From Clostridiales bacterium DTU074 (GTDB lineage: Bacteria > Bacillota > Clostridia > Caldicoprobacterales > Caldicoprobacteraceae): a DNA stretch of 45,226 nucleotides. Positions 1 to 45,226 of the stretch are shown here, piece after piece (the first letter of the stretch is position 1; the number at the start of each line of letters is the position of its first letter). A program made the position numbers and the translations under genes. The notes beneath the pieces are model-generated. The model had not been told where the DNA came from, ran no database searches, and saw only the letters and a program-made list of their open reading frames with translations. The DNA lies in the NCBI GenBank assembly GCA_001513075.1, contig LFSE01000097.1, positions 5,096-50,321 of the forward strand. The letters run 5' to 3'.

Positions 1-15
1 GTGTATAAGAGACAG
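1..15. other. Nextera/Tn5 mosaic-end adapter remnant
   Basis: The first 15 bases, gtgtataagagacag, are identical to the 3' part of the 19-base Tn5 mosaic end used in Nextera tagmentation libraries. The sequence sits exactly at the contig edge and breaks into a LysM repeat, whose coding sense ends in the unrelated residues LSLIH. This is library adapter left on the assembly, not genomic DNA or a real transposon end. Confidence 0.93.
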
Positions 16-390
16 GCTGTATAGGGTATCGCCGGGCTGTACTATGTATACCTGGCCTCCCGGAGGTGGTTTCGGCGGTTCCACACCGGGCACAAAGATT
101 TTCTGCCCCGGATAAATGATGTACGGCGGTGGAATTTGATTGACTCTGATAAGTTCGTTTAGCGGAACATTAAATCTCTGGGCAATCCTGTACAGCGAAT
201 CACCGGGTTGTACTATATAGTAAAAGCCCAGCTGTTCGGTTTCGTATCTTTCCGGTATTTCAAGCAGCTGCCCCGGATAGATAAAATATGAATTCGGAAG
301 ATTATTGGCTGCCAGCAGGATCTCGACTGTGGTATTCAACTTTTGAGCAATGGTATAGAGGGTATCCCCGGGTTGTACAATATAGGGCAT
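1..390 (-). CDS. LysM-repeat cell-wall or spore-coat binding protein, C-terminus missing
   Basis: Read on the minus strand, an ATG at 390-388 follows the strong site AAAGGAGGG and opens a frame that runs off the left edge (130 codons, the last five from adapter). It encodes LysM repeats: one at residues 2-46 starting YIVQPGDTLYTIAQKLN, a second at about 58-103 starting YIVQPGDSLYRIAQRFN, then a Pro-rich linker (PPKPPPGG) and the start of a third, YIVQPGDTLYSL. Each repeat ends in the typical YPGQ...P pattern. LysM modules bind N-acetylglucosamine polymers such as peptidoglycan. There is no signal peptide before the first repeat, which is common in clostridial spore-coat or cortex LysM proteins such as SafA types and in some exported wall proteins. 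The missing C-terminus could hold a catalytic domain. It is transcribed divergently from the yerC-pcrA operon. Confidence 0.85.
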   Translation of the reverse strand, partial: MPYIVQPGDTLYTIAQKLNTTVEILLAANNLPNSYFIYPGQLLEIPERYETEQLGFYYIVQPGDSLYRIAQRFNVPLNELIRVNQIPPPYIIYPGQKIFVPGVEPPKPPPGGQVYIVQPGDTLYSLSLIH

Positions 391-582
391 AACATCCCTC
401 CTTTTAATAAATAGTCATATTATCTATATGCTGATTTGCTATAGAATTTTACTGTTTTGTTTGTAAATTATTGATTATGGATTGGGTTTCCATATACTGA
501 GGCGATGTATTCTTACCTGTAAACAATGGAATTATCGGGCTTTTCAAAATCCCGGATTATAATTGTAAAAGGAGGCGAGGCC
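391..582. promoter_or_regulatory. Divergent intergenic region with putative yerC promoter
   Basis: This 192-base AT-rich gap separates the LysM gene on the minus strand from yerC on the plus strand, so promoters for both are expected here. For the plus strand the best sigma-A-like pair I see is TTGATT at 471-476 and TATACT at 493-498 with a 16-base spacer. For the minus strand I could not find a convincing -35/-10 pair. The yerC Shine-Dalgarno site AAAGGAGG lies at 568-575. Confidence 0.4.
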
Positions 583-879
583 ATGGAATACCGGTCAAAG
601 TTTCAGGACGAGCTGGTAGACCAGTTGTTTGAGGCAATATTGAGCCTGGAGAATGTGGAAGAGTGTTACCGCTTTTTTGAAGACCTCTGTACCGTAAACG
701 AGATCAAATCCCTGGCACAGAGGCTGGAAGTAGCCAGAATGCTGAGGGAAAAGAAAACGTATAATGAAATTGCTGAAAAAACCAAGGCCAGTACGGCTAC
801 CATAAGCCGTGTCAATAGATTCTTGTTATACGGTGCTGATGGTTATAATATTGTACTGGACAGATTAACCAGAAAGTAA
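583..879 (+). CDS. yerC: TrpR-like YerC/YecD family transcriptional regulator
   Basis: The predicted protein has 98 residues and matches the YerC/YecD family of TrpR-repressor-like proteins in length and pattern. It has an N-terminal helical region (QLFEAILSLENVEECYRFFEDLCT), the conserved EIKSLAQRLEVARML stretch, and a helix-turn-helix around residues 55-80 (TYNEIAEKTKASTATISRVNR). I place the start at the ATG at 583 because AAAGGAGG lies 7 bases upstream. The frame is open further upstream, but nothing there looks like a start site. The gene sits just before pcrA, a common arrangement in Firmicutes. The family is presumed to bind DNA; its ligand and targets are not evident here, and tryptophan should not be assumed. 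Confidence 0.88.
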   Translation: MEYRSKFQDELVDQLFEAILSLENVEECYRFFEDLCTVNEIKSLAQRLEVARMLREKKTYNEIAEKTKASTATISRVNRFLLYGADGYNIVLDRLTRK

Positions 880-905
880 TTTGCTTAAAGAACAGGAGTA
901 TGATA

Positions 906-3269
906 ATGACGGAGGACATGAAACTAAAATTTTGCTTATTAAGGGATAGGCTAATTGAGCTTCAATACGAACATTTAAACGATATGCAAAAGAAAGCGGT
1001 ATTTACCACGGAAGGGCCGTTGCTTGTGCTGGCTGGTGCAGGTTCGGGCAAGACTACGGTATTGACAAACCGTATAGCCCATCTTCTCAGGTTCGGTCGA
1101 GCCTATAGAAGTCAATATGTGCCCCGAGAAGTGAACGAGCAGGATTTGGCTGTTATGGAGGAATATATAAGGAAGGCTGAAAGCAGCGATAAGATTGTTC
1201 CTTTACCTCCATACATTGAGTCCCTTCTTCGGTATTGTCCGGTATTGCCGGGTAATATTTTGGCCATTACATTTACCAATAAGGCTGCCAGGGAAATGAA
1301 AGAAAGGGTAATCCGACTTGTGGGGGAAGCGGGTTATGATATATGGATTAGTACCTTCCACTCCGCCTGTGTAAGAATATTAAGACGAGATATAGACAAA
1401 ATAGGATACACCAGAAATTTTGTAATATACGATGACGCAGATCAGCTGACTGTTATAAAGGATTGTATTAAAGAGTTGGATTTAAATGAGAAGTATTACA
1501 ATCCAAAGGAAATAAGGGTGATTATCAATCGTCTCAAGGATCGGTTAATCGGGCCGGCTGAATACATACAGGATGTAAGAGGTCAGTACAGGGAAGAAAA
1601 GATTGGAAATATATATCAGCTCTATGAAGCCAGGATGAAGAAAAACAATGCTCTGGACTTCGGTGATCTTATAAAAAAGACCGTCGAGCTGTTTACCTTA
1701 AGGCCGGATATACTGGATTATTACAGAAGAAAATTTCAGTACATACTTGTGGATGAATACCAGGATACGAATACAGCCCAGTATATTATGATTAAGCTGC
1801 TTTCCGAATTTCACGGGAATATTTGTACGGTGGGCGATGACGATCAATCCATATACGGTTGGCGGGGTGCCGATATCAGAAACATATTGGAGTTTGAAAA
1901 GGATTTTGCCAATACAACCGTTATTAAGCTTGAGGAAAATTATCGTTCAACCCAGACCATTTTAGATGTTGCAAACAGCGTAATTCAAAACAATGTGGAC
2001 AGAAAACCCAAACAGCTGTGGACCCGGCAAAAGGAAGGCAACAAGGTAAAGATATATCAGGCTTACAGCGAGCATGATGAAGCCGAATTTATCTGCAGGG
2101 AAATAAAGGCTTTAATGGATTACCGGGGATTTAGTACAGGAGATTTTGCGGTGCTTTATCGCATAAACGCCCAGTCCCGGGTACTGGAAGAGGCTATGAT
2201 GAAGTATGGGCTTCCGTATAGGATATATAAGGGACTGCGCTTTTACGATCGAAAGGAGATCAAGGATATAATTGCGTACCTGCGTTTGATTGTCAATCCC
2301 GACGATGATGTCAGCTTAAGAAGAATTATCAATGTTCCGAAAAGGGGAATTGGCCCTGCTACCATAGAAGTTTTGGAAAGGGCGGCGGCAGAAAGCGGAG
2401 AGAGCATATTTCGGATTGCCGCTGATTTGGATAAATATAATATATTATCATCGAGGGCTGTGGCCAGGGTTAAGCCGTTCATTGATTTGTTGATCGGTTT
2501 AATGTCTGTTAGTGAGACCATGGGAATCGCTGATTTTATTCAAAGGGTTCTTCAGGAGACGGGTTACGAAAATGAACTGATACAGGAAAGGGATTCGGAA
2601 GGGCTGTCCCGATTGGAAAACGTAAAGGAATTTATATCGGCTGCCAGGGAATTTGAGACTGCGAATGAGGGTGCCGATCTGGCGGATTTTTTGGAAAATA
2701 TCGCTTTGGTTTCGGATCTGGATAACATGGAAACCGACGGCTCAGCTGTAATGCTAATGACGCTGCACAGTGCCAAGGGTTTGGAATTTCCGGTGGTATT
2801 CCTGGTCGGGCTGGAGGAAGGCTTGTTTCCCCTTTCACGATCTGTTGAAAACCCGGATGAACTGGAAGAGGAACGCAGGTTATGTTATGTTGGCCTTACC
2901 CGCGCCAAAAAGTTGTTGTATTTGTCGTATTCCCAGAGAAGATCCATGTATGGAGACATGTTTAGCTGTATACCTTCCCGCTTTATCCGGGAGATTCCTG
3001 AGGATCTTCTGGAGCCGGCAGTGAGTGAACCGTATGTTTCTGGCTACTATGCCGTCGGCAAAGCCGGATACAGAAGCTTTCCACAAGGCTCTGAGGCCGG
3101 CGGGAATTCAAGATTTTCGCTGGGAGACAAGGTGCTGCATAAGCGCTTTGGCCGCGGCACTGTAGTAGCAATAGAAGGGGAGGGTACCGATCTCCGAATC
3201 AGAATTGCTTTTGAACAGGGCGGTATAAGAAATTTTATGGCAGAACTGGCTCCGTTAAAGAAACTGTGA
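906..3269 (+). CDS. pcrA: ATP-dependent 3'-5' DNA helicase PcrA/UvrD
   Basis: A superfamily 1A helicase of about 787 residues, in the normal PcrA size range. Motif I is AGAGSGKT at residues 43-50, motif Ia is ITFTNKAAREM, motif II is VDEYQDTN, motif III is GDDDQSIYGWRGAD, motif V contains LMTLHSAKGLEFPVVF, and motif VI is EEERRLCYVGLTRAK. The C-terminus holds the Tudor-like RNA-polymerase-binding segment (LGDKVLHKRFGRGTVVAIEG). PcrA works in nucleotide excision repair, in removal of stalled polymerases and in plasmid replication. Between motifs I and Ia there is an insert of roughly 45 residues (about 58-110) compared with the Bacillus enzyme. I chose the ATG at 906 because AGGAG lies 7 bases upstream; an ATG at 900 is only one base from that site. 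It forms an operon with ligA and follows yerC. Confidence 0.96.
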   Translation: MTEDMKLKFCLLRDRLIELQYEHLNDMQKKAVFTTEGPLLVLAGAGSGKTTVLTNRIAHLLRFGRAYRSQYVPREVNEQDLAVMEEYIRKAESSDKIVPLPPYIESLLRYCPVLPGNILAITFTNKAAREMKERVIRLVGEAGYDIWISTFHSACVRILRRDIDKIGYTRNFVIYDDADQLTVIKDCIKELDLNEKYYNPKEIRVIINRLKDRLIGPAEYIQDVRGQYREEKIGNIYQLYEARMKKNNALDFGDLIKKTVELFTLRPDILDYYRRKFQYILVDEYQDTNTAQYIMIKLLSEFHGNICTVGDDDQSIYGWRGADIRNILEFEKDFANTTVIKLEENYRSTQTILDVANSVIQNNVDRKPKQLWTRQKEGNKVKIYQAYSEHDEAEFICREIKALMDYRGFSTGDFAVLYRINAQSRVLEEAMMKYGLPYRIYKGLRFYDRKEIKDIIAYLRLIVNPDDDVSLRRIINVPKRGIGPATIEVLERAAAESGESIFRIAADLDKYNILSSRAVARVKPFIDLLIGLMSVSETMGIADFIQRVLQETGYENELIQERDSEGLSRLENVKEFISAAREFETANEGADLADFLENIALVSDLDNMETDGSAVMLMTLHSAKGLEFPVVFLVGLEEGLFPLSRSVENPDELEEERRLCYVGLTRAKKLLYLSYSQRRSMYGDMFSCIPSRFIREIPEDLLEPAVSEPYVSGYYAVGKAGYRSFPQGSEAGGNSRFSLGDKVLHKRFGRGTVVAIEGEGTDLRIRIAFEQGGIRNFMAELAPLKKL

Positions 3270-3286
3270 TATCAAATCAGATGTAA

Positions 3287-5296
<2,010 letters not shown>

Positions 5297-5382
5297 TTTT
5301 AAAAATGTTTGAATAAATTCCATTATGATGGTAAAATACTGGGATGTAAAGGGTTAAAAAGAAAGGATGTGGAGCCATGGGA

Positions 5383-5664
5383 ATGACTCTAAATGATATC
5401 GAATATTTGGCCGAAACAGCCAAATTTGAACTAACTCCGGAAGAAAAACAATATTTTGCCCGCTCCATTGATGAAGTATTAAAGTTTGCCGATAAACTTG
5501 CCGAGCTGAATACAGAAGGGGTAGAGCCTACAATTTATTTGCTCGGCATAAAAAATGTTTTTCGTGAAGATACGGTACAATCATCGATGGATAGGGATTT
5601 ACTGCTTAAAAATGCTTCCGATGTTGAGGCCGGATGCTATCGTGTGCCTAAGGTGGTTGAATAA
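5383..5664 (+). CDS. gatC: Asp-tRNA(Asn)/Glu-tRNA(Gln) amidotransferase subunit C
   Basis: A 93-residue GatC. The N-terminal TLNDIEYLAETAKFELTPEE and the C-terminal KNVFREDTVQSSMDRD...RVPKVVE patterns are typical, including the FRED segment that wraps around the GatA-GatB interface. GatC is a small chaperone-like belt that stabilises GatA. Two ATGs compete: 5377 lies only two bases after GGAG (5371-5374), whereas 5383 has a spacing of 8 bases and gives the usual N-terminus, so I chose 5383. The usual proline of the LP(M/L)KNVFRED stretch is replaced here by glycine (LLGIKNVFRED), a small departure in a subunit that contacts the unusual GatA downstream. It begins about 86 bases after ligA. Confidence 0.93.
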   Translation: MTLNDIEYLAETAKFELTPEEKQYFARSIDEVLKFADKLAELNTEGVEPTIYLLGIKNVFREDTVQSSMDRDLLLKNASDVEAGCYRVPKVVE

Positions 5665-5687
5665 TTTAAATATACGGAGGATGAAAT

Positions 5688-7157
5688 ATGGAATCATATA
5701 AGTTGACCGTTCACGAAGCTTCGGATTTAATAAAAAAGAAAAAGTTAACCTCTCAGGAACTTACTCAAGCGGCTATAAATCGAATAAAGCAGGTTGAACA
5801 GGACATAAAAGCTTTTATAACGCTTACGGATGAGTCTGCCATGGAAGAAGCCGAAAAGGTGGATGCGCTGATAAATCAAGGAGAAGATCTCCCCGGCATT
5901 GCTGGAGTTCCCTTTGGACTGGAAGACAGCATCTGTACCGAGGGAATCAGAACTACATGTGCTTCTAAAATGCTGGAGAATTTTGTACCACAATATGAAG
6001 CTACGGTTTTCGGCAAGCTTAAGGCTCAAAAGGGGATTCTTTTGGGCAAGCTTAATATGGATGAATTTTCGTTGGGGCTGACCGGTGAAACATCCTATTT
6101 TCTCAAGACCAGAAATCCCTGGGATGTAAATCAGGATATAGGCGGTTTTTGTATAGGTGCCGCTGCAGCGGTAGCAGCTGACGAGGTTTTTTATTCGCTC
6201 GCTGTCGATATGGGAGGCTCTTTGCGACGAAGTGCTGCTCTTTGCGGAGCGGTTGGCTTAAAACCGTCATACGGTATGGTTTCCAGATACGGTGTTATAC
6301 TGTCCGCATCTTCTTTGGCTCAGATTGGCATTATAGCCAAGGATGTCAGGGATTGTGGCATGATCCTGCAGATTATATCGGGCCATGATGAAAAAGATCC
6401 TATGACCGTCCGGACGGATTTGAATGGTACCATACCAGCATCTGAACCAAGCATTAAGGGTATGCGTATAGGAATACCCAGAGAATACCTGGATGATCGT
6501 TTGAACAGCGATGTGGCCGAGGCCATTAAAAAAGCCTTGAAGGTTTTCCAGGATCTGGGCGCCTGTGTTGAAGAGATAACTCTGCCTAGCGTAGAATATG
6601 CTCCGGCAGCTTATTCTACCATACTTTCGGCAGAGGCCAGCTCCAATTTAGGCAGGTATGACGGTATAAAGTTCGGATATAAAGCGGAGGGCTTCAGTGA
6701 CCTTGATGAGATGTACAAAAAAACCAGGAGCCAGGGATTTGGACAGCAGGTAAAGTTAAGGATAATGCTGGGCAATCATATTTTGAGCGCCGAGAATTGT
6801 GAGAGGTATTATTATAAGGCTTTACAGGCAAGGACTATAATTAAAGGGGAGTTTGAAAAGGCTTTTGAAAAATGCGATATAATAATTTCGCCTACCTGCT
6901 CAACAACGGGTTCAGAGTTTGAACGTGGAACTGATGATTTCCTCAAGGCTTTCCTTACCGATATATATACGGCACCGGCCGGCGTTATCGGTTTGCCGGC
7001 TTTGACAATCCCGTGTGGTTTTGACGATAACGGTTTTCCCATAGGAATGCAGCTTATGGGAAGGGCATTTGAAGAGGGCATTTTGTTAAAAGCAGGGCTG
7101 GCCTTCGAGCAAAATACCGATTACCATATCAAGCGCCCGGTCATAAACTGGAGGTGA
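5688..7157 (+). CDS. gatA: GatA amidase-like subunit with altered catalytic site
   Basis: The 489-residue protein aligns along its whole length with GatA ([49 protein letters not shown]). GatA normally hydrolyses glutamine to supply ammonia to GatB through a Ser-cis-Ser-Lys triad. Here the nucleophile Ser178 is present (VDMGGSLRR), but the position of Lys79 is Glu ([11 protein letters not shown]; codon gaa at 5922-5924) and the signature GGSSGGSAAAV reads [11 protein letters not shown], placing Phe at position 154 (6147-6149) where the cis-Ser should be. Arg358 and Asp425, which as I recall contact glutamine in the Staphylococcus aureus structure, are both kept, and the numbering runs without gaps. 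The frame is intact, with a good ribosome site (CGGAGG at 5674-5679). By family knowledge this should not be an efficient glutaminase. It may be a scaffold, a paralogue beside a functional copy elsewhere, or have changed activity. Confidence 0.9.
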
Positions 7158-7161
7158 AAAG

Positions 7162-8592
7162 ATGAGATACGAAGTTGTCATTGGATTGGAGATACATGCC
7201 GAGCTTTCCACCAGGTCAAAAGCTTTCTGCAGCTGCAGCACGACCTTTGGTGCCGAACCCAACACCCAATGCTGCCCTGTATGTATCGGTATGCCGGGGG
7301 TATTACCTGTTATGAATAAAAAGGCTCTGGAATATACCATCAAAGCAGGACTGGCATTGAACTGCAACATTGCGAAATACACAAAATGGGATAGAAAGAA
7401 CTATTTTTATCCTGATTTGCCGAGAGCATGTCAGATTTCCCAGTATGACATGCCTGTATGTCAAAACGGTTACCTGGATATAGTGGTAGACGATCAAGTG
7501 AGGCGCATTGGTATAAACCGTATTCATTTGGAGGAAGATGCCGGAAAACTGCTGCATGATCCTTATATGGATCATACCCTCGTAGATTTGAACAGAAGCG
7601 GTGTGCCGCTGATAGAAATAGTAACCGAGCCGGATTTGAGATCGGCTGAGGAGGCAAGGATATTTCTTGAAAACTTGAAAACTATTTTGCAATACATAGA
7701 CGTATCCGACTGCAAGATGCAGGAGGGATCCCTGCGCTGTGATGTTAACGTGTCTGTAAGGCCCGAAGGACAGGAAGAATTCGGTGAGCGCACCGAGATG
7801 AAGAACCTGAATTCGTTCCGTGCCGTGTATAGGGCTATAGAATATGAGGCCTCCAGGCAGATAAGCATATTGGAAGAAGGCGGCAAAGTGCTCAGGGAAA
7901 CGCGAAGATGGGATGACGGTGTGGGGCGAAGCTTTGCAATGCGTACCAAAGAACAAGCTCAGGATTACCGATATTTTCCCGAATCCGATCTTCCCCCGGT
8001 TGAGATAGAAGATGAATGGATAGAAAAAATCAGAAGGGAGATACCGGAACTGCCTGCACAGAGGCAAAAGAGGTATGTTGAGGAATACGGGCTTCCCGAA
8101 TATGATGCGGGGATTTTGACAGCCTCCATAGATTTGGCCAATTATTTTGAGAAATGTGTTGAAATGTATCAAAATCCAAAAACCGTTAGCAATTGGCTGA
8201 TGGGAGATTTTTTGAGGCTGGTTAACGAACGAAATATAGAAATAGCTGACGTTCCCGTATCTCCTGAAAACCTGGTAAATCTGTTACGCCTGATCGACGG
8301 CAAAGTGATAAGCGGTCCCATTGCTAAAACGGTGTTTGAAGAGATGTTCAACACCGGCAAGGATCCTGAAACTATAGTGGAACAAAAGGGCCTAAAACAG
8401 ATATCCGACAGGGATGAACTTGTTGAGATTATAAAGAAGGTTATAGAGGACAATCCAAAGTCGGTAGAGGATTATAGGAAGGGCAAGAAAAAAGCTATGG
8501 GCTTTTTGGTCGGGCAGACCATGAAGGCGACAAAGGGCAGGGCCAATCCCCAGTTGGTAAATGAAATACTGATGGAACAGTTAAATAAATAG
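7162..8592 (+). CDS. gatB: Asp-tRNA(Asn)/Glu-tRNA(Gln) amidotransferase subunit B
   Basis: A 476-residue GatB, full length. The N-terminal cradle/kinase domain shows [18 protein letters not shown], a clostridial-type cysteine cluster ([19 protein letters not shown]) likely to bind zinc, [20 protein letters not shown], and the [10 protein letters not shown]-type metal and ATP segment. The C-terminal YqeY-like tRNA-binding tail is also present (residues about 400-476, ending [17 protein letters not shown]). GatB phosphorylates misacylated Glu-tRNA(Gln) or Asp-tRNA(Asn) and transfers ammonia to it. The Shine-Dalgarno site GGAGGTGA (7150-7157) covers the gatA stop codon, so the two are translationally linked. 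In contrast to GatA, its key motifs look intact, so the subunit could still work with free ammonia or with another amidase partner. Confidence 0.97.
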
Positions 8593-8604
8593 AATGCCGT
8601 AATG

Positions 8605-8625
8605 GCTTGATGGCATCAAGCTTTT
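8605..8625 (+). terminator. Short hairpin with T run after gatB
   Basis: GCTTGAT (8605-8611) and ATCAAGC (8615-8621) form a 7-base-pair stem with a GGC loop, followed directly by TTTT. It sits 13 bases after the gatB stop. It is a modest intrinsic terminator candidate; the larger hairpin that follows may act with it. Confidence 0.5.
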
Positions 8626-8648
8626 GCTAAAAAGCTGAATTGTTGCGG

Positions 8649-8687
8649 ATAAGCCTGTTATAGATAGTTCTATCAATGCAGGCTTAT
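8649..8687 (+). terminator. Two-part hairpin downstream of gatB
   Basis: ATAAGCCTG (8649-8657) pairs perfectly with CAGGCTTAT (8679-8687). Inside, GATAG (8663-8667) pairs with CTATC (8670-8674). Only a weak T-rich stretch follows (tctattt). It probably ends gatCAB transcription or separates it from the next gene. Confidence 0.5.
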
Positions 8688-8786
8688 TCTATTTAATAAA
8701 ATGTTTGATTTTAGAAAAAATAGTGATACAATATTGCAGTGGTACAACATTATATGAAGAATTTTAATGTTATTTGGAGGAATAAT

Positions 8787-9785
8787 GTGAATACGGGCAA
8801 GATATCCAATGAATTTCTGAAAAACAGAATAATTTCAAATTTGCGGAGAAAACGCAGGGATGTATTGCTTGGACCCGGGGTTGGAAGGGACTGCGCCGTA
8901 CTTGAGTTTGGTGATGAACTGTGCATCGTCTCCAGCGACCCAATCACCGGAGCCGTAAACCGTATGGGATATATAGGAGTCCATATATGCTGTAACGATA
9001 TAGCCACCACCGGAGCCGAGGTGATAGGTGTCACTTTAACCATTCTGGCTCCTCCTTCAACGGCTATGTCGGATATCGAACAGGTGGTAATAGATGCTGA
9101 ATGTGCTGCTCGTGAGTTAAATATAGATATATTAGGCGGTCATACCGAAATCACCGATACGGTAACGAAAATGGTAATTTGTCTTACTGCTATAGGTAAA
9201 GTCAGCAGGCATAAGCTGGTTTCATTTGCCGGCGCAAAGGTGGGAGATGATATAGTGATTACAAAAAAGGCCGGCATGGAAGGCACGGCAATACTGGCTT
9301 ATGACAGGGAAGAGCTGTTAAAGAAGCACTTCCCGGCGGATGTGATTGACAGAGCCAAAAGCTATATGAATCAAATAAGCGTGATTAAGGAGGGCAGAAT
9401 AGCTGGTGAATTCGGCGTACACGGGATGCATGACGCAACCGAAGGCGGGGTGTTGGGTGCCATATGGGAAGCCAGCGAGGCTATGGGCATGGGAGTGGAA
9501 GTAGAGACAGACAAGATACCCATTGCTCCCGAAACCCAGGTTATTTCCGGCTTTTTCGGCATCGATCCGTTAAGGCTTATATCAAGCGGTTGTATGGTTG
9601 TAATAACTCCAAATGGTTCTCAACTTGTTGAAATTTTTAAGGACAACGGAATAGACGCTGCTGTCGTGGGCAGGGTAATCGATGGAAATGATAAATGGTT
9701 GATAACCCAAAAGGGAAGGATTCCTCTCATGCCACCCGAGGCAGATCAGCTGTATAAAGCATTGCAGTATGATATTGATACATAA
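8787..9785 (+). CDS. AIR synthase (PurM)/HypE-like family protein, orphan
   Basis: About 332 residues with the two-domain layout of the PurM/HypE/SelD/ThiL superfamily: an N-terminal ATP-binding half (LLGPGVGRDCAVLEFGDE, SSDPITGAVNRMGYIGVHICCNDIATTGA, LGGHTEIT) and a C-terminal half (GDDIVITKKAGMEGTAIL, MHDATEGGVLGAIWE). The closest named relative by pattern is HypE, which makes the cyanide ligand precursor of NiFe hydrogenase. HypE ends in a conserved PRIC cysteine, and this protein ends QYDIDT, with no hyp genes nearby, so it is not HypE proper. Related orphan proteins of unknown substrate occur in many clostridia. I chose the GTG at 8787 because GGAGG lies six bases upstream; the open frame continues upstream to 8739 without a convincing ribosome site. 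Function is unassigned beyond probable ATP-dependent chemistry. Confidence 0.85.
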   Translation: MNTGKISNEFLKNRIISNLRRKRRDVLLGPGVGRDCAVLEFGDELCIVSSDPITGAVNRMGYIGVHICCNDIATTGAEVIGVTLTILAPPSTAMSDIEQVVIDAECAARELNIDILGGHTEITDTVTKMVICLTAIGKVSRHKLVSFAGAKVGDDIVITKKAGMEGTAILAYDREELLKKHFPADVIDRAKSYMNQISVIKEGRIAGEFGVHGMHDATEGGVLGAIWEASEAMGMGVEVETDKIPIAPETQVISGFFGIDPLRLISSGCMVVITPNGSQLVEIFKDNGIDAAVVGRVIDGNDKWLITQKGRIPLMPPEADQLYKALQYDIDT

Positions 9786-9903
9786 CATGGGCAACGGGTA
9801 AACATAATATTTTTAATGCTGGATATTTGTGCTATAATACAAAAAAGAACATAATAAATGGTTTAATGGTATTGAACGAAAAACGATTGGGGAATGAATA
9901 TCT
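9786..9903 (+). promoter_or_regulatory. Probable extended -10 promoter for the yicC operon
   Basis: Within this 118-base gap TGCTATAAT at 9830-9838 is a perfect extended -10 element. The matching -35 region (around 9810-9815, TTTTTA) is poor, which extended -10 promoters tolerate. The start point would be near 9845, about 60 bases before yicC. I infer that this drives the long housekeeping operon. Confidence 0.6.
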
Positions 9904-10782
9904 ATGATATATAGCATGACCGGGTTTGGCAGGGGAAAAGTAGCGGAAGGCGGCAGGGAAATAACGGTAGAAATAAAGACATTAAACCACCGTTTCCTGG
10001 ATATATATGTTAAACTTCCACGAAGTTTGAATTTTCTTGAAGAGAGCATAAGGAACACGGTACAGCGATATCTGACGCGGGGCAGGGTGGAGGTGATTCT
10101 TGGTTGTTCGAACCAGTTCGGTATACCGACCGACGTCAGCATTAACCAACCCCTGTTGTATGCGTATCTATCGTGTTTTGATAAACTTGAGAAAGAACAT
10201 AATATAGCGAATGATGTTACCGTATCTTCTCTGATAAATATCCCAGATATATTTATGGTAAGCGAAAATGAAGAGGACCATGAAAGCCTCAAAGAGATTG
10301 TGACAGAGTTGACAGAGAAGGTGCTGGATGACGTAAAGAATATGCGCAGTGTGGAAGGAGAAAAGCTGATGGCCGATTTATTGCAGCGCATTGGGCTGAT
10401 AAAGGATATGCTGTCTGACATTGAAAAGCGCGCCCCTTACATAGTGGATGAGTATAGAGAAAAGCTGAGAAGCAGACTAAAAGATATTATTGAGGGCACG
10501 GGTCTGGATGAAAACCGGTTCAATATGGAAGTAGCATTTTTTGCCGAGCGCTGCAATATAACCGAGGAAATAGTGCGATTTCGCAGCCATATAGATCAGT
10601 TTATAAATACTCTGAAGGCAGGAGGACCTGCCGGTAGAAAGCTGGATTTCATTGTCCAGGAGATGAACAGGGAAGTTAATACCATTGGATCGAAAGCCAA
10701 TGATTTAATCGTTAACAGTTTGGTGGTAGAAATTAAAAGTGAACTTGAAAAAGTAAGAGAACAGGTTCAAAACATTGAGTAA
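9904..10782 (+). CDS. yicC: YicC/YloC family endoribonuclease
   Basis: A 292-residue member of the YicC/YloC family, full length. It opens with the hallmark MIYSMTGFGRGKV and continues with EIKTLNHRFLDIYVKLPR, typical of the N-terminal domain, and ends with the conserved DUF1732 segment (FRSHIDQF...GGPAGRKLDFIVQEMNREVNTIGSKAND). Members have been shown to be RNA-cleaving enzymes linked to small-RNA turnover in Escherichia coli. The gene heads the conserved yicC-remA-gmk-rpoZ-coaBC cluster, as in Bacillus and clostridia. A GGGGA ribosome site lies about 10 bases upstream of the ATG at 9904. Confidence 0.95.
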   Translation: MIYSMTGFGRGKVAEGGREITVEIKTLNHRFLDIYVKLPRSLNFLEESIRNTVQRYLTRGRVEVILGCSNQFGIPTDVSINQPLLYAYLSCFDKLEKEHNIANDVTVSSLINIPDIFMVSENEEDHESLKEIVTELTEKVLDDVKNMRSVEGEKLMADLLQRIGLIKDMLSDIEKRAPYIVDEYREKLRSRLKDIIEGTGLDENRFNMEVAFFAERCNITEEIVRFRSHIDQFINTLKAGGPAGRKLDFIVQEMNREVNTIGSKANDLIVNSLVVEIKSELEKVREQVQNIE

Positions 10783-10802
10783 AATGAAAGGGAGAGTGTA
10801 AT

Positions 10803-11084
10803 ATGAGCATACGATTGATCAACATTGGATTTGGTAATATTGTTTCGGCAAATCGATTGGTTGCCATCGTCAGTCCCGAATCAGCCCCTATTAAAAGGAT
10901 TATTCAGGAGGCCAGGGACAGGGGAATGCTGATAGATGCCACATATGGCAGAAGGACCAGAGCAGTAATAATCACTGACAGCGATCATGTAATACTATCG
11001 GCCGTCCAACCCGAAACGGTGGCCCATCGCCTTAATGTCAAGGATACTGCCCCTTCTTCATCCATGCAAACCGATGAAGAATAG
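10803..11084 (+). CDS. remA: Extracellular matrix regulator RemA
   Basis: The 93-residue protein matches RemA (DUF370, YlzA) throughout: [57 protein letters not shown]. RemA is a DNA-binding regulator that in Bacillus subtilis activates matrix operons including tapA-sipW-tasA. It lies between yicC and gmk in the usual position. This window also carries a SipW-like and DUF1102-like secretion module 14 kb downstream, so a regulatory connection is possible but not shown by sequence. The last residues overlap nothing; gmk starts 8 bases after the stop. Confidence 0.95.
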
Positions 11085-11091
11085 TGGAGAT

Positions 11092-11709
11092 ATGAACAAA
11101 AAAGGTTTGCTTATCGTTTTGTCAGGGCCTTCTGGTGCAGGAAAGGGTACGATTTGCAGTGCTTATTTGAAAAGAAATCCTGAGGCCGAGCTGTCAATAT
11201 CGGTGACCACACGAAAACCGAGGGTGGGAGAGAAGGAAGGGGTAAACTATTATTTTACCGACATTGAATCATTCGAAAAGATGATCAAAGAGAATAAATT
11301 CCTGGAGTATGCTAAGGTATACGGAAATTACTATGGGACTCCAAGGGAGTATGTTGAAGAGAAATTAGCGGCCGGATTTGATGTGTTGTTGGAAATAGAT
11401 ATTCAAGGGGCGCTTCAGGTAAAGGAAAAATTTCCTGAAGGTGTTTTTATATTTATTATTCCGCCTTCAATGGAAGAACTCAAAAGAAGGATTGTCAAAC
11501 GCGGGACAGAGAACGCAGAGGCAATTTTCACAAGATTTCAAAGCGCCTACCGGGAGCTAAACTATATTTGCCAGTATAATTATGTCGTGGTAAACGATAG
11601 GGTGGAAGAAGCCGTGCGCAAGATAGAGGCTATTGTTTTGGCTGAAAAATGCCGTGTTGTCAGAAATAAAGGACTGTATTTAGGGCTAGAGGGAGGGGTT
11701 AACGAGTGA
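11092..11709 (+). CDS. gmk: Guanylate kinase
   Basis: The enzyme converts GMP and ATP to GDP and ADP. With 205 residues from the ATG at 11092 it has normal length. The P-loop SGPSGAGKGT lies at residues 11-20, followed by the GMP-binding stretch SISVTTRKPRVGEKEGVNYYF and the lid/base region RIVKRGTENAEAIFTRFQSA. The open frame begins at 11035 inside remA, but the ATG at 11092 has GTGGAG just upstream and gives the standard N-terminus MNKKGLLIVLSGPSG. Its stop overlaps the rpoZ start. Confidence 0.97.
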   Translation: MNKKGLLIVLSGPSGAGKGTICSAYLKRNPEAELSISVTTRKPRVGEKEGVNYYFTDIESFEKMIKENKFLEYAKVYGNYYGTPREYVEEKLAAGFDVLLEIDIQGALQVKEKFPEGVFIFIIPPSMEELKRRIVKRGTENAEAIFTRFQSAYRELNYICQYNYVVVNDRVEEAVRKIEAIVLAEKCRVVRNKGLYLGLEGGVNE

Positions 11710-11912
11710 TTTATCCATCGTTGAATGCTTTACTAAAAAGAACCGACAACCGTTATACACTGGTTGTTCAGGTGGCAAAGCGGGCAAGGCAGCTGGTAGG
11801 AGGGGCACCTCGTTTAGTTGAAGTGGATTCCGATAAGCCGGTTACCATCGCTACCAACGAGGTAAATGCCGGCAAAATATTATATAAGCGGACAAAAGAA
11901 GGTATTAAGTAG
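11706..11912 (+). CDS. rpoZ: RNA polymerase omega subunit
   Basis: A 68-residue omega subunit recognised by position after gmk and by its sequence: YPSLNALLKRTDNRYTLVVQVAKRARQL, with the conserved RY.LV...AKRAR helix. Omega helps assemble and stabilise RNA polymerase. It starts at a GTG (11706-11708) that overlaps the gmk TGA, with GAGGGAGGGG upstream. It is slightly acidic toward the end and terminates two bases before coaBC. Confidence 0.93.
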   Translation: MIYPSLNALLKRTDNRYTLVVQVAKRARQLVGGAPRLVEVDSDKPVTIATNEVNAGKILYKRTKEGIK

Positions 11913-11913
11913 G

Positions 11914-13140
11914 ATGGAAGCGGTACTTAAGGAAAAAAAAGTTGTAATTGGAATAACCGGGGGAATAGCAGCATATAAAGCTGCAGAGCTTGTGAGCTCT
12001 CTCATGAAACACGGGGCCCGGGCAAAGGTAATAATGACCAAGAACGCCACGGAGTTTATCAGCCCCCTTACCCTTGAAACCCTTTCCGGGAATCCCGTTT
12101 ATTATGATATGTTTTCCCGCACCAGCCCATGGGAAATTGATCATATATCCCTTGCAAAATGGGCGGATGTTTTGGCAGTGGTGCCTGCAACGGCTAATAT
12201 AATAGGCAAGGTATGTCACGGTATTGCCGATGATCTTTTGACCACTACCATAATGGCCACGCAGGCGCAGGTAATATTTGCTCCCGCAATGAACACCAAT
12301 ATGTATAAAAATCCCATAGTTCAGGAGAACATAGAAGCCCTTAAGAAGAAGGGATATATTTTTGTTTCACCTGCTGAAGGAAGGTTGGCCTGCGGTGACG
12401 TCGGAGAAGGAAAATTGGCTGCAATAGAGGATATATTGAGAGCCATAACCGATTATTTTGTCCGAAAGCAGGATCTGAAAGGGATAAGGGTGCTGGTTAC
12501 GGCCGGCCCTACAAGGGAGTATTTGGATCCGGTGAGGTTTATCAGCAATCCTTCTTCGGGGAAGATGGGTTTTGCCATTGCTGCTGCTTGTGCCAGCAGA
12601 GGTGCCGAGGTGGAGCTGGTAACTGGTCCGGTTAGGCTGTCGCCTCCGGAAGGCGTAAACATGCACCCGGTTGAAACGGCTTTGGAAATGTATGAAAGGG
12701 TAATGAAGCTTTATCCGAGCTGTCATATTGTATTCAAATCGGCTGCGGTAAGCGATTACAGACCGCAGGCTTACCATGAGCAAAAGATAAAGAAGGACAG
12801 CGACCGGTTGGTGCTGACCCTGGTAAAGAATCCGGATATATTAAAGGAGCTGGGAAGGCGAAAGAAGGATCAAATCCTGGTCGGATTTGCCGCTGAAACC
12901 CATAATGTGCTGGAAAATGCAATGAAAAAGATACGGGAGAAAAATCTCGATTTTATACTTGCAAACGATGTAACCCAGTCCGGTGCTGGCTTCATGGGAG
13001 ATACCAACAAAGGCGATCTTATAACCCGTGTAGGTGAAATTATCGAAATTCCTCTGTTGGGAAAAAATGAGTTTGCCCATAGGATGATCGATGAAGTGCT
13101 CAAGAGGAGCCCACATTTGGCAATAAGGAAAAATTGCTAA
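11914..13140 (+). CDS. coaBC: Bifunctional phosphopantothenoylcysteine decarboxylase/phosphopantothenate-cysteine ligase
   Basis: A 408-residue CoaBC fusion, full length. The N-terminal CoaC flavoprotein domain has [17 protein letters not shown], the PATANIIGK loop, the substrate-binding APAMNTNMY motif and the flexible flap with its catalytic cysteine [11 protein letters not shown]. The C-terminal CoaB domain begins near residue 190 with [27 protein letters not shown] and includes [14 protein letters not shown] and FAAET. It carries out two steps of coenzyme A synthesis. I chose the ATG at 11914, directly after the rpoZ stop; the frame upstream lies within rpoZ. Confidence 0.97.
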
Positions 13141-13232
13141 TTATATGGGGGATATTGGGTGTATACTCCCCATTTTGGATGAGGTTGGTATGCTGTCTGT
13201 TTTACGGTTACGCCTAAAAAGGGAGGATGTAA

Positions 13233-15491
13233 GTGGAGAACGGGGTTTATGCTGGTGTAATAATAGATCAGGTTCATCCTATGGTTGATAGAATATTTCA
13301 TTACAAGGTACCCGAAAGCATGGCTGAGCAAATAAAGATTGGGATGAGGGTACAGGTACCTTTTGGTGGGGCAAATAAGAAGCTGGAAGGCTATGTATTT
13401 CAGCTGGATTCCAGTGTGGATATACCGAGTGAGAAACTTAAATCCATAAGCAGGATATTGGATAGCTATCCAGCTATTCCTGAGAATATGTTCCCAATTA
13501 TTTTATGGCTGAAGGAGGAATACCACTGCCTGACCATTGAGGCAATCCGATGTGTTATACCGCCAGGACTTCGCACAAATATGCGAAAAAAAACCAGATG
13601 TGTAGTTTATTTAAATGAAGCGGACAATTTGGAGGAGCATATCGATACCATTGAGAAGAAGTCCCAATATATGGCCGATATTCTCAGGCTGTTGGCCCAG
13701 GGCGATGGCCTTTTTTTGGATCAGTTAAAGGCAGCCACCGGCGCACCTTTGTCAAGTTTTAAGGCTTTGGAAAAAAATGGCCTGATTCAGATTCACCACC
13801 AGGAGGTATATCGCAATCCCTGGCAATACGAGCCTGATATTGGCAAACAGCCCAAGATTCTTACAGAGGAACAGGAGGAAGCGATTTCCGAGATACACCG
13901 GGCTATCAGCAGAGGATATGGCAGAATTCTTCTTCAGGGAGTCACCGGAAGCGGAAAGACAGAAGTCTACATCCACGCAGCCCGGAAAGCGCTGGAATTG
14001 AATAAACAGGTCATAGTGCTGGTGCCGGAGATATCCCTGACACCCCAAACCGTTGAGAGATTTAAAAATCACTTCGGCCAGCGGGTGGCCATAATGCACA
14101 GCGGCTTGTCCACAGGCGAGCGTTTTGACGAATGGCACAGGATACAAAACCAGCAGGTTGACATTGTGGTTGGAGCCCGATCGGCAATCTTCGTTCCGCT
14201 TCAGCGCCTGGGACTGGTTATAATCGACGAAGCCCACGAGGACAGCTATAAATCCGATATGAAACCCAGGTACCATGCTGTGGACGTTGCCCGGAAGAGG
14301 TGTGAGCTTGAGGATGCCGTCCTGCTTCTGGGAAGTGCAACTCCATCCATTGCGCAGCATTATATGGCGCAAAACGGAGAATACAAGATGATATACATGA
14401 AAAACCGGATTGACAACAACCCCCTTCCTCCGGTGGAAATTGTAGATATGAGGGAGGAAATAGCCAGGGGTAACCGGAGTATATTGAGCGGTTCGCTGTA
14501 TCAGGCCTTGCTGGGTGTACTGAAGAAGGGGGAGCAGGCAATATTGCTCCTTAACAGAAGGGGCTATGCCCATTTTGTTTCCTGTCGTTCCTGCGGATTT
14601 GTGCTAAAATGCGGCAATTGCGATATATCTCTCACCTATCATGCATACGGTAAAATGCTTAAATGCCATTATTGTGGACAACAGTATTCGTATCCTTCTA
14701 TATGTCCCAAATGTAAGAGCAGGTATATCAGATACTTTGGTGTCGGCACCCAGAGGGTTGAGGAGGATTTAAAAAAGCTGTTGCCGGAAGCCCGGCTCGT
14801 TCGCATGGACACGGATACCACCGCCACCAAAGGAGCTCACCGGCAGATATTGGAAGATTTTAGGGAAGGGAAATATGATATACTGTTGGGAACTCAGATG
14901 ATTGCCAAGGGTTTGGATTTTCCCAGGGTGACGCTGGTAGGTGTGATTGTAGCCGATACGGCGTTAAATATTCCCGATTTCCGCAGCTGTGAAAAAACCT
15001 TCCAGCTTATAACCCAGGTGGCAGGTCGTGCCGGAAGAGGTGAGAGGGGCGGTAGGGTTATTATACAAACCTATCAACCGCGCCACTACGCGATACGATT
15101 TGCTTCTAAGCACGACTATTTCGGCTTTTATGAAGAAGAGATAAGAATACGAAGGCGGTTTTGTTATCCGCCTTTTTCCCATATAATAAGAATACTGATG
15201 TTAGATGAAGAGGAGGAGCAGCTGATAAAGCAGATCAAGGATATTGAGAATTGGTTGAGGCATCGTATTGAGCAGAATCAGATCCTTAAGCAGGGGCTAA
15301 TAGATATAGGTTCATATTCGGCGCCTTTGGAGAGGATCAATAAAAAATATCGCTGGCAAATCCTCATAAGGATAAAAACCGATATGCTGTTTAAACAGGC
15401 ATACCATCGTTTATTAGATGAATGTCTTGAAATGTTTATGGGCGTTAAGCAAACAATAATAGCGGATTTTTATCCCGTAAATCTGTTGTAG
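13233..15491 (+). CDS. priA: Primosomal replication restart helicase PriA
   Basis: PriA restarts stalled replication forks by loading the replicative helicase. This copy has 752 residues, somewhat shorter than the 805 of Bacillus subtilis. It has the N-terminal 3'-DNA-end-binding domain (residues 1-105), Walker [12 protein letters not shown], the DEAH box [11 protein letters not shown], and motifs such as [21 protein letters not shown] and [19 protein letters not shown]. Eight cysteines in pairs (CRSCG, CGNCD, CHYCG, CPKCK) form the two zinc sites. It starts at a GTG at 13233 with GGGAGG upstream, after a 92-base gap from coaBC that has no clear promoter. Confidence 0.97.
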
Positions 15492-15508
15492 AGAGGAATG
15501 GAGGGCAG

Positions 15509-15970
15509 ATGGCAATAAGAAGAATATTGAAATACGGTCAGGACGATATCTTGCACAAAAAGTCACGGCCGGTGGGAAAAATTGATAAAAGAATACTTCA
15601 ACTGCTGGATGACATGGTGGAAACCATGAGATCCGCCGAGGGGGTAGGTTTAGCTGCACCTCAGGTAGGCGTATTGAGACGGGTGGTGGTAATTGATGTG
15701 GGCGATGGCCTGATTGAACTGATAAATCCCGAAATCATAGAGAACGATGGGCAACAGCAAGGTCCGGAGGGGTGTTTGAGCATCCCGGGAGTTGTCGGAC
15801 AGGTTATACGCCCCGAGAGGGTAAAGGTTAAAGCCCTCAACAGGAAGGGTGAGGAATTCGAGGTTGATGGCACAGGTTTGCTGGCTCGCGCTCTGTGCCA
15901 TGAGATCGATCACCTGAATGGGGTGCTTTTTATTGAAAAGGCTATACCGGATACGCTGGAGGGGGAATAA
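15509..15970 (+). CDS. def: Peptide deformylase
   Basis: A 153-residue peptide deformylase, which removes the formyl group from the starting methionine. All three motifs are present: [10 protein letters not shown] (residues 45-54), EGCLS with the metal-binding cysteine C89, and HEIDHLNG (131-138) with the two metal-binding histidines and the catalytic glutamate. It sits 17 bases after priA with GGAGGG before the ATG. The stop overlaps the fmt start in TAATG, so deformylase and formyltransferase are coupled. Confidence 0.97.
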
Positions 15971-16920
15971 TGCTGAGAGTGGTTTTTATGGGCACGCCTG
16001 AATTTGCCCTGCCGTCTTTGGAGGCAATATTTAATAGCGGGCATAGGATCATCGGTGTGGTTACCCAGCCTGATAGACCCAGAGGACGGGGCAGGAAGCT
16101 TGCTCCTCCTCCGGTTAAGGTGTGGGCTGTGGAAAGAGGTCTTACCGTACATCAACCGGAAAGGGTAAGAAATCCGGAATTTATCGCGATGTTAAGGGAG
16201 ATGGAGCCTGATATCATTGTTACCGCTGCCTTTGGGCAGATTCTTCCCAAAGAGATCCTTGATATTCCTCCATTGGGCTGTATTAATGTCCATGCGTCCC
16301 TTTTGCCCAAATACCGCGGTGCATCGCCAATTCAGCAGGCATTGATGGATGGGGAAACCAGTACCGGCATTACCATTATGTATATGGATGAGGGCATGGA
16401 CACGGGTGATATCATACTTCAAAAGAGAATCGACATTTATCCCGAAGAGAGAGCCGATCAGCTCCATGATCGGTTAGCCGTGTTAGGCGGACAGGCCCTG
16501 GAGGAGGCTTTGAGGCTTTTTGAGAAGGGAAGACCGGTCGGACAGCCTCAGGATCATGAAAAAGCAACATATTGCAAAAAGATAGATAAATCCATGGGAA
16601 GCATAAATTGGGCAGAAAGCAGCCTGAGAATCAAAAATCTGGTCAGGGGGCTTACACCCTGGCCTGGTACATTTACATTTTGCCAGGGACAGCGTATAAA
16701 AGTATGGAAGATAAAGGAATGGGAATACTCTAAATCAAAAGATCATATTCCCGGGCAGGTGGTGGCCGCTGATGAACACCAGGGTCTGGTAGTTGCCTGT
16801 GGTGATGGTTATGTCAGGCTGGCCGAGATACAGGCCGAAGGCAAGAGAGTTATGCAGGACGTTGAATTTATAAGAGGAAATCCCATTCCAGTGGGGACGG
16901 TCTTTGACAATGAGCCCTGA
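15970..16920 (+). CDS. fmt: Methionyl-tRNA formyltransferase
   Basis: A 316-residue formyltransferase that uses 10-formyl-tetrahydrofolate to formylate initiator Met-tRNA. The hallmarks are MGTPEFALPSLEAI at the N-terminus, VTQPDRPRGRGRKLAPPPVK, the catalytic region with INVHASLLPKYRGASPIQQALMDGE (Asn-His) and IMYMDEGMDTGDIILQ with the catalytic aspartate. The C-terminal tRNA-binding OB domain is complete. Its ATG overlaps the def stop by one base. Confidence 0.97.
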   Translation: MLRVVFMGTPEFALPSLEAIFNSGHRIIGVVTQPDRPRGRGRKLAPPPVKVWAVERGLTVHQPERVRNPEFIAMLREMEPDIIVTAAFGQILPKEILDIPPLGCINVHASLLPKYRGASPIQQALMDGETSTGITIMYMDEGMDTGDIILQKRIDIYPEERADQLHDRLAVLGGQALEEALRLFEKGRPVGQPQDHEKATYCKKIDKSMGSINWAESSLRIKNLVRGLTPWPGTFTFCQGQRIKVWKIKEWEYSKSKDHIPGQVVAADEHQGLVVACGDGYVRLAEIQAEGKRVMQDVEFIRGNPIPVGTVFDNEP

Positions 16921-16967
16921 AAAGGAGTGGCTTATTGTTATCCGAGTAAGGGATATGGTGAGATCTG

Positions 16968-18323
16968 ATGGAGCGGAAGGTTGATTTTGCGAGGGATACC
17001 GCCCTTAAAATATTGAAAGAAGTTAACCATGATGGCAAATATGCCAACATGAGTTTGAAGCAGCATTTGAGAAGAGCGAGGTTTAACGACAGGGACGCTG
17101 CTTTTATAACCCAATTGGTATATGGCACGCTGGAGAGACAGCTCACCATCGATTGGATTTTGGGTATGTTCTGCAAATCGAAGGTGACCAATCCATGGGT
17201 GGTTAATATACTGAGAATGGGCTGCTATCAGATAGTCCATATGGACAGGGTACCGGATTCGGCGGTGTGCAACGAATCGGTAAAACTTTGCAAGAAATAC
17301 GCTAATAAAACATTGGCGGGTTTTGTAAACGGTGTGCTGCGAAATATAGTCAGAAACAAGGAAAAGATTGAAGTTCCCTCAAAGGAGACGGATATTGCAG
17401 AATATCTTCGATTGACCTATAGTTACCCGGCTTGGCTGGTGAAAAAGTGGATAGAAGATTATGGTGGTGACACCGCCGAAAAAATGCTTATGCCAGCAGG
17501 AAACGACGATTATATTACTATCAGGGTGAACAGGTGCAGAACATCAAAGGATGAGCTGAAGCTGCTTTTGGCTGATATGGGAATAGAGGCTGAAGACGGC
17601 CTGTTTATGCAGGCTGAGGCATTGAGAATAGGCTCTGTCGGGGATATTGAGCGAAATCGGCTGTATAGGGAGGGCCTGTTTACCGTCCAGGGGGAAAGCT
17701 CAATGCTTGTAGTGCATCTGTTGGATCCCCAAATGGATGAATTTATTCTCGATGCCTGTAGTGCCCCCGGGGGAAAAGCAACCCATCTTGCTGAGCGTAT
17801 GGGGAACAGGGGTAAAATATTGGCGTGGGATGTTCATCCTCAAAGGGTTGATGCGTTGAAGCGTAATGTTCAGAGGATGGGCGCTGTCATAGTTGAACCC
17901 CAACTGCAGGATGCCAGTAGTTTTCAAGCCGATTTAAAGGAGCGTTTTGATCGGGTATTGATCGATGCCCCCTGTAGCGGTTGGGGTGTTATTCATAAAA
18001 AACCTGACATAAAAAATCGGATAACGATGGATGGTTTGCCGGCACTGTACGATGTCCAACGCAGGATTATCACCAACTGCAGTCGTTATGTGAAAACCGG
18101 TGGAGTTCTGGTGTACAGTACCTGTACCATGAATATTGATGAGAATCAAGGGGTGGTCGAGGCTTTCCTGAACGATAACCCTCTGTTTGAACCGGATGAT
18201 TTTTCCGATTTGTTACCGGAAAAACTCAATGATTCGATTGTAAAAGCTGGTATGATTCAGCTCATTCCGTCAAGGGATGGAGTTGATGGGTTTTTTATTG
18301 CAAGATTGAGAAGGACGGGATAG
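16968..18323 (+). CDS. rsmB: 16S rRNA (cytosine(967)-C(5))-methyltransferase RsmB
   Basis: A 451-residue RsmB with an N-terminal NusB-like RNA-binding domain (residues about 5-140, with TALKILKEV, FITQLVYGTLERQLTIDWIL, FVNGVLRNI) and a C-terminal SAM-dependent methyltransferase. The latter shows DACSAPGGKATHLAERM for SAM binding, the motif IV segment DAPCSGWGVIHKKPDIK and the catalytic cysteine motif YSTCTMNIDENQGVV. The Trp in CSGWG replaces the more usual Leu or Thr. It lies 47 bases after fmt and its stop overlaps the rlmN start region. Confidence 0.95.
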   Translation: MERKVDFARDTALKILKEVNHDGKYANMSLKQHLRRARFNDRDAAFITQLVYGTLERQLTIDWILGMFCKSKVTNPWVVNILRMGCYQIVHMDRVPDSAVCNESVKLCKKYANKTLAGFVNGVLRNIVRNKEKIEVPSKETDIAEYLRLTYSYPAWLVKKWIEDYGGDTAEKMLMPAGNDDYITIRVNRCRTSKDELKLLLADMGIEAEDGLFMQAEALRIGSVGDIERNRLYREGLFTVQGESSMLVVHLLDPQMDEFILDACSAPGGKATHLAERMGNRGKILAWDVHPQRVDALKRNVQRMGAVIVEPQLQDASSFQADLKERFDRVLIDAPCSGWGVIHKKPDIKNRITMDGLPALYDVQRRIITNCSRYVKTGGVLVYSTCTMNIDENQGVVEAFLNDNPLFEPDDFSDLLPEKLNDSIVKAGMIQLIPSRDGVDGFFIARLRRTG

Positions 18324-18325
18324 TG

Positions 18326-19396
18326 ATGGCTGAAAAAGCGGATATACTGGATTTTTCGTTGGAGGAGCTTGAACGGGCTGTGGAGGATTTAGGACAGCCC
18401 GCCTACCGGGCAAAGCAAATTGTTAAATGGCTACACAAAGGAGTAGGGCATTTTGATGAAATGACCGATCTCCCGCAGGCTTTTCGCCATACCTTACATG
18501 AACAATTTCGTATAGGTAAGCTTCAAATCCTTGAGAGTCTCCATTCAAAAAGCGGGTACGCAACAAAGCATTTGTTTTTACTGTCAGATCATAATATAAT
18601 AGAATGTGTTGTCATACGCTATAAGTATGGCAATACTTTGTGTTTGTCCACCCAGGTAGGATGCAGGATGGGCTGTCAATTCTGTGCTTCAACGATTGGC
18701 GGCTTGGTCCGCAACTTATCGGCGGGGGAAATGTTGAGCCACGTGATAGAAACAAACAGGTTGCTTGAAGAAAACGGCGAGCGTAGAATAGGCCATCTGG
18801 TGCTGATGGGCAGCGGGGAACCATTGGATAATTACAAAAATACAATTGAATTTATGAAGATGGTTCATTTACCTGCGGGAATAAACATGAGTTATAGAAA
18901 CATAACTCTATCGACATGCGGCCTTGTCCCCCGGATGTTTGAATTGGCTGATGAGGGCTTGCCGGTGACTCTGTCGGTTTCATTACACGCTCCCAATGAT
19001 AATGTGAGAAAGCTTATAATGCCGGTTGCATCCGCATATTCAGTTGTTGACATTATCAAGGCTAGTCGGTATTATTATGAAAAAACAGGAAGGCGCATAA
19101 CATTTGAGTATACACTGATTAAGGATTTAAATGATAGGGAAGAACATGCGGAAGAACTGGCTGAATTGATAAAGGGTTTTCCAAACCATGTGAATATTAT
19201 TCCGCTTAATGAAGTCGAAGGCCTGGATTTTCGAAGGAGTCCGGAAAGGTCAATACAAAGATTTATTCAGGTGCTGAAATCCCGAGGTGTGGAGGTTACA
19301 CGGCGCAGAGAGCTTGGCTTTGATATTGAAGGTGCCTGCGGGCAGCTGAGGCGAAGTTTCTATTCCGGCTCGGAAAGCCAGCATTATGAGAGGTGA
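18326..19396 (+). CDS. rlmN: Dual-specificity 23S rRNA/tRNA adenine C2-methyltransferase RlmN
   Basis: A radical SAM enzyme of 356 residues that methylates C2 of A2503 in 23S rRNA and A37 of some tRNAs. The iron-sulfur motif CRMGCQFCAST and the methyl-accepting C-terminal cysteine (IEGACGQLRR) are both present, along with LVLMGSGEPLDNY and LSVSLHAPNDNVR. A GTG at 18323 directly precedes the ATG at 18326; either could start translation, and AGAAGGACGGG upstream fits the ATG better. It overlaps the rsmB stop region. Confidence 0.97.
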   Translation: MAEKADILDFSLEELERAVEDLGQPAYRAKQIVKWLHKGVGHFDEMTDLPQAFRHTLHEQFRIGKLQILESLHSKSGYATKHLFLLSDHNIIECVVIRYKYGNTLCLSTQVGCRMGCQFCASTIGGLVRNLSAGEMLSHVIETNRLLEENGERRIGHLVLMGSGEPLDNYKNTIEFMKMVHLPAGINMSYRNITLSTCGLVPRMFELADEGLPVTLSVSLHAPNDNVRKLIMPVASAYSVVDIIKASRYYYEKTGRRITFEYTLIKDLNDREEHAEELAELIKGFPNHVNIIPLNEVEGLDFRRSPERSIQRFIQVLKSRGVEVTRRRELGFDIEGACGQLRRSFYSGSESQHYER

Positions 19397-19400
19397 GAGT

Positions 19401-20162
19401 ATGGAGTGGGTCTTTTCAGCTTACAGCCATCCCGGCAAGATAAGGAAATCAAATGAGGATTATTTCTATGTACCAACAGAAACTGCAGCTGTAAAGAACC
19501 TTGTGATGGTTGCCGATGGGATGGGCGGGCACAATGCGGGCGAAGTGGCAAGCCGTATGGTGGTTGAGTCCATTCTTGAATATTACGGCAGCAACAATGA
19601 AAACATTACATCTTTGGAACAGGCCAAGGATTTGCTTATGAGATCCATTCAGCATGCCAACGAACTGGTTTATCGCCAATCCAAGGCTTTTGTGGAATAC
19701 GAGGGAATGGGGACTACTCTGACTCTCGCTTATTTTTATGATAACAGGGCATGTATCGGGCATGTTGGAGACAGCTGTGCCTACTTGATACGCGATAGAG
19801 ACGTGAAAAAGATAACCCGGGATCATTCACTGGTGCAGGAACTGCTGGAAAACGGAAGCATTACTCAGGATGAGGTTAATAGTCATCCGCAGAAGAATGT
19901 TATTACACGGGCGCTGGGAACCGGTAATGTTGTGGATGTTGACTATTATGAGATAGTTCTGCAGGATAATGATATTTTATTATTGTGTACCGATGGTTTG
20001 GTCAATCATGTGGATTTATCCGATAATGTTGATCTGTTCTATTCCCTTGAGTCCCTGGATGAAATTACCCTGGCATTGGGCAAAAAGGCGCTTGACGATG
20101 GGGGAATCGATAATGTTACCGTAGTTTTGGCCAAATACTCCTGTACGGCAGGAAAGAGGTGA
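19401..20162 (+). CDS. prpC: PP2C-family serine/threonine phosphatase (Stp/PrpC)
   Basis: A 253-residue PPM-type phosphatase with all metal-binding motifs: RKSNEDYF, MVADGMGGHNAGEVAS, GTTLTLAYF, CIGHVGDSCAYLI, and the late LCTDGLVNHV and DDGGIDNVTVV. It reverses phosphorylation by the PASTA kinase encoded directly downstream. I prefer the ATG at 19401 over that at 19386 because AGAGGTGAG is well placed for it and it gives the usual N-terminus. It ends in a GTGA overlap with the kinase start, so the pair is co-translated. Confidence 0.95.
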   Translation: MEWVFSAYSHPGKIRKSNEDYFYVPTETAAVKNLVMVADGMGGHNAGEVASRMVVESILEYYGSNNENITSLEQAKDLLMRSIQHANELVYRQSKAFVEYEGMGTTLTLAYFYDNRACIGHVGDSCAYLIRDRDVKKITRDHSLVQELLENGSITQDEVNSHPQKNVITRALGTGNVVDVDYYEIVLQDNDILLLCTDGLVNHVDLSDNVDLFYSLESLDEITLALGKKALDDGGIDNVTVVLAKYSCTAGKR

Positions 20163-22084
20163 AGTCTTTGCTAGGGAGGATACTAGGTGAAAGATACGAA
20201 CTTATAGAAAAGATCGGCAGCGGGGGTATGGCCATCGTATATAAGGCAAAATGTCATTTGTTAAAGAGACATGTAGCTGTTAAGATACTAAGGCCTGAAT
20301 TGGTGGAGGATGAAAGCTTCGTTGCTCGTTTCAAAAGAGAATCCTTGGCAGCTGCCAGCCTTTCCCACCCGAACATAGTTAATATTTACGATGTTGGGGA
20401 AGAGAATGGAGTATACTATATAGTTATGGAATATGTTAACGGCAAAACCTTAAAAGAATACATCAGGGAAAAGGAAAGGCTGGAATGGGAAGAGGCGGTT
20501 CGCATTGCAGCCCAGATTTGTTCTGCACTCAAGCATGCCCACAAAAATGGAATTGTACACCGGGATATAAAACCTCAGAATATATTGATAAGTGAAGACG
20601 GTACCGTGAAGGTAGCCGATTTTGGCATTGCACGGGCTGTTTCATCCGCAACGGTAACCATTGCCGGAGCCAATGTAATGGGGTCGGTCCATTATTTTTC
20701 ACCTGAGCAGGCTCGAGGCGGGTATGTAGATGAAAAATCCGATATCTATTCACTGGGGATAGTGCTGTACGAAATGGTTACCGGAAATGTTCCTTTTGAA
20801 GGCGACACCGCTATTTCGGTAGCTTTAAAACACATTCAGGAGAGGGTTAAACCTCCCTGGGAGTTGAATCCAAGCATACCGAAAAGCCTGAATGATGTTA
20901 TAGAAAAAGCTACTGAAAAGGATCAGGCCGGGCGATATCAAACCGCCGGTGAAATGCTTAGAGATCTGCAGCGTGTGCTTAGGGATCCTGAAGGAAATTT
21001 TGTTGTTCGAAACATTGACAGCGATTTGCCGACCCAGGTGATGGAACCGGTTAAACCCAATGCAAACCCGGGTGAACGGCCAAGTCGGGAAAAGCGCTCA
21101 GTGTGGCTTAAACTGATATTATTCATTATCCCCATGATATTATTATTTATTTTAATGTCATTCTTGGGAAGACAGATATACAATAATCATTTTGTATCCG
21201 AAGATGTTGAGGTTCCCGGCTTGATAGGTTTGTATGAAGAAGAAGCCAATAGGGTGTTGGAGGAGAAAAATCTGGCATTAAATGTTTTGGAGAGAAAACA
21301 CAGCAATCAGGAAGAAGGCCGTATAATATACCAGGATCCTGCCGAGGGCATGAAAATCAAGCCCTATTCCGTTGTGAAGGTAATAGTCAGTTTGGGGCCG
21401 CAAACCGTAGTCGTCCCCAATGTGGTTGGCTACTCGCAGCGCGAAGCAGAAATAACCATTGAAAATGCAGGCTTAAGATTAGGGCAGCATGAATATATAG
21501 ACAGCGATTTGCCCAAGGGGACGGTTGTTCGACAGAGCATAGAACCTGACACGGAGGTAGTGGATGGTACGGAGATAGTGCTGGTAATAAGCAAGGGACC
21601 GAAAATAGAATTGGTGCAGGTAGGAGAATATATAGGCCTTAAGGAGGACATTGCGAGACAACTGATAGATAATGATAATCTGAATGTAGGAAAGGTTACA
21701 AAGGAGTACAATGACGAGTACAATGAGGGACTTGTATTTAAACAGAGCCCGAACCATGGTGACACTGTCGAAAAGGGTACCAAGATAGATATTTGGGTCA
21801 GTCTGGGTCCAACGCCGATGTATCCGAAGGTATTGGAGATAAAGCTTCCCGAACATGAAGATCAGGAAGGCGATGACCAGGAAGGTGAGGAGCCAATGGT
21901 AAGAGTAACGGTGAAAAAGGCTGACAATGATCAAGCGGTGTATGACAGGATGCACTCCCTGGCTGAAGGTACCGTATATGTTGAGTTAAAGGACAGGGGA
22001 GTGGTCAAATATAATATATATATCGACGACGAGCTGTCAAATGAAATTACCATTGATTTTACAAAGAAGGAAGATGCCTCTTGA
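20159..22084 (+). CDS. prkC: PASTA-domain serine/threonine protein kinase PrkC (Stk1)
   Basis: A 641-residue eukaryotic-type kinase. The cytoplasmic kinase domain (residues about 10-270) has the glycine loop IGSGGMAIVYKA, the lysine of HVAVKIL, HRDIKPQNIL and DFGIARA. A single membrane span lies at about 319-341. Outside are three PASTA repeats: EVPGLIGLYEEEANRVL, VVPNVVGYSQREAEITI, and a more divergent third beginning VGEYIGLKEDIARQLI. An acidic stretch (EHEDQEGDDQEGEE) and a further 60-residue beta-rich tail follow. Such kinases sense muropeptides and regulate growth, cell wall and spore germination. It starts at a GTG overlapping the phosphatase stop; its own stop overlaps rsgA. Confidence 0.96.
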   Translation: MKSLLGRILGERYELIEKIGSGGMAIVYKAKCHLLKRHVAVKILRPELVEDESFVARFKRESLAAASLSHPNIVNIYDVGEENGVYYIVMEYVNGKTLKEYIREKERLEWEEAVRIAAQICSALKHAHKNGIVHRDIKPQNILISEDGTVKVADFGIARAVSSATVTIAGANVMGSVHYFSPEQARGGYVDEKSDIYSLGIVLYEMVTGNVPFEGDTAISVALKHIQERVKPPWELNPSIPKSLNDVIEKATEKDQAGRYQTAGEMLRDLQRVLRDPEGNFVVRNIDSDLPTQVMEPVKPNANPGERPSREKRSVWLKLILFIIPMILLFILMSFLGRQIYNNHFVSEDVEVPGLIGLYEEEANRVLEEKNLALNVLERKHSNQEEGRIIYQDPAEGMKIKPYSVVKVIVSLGPQTVVVPNVVGYSQREAEITIENAGLRLGQHEYIDSDLPKGTVVRQSIEPDTEVVDGTEIVLVISKGPKIELVQVGEYIGLKEDIARQLIDNDNLNVGKVTKEYNDEYNEGLVFKQSPNHGDTVEKGTKIDIWVSLGPTPMYPKVLEIKLPEHEDQEGDDQEGEEPMVRVTVKKADNDQAVYDRMHSLAEGTVYVELKDRGVVKYNIYIDDELSNEITIDFTKKEDAS

Positions 22085-22959
22085 TGGAGAAGGGTATTAT
22101 TATAAAAGGAATAGGTGGGTTCTATGAAGTAATACTGGGTGATGATATTATACGATGTACTTTGAGGGGGAAATTTCGCAAAGATGGTATTACCCCCATG
22201 GTAGGCGACAGGGTTGAGGTAAACACAAAGGATGAGGTTATAGAGGCAGTTTTGCCACGGAAGAATCAGTTTAGGCGTCCTTTGGTATCCAATATTGACT
22301 ATCTTGGAATAGTCGTGTCTGTAAAAAAACCTCAACCTGATCTGCTGCTTGTGGACAAGCTTATGCTAAGTGCCGCCGTCAATTCCGTCAAATCCATGAT
22401 CATCATTAATAAAATAGATCTGGCAAAATCCTGGGCTGAGATAGAATATATAAAGGAAGAATATAAATTATCCGGTTGCACGGTTTTGTGTATATCATGC
22501 AAAGATGGGACCGGAATTGATGAGCTGATGAACGAATTGGGAAGGGGAATAACCGTTTTTGCCGGCCAGTCCGGAGTGGGAAAATCATCCCTTATCAATC
22601 GGCTGCATCCCTATGAGTCCCAAAAAGTGGGGGATATCAGTGCCAAAGCTGAAAGGGGTAGGCATACTACCCGAAGTGTCGAGCTCCTTGTATTACCCGA
22701 TGGGAGAATGATTGTCGATACCCCTGGATTCAGCGCTCTGGGTGTTGATTTTACATCTCCCCAGGAGGTGCAGTCATATTATAATGAGTTTATTCCGTAT
22801 ATATCCGAATGCAAGTATTTGGGATGCATGCATTATAAAGAGCCGGACTGTGGAGTCAAGCAAGCCGTGGAACAGGGGAAACTGCCGGCGGGACGATATG
22901 AACGGTATATCCGGATTGTTGAAATGATCGATGAAGAAAGGAGAGGACAGAGATGGTAA
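22084..22959 (+). CDS. rsgA: Ribosome small-subunit biogenesis GTPase RsgA
   Basis: A circularly permuted GTPase of 291 residues that assists late 30S assembly. It has an N-terminal OB domain ([21 protein letters not shown]) and the permuted G motifs NKIDLAK (G4), then [14 protein letters not shown] (G1), [11 protein letters not shown] (G2) and DTPGFSALG (G3). A C-terminal zinc site follows ([16 protein letters not shown], Cys-Cys-His-Cys). The ATG at 22084 overlaps the prkC stop; a TTG one codon upstream is an alternative. Confidence 0.96.
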
Positions 22960-23609
22960 AGATTGCTCCTTCGATCCTATCAGCGGATTTTGCAAAACTT
23001 GGGGACGAAGTTAAAAAGCTGCATGATGGAGGAGCCGATATTATACATATAGATGTGATGGATGGTCATTTTGTTCCAAACATGTCCTTTGGCCCCATGG
23101 TGGTCAGCGCCATTCGCTCCTTTACGGATCTGCCCTTCGATGTACATTTGATGATGGACAATCCCATGGATTATATCGGTGCTTTTGTTGAAGCCGGGGC
23201 CGATAGCATTACCGTTCACGGAGAGGTACTGCCCCATCTTCACAGAGCGGTTAATTATATAAAGGGCTTCGGAGTAAAGGCTGCTGTGGCCCTTAATCCT
23301 TCTACACCCCTTAGCATTCTTGACTATATTTTGGGTGATATAGATATGGTACTCATAATGACGGTAAATCCAGGTTTTGGCGGCCAGAAATTTATCCCCG
23401 TGATGATGGAAAAGATACGGCGGCTGTACGACATTAAGAACAAATCGGGCTTTGATTTTTCCATAGAGGTGGATGGAGGTATCGGGCTGAATAACATAAA
23501 TGATGTGGTAAAGGCCGGAGCGGATATAATAGTTGCCGGCTCTGCAGTCTTCAATTCCGATGATATTGGAGCTACCATAAAGGCTCTGAGGGAAGAGGCA
23601 TTGAAATGA
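22953..23609 (+). CDS. rpe: Ribulose-phosphate 3-epimerase
   Basis: The enzyme interconverts ribulose 5-phosphate and xylulose 5-phosphate. The 218-residue TIM barrel has [32 protein letters not shown] with the catalytic Asp and metal-binding His, [21 protein letters not shown], and [11 protein letters not shown]. It overlaps the rsgA end by 7 bases and has AAAGGAGAGG upstream. This rsgA-rpe-thiN order is standard in Firmicutes. Confidence 0.97.
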
Positions 23610-24241
23610 AGGTGATTGTCGTCGCTAACGGGGATATTGGAGACAGGCGCAAGGTAAAGGAGATACTCCCGAAGGCAGATTATGTTATTTGCGCCGATGG
23701 AGGGCTTGAACACGCTGAGGAATTGGGATTGGCACCCGATTTAATTTTAGGAGATTTTGATTCTTTGGCCGGTGATATCCTGCAGCGCTATAGAGACGCG
23801 GGAATTCCAATTAAGGAGTATCCGCAGGACAAGGATAAAACCGATACGCAAATAGCTGTGGATTTGGCCATGGATATGGGTGCAAGTCATGTATATATAC
23901 TGGGGGCATTCGGGAGCCGTTGGGATCATTCCTATGCCAATGTGATGCTGCTGTACAAGTTGGCCAGTAGCAATATTGAGGCTCAGATAATAGATGACCA
24001 TAACACCGTTATGCTTTCAAATGGAGTGGTGAGGTTAACCGGACAGGTGGGTCAGTTTGTATCTTTACTGCCCTTTGGAGGAGATGTTCATATTGCGTAT
24101 ACTCAGGGTTTAAAATACCCTCTTATCGATAAATGGTTGCCCCTTGACTTCCCTTACGGTGTAAGCAATGTCTTTGTCCGGCCTAATGCTGAGATTCGGG
24201 TTGGAAGCGGCTGGTTGATTGTCGTCAAAGCAAGGGATTGA
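23606..24241 (+). CDS. thiN: Thiamine pyrophosphokinase
   Basis: A 211-residue protein that converts thiamine to thiamine diphosphate with ATP. The N-terminal catalytic domain shows the motifs [39 protein letters not shown] and [15 protein letters not shown]; the C-terminal thiamine-binding half has [19 protein letters not shown] and FPYGVSNVF. Its ATG overlaps the rpe stop (ATGA). Confidence 0.96.
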
Positions 24242-24273
24242 ATCGGTCCTTGTAACCCATACCATGCAACCGA

Positions 24274-24282
24274 CATATAATA
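24274..24282 (+). promoter_or_regulatory. -10-like element before the small membrane protein and spoVM
   Basis: CATATAATA at 24274-24282 contains TATAAT and also fits the CATANNNTA form of sporulation sigma-K -10 elements, and nearly the sigma-E form CATACANT. No convincing -35 box is present at the proper spacing for any of these. In Bacillus subtilis spoVM is made in the mother cell under sigma-E, so a sporulation promoter is expected about here. Confidence 0.3.
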
Positions 24283-24309
24283 GTACAAAGGGGAATAGAT
24301 GATAAGGAA

Positions 24310-24486
24310 GTGGGGCGGTTGATCACCCGATTTTATCGTTCAAGGAGGAAAAAAGCCCAGACGCTGCTAGGCATATTGTTTATTGTTGCTGGAGCACTTC
24401 TGATCCTTATCTGGATACCGTTATGGATGTGGATATTTTTACTGGGATGCATACTTGTGTCTATAGGCATTATTATATTAAGATGA
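24310..24486 (+). CDS. Small membrane protein of unknown function
   Basis: A 58-codon frame from GTG 24310 (or 55 codons from TTG 24319) to the TGA at 24484-24486. It begins with a basic segment (ITRFYRSRRKKAQ) and continues almost entirely with hydrophobic residues: LLGILFIVAGALLILIWI, then PLWMWIFLLGCILVSIGII. That suggests two closely spaced membrane helices, or a hairpin, with the N-terminus inside by the positive-inside rule. It lies between thiN and spoVM, 14 bases before the spoVM ATG. I recognise no family. The start codon is uncertain because no Shine-Dalgarno site has ideal spacing. Its place directly upstream of spoVM makes a sporulation role plausible but unproven. Confidence 0.6.
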   Translation: MGRLITRFYRSRRKKAQTLLGILFIVAGALLILIWIPLWMWIFLLGCILVSIGIIILR

Positions 24487-24500
24487 CGGAGGTCGGCTGT

Positions 24501-24590
24501 ATGGTGAGGATATACGTAATAAAACTGCCCAAGGTATTGGGTAAAATTGTGCGGAAACTGCGGAAGGCAGCTGCATCCCCCGGTTTATGA
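24501..24590 (+). CDS. spoVM: Stage V sporulation protein SpoVM
   Basis: A 29-residue frame with GGAGG at 24488-24492 before the ATG. Its start, MVRIYVIKLPKVLGKIVRKL, closely follows Bacillus subtilis SpoVM (26 residues, with the shared pattern YxIKLPKxLGxIVR). SpoVM is an amphipathic helix that inserts shallowly into the convex forespore membrane and anchors SpoIVA to begin coat assembly. The proline after IKL, which distorts the helix and is important for localisation, is retained. The position after thiN is the conserved one. The tail (AAASPGL) differs from that of Bacillus. It is a reliable sign that the organism forms spores, and is easily missed by gene callers because of its size. Confidence 0.93.
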   Translation: MVRIYVIKLPKVLGKIVRKLRKAAASPGL

Positions 24591-24673
24591 ACCTGGGATT
24601 CAATGCTTTTAAAGCCAGCCAGATGATCAGCTTTTGTCTGAAGGGTTTGTACATGGCACTGCTTTTTCAATGA
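24587..24673 (+). CDS. Candidate 28-residue peptide overlapping the spoVM stop
   Basis: The ATG at 24587-24589 overlaps the spoVM TGA (ATGA), as in many coupled genes of this operon. The frame runs 28 codons to a TGA at 24671-24673, beginning MNLGFNAFKASQMISFCL. It is hydrophobic with two lysines and would form an amphipathic helix. There is no separate Shine-Dalgarno site, so translation would depend on ribosomes finishing spoVM. It ends 15 bases before the terminator hairpin. The overlap and full use of the space before the terminator argue for a gene; its shortness and lack of known relatives argue for caution. Confidence 0.3.
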   Translation: MNLGFNAFKASQMISFCLKGLYMALLFQ

Positions 24674-24687
24674 GCCCGTATAAAAGC

Positions 24688-24730
24688 AAAAAAAGATGGT
24701 GCATACGATGGATATGCATCATCTTTTTTT
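24688..24730 (+). terminator. Strong intrinsic terminator closing the housekeeping operon
   Basis: An 18-base-pair stem: the left arm at 24688-24705 (seven A, then GATGGTGCATA) pairs with the right arm at 24713-24730 (TATGCATCATC, then seven T) with one G-T wobble. The loop is 7 bases. The T run follows on the plus strand, and the A run would serve as a T run on the other strand, so it may work in both directions. Confidence 0.9.
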
Positions 24731-24993
24731 GCCTCGGAGACATTTGAGTCAATTATATTGCTGGAGAAGAAAGCTGTCAGATGATTACCGGAAGCCAATA
24801 TTTTATGTTTTATGATAATAGAAGCTATTAATAAATGAACTTCGACTTCACCGTTCTACAAAATATTGAAGCCATATATGCTATACTTGTCCACGGGAAA
24901 ATTATGCTAATAAGAGTAAGAATAAAATATGGATTTTCTGTATATTAATATATTTGTGGTGAGGAAATAACTGTCAGCAAGGAGTGGATACAG
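24731..24993. other. AT-rich intergenic region at the core-accessory boundary
   Basis: A 263-base gap after the operon terminator and before the secreted-protein gene at 24994. I see no open frame with a start site, no RNA gene and no repeat. TATACT at 24880-24885 resembles a -10 box but lacks a -35 partner at 16-18 bases, so the downstream promoter may need an activator, possibly the response regulator encoded in the same module. Confidence 0.5.
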
Positions 24994-25737
24994 ATGAGCT
25001 TTTTAGTTAAATTTCTCAAGATATTTATAGTAATTGCAGTTATAGCAGTCTGTGCTTCTGGCACGGCAAATACTTCTTCCGGGGTTTCGCAGTTTATATT
25101 GAGCAGGGAAGCAAAGATGAGGGTTGCAGATTCTGAGAATGCTTTTATATCACTGCCTAAAACAATAAAGATGTACATAAAGGTTTTAAATGGGGAGGAC
25201 AAAGATGATGTCAAATCCACGTCAAACCAACAAAGACTGACCGAGGATGTAATAAATATAAGGGGTGATTTTACAGTCAAAAATAACTTAAGCAATAGCA
25301 TAAAACTAAAAAGGATTTATTTCGAAGAGCTCAATATAGGAGTTGACCTGTACGAATTCACTATTGAAAGCGGGGAGGAGAAAAAGGTAAGTATCAATGG
25401 TACGTTTTCATATAATGGGAAGGATAATATAAATGGTGGCACAAAAAGCCAATCTGCAAAAGCCGTTTTGTTTTTTGAATGGGACGGGGGAAAGTCAGAT
25501 ATCTATAAAGATGTAGCTATTTATATTGAATCAGTTAAGGATAAGCGGGAAGAAGTGAAAGAAGAAGTGAAAAAGGAAAACATATCACAGGAGGAAAACA
25601 AAGGCGAAAATACAGAACAAGGAGAGGATACGGGCAAGGACGCTGATAATATGGAGGAAGATGCAGGCGAGAATATCGGGGCGGGAAAAGACCCAGCGGA
25701 GAATGGGACTAATCAATCCTTTTACAAGGAAGTGTAA
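24994..25737 (+). CDS. Secreted DUF1102-like protein with acidic tail, start of two-component module
   Basis: A 247-residue protein beginning with a basic residue pair and a hydrophobic signal (VKFLKIFIVIAVIAVCA). Just after it comes SREAKMRVADSENAFISL, which resembles REVTMKVVSDAEGLISL in the secreted protein at 28224 of this window and the adRtvsvsVadD-like opening I recall from DUF1102 proteins. The middle (residues about 85-190) looks beta-rich. The final 65 residues are Glu/Asp/Asn/Lys-rich and low in complexity (EEVKEEVKKENISQEE and on). AAGGAG lies 9 bases before the ATG. Its stop overlaps the histidine-kinase start, so it is co-expressed with the sensor. I infer a surface or matrix protein, perhaps one that presents a signal to the kinase. 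No enzymatic motif is visible. Confidence 0.75.
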   Translation: MSFLVKFLKIFIVIAVIAVCASGTANTSSGVSQFILSREAKMRVADSENAFISLPKTIKMYIKVLNGEDKDDVKSTSNQQRLTEDVINIRGDFTVKNNLSNSIKLKRIYFEELNIGVDLYEFTIESGEEKKVSINGTFSYNGKDNINGGTKSQSAKAVLFFEWDGGKSDIYKDVAIYIESVKDKREEVKEEVKKENISQEENKGENTEQGEDTGKDADNMEEDAGENIGAGKDPAENGTNQSFYKEV

Positions 25738-27473
25738 TGCAAATGAATGATGCAGCCGTTAAAGGGATTGAAATATTCGATTTTAAATCGGAAGAACTGA
25801 AGATAATACATAGATACAGATACTTTTCATGGTTGATAACATCCATGTTCTATTTTTGGCGTAACCCGGCTTCCCATTGGGTTTTCAGGATCGGAGTAAT
25901 AGTCCTGTTGTTCATTTCATCCCAAATTACAATTGGCATATATAATAAACAAAGTAAATGGACAAAGAACGCAATATATTTCATTTTAATTGAAACCATG
26001 GGTATAATATTGCTGTTATTACCTACCGGTGGGGTCAACAGCCCTTTTATCTGGTATGCATTAAATCCCGTGCTGATTTCTGCAAGCTTTTCATTTTACT
26101 ATTTCTGTTGGCTGAATTTATTGTGCTATGTATCCGCATCGATTGTAATATCTTACCTGTTCTACAATCCGAATGGCGAAAGCCTGGGCTTGATGGTAAT
26201 GTCAAATGCCCATTTGATTCTGATATTTATACTCATGACTCTGGCTGTTCATTTGTTGACTAAATTGACTTCAAAATTGAAAGCCCAGAGCGACAGACTA
26301 TTGGAAGTAAATATACAGTTAAATCAGGCTAACAGTAAAATTCATGAATCAATAGCGCATATTATGTCTCTCTATGAAGCCGTTGAAGTTCTTACTTCCA
26401 ACAAAAATAAGAGGGAAGATATCTATAATATATTTGCCGAATATATAACTAAGCTTACAGGTGCTGAAATGGCTTTTTTCTGGTTAAAAAACGGTGATGG
26501 AAATGCTTCCGATGTGATTTCAATAAATCCCGATGTGCCGGAGAATATGAAAGTCAGCCTCCTGCGCGGCATAAGGGATATTGATGATGATATTTCATTA
26601 TCAGATGAAATACTAAAAATTAATGTTGATGGTTATAATTTTCACGCTTCTGCTGTAAAGTTGACTCCCGGAGATTGGGGTTTAATCGGTTTTGAAGCCA
26701 ATAATGACGATTCGGAGATCATAAAAGAGGAGCATATAAAACAATTGAAATTTATAACCAGGTTGGCGGCAATAGTGCTGGAAAGATTTCATTTGGAAGA
26801 AGTTACGGAAAGGTTGATCATCGCTGAAGAACAAAATCGAATTGCCAATGAGATGCATGACAATGTTGCCCAGGGATTGTTTGCCATAATTTATGCAATC
26901 AATTCGTTAATCCAAAACAGGGACAAAATGTCAGTCTCCCAAATACAGGAAAGCTTACACTTGCTGCAGAAATCTGCTCAATTATCAATGGAGGAGTTGC
27001 GTTCCACCATATACAGACTCAGTTCTAAAAAGGGAGGGCAAAAATCTTTCAAACAGGGTTTATCCGAGTATATTAATACTATCACTAAGCTAAACAATAT
27101 CAGGATAAACCTTGAAATAAACGGGGATGAAGAGCTGCTTGGCATTCAGAAGAAAAGGGGATTATACAGGATCATATGCGAAGCTACAGGTAATGCCATA
27201 CGACACGGAAAATGCAGCATGATTGAGATAAAGCTTGATATTTATAAGGCTTTCGTTGAGCTTAATATTGCCGATAATGGTGAAGGTTTCGATTCAGGTA
27301 ATATAGACAGGGGGGAAGGGAGCGGACTGGGAATCCGTAACATGAGCAGGATTGTGGAACTATTTGGCGGTAAAATAACCATAGATGGAGAACCGGGCAA
27401 GGGCACCGTAATTAACGTACGCATGCCCAACGATATATCCATACCAGGAAGTCGGGAGGGGATAGCAATATGA
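25737..27473 (+). CDS. Membrane sensor histidine kinase, NarX/DegS-type, with GAF-like domain
   Basis: A 578-residue sensor. Residues about 47-175 form roughly five membrane helices with short connections and no large outer domain, followed by a coiled coil (about 178-215) and a GAF-like region (about 225-350, YNIFAEYITKLTGAEMAFFWL). The HisKA_3 dimer domain has the phosphorylated histidine at H374 in EEQNRIANEMHDNVAQGLF. The ATPase domain has the N box EATGNAIRHG (N486), DNGEGF (513-518) and GSGLG. It starts in a TAATG overlap with the secreted-protein gene and ends in an ATGA overlap with the response regulator. With five membrane helices it may sense membrane or surface-protein state rather than a soluble ligand; this is inference. 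Confidence 0.92.
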   Translation: MQMNDAAVKGIEIFDFKSEELKIIHRYRYFSWLITSMFYFWRNPASHWVFRIGVIVLLFISSQITIGIYNKQSKWTKNAIYFILIETMGIILLLLPTGGVNSPFIWYALNPVLISASFSFYYFCWLNLLCYVSASIVISYLFYNPNGESLGLMVMSNAHLILIFILMTLAVHLLTKLTSKLKAQSDRLLEVNIQLNQANSKIHESIAHIMSLYEAVEVLTSNKNKREDIYNIFAEYITKLTGAEMAFFWLKNGDGNASDVISINPDVPENMKVSLLRGIRDIDDDISLSDEILKINVDGYNFHASAVKLTPGDWGLIGFEANNDDSEIIKEEHIKQLKFITRLAAIVLERFHLEEVTERLIIAEEQNRIANEMHDNVAQGLFAIIYAINSLIQNRDKMSVSQIQESLHLLQKSAQLSMEELRSTIYRLSSKKGGQKSFKQGLSEYINTITKLNNIRINLEINGDEELLGIQKKRGLYRIICEATGNAIRHGKCSMIEIKLDIYKAFVELNIADNGEGFDSGNIDRGEGSGLGIRNMSRIVELFGGKITIDGEPGKGTVINVRMPNDISIPGSREGIAI

Positions 27474-28093
27474 AGATAATAATTGTGGATGACCATCCTT
27501 TGGTTAGAGAAGGCTTGGCTTTGTATTTAAATATGGAAGAGGATATAGAAGTGATTGGTGTGTGTGCCAATGTATCAGAGGCGCTGTCAATGCTGAAAAG
27601 TGAAAAGCCCGATTTGGCTTTGATAGATCTGAAGCTCGGGAAAGAATGCGGTTTGGACATAGTAAAATCAGCCAGAGAATGGGAGTGCAGCAGCAAATTC
27701 ATAATCCTTACATCCTCAACTTCCTATGAAGATTTTCTTATGACGGTAAAATGCAATGTAGATGGCTATATTTTGAAGGAAGCATTGCCGGAAGAGCTGT
27801 TATATGCTATACGCCTGGTCAGTTGTGGCAGGAGATATTATGACCCTAAATTAATGGAGTATAAACTGCATTATAATGAGAACAACTTTTATGAACAGCT
27901 GACTCCTCGAGAAAGAGAAGTGTTATACGAGATAGGACGGGGGTTGAGCAATCAGCAAATAGCCAAAAAGTTATTCATCACGGAAAGTACCGTGAAAAAA
28001 CACGTCGGTCAGATATTTGCCAAATTGGGTTTAAAGGATCGGACTCAGGCAGCTTTGTATGCAAATAATATAGAACCAAAACATATCAATTAA
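27470..28093 (+). CDS. LuxR/NarL-family response regulator
   Basis: A 207-residue response regulator. The receiver domain (residues 1-120) has the acidic pair D7-D8, the phosphorylated D53 (ALIDLKLG) and Lys in YILKEA. The C-terminal LuxR-type helix-turn-helix is LTPREREVLYEIGRGLSNQQ followed by IAKKLFITESTVKKHVGQIF. A strong site GGGAGGGG precedes the ATG, which overlaps the kinase stop by 4 bases, so this is the kinase's partner. The likely targets are the flanking secreted-protein and signal-peptidase genes. Confidence 0.95.
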   Translation: MKIIIVDDHPLVREGLALYLNMEEDIEVIGVCANVSEALSMLKSEKPDLALIDLKLGKECGLDIVKSAREWECSSKFIILTSSTSYEDFLMTVKCNVDGYILKEALPEELLYAIRLVSCGRRYYDPKLMEYKLHYNENNFYEQLTPREREVLYEIGRGLSNQQIAKKLFITESTVKKHVGQIFAKLGLKDRTQAALYANNIEPKHIN

Positions 28094-28095
28094 TA

Positions 28096-28107
28096 CTACT
28101 TAAGTAG
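28096..28107. promoter_or_regulatory. Perfect palindrome CTACTTAAGTAG, possible response-regulator site
   Basis: A 12-base perfect inverted repeat lies two bases after the response-regulator stop and about 115 bases before the DUF1102 gene. NarL/LuxR-type regulators bind inverted repeats as dimers, so it could be the operator for the downstream gene. No second exact copy was found by eye upstream of 24994. Confidence 0.35.
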
Positions 28108-28223
28108 CATTCTATAATTGTACCCTGGTGCAAGCAAATGTGCCATTTAGTTGGATTTTAAAATTTGGCAAAGATGCCATAATATAACTGAAAGTGATAA
28201 ATAAAAAATTAGGAGGGATTAAG

Positions 28224-28847
28224 GTGAAGAGAAGATTTTTTGTAGTATTTACCCTTTTGATAGTGGCATCTTTGCTAGCAGCTATGGGTTCAGGTGCTAT
28301 TGATGTATTTAGTGCAGAAAGAGAAGTAACTATGAAAGTAGTAAGTGATGCAGAGGGATTGATATCACTTGAGGGAGATGGGAAATATGCAAAGGAAGGA
28401 ACCAAAGGAAAAGAAAAAGGGAAACTGTATCTGGATTTTACCAATACATCAGTGGGTGGCCAAGGGCTAAATCCGCAGGCGATATCTGAGTTTCATGAAG
28501 TATTCAGAGTAACAAACAAAAGTGAAAAAACAGTTTATGTATGGTTTGAGGCTAAAGGATGGGATTCGCAACACAATGCTGGATTACAATATATAGTAGA
28601 TAAAACCAATGGAAATATTATCAAGGCGACAGATACATACAAAACAAATACCTTATTAACCACGACAGGGTGGAATTTTAAAAATGGTGTAGGCAATATG
28701 GCATATGTGCAACTTGATCCGGGAGAATATTTTAGCGTCAAGATTACTGTTGATACTAGATTAAGCAATGGTTATGGAAATCCTTACTATAATTGGGATC
28801 ACACAGTAATTGTTAAGGCCAATACCACTGCGCCAGTTCAGAAGTAA
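28224..28847 (+). CDS. Secreted DUF1102-like surface protein
   Basis: A 207-residue protein starting at GTG 28224, seven bases after AGGAGGG; the open frame extends 10 codons upstream without a ribosome site. It has a basic-hydrophobic signal (VKRRFFVVFTLLIVASLLAA), then MGSGAIDVFSAEREVTMKV and VSDAEGLISLEGDGKY. This arrangement closely resembles haloarchaeal DUF1102 proteins, in which GTGAF, ADR and V.V..D..A.L.L follow the signal. The rest is beta-rich with aromatic residues (VFRVTNKSEKTVYVWFEAKG; LDPGEYFSVKITVD), like the Ig-like fold of TasA/camelysin-type exported proteins. There are no cysteines after the signal. The next gene encodes a SipW-like signal peptidase that probably cleaves it. 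I infer a cell-surface or fibre-forming protein under control of the upstream two-component system. Confidence 0.8.
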   Translation: MKRRFFVVFTLLIVASLLAAMGSGAIDVFSAEREVTMKVVSDAEGLISLEGDGKYAKEGTKGKEKGKLYLDFTNTSVGGQGLNPQAISEFHEVFRVTNKSEKTVYVWFEAKGWDSQHNAGLQYIVDKTNGNIIKATDTYKTNTLLTTTGWNFKNGVGNMAYVQLDPGEYFSVKITVDTRLSNGYGNPYYNWDHTVIVKANTTAPVQK

Positions 28848-28879
28848 ATACAATCAGTGTATAAAACATAATAATGCTA

Positions 28880-28921
28880 AATAGAACTATAGATTAGGGC
28901 TCTAATCTATAGTTCTATTTT
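28880..28921 (+). terminator. 18-bp perfect hairpin between the DUF1102 and signal-peptidase genes
   Basis: AATAGAACTATAGATTAG (28880-28897) pairs perfectly with its complement at 28902-28919, loop GGCT, followed by a short T-rich stretch (TTTTATT including the arm end). It is AT-rich but long. It probably ends most transcripts after the secreted protein and lets some read through into the peptidase gene, giving more substrate than enzyme. Confidence 0.8.
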
Positions 28922-28940
28922 ATTAATCAGGGAGGAAAGC

Positions 28941-30077
28941 ATGAACAAAGTTTTGAATCCTAAAAAACTGATTTATTTTTTTCTGATATTAATATGTGTA
29001 TTTATCGTTTTTGTAAAGTATATGAATCTGAATGACAAACTTCCATTTGGGCTCTGGTATGTTCAATCTGATAGTATGAAACCTACGATAACAATTGATG
29101 ATGGCTTTATTCTTATTAGATCAAATGAATATTCTGTCAATGACATAATAACGTTTAGACCTCAGGTCTTAAATGATGAATATGTAACCCATAGAATTAT
29201 TGATGTTACCGATGATGGTAAGTATATAACAAAGGGAGACTATAACCAGTCGACGGATCAGGAAGGTGGCGAACCGGCCGTCGATAAAGAGTATATTGTT
29301 GGAAAAGTTATGGTGATCAATGAAAGGCCCTTTATTATACCGAATTTGGGAATTATCTCCCGCAGGATTAATGAAATGGTGGGAGATATTAACGTTTTCA
29401 AATTATTATCCATGGGAATCTTTGTATATCTGATAGGGTATATTTTGGATACCTTTGCTGAAAGAAATAAGCCTTCAAATAAGAAGAAACTGCGTTTGAT
29501 TGATATCGCCCCATATTTTGACTGGGTTTTTCTTATACTTTGCGCAACTTTGCTTATCAATATTTTCTTTCTGGTATGGACAATAAAATCCTGGGGTGCC
29601 GAAGAAATTGGCTATGTTGTTGTGTCTACAGAGGGAATTTCAGCCCCATTGCCCGGTGAGGTGTTTACAGAGACAAGGGCTTTGGAAAACAGGACTTTGT
29701 TTCCCTTTGTTACTGTGATGGAAGCGCAAAGAGCTGGGGTGGAGGTAAATCCAAAAAAGCTTAAACTGCCACCAAAACAGCATCATGAGTACCTTGTAGT
29801 CATAAAGGCACCCGATGATATAGGATATTATATAGAAAGGATACACAAAAAATCCTATCCCGATTTACTGCCGGATAAACTCCTGGTTTATTTATATTCA
29901 AAAGGCGAGATTCTACCGCTGGTGGTTATATTCGGTCCAGTCATTCTTCTGAATATTGCTCTTTTTATATGGTGGAACAGGCGTTGGCAAACCGGAGAGA
30001 AGGAAGTCATGGGATGGTTGATAGCATTGAGGAAATTGTTAAAACCCGTGATCAAGTATTTCCAAAATGCAGGATGA
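28941..30077 (+). CDS. SipW/archaeal-type signal peptidase I with C-terminal membrane extension
   Basis: A 378-residue member of peptidase family S26B. After an N-terminal membrane span (residues 10-27), the catalytic serine is S45 in QSDSMKPTI, the catalytic histidine that replaces lysine of ordinary signal peptidase is H84 in YVTHRIIDV, and an aspartate lies in KGDYNQSTD (D100 or D106). This Ser-His-Asp layout and spacing match SipW and the ER/archaeal enzymes. More spans occur at about 153-170 and 193-214, then an outer domain of about 110 residues and a final span near 320-345. SipW is about 190 residues, so the second half is an addition of unknown role. GGGAGG precedes the ATG. It probably matures the DUF1102-like proteins upstream. 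Confidence 0.88.
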   Translation: MNKVLNPKKLIYFFLILICVFIVFVKYMNLNDKLPFGLWYVQSDSMKPTITIDDGFILIRSNEYSVNDIITFRPQVLNDEYVTHRIIDVTDDGKYITKGDYNQSTDQEGGEPAVDKEYIVGKVMVINERPFIIPNLGIISRRINEMVGDINVFKLLSMGIFVYLIGYILDTFAERNKPSNKKKLRLIDIAPYFDWVFLILCATLLINIFFLVWTIKSWGAEEIGYVVVSTEGISAPLPGEVFTETRALENRTLFPFVTVMEAQRAGVEVNPKKLKLPPKQHHEYLVVIKAPDDIGYYIERIHKKSYPDLLPDKLLVYLYSKGEILPLVVIFGPVILLNIALFIWWNRRWQTGEKEVMGWLIALRKLLKPVIKYFQNAG

Positions 30078-30139
30078 AATAATATAAAAATAGGTGCCGA
30101 GCTCTTTTTTTTTTTACAAGCTGAACAAGCAGAAAATAT

Positions 30140-30188
30140 AAAAAGCAAAACTGTAAATACATATAATTTATGACATATTGCTTTTTTT
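30140..30188 (+). terminator. Terminator after the signal-peptidase gene
   Basis: AAAAAGCAA (30140-30148) pairs with TTGCTTTTT (30178-30186), with inner partial pairing of TAAAT and ATTTA; seven T follow the GC pair on the plus strand. The stem is AT-rich and the loop is long, so strength is uncertain. It separates the secretion module from the sugar locus. Confidence 0.5.
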
Positions 30189-30216
30189 GAAGGAAAAAGC
30201 GTTGAGAATGTATAAT
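30187..30216 (+). promoter_or_regulatory. Sigma-A-type promoter for the carbohydrate locus
   Basis: TTGAAG (30187-30192) and TATAAT (30211-30216) are separated by 18 bases. The predicted start is near 30223, about 30 bases before the first gene of the locus. It directly follows the terminator T run. Confidence 0.65.
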
Positions 30217-30255
30217 TTATAATAAAGAGTAAAAGCAGGGAGGATGAAATTTGTT

Positions 30256-31104
30256 ATGATACCAACAGTAGATTTTTTCGGGACACGGATAACGCGTTTA
30301 ATCCTGGGAGATAATCCTTTTAATGGACACTCTTATATTCCGGAAATTCATGACGGTGAGGAAATGATGGACTATTATACGGCTGATAATTGTATAAGGG
30401 CACTGTTTGAGGCAGAGGAAAGTGGAATAAATGCATATATGGCGCTGGCAGACCCCTTTATACTGCGAGTAATTCGGCAGTACCGCAAAGAGGGCGGAAA
30501 GATGAAAATTCTTTTTCAAACTTATCCTGCTATAGAATTGGAAACAAATCTCTGGATGATGGAAAAATGTGAACCTATAGCCATATACCATCAGGGAGGA
30601 ACGGCAGATTACATGTATGAGATGGGAGATATCGACGGCTTGAGTAAAAGAATAAAACTGATAAAGAACACCGGACTGCCTACAGGTCTGGGTACCCATG
30701 TCCCTGAAATAGTGCTGCAGGCTGAAGAGGAGAATTGGGGTGTTGACTTTTACATGACATCTCTTTACAATGCCCGAAAGACTCAGCGCGGGCAACAGAG
30801 CGGCTTTATAACGGGTAAACCAAAGCATTTAGTGTTTTATCCTGAAGATAGGTTTTTGATGTTTGATGTCATTAAAAAAGTCAATAAACCTTGCATAGCA
30901 TTTAAAATTTTCGCAGGAGGCCAAGTTTTTTATAATAAGCCGGAGGAAGAAATTCCCGCCATTGTAGAAGGTGTATTCAGGGAAACATTTGAGAACATTA
31001 AGCCTAATGATTTGGTGTGTATCGGTGTTTTTCAGAAGTACAAGAACCAAATAAAGGAGAATACGGACATAGTTAAGTCAATATTTAAGTCAGGTAAGGG
31101 ATAA
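30256..31104 (+). CDS. Uncharacterised TIM-barrel-like protein, first gene of sugar locus
   Basis: About 282 residues. I recognise no named family. The opening FFGTRITRLILGDNPFNGHSY resembles the first strand and loop of some aldo/keto-reductase-like and aldolase-like barrels, and alternating strand-helix segments follow (GINAYMALADP; MKILFQTYP; EPIAIYHQGGTADY; LPTGLGTHVPEIVLQAEEENWGVDFY; KPCIAFKIFAGGQ), as in a TIM barrel. No signal peptide, so cytoplasmic. The ATG at 30244 touches the GGGAGG site, whereas the one at 30256 is 12 bases from it; I prefer 30256. Its promoter and position suggest a role in sugar metabolism with the genes that follow, but the reaction is unknown. Confidence 0.75.
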   Translation: MIPTVDFFGTRITRLILGDNPFNGHSYIPEIHDGEEMMDYYTADNCIRALFEAEESGINAYMALADPFILRVIRQYRKEGGKMKILFQTYPAIELETNLWMMEKCEPIAIYHQGGTADYMYEMGDIDGLSKRIKLIKNTGLPTGLGTHVPEIVLQAEEENWGVDFYMTSLYNARKTQRGQQSGFITGKPKHLVFYPEDRFLMFDVIKKVNKPCIAFKIFAGGQVFYNKPEEEIPAIVEGVFRETFENIKPNDLVCIGVFQKYKNQIKENTDIVKSIFKSGKG

Positions 31105-31245
31105 AAACCCGGATGGTAAACCAGGTTTGATTTGGATTGTTGCAGATAGGGTTATTACACTGTTTCAATGAGAACTTAATAATGAAGGATTTTAAGAACT
31201 GCTGTAGAATAAAAGAATAAAATTATAAAATGGGGGATAGCGGCA

Positions 31246-34122
31246 ATGAGGCTTATAAAGAAGACAGGCGTATGGGACATGTTCAGACGTGAAACCAGCC
31301 TTATTATCACGGATGAGAAGACTCTGGACAACATTATCGAGGATCCGTCGAAACCCCTGTTGGATAAGGACAATAGGGGATTCTCGATGGAAAAGCGTTC
31401 CTTGTATGATGAAAAAACAACTCTGTTGGATATCTGCCGGAAGGGAAAGGAAAACAAAGCGGAACAGCTGGCCGTGTCTTATGATTTCTTCTTCGGCGGC
31501 AGCAAGAGGGAGAATTATCCCGACAGCGAGAAGACTATAAAGGCATTTAAAATAATTCATGATACAGCCAAAGAATATGGAATGGGTTTTTCAGCCAGTA
31601 TAGTTTCTCCACTCGATATTGGAGGCGGATATGCCCGGAAACATGAGAATACAGGTTTCACCTATCAGTTTGCCGAGGGAGCCATAAAGCCCGACGGTAC
31701 ATATTCCATTCCGGTTACTCTTCAGACCCAGTGGCTCAATAATAAAGGGCCGATACAGCTTAAATTGGAGAAGGTAATGGTGTTTGCCTTCAATGAAGAA
31801 AGAATCGAGGATACAAATCTGTTCTATGTGGATCCAAATGACATAAGGGACATTTCCGATACGGCTCAATATGAGATTGATGAGGAATCGATCCATGTTT
31901 CCTTCAACGGTTACGGAAGCGGAAACATGCGGGTGTTCGGAAAAACATCGGAGGGCAACAGGTATTCAAGATGCATGGCTGTGATGATCTACAGGACGCC
32001 GGAGCTTGATTATTTTGCGGAGGATGCGCTGGATTATATGAAAGGGATAATCGATCTTCACCATAAAGCGGGCATCAGTTACACGGGTTTCTACTCCGAT
32101 GAGATGCATATTCAATTCGATTGGGACCTGTTTAATCACTTTGGAGAAAATGAAATCAATACCCGTTATGTTTCCAGGGGATTAAAGGATGAATACGCCA
32201 GAAGATACGGAGAGGAATACAGGGATTTTGAAAAATATATGATCTATTTTGCCTATCATCAGCATGACTTTCTGGATGGAGAAGAGGGAAGGGAAGCAAG
32301 CCAGCATGTGTTTGGGAAGGATGAAAAAAGCATATACGAGACCTGGCTGTTCCGCAAGCGGTATTTTGAAATGCTGCAACGTCAGGTAGTGGATCTCTGC
32401 GTTAAAGCCAAGGAATATGCTGAAGAGCTATTCGGCGGTCCGATTCACACAAAAGCCCACTCCACATGGCAGGAGTCCCCGACCTGTGATCGCTTCTATA
32501 AGGAGGCCCTGTTCTCGGAATGGCAGCGGGGGGATATTTCACGATATGATTATACTCCCAGCTATTATTGGTCCTCTTCCATACGCGAAAATATAGCTGC
32601 CTGCTACGATTATTTCAAGTGGAATGATTTTTTGACCGGCGGGGGCACCGATCATCCTGAAGGAGGATTTGCCGACAGAAATTACTATAGCCAGGCCTTT
32701 GCTTGCAGCCTGGCAGTTCTCAACAAAACCCCAATTGCTTATAACGGAAGCTGGGGAAGCCCGAAGGAAGTCCTCAGGCGAATACGAAATGTGGGTACTG
32801 CCTACGGCAATCTGACCAATGCTTTTGAGCACAATCTGGTGCAGGGATTGACATCGAGGGAGACCGATGTACTGGCCATATACCCGTTGGATTTAAATTA
32901 TGTTGAAGAGCGCTTTGGCAGTTGGATGGTACAATACGGCTATTGTAACTATATAACTGAAGATAAGATCCTTGAAGAGAAGCCGGAGATTGAGGATGGG
33001 CATCTTGTTATCCGGGGAAGAAAATACAGAGCCCTGGTAATACTTTTCTCTCCTTTCATCAGACCGGAAACCCTCGATTTGATTCGCAAGTTTGTGGAGA
33101 ATAGGGGAAAGGTTCTTTGGACATCAGTTTATCCCCTTGAAGCCCGCAGCAATCCTCCTGTGTTAGGGGATTGGATGGGGTTGTTTGGCATAAAATCAAT
33201 ACAGCCGGCCTATAGAGGATACTGTCAGAAGGATGAGATGGTCAAGTTCGAAAACAGTCTGTCAGGCGTGGAAGATATGCCGATTTTGACCGATATGCTG
33301 CCGGATTACCTCTATCCCGTACAGCCGGCTGAAGGGGCTGAGGTTGTGGCTAAAGTAAAGGATATGGTTGTGGGTGTTGCCAAGAAATACAGCAGCGGTG
33401 GTACGGCCGTTTATTTGGGCTTCCGTCCCCGGGATGATCAATCCTGTTCCACCGGTCGGGATGTTTCCACCCTGTTCTCGGTTCTGGTGAAGCTGGGAGC
33501 ATATAAACCGGATGGATGCGAAATCAGGTCCCGGCGATCGGACAGCCGGTATCTGATGAACCGATTCCCCAACGGAAGCGTATCGATTACCAATCATTAT
33601 CGAACGTTTTATGAGGAATGGGATGGGAAATTTTTCAGGGATGAGGATGAGGATAGGAAGGCTTTGGCAGGCAGGAAACTTCCGCCTGTGGAAATAGACC
33701 TGACGGATACGGAGATTGGGGGAAACAGGATTACATACTCGGGAATGGATGTTTTGACCTACCGTCTTGATGAGAATAACAGGCTGGTTGGTTTTGCAGG
33801 AAGCAGTACGACCGGTATTTCGATAAACGGAAAAGAATACAGCTTTGTTGAAACTCCCACAAATGTGGTTTGGACCGAAATTGCCAGGGAGCATTTGACG
33901 GATGAAGTCGCAAGGCTGTTTGTAGTTAAAATAGATCTGCCAGGTGAGGTCAGGCTTCCACTGCCGATCGATAGCCCGGAAGACTATAGTGCAGGCTTGT
34001 GCGGTGATTCTGTATATGAGGTATACGAGCCGGTGAAATTCAGATACGAAAATGATTGTTTGATTCTGAATATTGATGAAGGAACTGCCGGAAAGTGGAT
34101 TGCTGTATATAAGAAAAATTAA
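31246..34122 (+). CDS. Large GH42-like putative glycoside hydrolase, cytoplasmic
   Basis: A 958-residue protein without signal peptide. The N-terminal 230 residues form a mostly beta module (FFFGGSKRENYP; SIPVTLQTQWL). A barrel-like region follows with DYMKGIIDLHHKAGISYTGF then YSDEMHIQFDWD, where E286 is a candidate acid/base. Residues about 520-690 resemble the Rossmann-like trimerisation domain of GH42 beta-galactosidases (PKEVLRRIRNVGTAYGN, DVLAIYP, KYRALVILFSPFIRPETLDL), and a beta-rich C-terminal domain ends the protein. This layout suggests a clan GH-A hydrolase, but I see no clear match to a numbered family and cannot name the substrate. A close paralogue begins at 44967. It lies 141 bases after the barrel gene and 13 bases before the next gene; GGGGG precedes its ATG. 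Confidence 0.75.
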   Translation: MRLIKKTGVWDMFRRETSLIITDEKTLDNIIEDPSKPLLDKDNRGFSMEKRSLYDEKTTLLDICRKGKENKAEQLAVSYDFFFGGSKRENYPDSEKTIKAFKIIHDTAKEYGMGFSASIVSPLDIGGGYARKHENTGFTYQFAEGAIKPDGTYSIPVTLQTQWLNNKGPIQLKLEKVMVFAFNEERIEDTNLFYVDPNDIRDISDTAQYEIDEESIHVSFNGYGSGNMRVFGKTSEGNRYSRCMAVMIYRTPELDYFAEDALDYMKGIIDLHHKAGISYTGFYSDEMHIQFDWDLFNHFGENEINTRYVSRGLKDEYARRYGEEYRDFEKYMIYFAYHQHDFLDGEEGREASQHVFGKDEKSIYETWLFRKRYFEMLQRQVVDLCVKAKEYAEELFGGPIHTKAHSTWQESPTCDRFYKEALFSEWQRGDISRYDYTPSYYWSSSIRENIAACYDYFKWNDFLTGGGTDHPEGGFADRNYYSQAFACSLAVLNKTPIAYNGSWGSPKEVLRRIRNVGTAYGNLTNAFEHNLVQGLTSRETDVLAIYPLDLNYVEERFGSWMVQYGYCNYITEDKILEEKPEIEDGHLVIRGRKYRALVILFSPFIRPETLDLIRKFVENRGKVLWTSVYPLEARSNPPVLGDWMGLFGIKSIQPAYRGYCQKDEMVKFENSLSGVEDMPILTDMLPDYLYPVQPAEGAEVVAKVKDMVVGVAKKYSSGGTAVYLGFRPRDDQSCSTGRDVSTLFSVLVKLGAYKPDGCEIRSRRSDSRYLMNRFPNGSVSITNHYRTFYEEWDGKFFRDEDEDRKALAGRKLPPVEIDLTDTEIGGNRITYSGMDVLTYRLDENNRLVGFAGSSTTGISINGKEYSFVETPTNVVWTEIAREHLTDEVARLFVVKIDLPGEVRLPLPIDSPEDYSAGLCGDSVYEVYEPVKFRYENDCLILNIDEGTAGKWIAVYKKN

Positions 34123-34135
34123 TGGGGGAATTGGC

Positions 34136-35833
34136 ATGTCCGAGAAAAAATATTTGAATCATTTAAACGGCCCTGTAGCCGGTAAAGATGGACTGGGACG
34201 GAAGCTTCCCATGATTGATGAGGTTGGACCCAGAAGGCCTGATCGCTATGTGGGAATATTCTATTTTGTTCATAAGGGACCCGAAAACAGTGGCCAGCCC
34301 ATCAATGTAACGGAGGTGCTTGAAAAATACCCGGAAGCTTCCAAGGATTTCAACCATACGGCTTGGGGCCCGCCAGGCAGTGTATACCACTGGGGTGAAC
34401 CCCTTTTTGGTTACTATCTGACCGATGATGAATGGGTAATCCGCAAGCATATAGAAATGTTGACCTACGCAGACATTGACTTTCTGGTATTCGATACCAC
34501 CAACAGGCTGACTTTCAAACACAATTGCAAAACCATCATATCAATCCTGAACGAATATGTTCAGGAAGGATGGAAGGTACCGCAGATTGTATATTATACA
34601 AATACCAGGTCCGGCGAAACCATTCGTGAGATTTATGAAGACATATATAAAACCGGTTTCTGCCCCGATACATGGTTTTGCTGGGAAGGTAAGCCTTTGA
34701 TCATAGGAATGCCGGAAGAATGTCCGGAAGAGATCCGGGATTTCTTTACCTTCCGTTTATCCCAGTGGCCTACCGAACCCTTTAAAGAGGGAGGCTTTCC
34801 ATGGATTGCCTTTGAAAGGCCTCAGCATGTATTCCGCGATAAGGACGGGAATGCGGAGGTAATAAGCGTATCGGTTGCCCAGCATCCCCAGATAAAATTC
34901 GGGGACTCAGCCATGTATGGCGAGGTTCGCAACAGGGGCAGGGCCTTCCGTGATGGTTATAATGACAGGACTCCCGGTGCTTTGCGCTGGGGTTTCAATA
35001 TTGCAGAACAGTGGGAATATGCCATTGAGCAGGATCCGAAGATCATATTCGTAACAGGATGGAATGAGTGGACGATGGGGCGTTTTAAAGGACCTAAAGA
35101 TCGGCCTATAACGTTCATTGATCAGGCAAATCAGGAGTTCAGCAGGGATATAGAACCAATGAAAGGCGGGCATTTTGATGATTATTATATGCAGCTGATA
35201 GACTATATACGTCGATTTAAGGGCGTTGATCCCGTCCCGCAGGCAGGGGCTAAAAAGACCATTGATATAAGGGGCTCTTTTGGTCAATGGGAGGATGTAC
35301 AGCCCGCCTATTACGATATGCCCTTTGGAAACGTTAAACGGAATCATCCGGGATATGGCGGAGTTATCTATAAAAACGATGGCGGCAATCATGATATAGA
35401 TATAATGAAGATAGCCCGGGATGATAAACGCCTGTATTTTTATGTCAGAACTCGTGAACCTATCGTAAGATACTCCTTTACTCCATGGATGCGTCTCTAT
35501 CTTCACATAGAGGGAAACGATCATGTGGGATGGGAAGGTTACCAATACGCCTTAAACCTTGAGTTGATAGACGGTGATTTTTCCATAGTTCATAAAAGCC
35601 TGGGCGGATGGAGGTGGAAGCCGGTAGGCCGTGCTCCGCTTAAAGTGGAAGGCAATGAAATGATGTTATCGGTGTCCAGGGAACTGCTGGGGATAGGCAA
35701 AGGCGATGCCCCCTTCGAGATCCATTTCAAATGGGCAGACAGTATAAAGGGAGATTGGTCAATAGAGGATTTATATCTCCATGGTGACACCGCCCCATAC
35801 GGTCGCCTGAATTTCGTATATGCATGCAAATAA
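34136..35833 (+). CDS. GH99/GH71-like putative glycoside hydrolase with C-terminal CBM9-like domain
   Basis: About 565 residues from the ATG at 34136 (GGGGGAA upstream). The N-terminal part (residues 35-370) reads like GH71/GH99 or WbsX-type proteins: YVGIFYFVH, the region DDEWVIRKHIEMLTYADIDFL with LVFDTTNRLTF, KVPQIVYYTNT, GKPLIIG, and FVTGWNEWTMGRF, where E311 is the typical acidic residue of the WNEW motif. From about 380 on, IDIRGSFGQWEDVQPAYYDM opens a beta-sandwich resembling CBM9/DOMON carbohydrate-binding domains (LYFYVRTREPI; MRLYLHIEGN). No signal peptide. It lies 13 bases after the 958-residue gene, so the two are co-translated. The activity is probably on an imported oligosaccharide. 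Confidence 0.75.
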   Translation: MSEKKYLNHLNGPVAGKDGLGRKLPMIDEVGPRRPDRYVGIFYFVHKGPENSGQPINVTEVLEKYPEASKDFNHTAWGPPGSVYHWGEPLFGYYLTDDEWVIRKHIEMLTYADIDFLVFDTTNRLTFKHNCKTIISILNEYVQEGWKVPQIVYYTNTRSGETIREIYEDIYKTGFCPDTWFCWEGKPLIIGMPEECPEEIRDFFTFRLSQWPTEPFKEGGFPWIAFERPQHVFRDKDGNAEVISVSVAQHPQIKFGDSAMYGEVRNRGRAFRDGYNDRTPGALRWGFNIAEQWEYAIEQDPKIIFVTGWNEWTMGRFKGPKDRPITFIDQANQEFSRDIEPMKGGHFDDYYMQLIDYIRRFKGVDPVPQAGAKKTIDIRGSFGQWEDVQPAYYDMPFGNVKRNHPGYGGVIYKNDGGNHDIDIMKIARDDKRLYFYVRTREPIVRYSFTPWMRLYLHIEGNDHVGWEGYQYALNLELIDGDFSIVHKSLGGWRWKPVGRAPLKVEGNEMMLSVSRELLGIGKGDAPFEIHFKWADSIKGDWSIEDLYLHGDTAPYGRLNFVYACK

Positions 35834-35957
35834 ACATATTTTCTTCCTGATAGCTGAAATTTGTTGAAATTTACAAAATCTTATTAAAGGCTGTTTATAA
35901 CTAAAGGTGCATGAAAAGAACTGCTGATCATTACATGACTTTGGAAGGAGGATAAAT

Positions 35958-38015
35958 ATGCCCCGGTATACAAGAGCAAGCTATGCCAATGAGATGCTGG
36001 TTCTGGAAAACGGTCACATGCGTATAGAAGTGTTTAAACGGATTGGCGGATGGGGATGGGCTGAAATATATACACCCGCAGGGAAATTCATGGGCGTTTT
36101 GGAACATTTGGGTGAGATCATGATACGAGATCTGGAGATCCCCATGCGCCTGGAGGCCGACGAGGTCCAGCGGGAATCGGGAGATTTTGGAGAGCGGCTG
36201 ATATTTCCGGTTAAGTCGGTTGTGGTACAGGAAAAGCTTAAGGGGACGTCTTTTGCCAACTGGATTCACTATCCCTTTTCCGAGCCCTTTCTTGTGGGAG
36301 AGGTGAGCCTTACCCTGGTACCTGATGAACCGGTATTGTATATATCCCATAGGCTTATTTCAAAGGCCAATCTCTATGTGCGGTATATCCGCGGTCCCTG
36401 GCTTAAAGTGGGCGAATGTTCATTTGGAAGCCGAAAAACCGATGCCATCTTTCCCGGAGTGGAATGGCTGATTGGAGACGAATGGTCCAGCGGAACCGAC
36501 TGGTTCAAAGATCCCTGGGCTTTGAGATTTGCCCCCCATCCCAACAAGGTTTCCATACCCGTCATGGCATGTAGTTATGATGGTGATGGGATAGGAATGG
36601 CATGGGATCCCAACCGGGAGGTTACGGGCTGGTTCAATTATCGCAGATGCTGTCCCCAACCAGTCTTTGCATCCCCCAATTTTGTGGACAGGATGAACAA
36701 TCATCTGATGGGACTAATGGTACCGGATGCCGAGATAGAGGCTTTGGAAAACAGGGTATATGCCGAACCGCCCCTGGAATTGCATCTGGATCAGGAGATA
36801 GAGTTTGATGCGGAAATATTTATCAGCCGTGGAAACAGCCTTCAGGTATTGGTGGATTGGGTGAAGCGACATGGTCTGCCTGGCGTACCGTTGAGCCATG
36901 AGGATTTTCGATGGACACTGGATAGAATTGCTGACGCATATAATACCAGGTTCTGGTATGAGGAAAAGGGGTTCGGGAATGAGCAGCATCCGGATGGCAT
37001 AGGACCCAACATACCCTTGTTCCTGGAGCGGTATATAAGGGAGAATGACGGCAAGCCCACAGCCATGGAATTGAAGAAAAAGATTGAATGGTGCCAAAAG
37101 CAGGGAAAAGGCAGAAGCAGGGATATTTACGGGCGGATAGGCCTGACAGGTGGGAATGAGCGGGAGAAGCTGCTGGAGGAAGGCAAAAAGATTCTAAGCT
37201 GGCAGAGGGAAGACGGTTCCTTTGGTTTTGAACCCGACGGCAGGCACTATATGAAGGATGATTTTGTTGTTGCCCGTTCCTTTATTGAACCCATGGGATT
37301 GGCCCATGATACGGCTTTGGATATATGTGCTGTGCCCGCCATACAGCTATTGAGGCTGTGGGAGAAGACCGGGGTGGAGGCTTTTAAGGAGGGAGCGCGT
37401 AAGGCTTTGGAATACTGCATGCCGATGACCCGTCCCGAAGGAGGAGATTTCTGGGAGACCCCATTGCACAGCCCGAATCTGCTGGCTGCCGGACACGGAG
37501 CAATTGCCTATTATTTAGGCTATAAAGTCTTTGGTGATGAACGGTACAGGCAGAAAGCCATTTACTGGCTCAGATCCCTTTTACCCTTTACTCACCTGTG
37601 GGAGACGGAACAGGTTAGGATGCTCTATAACACGAAGCCATGTCTGTGTTCAAGCGATTGGTACTTTGCCAACTGGGTACGGGATCACGTCCAGTGGGAA
37701 GTACTGGAAACCTTTGCTGCATCCGTTCAGTTGGGTATTGACTGGGGTGAGGTGGATCCCGAAGTTGACTGGCATTTGTATCATGAGGGCATTACTTCGG
37801 CTGCCATCCGGTGGGTGATCGATCACAGGGACAATAAATGGAAACCCCACAATATGCCCTGGACGTTAAAGGCATACAAGGAAGGGCGTTTTGATGGATG
37901 TTTTCCCGACACCCACAACACCACCACCGGAAATTACGGTGGCATGGTTATTATGCCGGATGTTATTGCCGTAAATATATACGGTATATTGGACTATGGT
38001 AGAAAGGATATATAA
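35958..38015 (+). CDS. Six-hairpin-like putative sugar-active enzyme
   Basis: A 685-residue protein with no signal peptide and a strong site (GGAAGGAGG) before the ATG. Residues 1-290 form a beta-rich domain (MLVLENGHMRIEVFKRIGG; GEVSLTLVPDEPVLYISHRL). Residues about 400-680 look like an (alpha/alpha)6 toroid: EEGKKILSWQREDGSFGFEP, DICAVPAIQLLRLWEKTG, EGARKALEYCMPMTRPEGG, HGAIAYYLGYKVFGDERYRQ, with paired helices. This two-part build occurs in several glycoside hydrolases and polysaccharide lyases, but I cannot match a family. Candidates for catalysis include acidic residues in REDGSFGF and GGDFWETPLHSPN. It is 124 bases after the previous gene, so it may have its own promoter or be in the same transcript. 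Confidence 0.7.
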   Translation: MPRYTRASYANEMLVLENGHMRIEVFKRIGGWGWAEIYTPAGKFMGVLEHLGEIMIRDLEIPMRLEADEVQRESGDFGERLIFPVKSVVVQEKLKGTSFANWIHYPFSEPFLVGEVSLTLVPDEPVLYISHRLISKANLYVRYIRGPWLKVGECSFGSRKTDAIFPGVEWLIGDEWSSGTDWFKDPWALRFAPHPNKVSIPVMACSYDGDGIGMAWDPNREVTGWFNYRRCCPQPVFASPNFVDRMNNHLMGLMVPDAEIEALENRVYAEPPLELHLDQEIEFDAEIFISRGNSLQVLVDWVKRHGLPGVPLSHEDFRWTLDRIADAYNTRFWYEEKGFGNEQHPDGIGPNIPLFLERYIRENDGKPTAMELKKKIEWCQKQGKGRSRDIYGRIGLTGGNEREKLLEEGKKILSWQREDGSFGFEPDGRHYMKDDFVVARSFIEPMGLAHDTALDICAVPAIQLLRLWEKTGVEAFKEGARKALEYCMPMTRPEGGDFWETPLHSPNLLAAGHGAIAYYLGYKVFGDERYRQKAIYWLRSLLPFTHLWETEQVRMLYNTKPCLCSSDWYFANWVRDHVQWEVLETFAASVQLGIDWGEVDPEVDWHLYHEGITSAAIRWVIDHRDNKWKPHNMPWTLKAYKEGRFDGCFPDTHNTTTGNYGGMVIMPDVIAVNIYGILDYGRKDI

Positions 38016-38530
38016 AAAATAAGTAAAGATAAGGGTTGAGCAAAGAAAGGAAAATTGTGATGGAATTTAAAGGAATATTTAATTCTGGGGAATTAGTACA
38101 GCATATTTGCATTTTCTAATATTGAACATGAGTTTACAGTTTTATAGAAGTATATTATAATAAACCATAATAGTTATCAGTTTTCAAATATATATTACAT
38201 GGGCTAATAAATAACTTCAAAATACATCATCTTTTATGAACCAGCAATAGCAGTTGGAGTTAACATATATCTGTCTTCTATGAAAGCTATAAGCTGATTG
38301 GCGGGAGCGATCATAGTCTTTTAAAAAAAGCAGCAACAAAATTAAAAAAATATGTTATAAAAGAAGGAATTTTGAGATTTATATCGAATATATAAAGTAC
38401 ACCATATAGTTACGCGGGTAACTGAGTAATTTTGTGTGATGGGTGTTGTCGGATGGCTGACTTGATAGCTGTTGAAGATTTAGCTGATGTACCCAGGGAT
38501 GTCACCAGGGGAAACGAAAAAAGACGGAAA
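38016..38530. other. Non-coding stretch before lacI, with possible gene relics
   Basis: About 515 AT-rich bases lie between the six-hairpin gene and the chosen lacI start. On the plus strand a 19-codon frame (38060-38119, MEFKGIFNSGELVQHICIF) has AGAAAGGA upstream. On the minus strand a 26-codon frame (38314-38234, MIAPANQLIAFIEDRYMLTP and on) looks protein-like but lacks a ribosome site. Both could be remnants of decayed genes. The lacI open frame also extends upstream to a TTG at 38432. A lacI promoter is expected here, but I found no convincing boxes. Confidence 0.4.
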
Positions 38531-39532
38531 ATGGTAACGCGAAAAGAAGTCGCGAAAGAGGCCGGGGTATCACCGGCAACGGTTTCCCATGTAATAAACA
38601 ACACAAAGTATGTGAGCCCCGAACTGCGCAAAAGGGTGGAAGAGGCTATCCGTCGTTTGGATTATAGGCCGAACATGGTGGCCAGGAGTTTAGCCACCAA
38701 GACTACAAAGCATGTGGGCATATTGGTAAATGATATTACCAATCCCTATTATGGTGAAATTGCACAGGGGATGGAAGAGGTGGCCCGCCATTATGGATAC
38801 ATGGTGTCGCTTTGCGTAGCCAGCGGAGATTCCGAAAAATATTTTGCAAATATCTTGCAGCGACAGATGGACGGCCTGTTTATTGCAACTGTAGAGCACG
38901 GATTTTCTTCGTCTCAACTTGAGAAACTCAAGAAATCGGGTATTGCGATTGTTAACGGAATGGACAAAGAGAAAGCTTCAATTATCGATTTTGATTATGC
39001 CGAGACCATCGATGAAACGGTTAAATATCTGAAGGATATGGGCCATATCAGAATTGGTTTTTTAAGCGGCTTATCGATTAACCATCCGGGGCACATGCGC
39101 TACCAAGCTTATGTCAGTGCCGTAAAAAAGTATGGCACATGTTTAGATCCAAACCTGATAATAGATGGTGAATTTCCGTTTCACACAACAAGTCAAAGCG
39201 GGTATATTGCAATGAAAAAGCTATTAGCCAGAACACATGCTACTGCAGTGATTGCTTCCAACGATCTGATGGCTTTTGGTGCCATGAGAGCCATCAGGGA
39301 AGCCGGATTTAGGATTCCGGAAGATATATCGGTGGTAGGCTGTGACGACATTTTTTGGGCGGAATGCATGGAACCGCCGCTTACCACTATACGGGCACCT
39401 AAAAAACAGATGGGAAGAGAAGCCATGCATATGATTTTAAAGCAATTAAAGGATGGGGAGACGGAAGAAATATTTTTGAAAACCGAACTAATCATCCGCG
39501 GGTCAACCGGCATGGCTCCCTCCGCCAGATAA
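38531..39532 (+). CDS. LacI-family transcriptional regulator
   Basis: A 333-residue LacI-type regulator. The helix-turn-helix is VTRKEVAKEAGVSPATVSHV, followed by the hinge region YRPNMVARSLATK, and a periplasmic-binding-like ligand domain (VGILVNDITNPYYGEIAQGM; DMGHIRIGFLSG; AVIASNDLMAFGAMRAI; ISVVGCDDIFWAECMEPPLTTI). It most likely responds to the imported sugar and controls the neighbouring transporter and enzyme genes. The start is uncertain: ATG 38531 gives the normal family N-terminus but only a weak ribosome site (GGAAA), while ATG 38453 or TTG 38432 would add 26 or 33 atypical residues. A second regulator of this locus is not seen. Confidence 0.9.
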   Translation: MVTRKEVAKEAGVSPATVSHVINNTKYVSPELRKRVEEAIRRLDYRPNMVARSLATKTTKHVGILVNDITNPYYGEIAQGMEEVARHYGYMVSLCVASGDSEKYFANILQRQMDGLFIATVEHGFSSSQLEKLKKSGIAIVNGMDKEKASIIDFDYAETIDETVKYLKDMGHIRIGFLSGLSINHPGHMRYQAYVSAVKKYGTCLDPNLIIDGEFPFHTTSQSGYIAMKKLLARTHATAVIASNDLMAFGAMRAIREAGFRIPEDISVVGCDDIFWAECMEPPLTTIRAPKKQMGREAMHMILKQLKDGETEEIFLKTELIIRGSTGMAPSAR

Positions 39533-39591
39533 ATTTTATTAAAATAGCTTTGGTATTATATTGTATCAGCCAATTATAAGAAGTAAAATTT

Positions 39592-39619
39592 CCACATTAC
39601 ACGATTCCTGTGAATGTGG
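39592..39619 (+). promoter_or_regulatory. Inverted repeat upstream of the sugar-binding lipoprotein gene
   Basis: CCACATT (39592-39598) pairs with AATGTGG (39613-39619), and inside CAC pairs with GTG with a one-base bulge. It lies 30 bases before the ATG, between a weak promoter-like stretch (TTGGTA at 39550-39555) and the ribosome site. It could be a LacI operator or a leader hairpin; the first would need the same sequence at another target. Confidence 0.35.
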
Positions 39620-39649
39620 AGATATAATATAGATAAAGGGGGAATATTG

Positions 39650-41302
39650 ATGTCAATCAAAAAGACTGCTAAGTCGCTAAGCTTGCTGTTGATCCTGATT
39701 ATGCTGGTTGGCATGGTTCTGGCAGGCTGCGGCGGTGGAAAGCAGCCTTCAGGCGAACCAGCCGGGGAAACGCCCGATCAGACATCTGATGAACCAGGCA
39801 AAGAACCGGTGGAAGAGGAAACTGAAGAAGAACCTGAACCGGAGCCTAAAAAAGAATGGGAGGGCACCATAACCCTCAGCTTTCCTATGGGTGGATCCCT
39901 GCCTGTCTGGGAAGAGCTGGCCAAGGCTTATATGGAGAAGAACCCCAAGGTAAATGTGGTTCTGGATGATAAGGAATCTGGTCCGGCCTATACCGACTGG
40001 TTGGGGAACCAATTGGCAGGTGGAGAAACCGCCGCCGATATCGTGCTTGTTAACACAGTTGCACAATATTTTGCAGAGAACAAATTCGTAGACTTTGCAG
40101 AATATTTGACTATGGAAAACCCCTATATGGGCAAGATTTGGATGGACGGGCTTGAACCAGCTTCATACAGAAGCAACGGGCCTAACCAGGAAATATTCTG
40201 TCTAAATATCGACTCTGTTCAGATTCTCTGGTTCTACAACAAAAACATCTTTGAAGAAGTTGGAGTACAGCCTCCAAAAGATTGGGATGAGCTTATAGAA
40301 ATCTGTGCAAAACTGAAAGAGGCCGGTTATATACCTCTGGCATTGGCCGGCGATACTCAGAGCTTCTGGGAAATGACAACCGGATGGCTGTTCCGTATAT
40401 ACCATGACCAGTATTGGAGAGATATGGAACCGGTGGTTGCAAACAAGGAAGGGGATTATGACTACGATCCTGAGAGAGACGGAACCTGGGAGTTTGACCC
40501 GACCGATATCTCCAATGACTCTCCTGAGAAGATCCACTTTAACGGTTTGCGCGTAGCAAAGATGGTACAGGACGGGGAAGTTGGACCCGATCACGATAAG
40601 TACAGAGCGATGTATACAAACTTCGCAAAGCTGATTCCCGAGTATGTGCCAGAAGGCTTCTTTGGAATGTCGGTAGGTCAGGCTGATGAACTATTCATAC
40701 AGGGTAAAGCTGCTATGAAGGTTGACGGTGCTTGGTTTGCAGCCGGTTTTGATAAGACAATGGAAGATGCTCCCGAAAAATTCGAACTGGGTTACTTCTG
40801 GCCCCCGGCGATGAAAGACGAGCACGTAGCTGTTGATTATGCCCGCAGCCTCGGTGGTCCTAACGGATTCATAGGCGTTGTCAACAAGAGCAAGGAGCAG
40901 AATGATCTGTCAATGGATTTCATGATGTTCTATGCTTCTCCGGAAGGTCAGGCCATTCGTTATGCTAAGATGGAAGAGCTCGGACTGTCTCCCGCCGGTC
41001 CAAGCCTCGTATACGATGTACAGATGCCCGAGAAGTGGGAGAGCATATTCGGTGGCATGGGATACATGGGCGAATGTGACAACAATCCATTTGGCGCTTT
41101 TGCTCGTGGTTTCAATGATGAGCAGCAGAGCGTACGTGAATGGGTTGACCTGGCGCATCAGTTTTTCAAAGGCCAGCTGACCGTAGAAGAGTATTCAAAG
41201 AGAATGCAAAAGGTTATGCAGGATGCCATTCCAAGGTGGCTGGAGATAAGAGGTTACAGGCCTGATGCTCTGGACGATCCTTCCAAGGATCCTTCCGCAT
41301 AA
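39650..41302 (+). CDS. CUT1 ABC transporter sugar-binding lipoprotein
   Basis: A 550-residue solute-binding protein of family 1 type. It begins with a lipoprotein signal ending LVGMVLAGC (lipid-modified C27), then a Gly/Pro/Glu-rich linker (residues 28-70). The binding fold follows: GTITLSFPMGGSLPVWEELA, LAGGETAADIVLVNT, LWFYNKNIFEEVGVQPPKDWDELIEICAKL, IPLALAGDTQSFWEM and FIQGKAAMKVDGAWFAAG. It is longer than typical maltose-binding proteins (about 400), which points to a larger oligosaccharide. AAAGGGGG lies upstream of the ATG at 39650. It is anchored outside the membrane and hands sugar to the two permeases encoded downstream. Confidence 0.95.
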   Translation: MSIKKTAKSLSLLLILIMLVGMVLAGCGGGKQPSGEPAGETPDQTSDEPGKEPVEEETEEEPEPEPKKEWEGTITLSFPMGGSLPVWEELAKAYMEKNPKVNVVLDDKESGPAYTDWLGNQLAGGETAADIVLVNTVAQYFAENKFVDFAEYLTMENPYMGKIWMDGLEPASYRSNGPNQEIFCLNIDSVQILWFYNKNIFEEVGVQPPKDWDELIEICAKLKEAGYIPLALAGDTQSFWEMTTGWLFRIYHDQYWRDMEPVVANKEGDYDYDPERDGTWEFDPTDISNDSPEKIHFNGLRVAKMVQDGEVGPDHDKYRAMYTNFAKLIPEYVPEGFFGMSVGQADELFIQGKAAMKVDGAWFAAGFDKTMEDAPEKFELGYFWPPAMKDEHVAVDYARSLGGPNGFIGVVNKSKEQNDLSMDFMMFYASPEGQAIRYAKMEELGLSPAGPSLVYDVQMPEKWESIFGGMGYMGECDNNPFGAFARGFNDEQQSVREWVDLAHQFFKGQLTVEEYSKRMQKVMQDAIPRWLEIRGYRPDALDDPSKDPSA

Positions 41303-41306
41303 AAAG

Positions 41307-41356
41307 TTAATTATAATCGAGGCTCCTCATATAAAGGGAGCCTCGATTATAATTAA
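41307..41356 (+). terminator. 20-bp perfect hairpin between the binding-protein and permease genes
   Basis: TTAATTATAATCGAGGCTCC (41307-41326) pairs without mismatch with its complement at 41337-41356; the loop is 10 bases. There is no T run after it. Such a structure after a binding-protein gene usually protects that part of the mRNA and lowers transcription or stability beyond it, so the lipoprotein exceeds the permeases. It ends 20 bases before the permease start. Confidence 0.85.
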
Positions 41357-41376
41357 GATGAAAAGGGGGTATATGC

Positions 41377-43362
41377 ATGAAGCCAAAATCCGGAAAGTCC
41401 CCTAAAATCGGAGTAAGAATCGGGGTATTTATTACAGCTTTAATTTTGGTTATAGCTTCATTTTTATACACAAACAGTCTGAGAAGCTCCGCTCAGGAGA
41501 TGCGGGGGACACCTATTGCAATTGATGGAACCATAAATGCTATGACTTTTTCAGAGGATGGCAGTTTGACTATATTAGGAATGCGGGAGAACAAGGTTAT
41601 TGCTCTGAATCAGAGCAACGAGGCTGTCTGGGAATATGAAACGAACGGATCTATTTTGGATGTAGATTGCAATGGCAATTATATATATGCCAGCGATGAT
41701 CAGAGAAAGGTTTATGTTCTGGATGTCGAAGGGAATGAAATTGCAAATTTTGAGACAGGTTATCGTACCGTAACCCTGACGGGAAGCAGCGATGGTCAGA
41801 AAGTACTGGTAGGAACCAGCATGTCGGCTATGAAGAATCGGCTTCAGCTGTATGATGCCGACGGAGGACAGATATTCAGCCAGGATCCTAGGAACATCGT
41901 TACCGATGTTTATTTGTTGGATGATAATGAGCATGGGATATATATATCCCGCAATGCCAAAGTTATATTGATAGATGGTGAAGGAAATCAGATTACCGAG
42001 AGAAGCATAGAATATTATCCTGTGGATTCTTCGTACAGTTCAGCGGTAAATATGTTGGTTGTAGTTGATGAAGGCAACAACATATATGCCTATGACAGCA
42101 ATTTAAAGAAGCTGTGGACTGTCAAGATGACCGAGAAGATCAATTCGGTGGAAATTGACTCCATAAATCAGCAGGTTGTTGTAATTTCCAATGAAGGATC
42201 ACTAATTATCCTTGATACATCAGGGAACGAAGTATCCCGTATTGGAGTGATAAAGGAGATCCGTACCATAGCGGTTAACCAGAAAAATGGTTCTGTCTTT
42301 ACATTGAAAGGTTTTAACGAACTTGTTAGATATGATGGGGCTGTTTTGCACAGCTTTGCTCGAAATCAGGCTATGCTGAAGGTGTTAAATGTCGTCAATA
42401 TAGTACTGGTGGTATTGTTAGTTGTTGCGCTTATAAACCTGTTTCCAAAAGTAAGGAATGCTGCTATTGCAAGGCTGGCCATCATATTCAAAACCCTGTA
42501 TCGCCACAGGTTGTCCTATATACTGATACTGCCCACTATTCTACTGCTCATTATTTTTAACTATTACCCGGCAATATCCGGGTTGTTTATAGCCTTTACC
42601 GACTATAAGCCGGGCATTTATATCAGATGGGTCGGTCTTGAAAACTTCAGGAAGATGGTTGAGAACCCTTACTTCTGGACGGGAGTCGGGAACATGCTTA
42701 TATTCCTGATCACCGACCTTTTGAAGGCATTGATCCCCCCGGTTTTGTTTGCTGAACTCATAATAGCAATGAGATCCAAATCAGCCCAGTATTGGACTCG
42801 TGTAGCCCTTTATCTGCCCGGAATTTTGCCGGGAGTTGCCGGTTTGCTTGTATGGAGAGATGGAATACTGGGTCAAAATGGTCTGATAAACTCTACTCTT
42901 AGGCTGGTGGGCCTGGGGCATCTAGCCACACCTTGGCTGGGGAATGAACAGACGGCTATATGGGCATTGGTATTTATAGGATTCCCATATATTGGTGCAT
43001 ACATTATATTTTATGGCGCATTGATAAGCATACCCGAGTCGTTGTTTGATGCTGCCAAAATTGATGGTTGCGGATGGTGGCGGAGGATTATATCCATTGA
43101 CGTGCCGCTGATAAGCCCACAAATGAAATATGTTTTCGTTACCACTTTTATAGCTTCGGTACAGAACTTTGGCCTTGTATACCTCACCACTATGGGTGGG
43201 CCAGGTCATGCAACCTACACCCCGATCCTGGAGCTGTATTACAACATGACCAAATTCCAGCAATACGGCGTGGCAGCGGCTATGGGACTGTTCCTGTTCA
43301 TCATCATATTCGGTGCTACGCTTATGAATCTGCGAATTCGGACAGCCCAGGACAATATGTAA
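41377..43362 (+). CDS. Beta-propeller fused to MalF-type sugar ABC permease
   Basis: A 661-residue protein with an unusual build. After a basic tail and one membrane span (residues 13-32) comes a soluble part (about 45-325) with seven repeats about 40 residues apart, each of the form strand-Asp/Asn-x-x-x-Asn/Gly-strand: KVIALNQSNEAVWEY, KVYVLDVEGNEIANF, LQLYDADGGQIF, KVILIDGEGNQIT, NIYAYDSNLKKLW, SLIILDTSGNEVS and ELVRYDGAVLHSF. That predicts a seven-bladed propeller. A second span (336-356) leads to a basic loop, then a CUT1 permease (380-660) with the EAA loop PESLFDAAKIDGCGWWRRI (553-571). By the positive-inside rule the propeller faces outward. It may bind the lipoprotein or substrate. 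The partner permease follows 24 bases later. Confidence 0.92.
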   Translation: MKPKSGKSPKIGVRIGVFITALILVIASFLYTNSLRSSAQEMRGTPIAIDGTINAMTFSEDGSLTILGMRENKVIALNQSNEAVWEYETNGSILDVDCNGNYIYASDDQRKVYVLDVEGNEIANFETGYRTVTLTGSSDGQKVLVGTSMSAMKNRLQLYDADGGQIFSQDPRNIVTDVYLLDDNEHGIYISRNAKVILIDGEGNQITERSIEYYPVDSSYSSAVNMLVVVDEGNNIYAYDSNLKKLWTVKMTEKINSVEIDSINQQVVVISNEGSLIILDTSGNEVSRIGVIKEIRTIAVNQKNGSVFTLKGFNELVRYDGAVLHSFARNQAMLKVLNVVNIVLVVLLVVALINLFPKVRNAAIARLAIIFKTLYRHRLSYILILPTILLLIIFNYYPAISGLFIAFTDYKPGIYIRWVGLENFRKMVENPYFWTGVGNMLIFLITDLLKALIPPVLFAELIIAMRSKSAQYWTRVALYLPGILPGVAGLLVWRDGILGQNGLINSTLRLVGLGHLATPWLGNEQTAIWALVFIGFPYIGAYIIFYGALISIPESLFDAAKIDGCGWWRRIISIDVPLISPQMKYVFVTTFIASVQNFGLVYLTTMGGPGHATYTPILELYYNMTKFQQYGVAAAMGLFLFIIIFGATLMNLRIRTAQDNM

Positions 43363-43386
43363 GGTCGATGAGAGGAGGTTGAGGAC

Positions 43387-44268
43387 ATGGCAGATACTGG
43401 AAAAGAAAGAAGATTTCGCGGCCTTAATAAGGGAAAGGGAGTGGACGGCCCTGTAGCCCAAATTATTATAGGCGTGATTATGCTGTTTACAGTCTTATTC
43501 GTTATGTTGCCCATAATGATAACGGTACTCTCTTCGTTGAAAACTAATTATGAGGCTGCCCTGGGAATATGGTCATGGCCGCGGACTCCCAGATGGGGGA
43601 ATTGGTTAATCGGATTGCAAAATATATCGAGCAATCTGTTCAACAGTTTGATAGTATGCATCGTTGCGACGACAGGGGTTGTGTTCTTAAGTTCTGTTGT
43701 GGCCTACGTGTTTGTACGGCATGATTTTCCCGGAAAGGAAACCATATTTTATGCGATCATTGCCCTGATGATCATTCCGGGTGTGTTGACCCTGACGCCG
43801 CAGTATTTGTTAATATTGAATCTTAAGATAAAGAATACCTGGTGGGCTTTAATCCTGCCGTATATTTCCGGAGGACAGGTAGGTGCCATATTCCTGTTTA
43901 GAACCTTTATGTCGCAGCAGCCCAATGAATTGTTTGAAGCTGCAAAGATCGATGGAGCCGGCGATCTGACCATGTATGCCCGGATTGCCGTTCCGCTGGC
44001 TATACCGGTATTGGCTATTCAGGCTGTCGGATCCTTCGGAGCATATTACAACGATTATCTGTGGCCCATGCTGGCAATCGATACGCAGTCAAAACAGACA
44101 CTTATGCCGATATTGCGGGCTTTGACAACGCAGATAGCCGGTGTATATGACGAACAGGGTGTTATTCATTCCATGTATTTATTGAGCGGTATTCCTCTTA
44201 TTTTCACAACCGCCTTGGGACTTAAATATTTTATTAGCGGAGACTTTGCTGCTGGTTTGAAATTATAA
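43387..44268 (+). CDS. MalG-type sugar ABC transporter permease
   Basis: A 293-residue CUT1 permease of the MalG side. It has six predicted membrane helices, the first at about 25-47 (IIIGVIMLFTVLFVMLPIMI), and the EAA loop QPNELFEAAKIDGAGDLTMY, which contacts the ATPase. AGAGGAGG lies before the ATG. It pairs with the propeller-permease and the binding lipoprotein. No ATPase gene is in this window, so the complex probably uses a shared MsmX/MalK-type ATPase encoded elsewhere, as is common in Firmicutes. Confidence 0.95.
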   Translation: MADTGKERRFRGLNKGKGVDGPVAQIIIGVIMLFTVLFVMLPIMITVLSSLKTNYEAALGIWSWPRTPRWGNWLIGLQNISSNLFNSLIVCIVATTGVVFLSSVVAYVFVRHDFPGKETIFYAIIALMIIPGVLTLTPQYLLILNLKIKNTWWALILPYISGGQVGAIFLFRTFMSQQPNELFEAAKIDGAGDLTMYARIAVPLAIPVLAIQAVGSFGAYYNDYLWPMLAIDTQSKQTLMPILRALTTQIAGVYDEQGVIHSMYLLSGIPLIFTTALGLKYFISGDFAAGLKL

Positions 44269-44300
44269 TAGCGAATTAGGAAGATGGGGAGCTGGTAGGC

Positions 44301-44918
44301 TTGAAAGTAAAGGGCTGGCTGGAATGGCAGTTTGTAAAAGAAGGATTTAAGAATTTATTTTGGAATTTCCACTATCTGGTCCTGTTTGGTATCTTTACAC
44401 TTATAGCTATGGCCGGGGTTATCACCTTAGGGCCCGGTGTTATGGCGTTGGCCAGCAGTACGCGGCTTGCCGCTCTGGATGAAAAGGTGACAATAGGATT
44501 CTATTTCAAGGAATTCAAACGACTTTTTCTGCCGGGACTGTTTTTATCGGCCATAGTAATTATTATACTGGCCAGCCTATGGTCCAGCTTGAACATACTG
44601 GCTTCAGACAGGTCCAATCTGGAAAATGCAATAGCCTATATATCTATTGCTCTTATCACTACCCTCTCCTTTTTCCTTTTTTATTATCCTTTTGCAGGGT
44701 TCGGAGAAAAAAAGGTATTGACCATAATAACAAAATCGTTCATATATACTTTGGGGCACCTTTGGGATACGGTAGTTCAAATCAGTATTATATTAATTTT
44801 ATGGAGATTGCTCTCCATCTCACCTCCGGTATTGGCAATACTTTTTTTACCCCTTTCATGTTTTACGGTAAACCGCTTTATAATTGCCAATAACAAGGCG
44901 GTAGATGATAATAAATAG
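44301..44918 (+). CDS. YesL-family (DUF624) membrane protein
   Basis: A 205-residue protein of the DUF624/YesL family with about five membrane helices (FHYLVLFGIFTLIAMAGVIT; LGPGVMALASSTRLAA; FLPGLFLSAIVIIILASLW; ISIALITTLSFFLFYYPFAG; VVQISIILILWRLLSI). The family is found beside sugar transporters and hydrolases, for example in the Bacillus rhamnogalacturonan locus, and its role is unknown. It uses a TTG start with GGGGAG upstream. It lies between the permease gene and the second large hydrolase-like gene, supporting one operon. Confidence 0.85.
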   Translation: MKVKGWLEWQFVKEGFKNLFWNFHYLVLFGIFTLIAMAGVITLGPGVMALASSTRLAALDEKVTIGFYFKEFKRLFLPGLFLSAIVIIILASLWSSLNILASDRSNLENAIAYISIALITTLSFFLFYYPFAGFGEKKVLTIITKSFIYTLGHLWDTVVQISIILILWRLLSISPPVLAILFLPLSCFTVNRFIIANNKAVDDNK

Positions 44919-44966
44919 AAACAGATGATGCGGAGAAATATCCAATAAAAGTAAGGGGTGCTTTTG

Positions 44967-45226
44967 ATGAATATCATAGAGAAACGGGGAGTATGGCGAT
45001 TTTTTGATAAAACCGTGACTTTAATTCTTACCGATGAGAAGCAGTTGGAGATCATTATTGAGGATCCGTCAAAGCCTTTATTCGAAAACGATGAGCGCGG
45101 CTTTTCCGGTGAGAGGGAAAAGCTCTACAGGGATAATACTTCCCTGATAGATATATGTCGTGAAGGCCAGAAAAAGGGTGCGGAAAGGCTGGAACTCTCG
45201 TACGATTTCTTTTTTGGAGGCAGCAG
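44967..45226 (+). CDS. Paralogue of the 958-residue GH42-like protein, cut by window end
   Basis: The first 86 codons are present; the gene continues past the edge. The start MNIIEKRGVWRFFDKT and the stretches IIEDPSKPL and LSYDFFFGGS match the N-terminus of the protein at 31246. A gap-free hand alignment gives about 50 identities in 86 positions. AAGGGG precedes the ATG. It is a diverged second copy in the same locus, so the two probably act on related linkages. Domain content beyond the N-terminal beta module cannot be seen. Confidence 0.88.
   Translation, partial: MNIIEKRGVWRFFDKTVTLILTDEKQLEIIIEDPSKPLFENDERGFSGEREKLYRDNTSLIDICREGQKKGAERLELSYDFFFGGS

Follow-up and report, generated by a model that had tools for sequence, protein, structure and literature searches.

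The five-gene cluster described here is probably a self-contained, sensor-controlled system for an extracellular donor-strand fiber of the TasA/Taf type, equipped with its own peptidase and its own sensor. It combines an archaeal-type fiber set with a bacterial sensor, and this combination is new. The cluster is located in the window, the 45,226-nucleotide stretch of DNA that was analyzed, and belongs to a genus of uncultured Bacillota.

Layout of the cluster

An open reading frame check of the 45-kb window placed the five genes co-directionally on the + strand between 24994 and 30077, in the order g1, histidine kinase (HK), response regulator (RR), g4 and S26 peptidase (S26). A first-pass annotation had read this region as five same-direction genes for two secreted proteins, a kinase, a regulator and a peptidase, and the reading frames bear this out. 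The g1 and HK genes have one base in common, and HK and RR overlap by 4 bases. GC content falls to 36-39% across the locus, a low-GC island between flanks that are mostly at about 43-47%. Because the cluster was found again in one congeneric genome with its gene order intact, in part in another congener, and also in further families, it is not a product of chance. Its features are as follows.

24879..24887, + strand: probable g1 promoter, extended -10 TGCTATACT, kept in three congeneric genomes
24994..25737, + strand: g1, 247-aa secreted protein (open reading frame, structure and profile comparison)
25737..27473, + strand: HK, membrane sensor kinase (HisKA_3 and HATPase_c)
27470..28093, + strand: RR, NarL/LuxR-type response regulator (Response_reg and GerE)
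28094..28109, no strand assigned: predicted operator TACTACTTAAGTAGCA, a 7-2-7 inverted repeat (de novo motif and conservation)
28178..28183, + strand: probable -10 (CATAAT) of the g4 promoter, kept in three genomes
28224 (GTG)..28847, + strand: g4, DUF1102/TafE-like secreted protein, predicted pilin and main fiber subunit (profiles and model)
28882..28920, + strand: long hairpin followed by a U-rich run in the g4-S26 gap (RNA fold), a putative terminator
28941..30077, + strand: S26, archaeal/SipW-type Ser-His signal peptidase with a C-terminal extension (TIGR02228 and alignment)

The predicted fiber proteins and their peptidase

The sequence of g4 scores 19.5 bits against Pfam DUF1102 (PF06510), below the curated cut-off of 22.2 bits, and its match to NCBIfam TafE (E 4e-9) reaches 36.4 bits versus an equivalog cut-off of 155. 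However, 10 of 15 aligned homologs match DUF1102 at E<=0.05 (best 5.7e-40), and by sequence profile g4 is related to the Natrinema Tafi pilus (9p0a; E 2.5e-15). The earlier assignment of both secreted proteins to the DUF1102 type is supported for g4, by way of its homologs; g1 has no credible match in Pfam. A family search of the own genome for DUF1102 gave no match, with the control likewise silent. Literature searches found no paper mentioning DUF1102 and, in the open literature, none on the Tafi pilus. Phmmer also paired g4 with designed Pizza propellers, in short, repeated alignments that we dismiss as chance.

The predicted structure of g4 (pLDDT 75.6, middling confidence) contains a pilin β-sandwich as in 9p0a and 7ueg, with 131-135 residues aligned. 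The three top structural matches are all filament subunits: 7ueg from Pyrobaculum bundling pili (Z 10.1), 9p0a (Z 8.7) and 7pnb from Sulfolobus threads (Z 7.9). FimA lies below these three archaeal filaments (Z 6.9). Foldseek TM-scores of the model are low (0.31-0.42), and identity to the 7ueg and 7pnb subunits is only 7-14%. TasA and camelysin are absent from the top rows of structural matches, neither g1 nor g4 matches Peptidase_M73 (PF12389) up to E 1, and profile comparison with camelysin-type proteins (PF12389) is not significant (29% probability). We therefore tie the predicted fiber more closely to archaeal pili than to TasA itself, although a missing TasA row in the structural ranking carries no weight against a TasA-type fold. 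In the structural comparison that the first-pass annotation had proposed, archaeal filament subunits are nearest to g4, with 9p0a also a relative in sequence, an outcome in favor of the earlier reading.

The smaller secreted protein, g1, consists of an N-terminal signal/anchor helix, an Ig-like domain and an acidic disordered tail (residues 187-247). Profile-profile comparison, to which the signal peptides contribute, places g1 and g4 in one superfamily (probability 97.6, E 4e-12), and g1 homologs hold the equivalent position in other loci. MinC-like and NatB-like matches of g1 are far under the cut-offs. It is likely an anchor, cap or chaperone of the fiber, and its features suit an accessory or anchor better than a second main subunit.

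S26 passes the NCBI archaeal signal peptidase model TIGR02228 (59.1 bits, cut-off 51.85) and matches the SipW model below its cut-off. Ser45 and His84 are invariant in an alignment of 15 bacterial and archaeal homologs, in agreement with the earlier proposal of a SipW-like Ser-His signal peptidase. The extension comprises a transmembrane helix, an extracytoplasmic domain (about residues 216-317) and a second transmembrane helix. This extended S26 adjoins a DUF1102-type g4, as in archaeal DUF1102/Taf sets.

In the S26 tree, which has long branches and biased composition, the sequences of the three congeners fall with those of haloarchaea (93/80), 14 further extended S26 from Bacillota stand apart (100/99), and a single Bacillota S26 clade is borderline in the AU test (p 0.048). 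For the kinases of such loci, the AU test rejects a single clade (p 1.5e-7). These trees are consistent with an origin that is compatible with a sensor-controlled fiber system, in which an archaeal donor gave g4-S26 to this genus, the pair was later combined with a bacterial two-component system for matrix genes that was already resident, and other Bacillota had a separate history. We consider this origin possible, at somewhat less than an even chance, because the g4 tree leaves the histories unseparated and the S26 result carries the caveats given above. A single clade of Bacillota g4 is not rejected (AU p 0.295), and we therefore claim no archaeal origin for g4.

The two-component pair and its predicted operator

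HK has a membrane sensor with the motif LLPTGG..SPFIWYALNP, followed by a linker region and the HisKA_3 and HATPase_c domains (Pfam). It had been described as a five-span histidine kinase; the kinase assignment stands, and the number of spans is approximate, with four clear by hydropathy. RR, with Response_reg and GerE domains, forms a NarL/LuxR-type two-component system with HK and is one of two full-length NarL-type matches in its own genome.

The NCBIfam models nearest to HK include those of LiaS-like and UhpB-like kinases. Together with the generic Ig-like fold of g1, and with polymerization of g4 being a prediction, they fit a reading in which the peptidase matures g4 and g1 as secreted or surface-layer proteins that stay unpolymerized (for example adhesins or envelope-stress factors), while the sensor regulates envelope maintenance. 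We regard this reading as unlikely, as the g4 model is closest to filament subunits and the HK family elsewhere adjoins TasA/camelysin-type genes (PF12389) or an exopolysaccharide operon.

In an even sample of the phylum, two-component genes adjoin 6 of 7 extended peptidases, versus 5 of 31 short SipW loci (Fisher p 0.001), and in a scan of named genomes, 8 of the 9 extended peptidases from Bacillota have them as neighbors. In the reverse test, a SipW-like peptidase lies within 6 kb of 11 of the 13 placeable kinases of the sensor family, where chance would give about 0.5% per kinase. The linkage between the two-component genes and the peptidase, which the first-pass annotation had named as a check, is conserved in both directions.

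The operator TACTACTTAAGTAGCA directly follows the RR stop codon, upstream of g4. The palindrome was found de novo (motif score 79, versus 30±2.3 in shuffles) and also when learned without the window, from 19 other loci (71, versus 33±2.9 in intergenic regions elsewhere in those loci). This independent model ranks 28094-28109 first in the window (19.1 bits, versus 11.2 for the next site). The site is the only one in its own genome at <=1 mismatch, and it is kept in congeners. When loci were held out, the top-scoring position anywhere in the locus fell in the matrix-gene promoter gap for 9 of 14; a clear copy is not evident at every locus compared. Downstream of the palindrome, the CATAAT -10 of g4 sits inside a block that is invariant in three genomes (ATGCCATAATATAA). 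The extended -10 of g1 is preceded by the block CTTCGACTTCA, conserved in three congeneric genomes, and a search for the palindrome at the g1 promoter did not find it.

The pair could also be a mere neighbor that regulates other genes, with the fiber genes controlled otherwise, for instance in a Spo0A-like or SinR-like manner. In one congener (G002), no two-component genes separate g1 from g4, two genomes (G012 and G458) have an extended peptidase without such genes nearby, B. subtilis tapA-sipW-tasA is under SinR (PMC9674648), and the g1 promoter is without the palindrome. Set against the reciprocal kinase-peptidase linkage across families, the palindrome common to fiber promoters and the BsaRS precedent in C. 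perfringens, we find this explanation very improbable.

The hairpin between g4 and S26 has a folding energy of -24.2 kcal/mol (z -5.6), and UBA3930 carries the same hairpin (z -4.5). A terminator scan did not report it, an oversight that we attribute to its AT-rich stem. It is likely a partial terminator, yielding more g4 than peptidase mRNA.

Known relatives and a proposed mechanism

The g4 and S26 proteins most resemble the archaeal Taf/Tafi fimbriae (Natrinema, 9p0a; NCBIfam TafA/C/E/F) and the DUF1102 - S26 - DUF5305-like clusters of Thermococcus and Archaeoglobus, in which a DUF1102-type subunit also adjoins a C-terminally extended S26. In contrast to the window cluster, these archaeal sets have no two-component genes, contain extra Taf proteins, and in hyperthermophiles begin with a small winged-helix-like protein. 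They also contain DUF5305, which is present in most related loci; none was seen in the window cluster or in a search of the own genome, but as control genomes were also without a match, this does not prove that it is absent. Pyrobaculum bundling pili and Sulfolobus threads, likewise archaeal, are donor-strand filaments.

Like B. subtilis tapA-sipW-tasA, the cluster has a dedicated SipW-type peptidase, a predicted donor-strand fiber protein and an accessory secreted protein (PMC9674648, PMC10151520). The B. subtilis operon differs in its SinR control without two-component genes, its camelysin-type TasA, and its short peptidase without an extra domain. The suggested tapA-sipW-tasA logic would apply to the peptidase and the predicted fiber, but the top structural matches are archaeal pili, with TasA not among them.

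In C. perfringens, expression of sipW-bsaABCRSD requires BsaRS, the sipW promoter is a binding site of BsaR, and BsaA forms polymers (PMC7395162). Both loci hold a SipW-type peptidase, a secreted polymer-forming protein (predicted here) and a dedicated two-component system; the in-operon terminator that sets transcript amounts there has a counterpart here in the predicted g4-S26 hairpin. The likeness is one of locus content, as the C. perfringens SipW is short, BsaA is not a DUF1102-type subunit, and the gene order is different. Of two-component systems encoded within SipW operons, BsaRS is the one studied precedent. The cluster had been put forward as a candidate for an undescribed surface-structure system, a view which the archaeal-type fiber set with a bacterial sensor upholds and the BsaRS precedent (PMC7395162) limits.

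The analysis establishes which genes the cluster holds, that their linkage is conserved, that g4 is predicted to fold like a pilin, and that both the operator-like motif and the hairpin are conserved. Beyond this, we hypothesize that the membrane kinase responds to a signal from the envelope or the environment by phosphorylating the NarL-type regulator, a dimer of which would bind the palindrome at 28094-28109 and activate the g4 promoter. After export of g4 via Sec, the adjacent Ser-His S26 would remove the signal peptide, and the freed N-terminal segment may complete the β-sandwich of the next subunit by donor-strand complementation, building a TasA/Taf-like filament that may serve a matrix or biofilm. 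The hairpin after g4 would pass only part of transcription into the S26 gene, so that the subunit outnumbers the enzyme, and g1, expressed with HK and RR from its own promoter, may serve as anchor, cap or chaperone.

The predicted operator appears to be common to camelysin-type and exopolysaccharide loci, which would also be new. We speculate, at close to even chances, that a matrix-dedicated Bacillota family of kinases and NarL regulators drives DUF1102/Taf fibers, camelysin/TasA fibers and exopolysaccharide via one palindromic operator, and that this genus captured an archaeal-type fimbrial cassette. Archaeal donor-strand pili and bacterial biofilm fibers would then be joined via an intact cluster with its own switch, the sensor family and the DNA motif would predict matrix genes of many unstudied Bacillota, and the signal of such sensor systems would become testable in several hosts at once.

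Architecture of the cluster

Five plus-strand genes occupy a low-GC stretch of the 2.56-Mb draft genome in the order g1 (small secreted protein), HK (histidine kinase), RR (response regulator), g4 (DUF1102/TafE-like secreted protein) and S26 (SipW/archaeal-type Ser-His signal peptidase). The first three overlap (g1/HK by 1 base, HK/RR by 4 bases), and gaps of 130 and 93 bases separate RR from g4 and g4 from S26. Features bordering or lying within the stretch are:

23606-24241, thiamine pyrophosphokinase gene, bordering the low-GC stretch on the g1 side
24666-24745, strong hairpin with T run (z -5.6), in the interval from that gene to g1
28094-28109, predicted operator palindrome between the RR stop codon and g4
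30244-31104, gene of no known Pfam family, bordering the stretch on the S26 side

The hairpin at 24666-24745 is likely a terminator insulating the cluster. The g4-S26 gap holds a second, long hairpin (z -5.6), U-rich on its 3' side, which is also present in the congeneric MAG 'Firmicutes bacterium UBA3930' (L050), and is plausibly a partial terminator; in C. perfringens, a predicted terminator past bsaA is read through into the remaining operon (PMC7395162). Past the cluster, two long ORFs (30244-34122; 286 and 958 aa) gave no Pfam match at E≤1; by eye, the longer of the two resembles a carbohydrate-active enzyme.

HK consists of a membrane sensor, in which an ETxGI..LLPTGG..SPFIWYALNP block is kept in relatives, followed by HisKA_3 and HATPase_c. 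RR combines receiver and GerE domains, and its genome holds only one other full-length NarL-type match. S26 exceeds the curated cut-off of the archaeal-type signal peptidase model, and Ser45, His84, Asp100 and Asp106 are invariant among 15 aligned homologues, two of which match an Ig-like Pfam domain. Past the catalytic half, further transmembrane segments frame an extracytoplasmic stretch of ~100 residues, an extension common to Archaeoglobales, Thermococcus and haloarchaeal enzymes.

Predicted fold of the secreted proteins

By sequence, g4 resembles TafE/DUF1102, with scores under both curated cut-offs. The first-pass annotation had compared the arrangement with tapA-sipW-tasA and its fibre proteins; the predicted g4 structure (AlphaFold2, 32 aligned sequences, pLDDT 75.6) is nearest to archaeal filament subunits. 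These rank top in Foldseek and VIA-align comparisons (7ueg, Z 10.1; 9p0a, 8.7; 7pnb, 7.9), followed by FimA variants (Z ~6.2-6.9). The 9p0a record is titled as a Tafi pilus of Natrinema sp. J7-2, and the g4 profile also matches it by sequence (E 2.5e-15). Residues 24-32 of the model, after the signal helix, are of low confidence and form no strand, as a free donor strand would be expected to look. Profile comparison places g1 in one superfamily with g4; g1 comprises a signal or anchor helix, an Ig-like domain and a 61-residue tail with 19 acidic residues, and its structural matches are generic Ig/PapD-like only.

Linkage of the two-component pair to the peptidase

The first-pass annotation had read the two-component genes and the peptidase as one module, and their linkage is conserved in other genomes. 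A search for the extended S26, with each species represented by one genome, yielded archaeal clusters as well as nine loci in Bacillota (UBA3930, Lutispora, Clostridiales MAG, Herbinix, Clostridiaceae MAG, Peptococcaceae MAG, Paenisporosarcina and two further Bacillota MAGs); NarL-type HK and RR genes are adjacent or nearby in eight of these. The usual Bacillota set is g1-DUF5305-HK-RR-S26-g4, with varying position and orientation of g4 and S26; Pfam confirms DUF5305 in five loci, and it is absent from the cluster in the window's genus and in one other genome (G064). Across an even phylum sample of 398 genomes, HK and/or RR adjoin the extended S26 in 6/7 cases and the short SipW type in 5/31, some of the latter loci stopping at contig edges (Fisher p 0.001, such chance figures being only a guide because the loci share descent). 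Several short-S26 loci encode camelysin-type proteins (PF12389).

When the HK sensor part alone was used as query in 299 genomes, a SipW-like S26 lay ≤6 kb from 11 of 13 kinases with readable surroundings. The remaining two kinases belong to a single genus and immediately precede an exopolysaccharide operon (Wzz, tyrosine-kinase-like ATPase, nucleotidyltransferase, sugar transferase). At L217:8283-13979 and L218 (G120, G312), where the HK/RR family directly precedes the Wzz-type operon, a site of the motif described below occupies the gap past the regulator. In G198, a 742-aa open frame (L163:8121-10349) fuses a kinase of the HK family to an extended S26 and the regulator gene is absent, reflecting either a natural deletion or an assembly error.

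No HK/RR-type pair was found in the archaeal clusters read. Those of Archaeoglobales and Thermococcus open with a small conserved protein, which looks like a putative winged-helix regulator; at L051, L053, L054 and L058, a conserved 140-157-aa protein, likewise reminiscent of a winged-helix regulator, opens DUF1102-S26 clusters without the pair and lies upstream of their DUF1102 genes.

A shared palindrome and the history of the parts

Three congeners retain the TACTACTTAAGT core ahead of g4, the right arm carrying one or two changes. A palindromic motif search over 20 fibre/peptidase promoter regions returned TACTACTTAAGTAGTA, scoring 79.4 against 30.1±2.3 for dinucleotide shuffles; with the window left out, the score was 70.7 (19 regions) against 32.9±2.9 for intergenic regions elsewhere in those loci. 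The motif learnt without the window finds its best site in the 45 kb at 28094-28109 (19.1 bits; runner-up 11.2). The best site of the locus lies in the matrix-gene promoter gap in 9 of 14 held-out loci, which include two congeners of the window, the G120 exopolysaccharide operon being among the nine. The genome itself holds no further palindrome site at one mismatch. With two 7-base arms and a 2-base spacer, the palindrome has the layout known for NarL.

A perfect palindrome, TACTACTAAAGTAGTA, occurs at a congener's second, camelysin-type locus (L039, G001:C39), which carries HK, a 388-aa S26, DUF5305, several small secreted proteins and RR on the opposite strand. In another congener (G002; L032:4221-4638, L034, L238), g1 and g4 occur without HK/RR between them but the palindrome is retained; G002 further encodes a second g4-S26 pair, of Bacillota type, and, at the edge of a contig, a kinase with 40% identity.

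The S26 of the window's genus clusters with haloarchaeal enzymes (93/80), and the 14 extended S26 from other Bacillota make up a separate clade (100/99); constraining all Bacillota to one clade gives a borderline result in the AU test (p 0.048). The g4 tree is undecided (AU p 0.295). Kinases of the HK locus type are intermixed with those of camelysin loci (AU p 1.5e-7 against a single clade). Regulators and fibre genes thus seem to have changed partners in the course of evolution, and an archaeal source for the window's genus is possible.

C. perfringens is known to carry a SipW-type operon that includes an essential two-component system of its own (PMC7395162), B. subtilis builds donor-strand fibres from TasA (PMC9674648), and haloarchaea have Taf-type pili (PDB 9p0a). 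In the open-access literature we found no description of an archaeal-type subunit and peptidase with a NarL-type pair, or of the shared motif. In our reading of the sequences, what would be new is an archaeal-type subunit and extended peptidase placed under a bacterial NarL-type pair and kept in several Bacillota families, together with an operator-like motif common to the loci.
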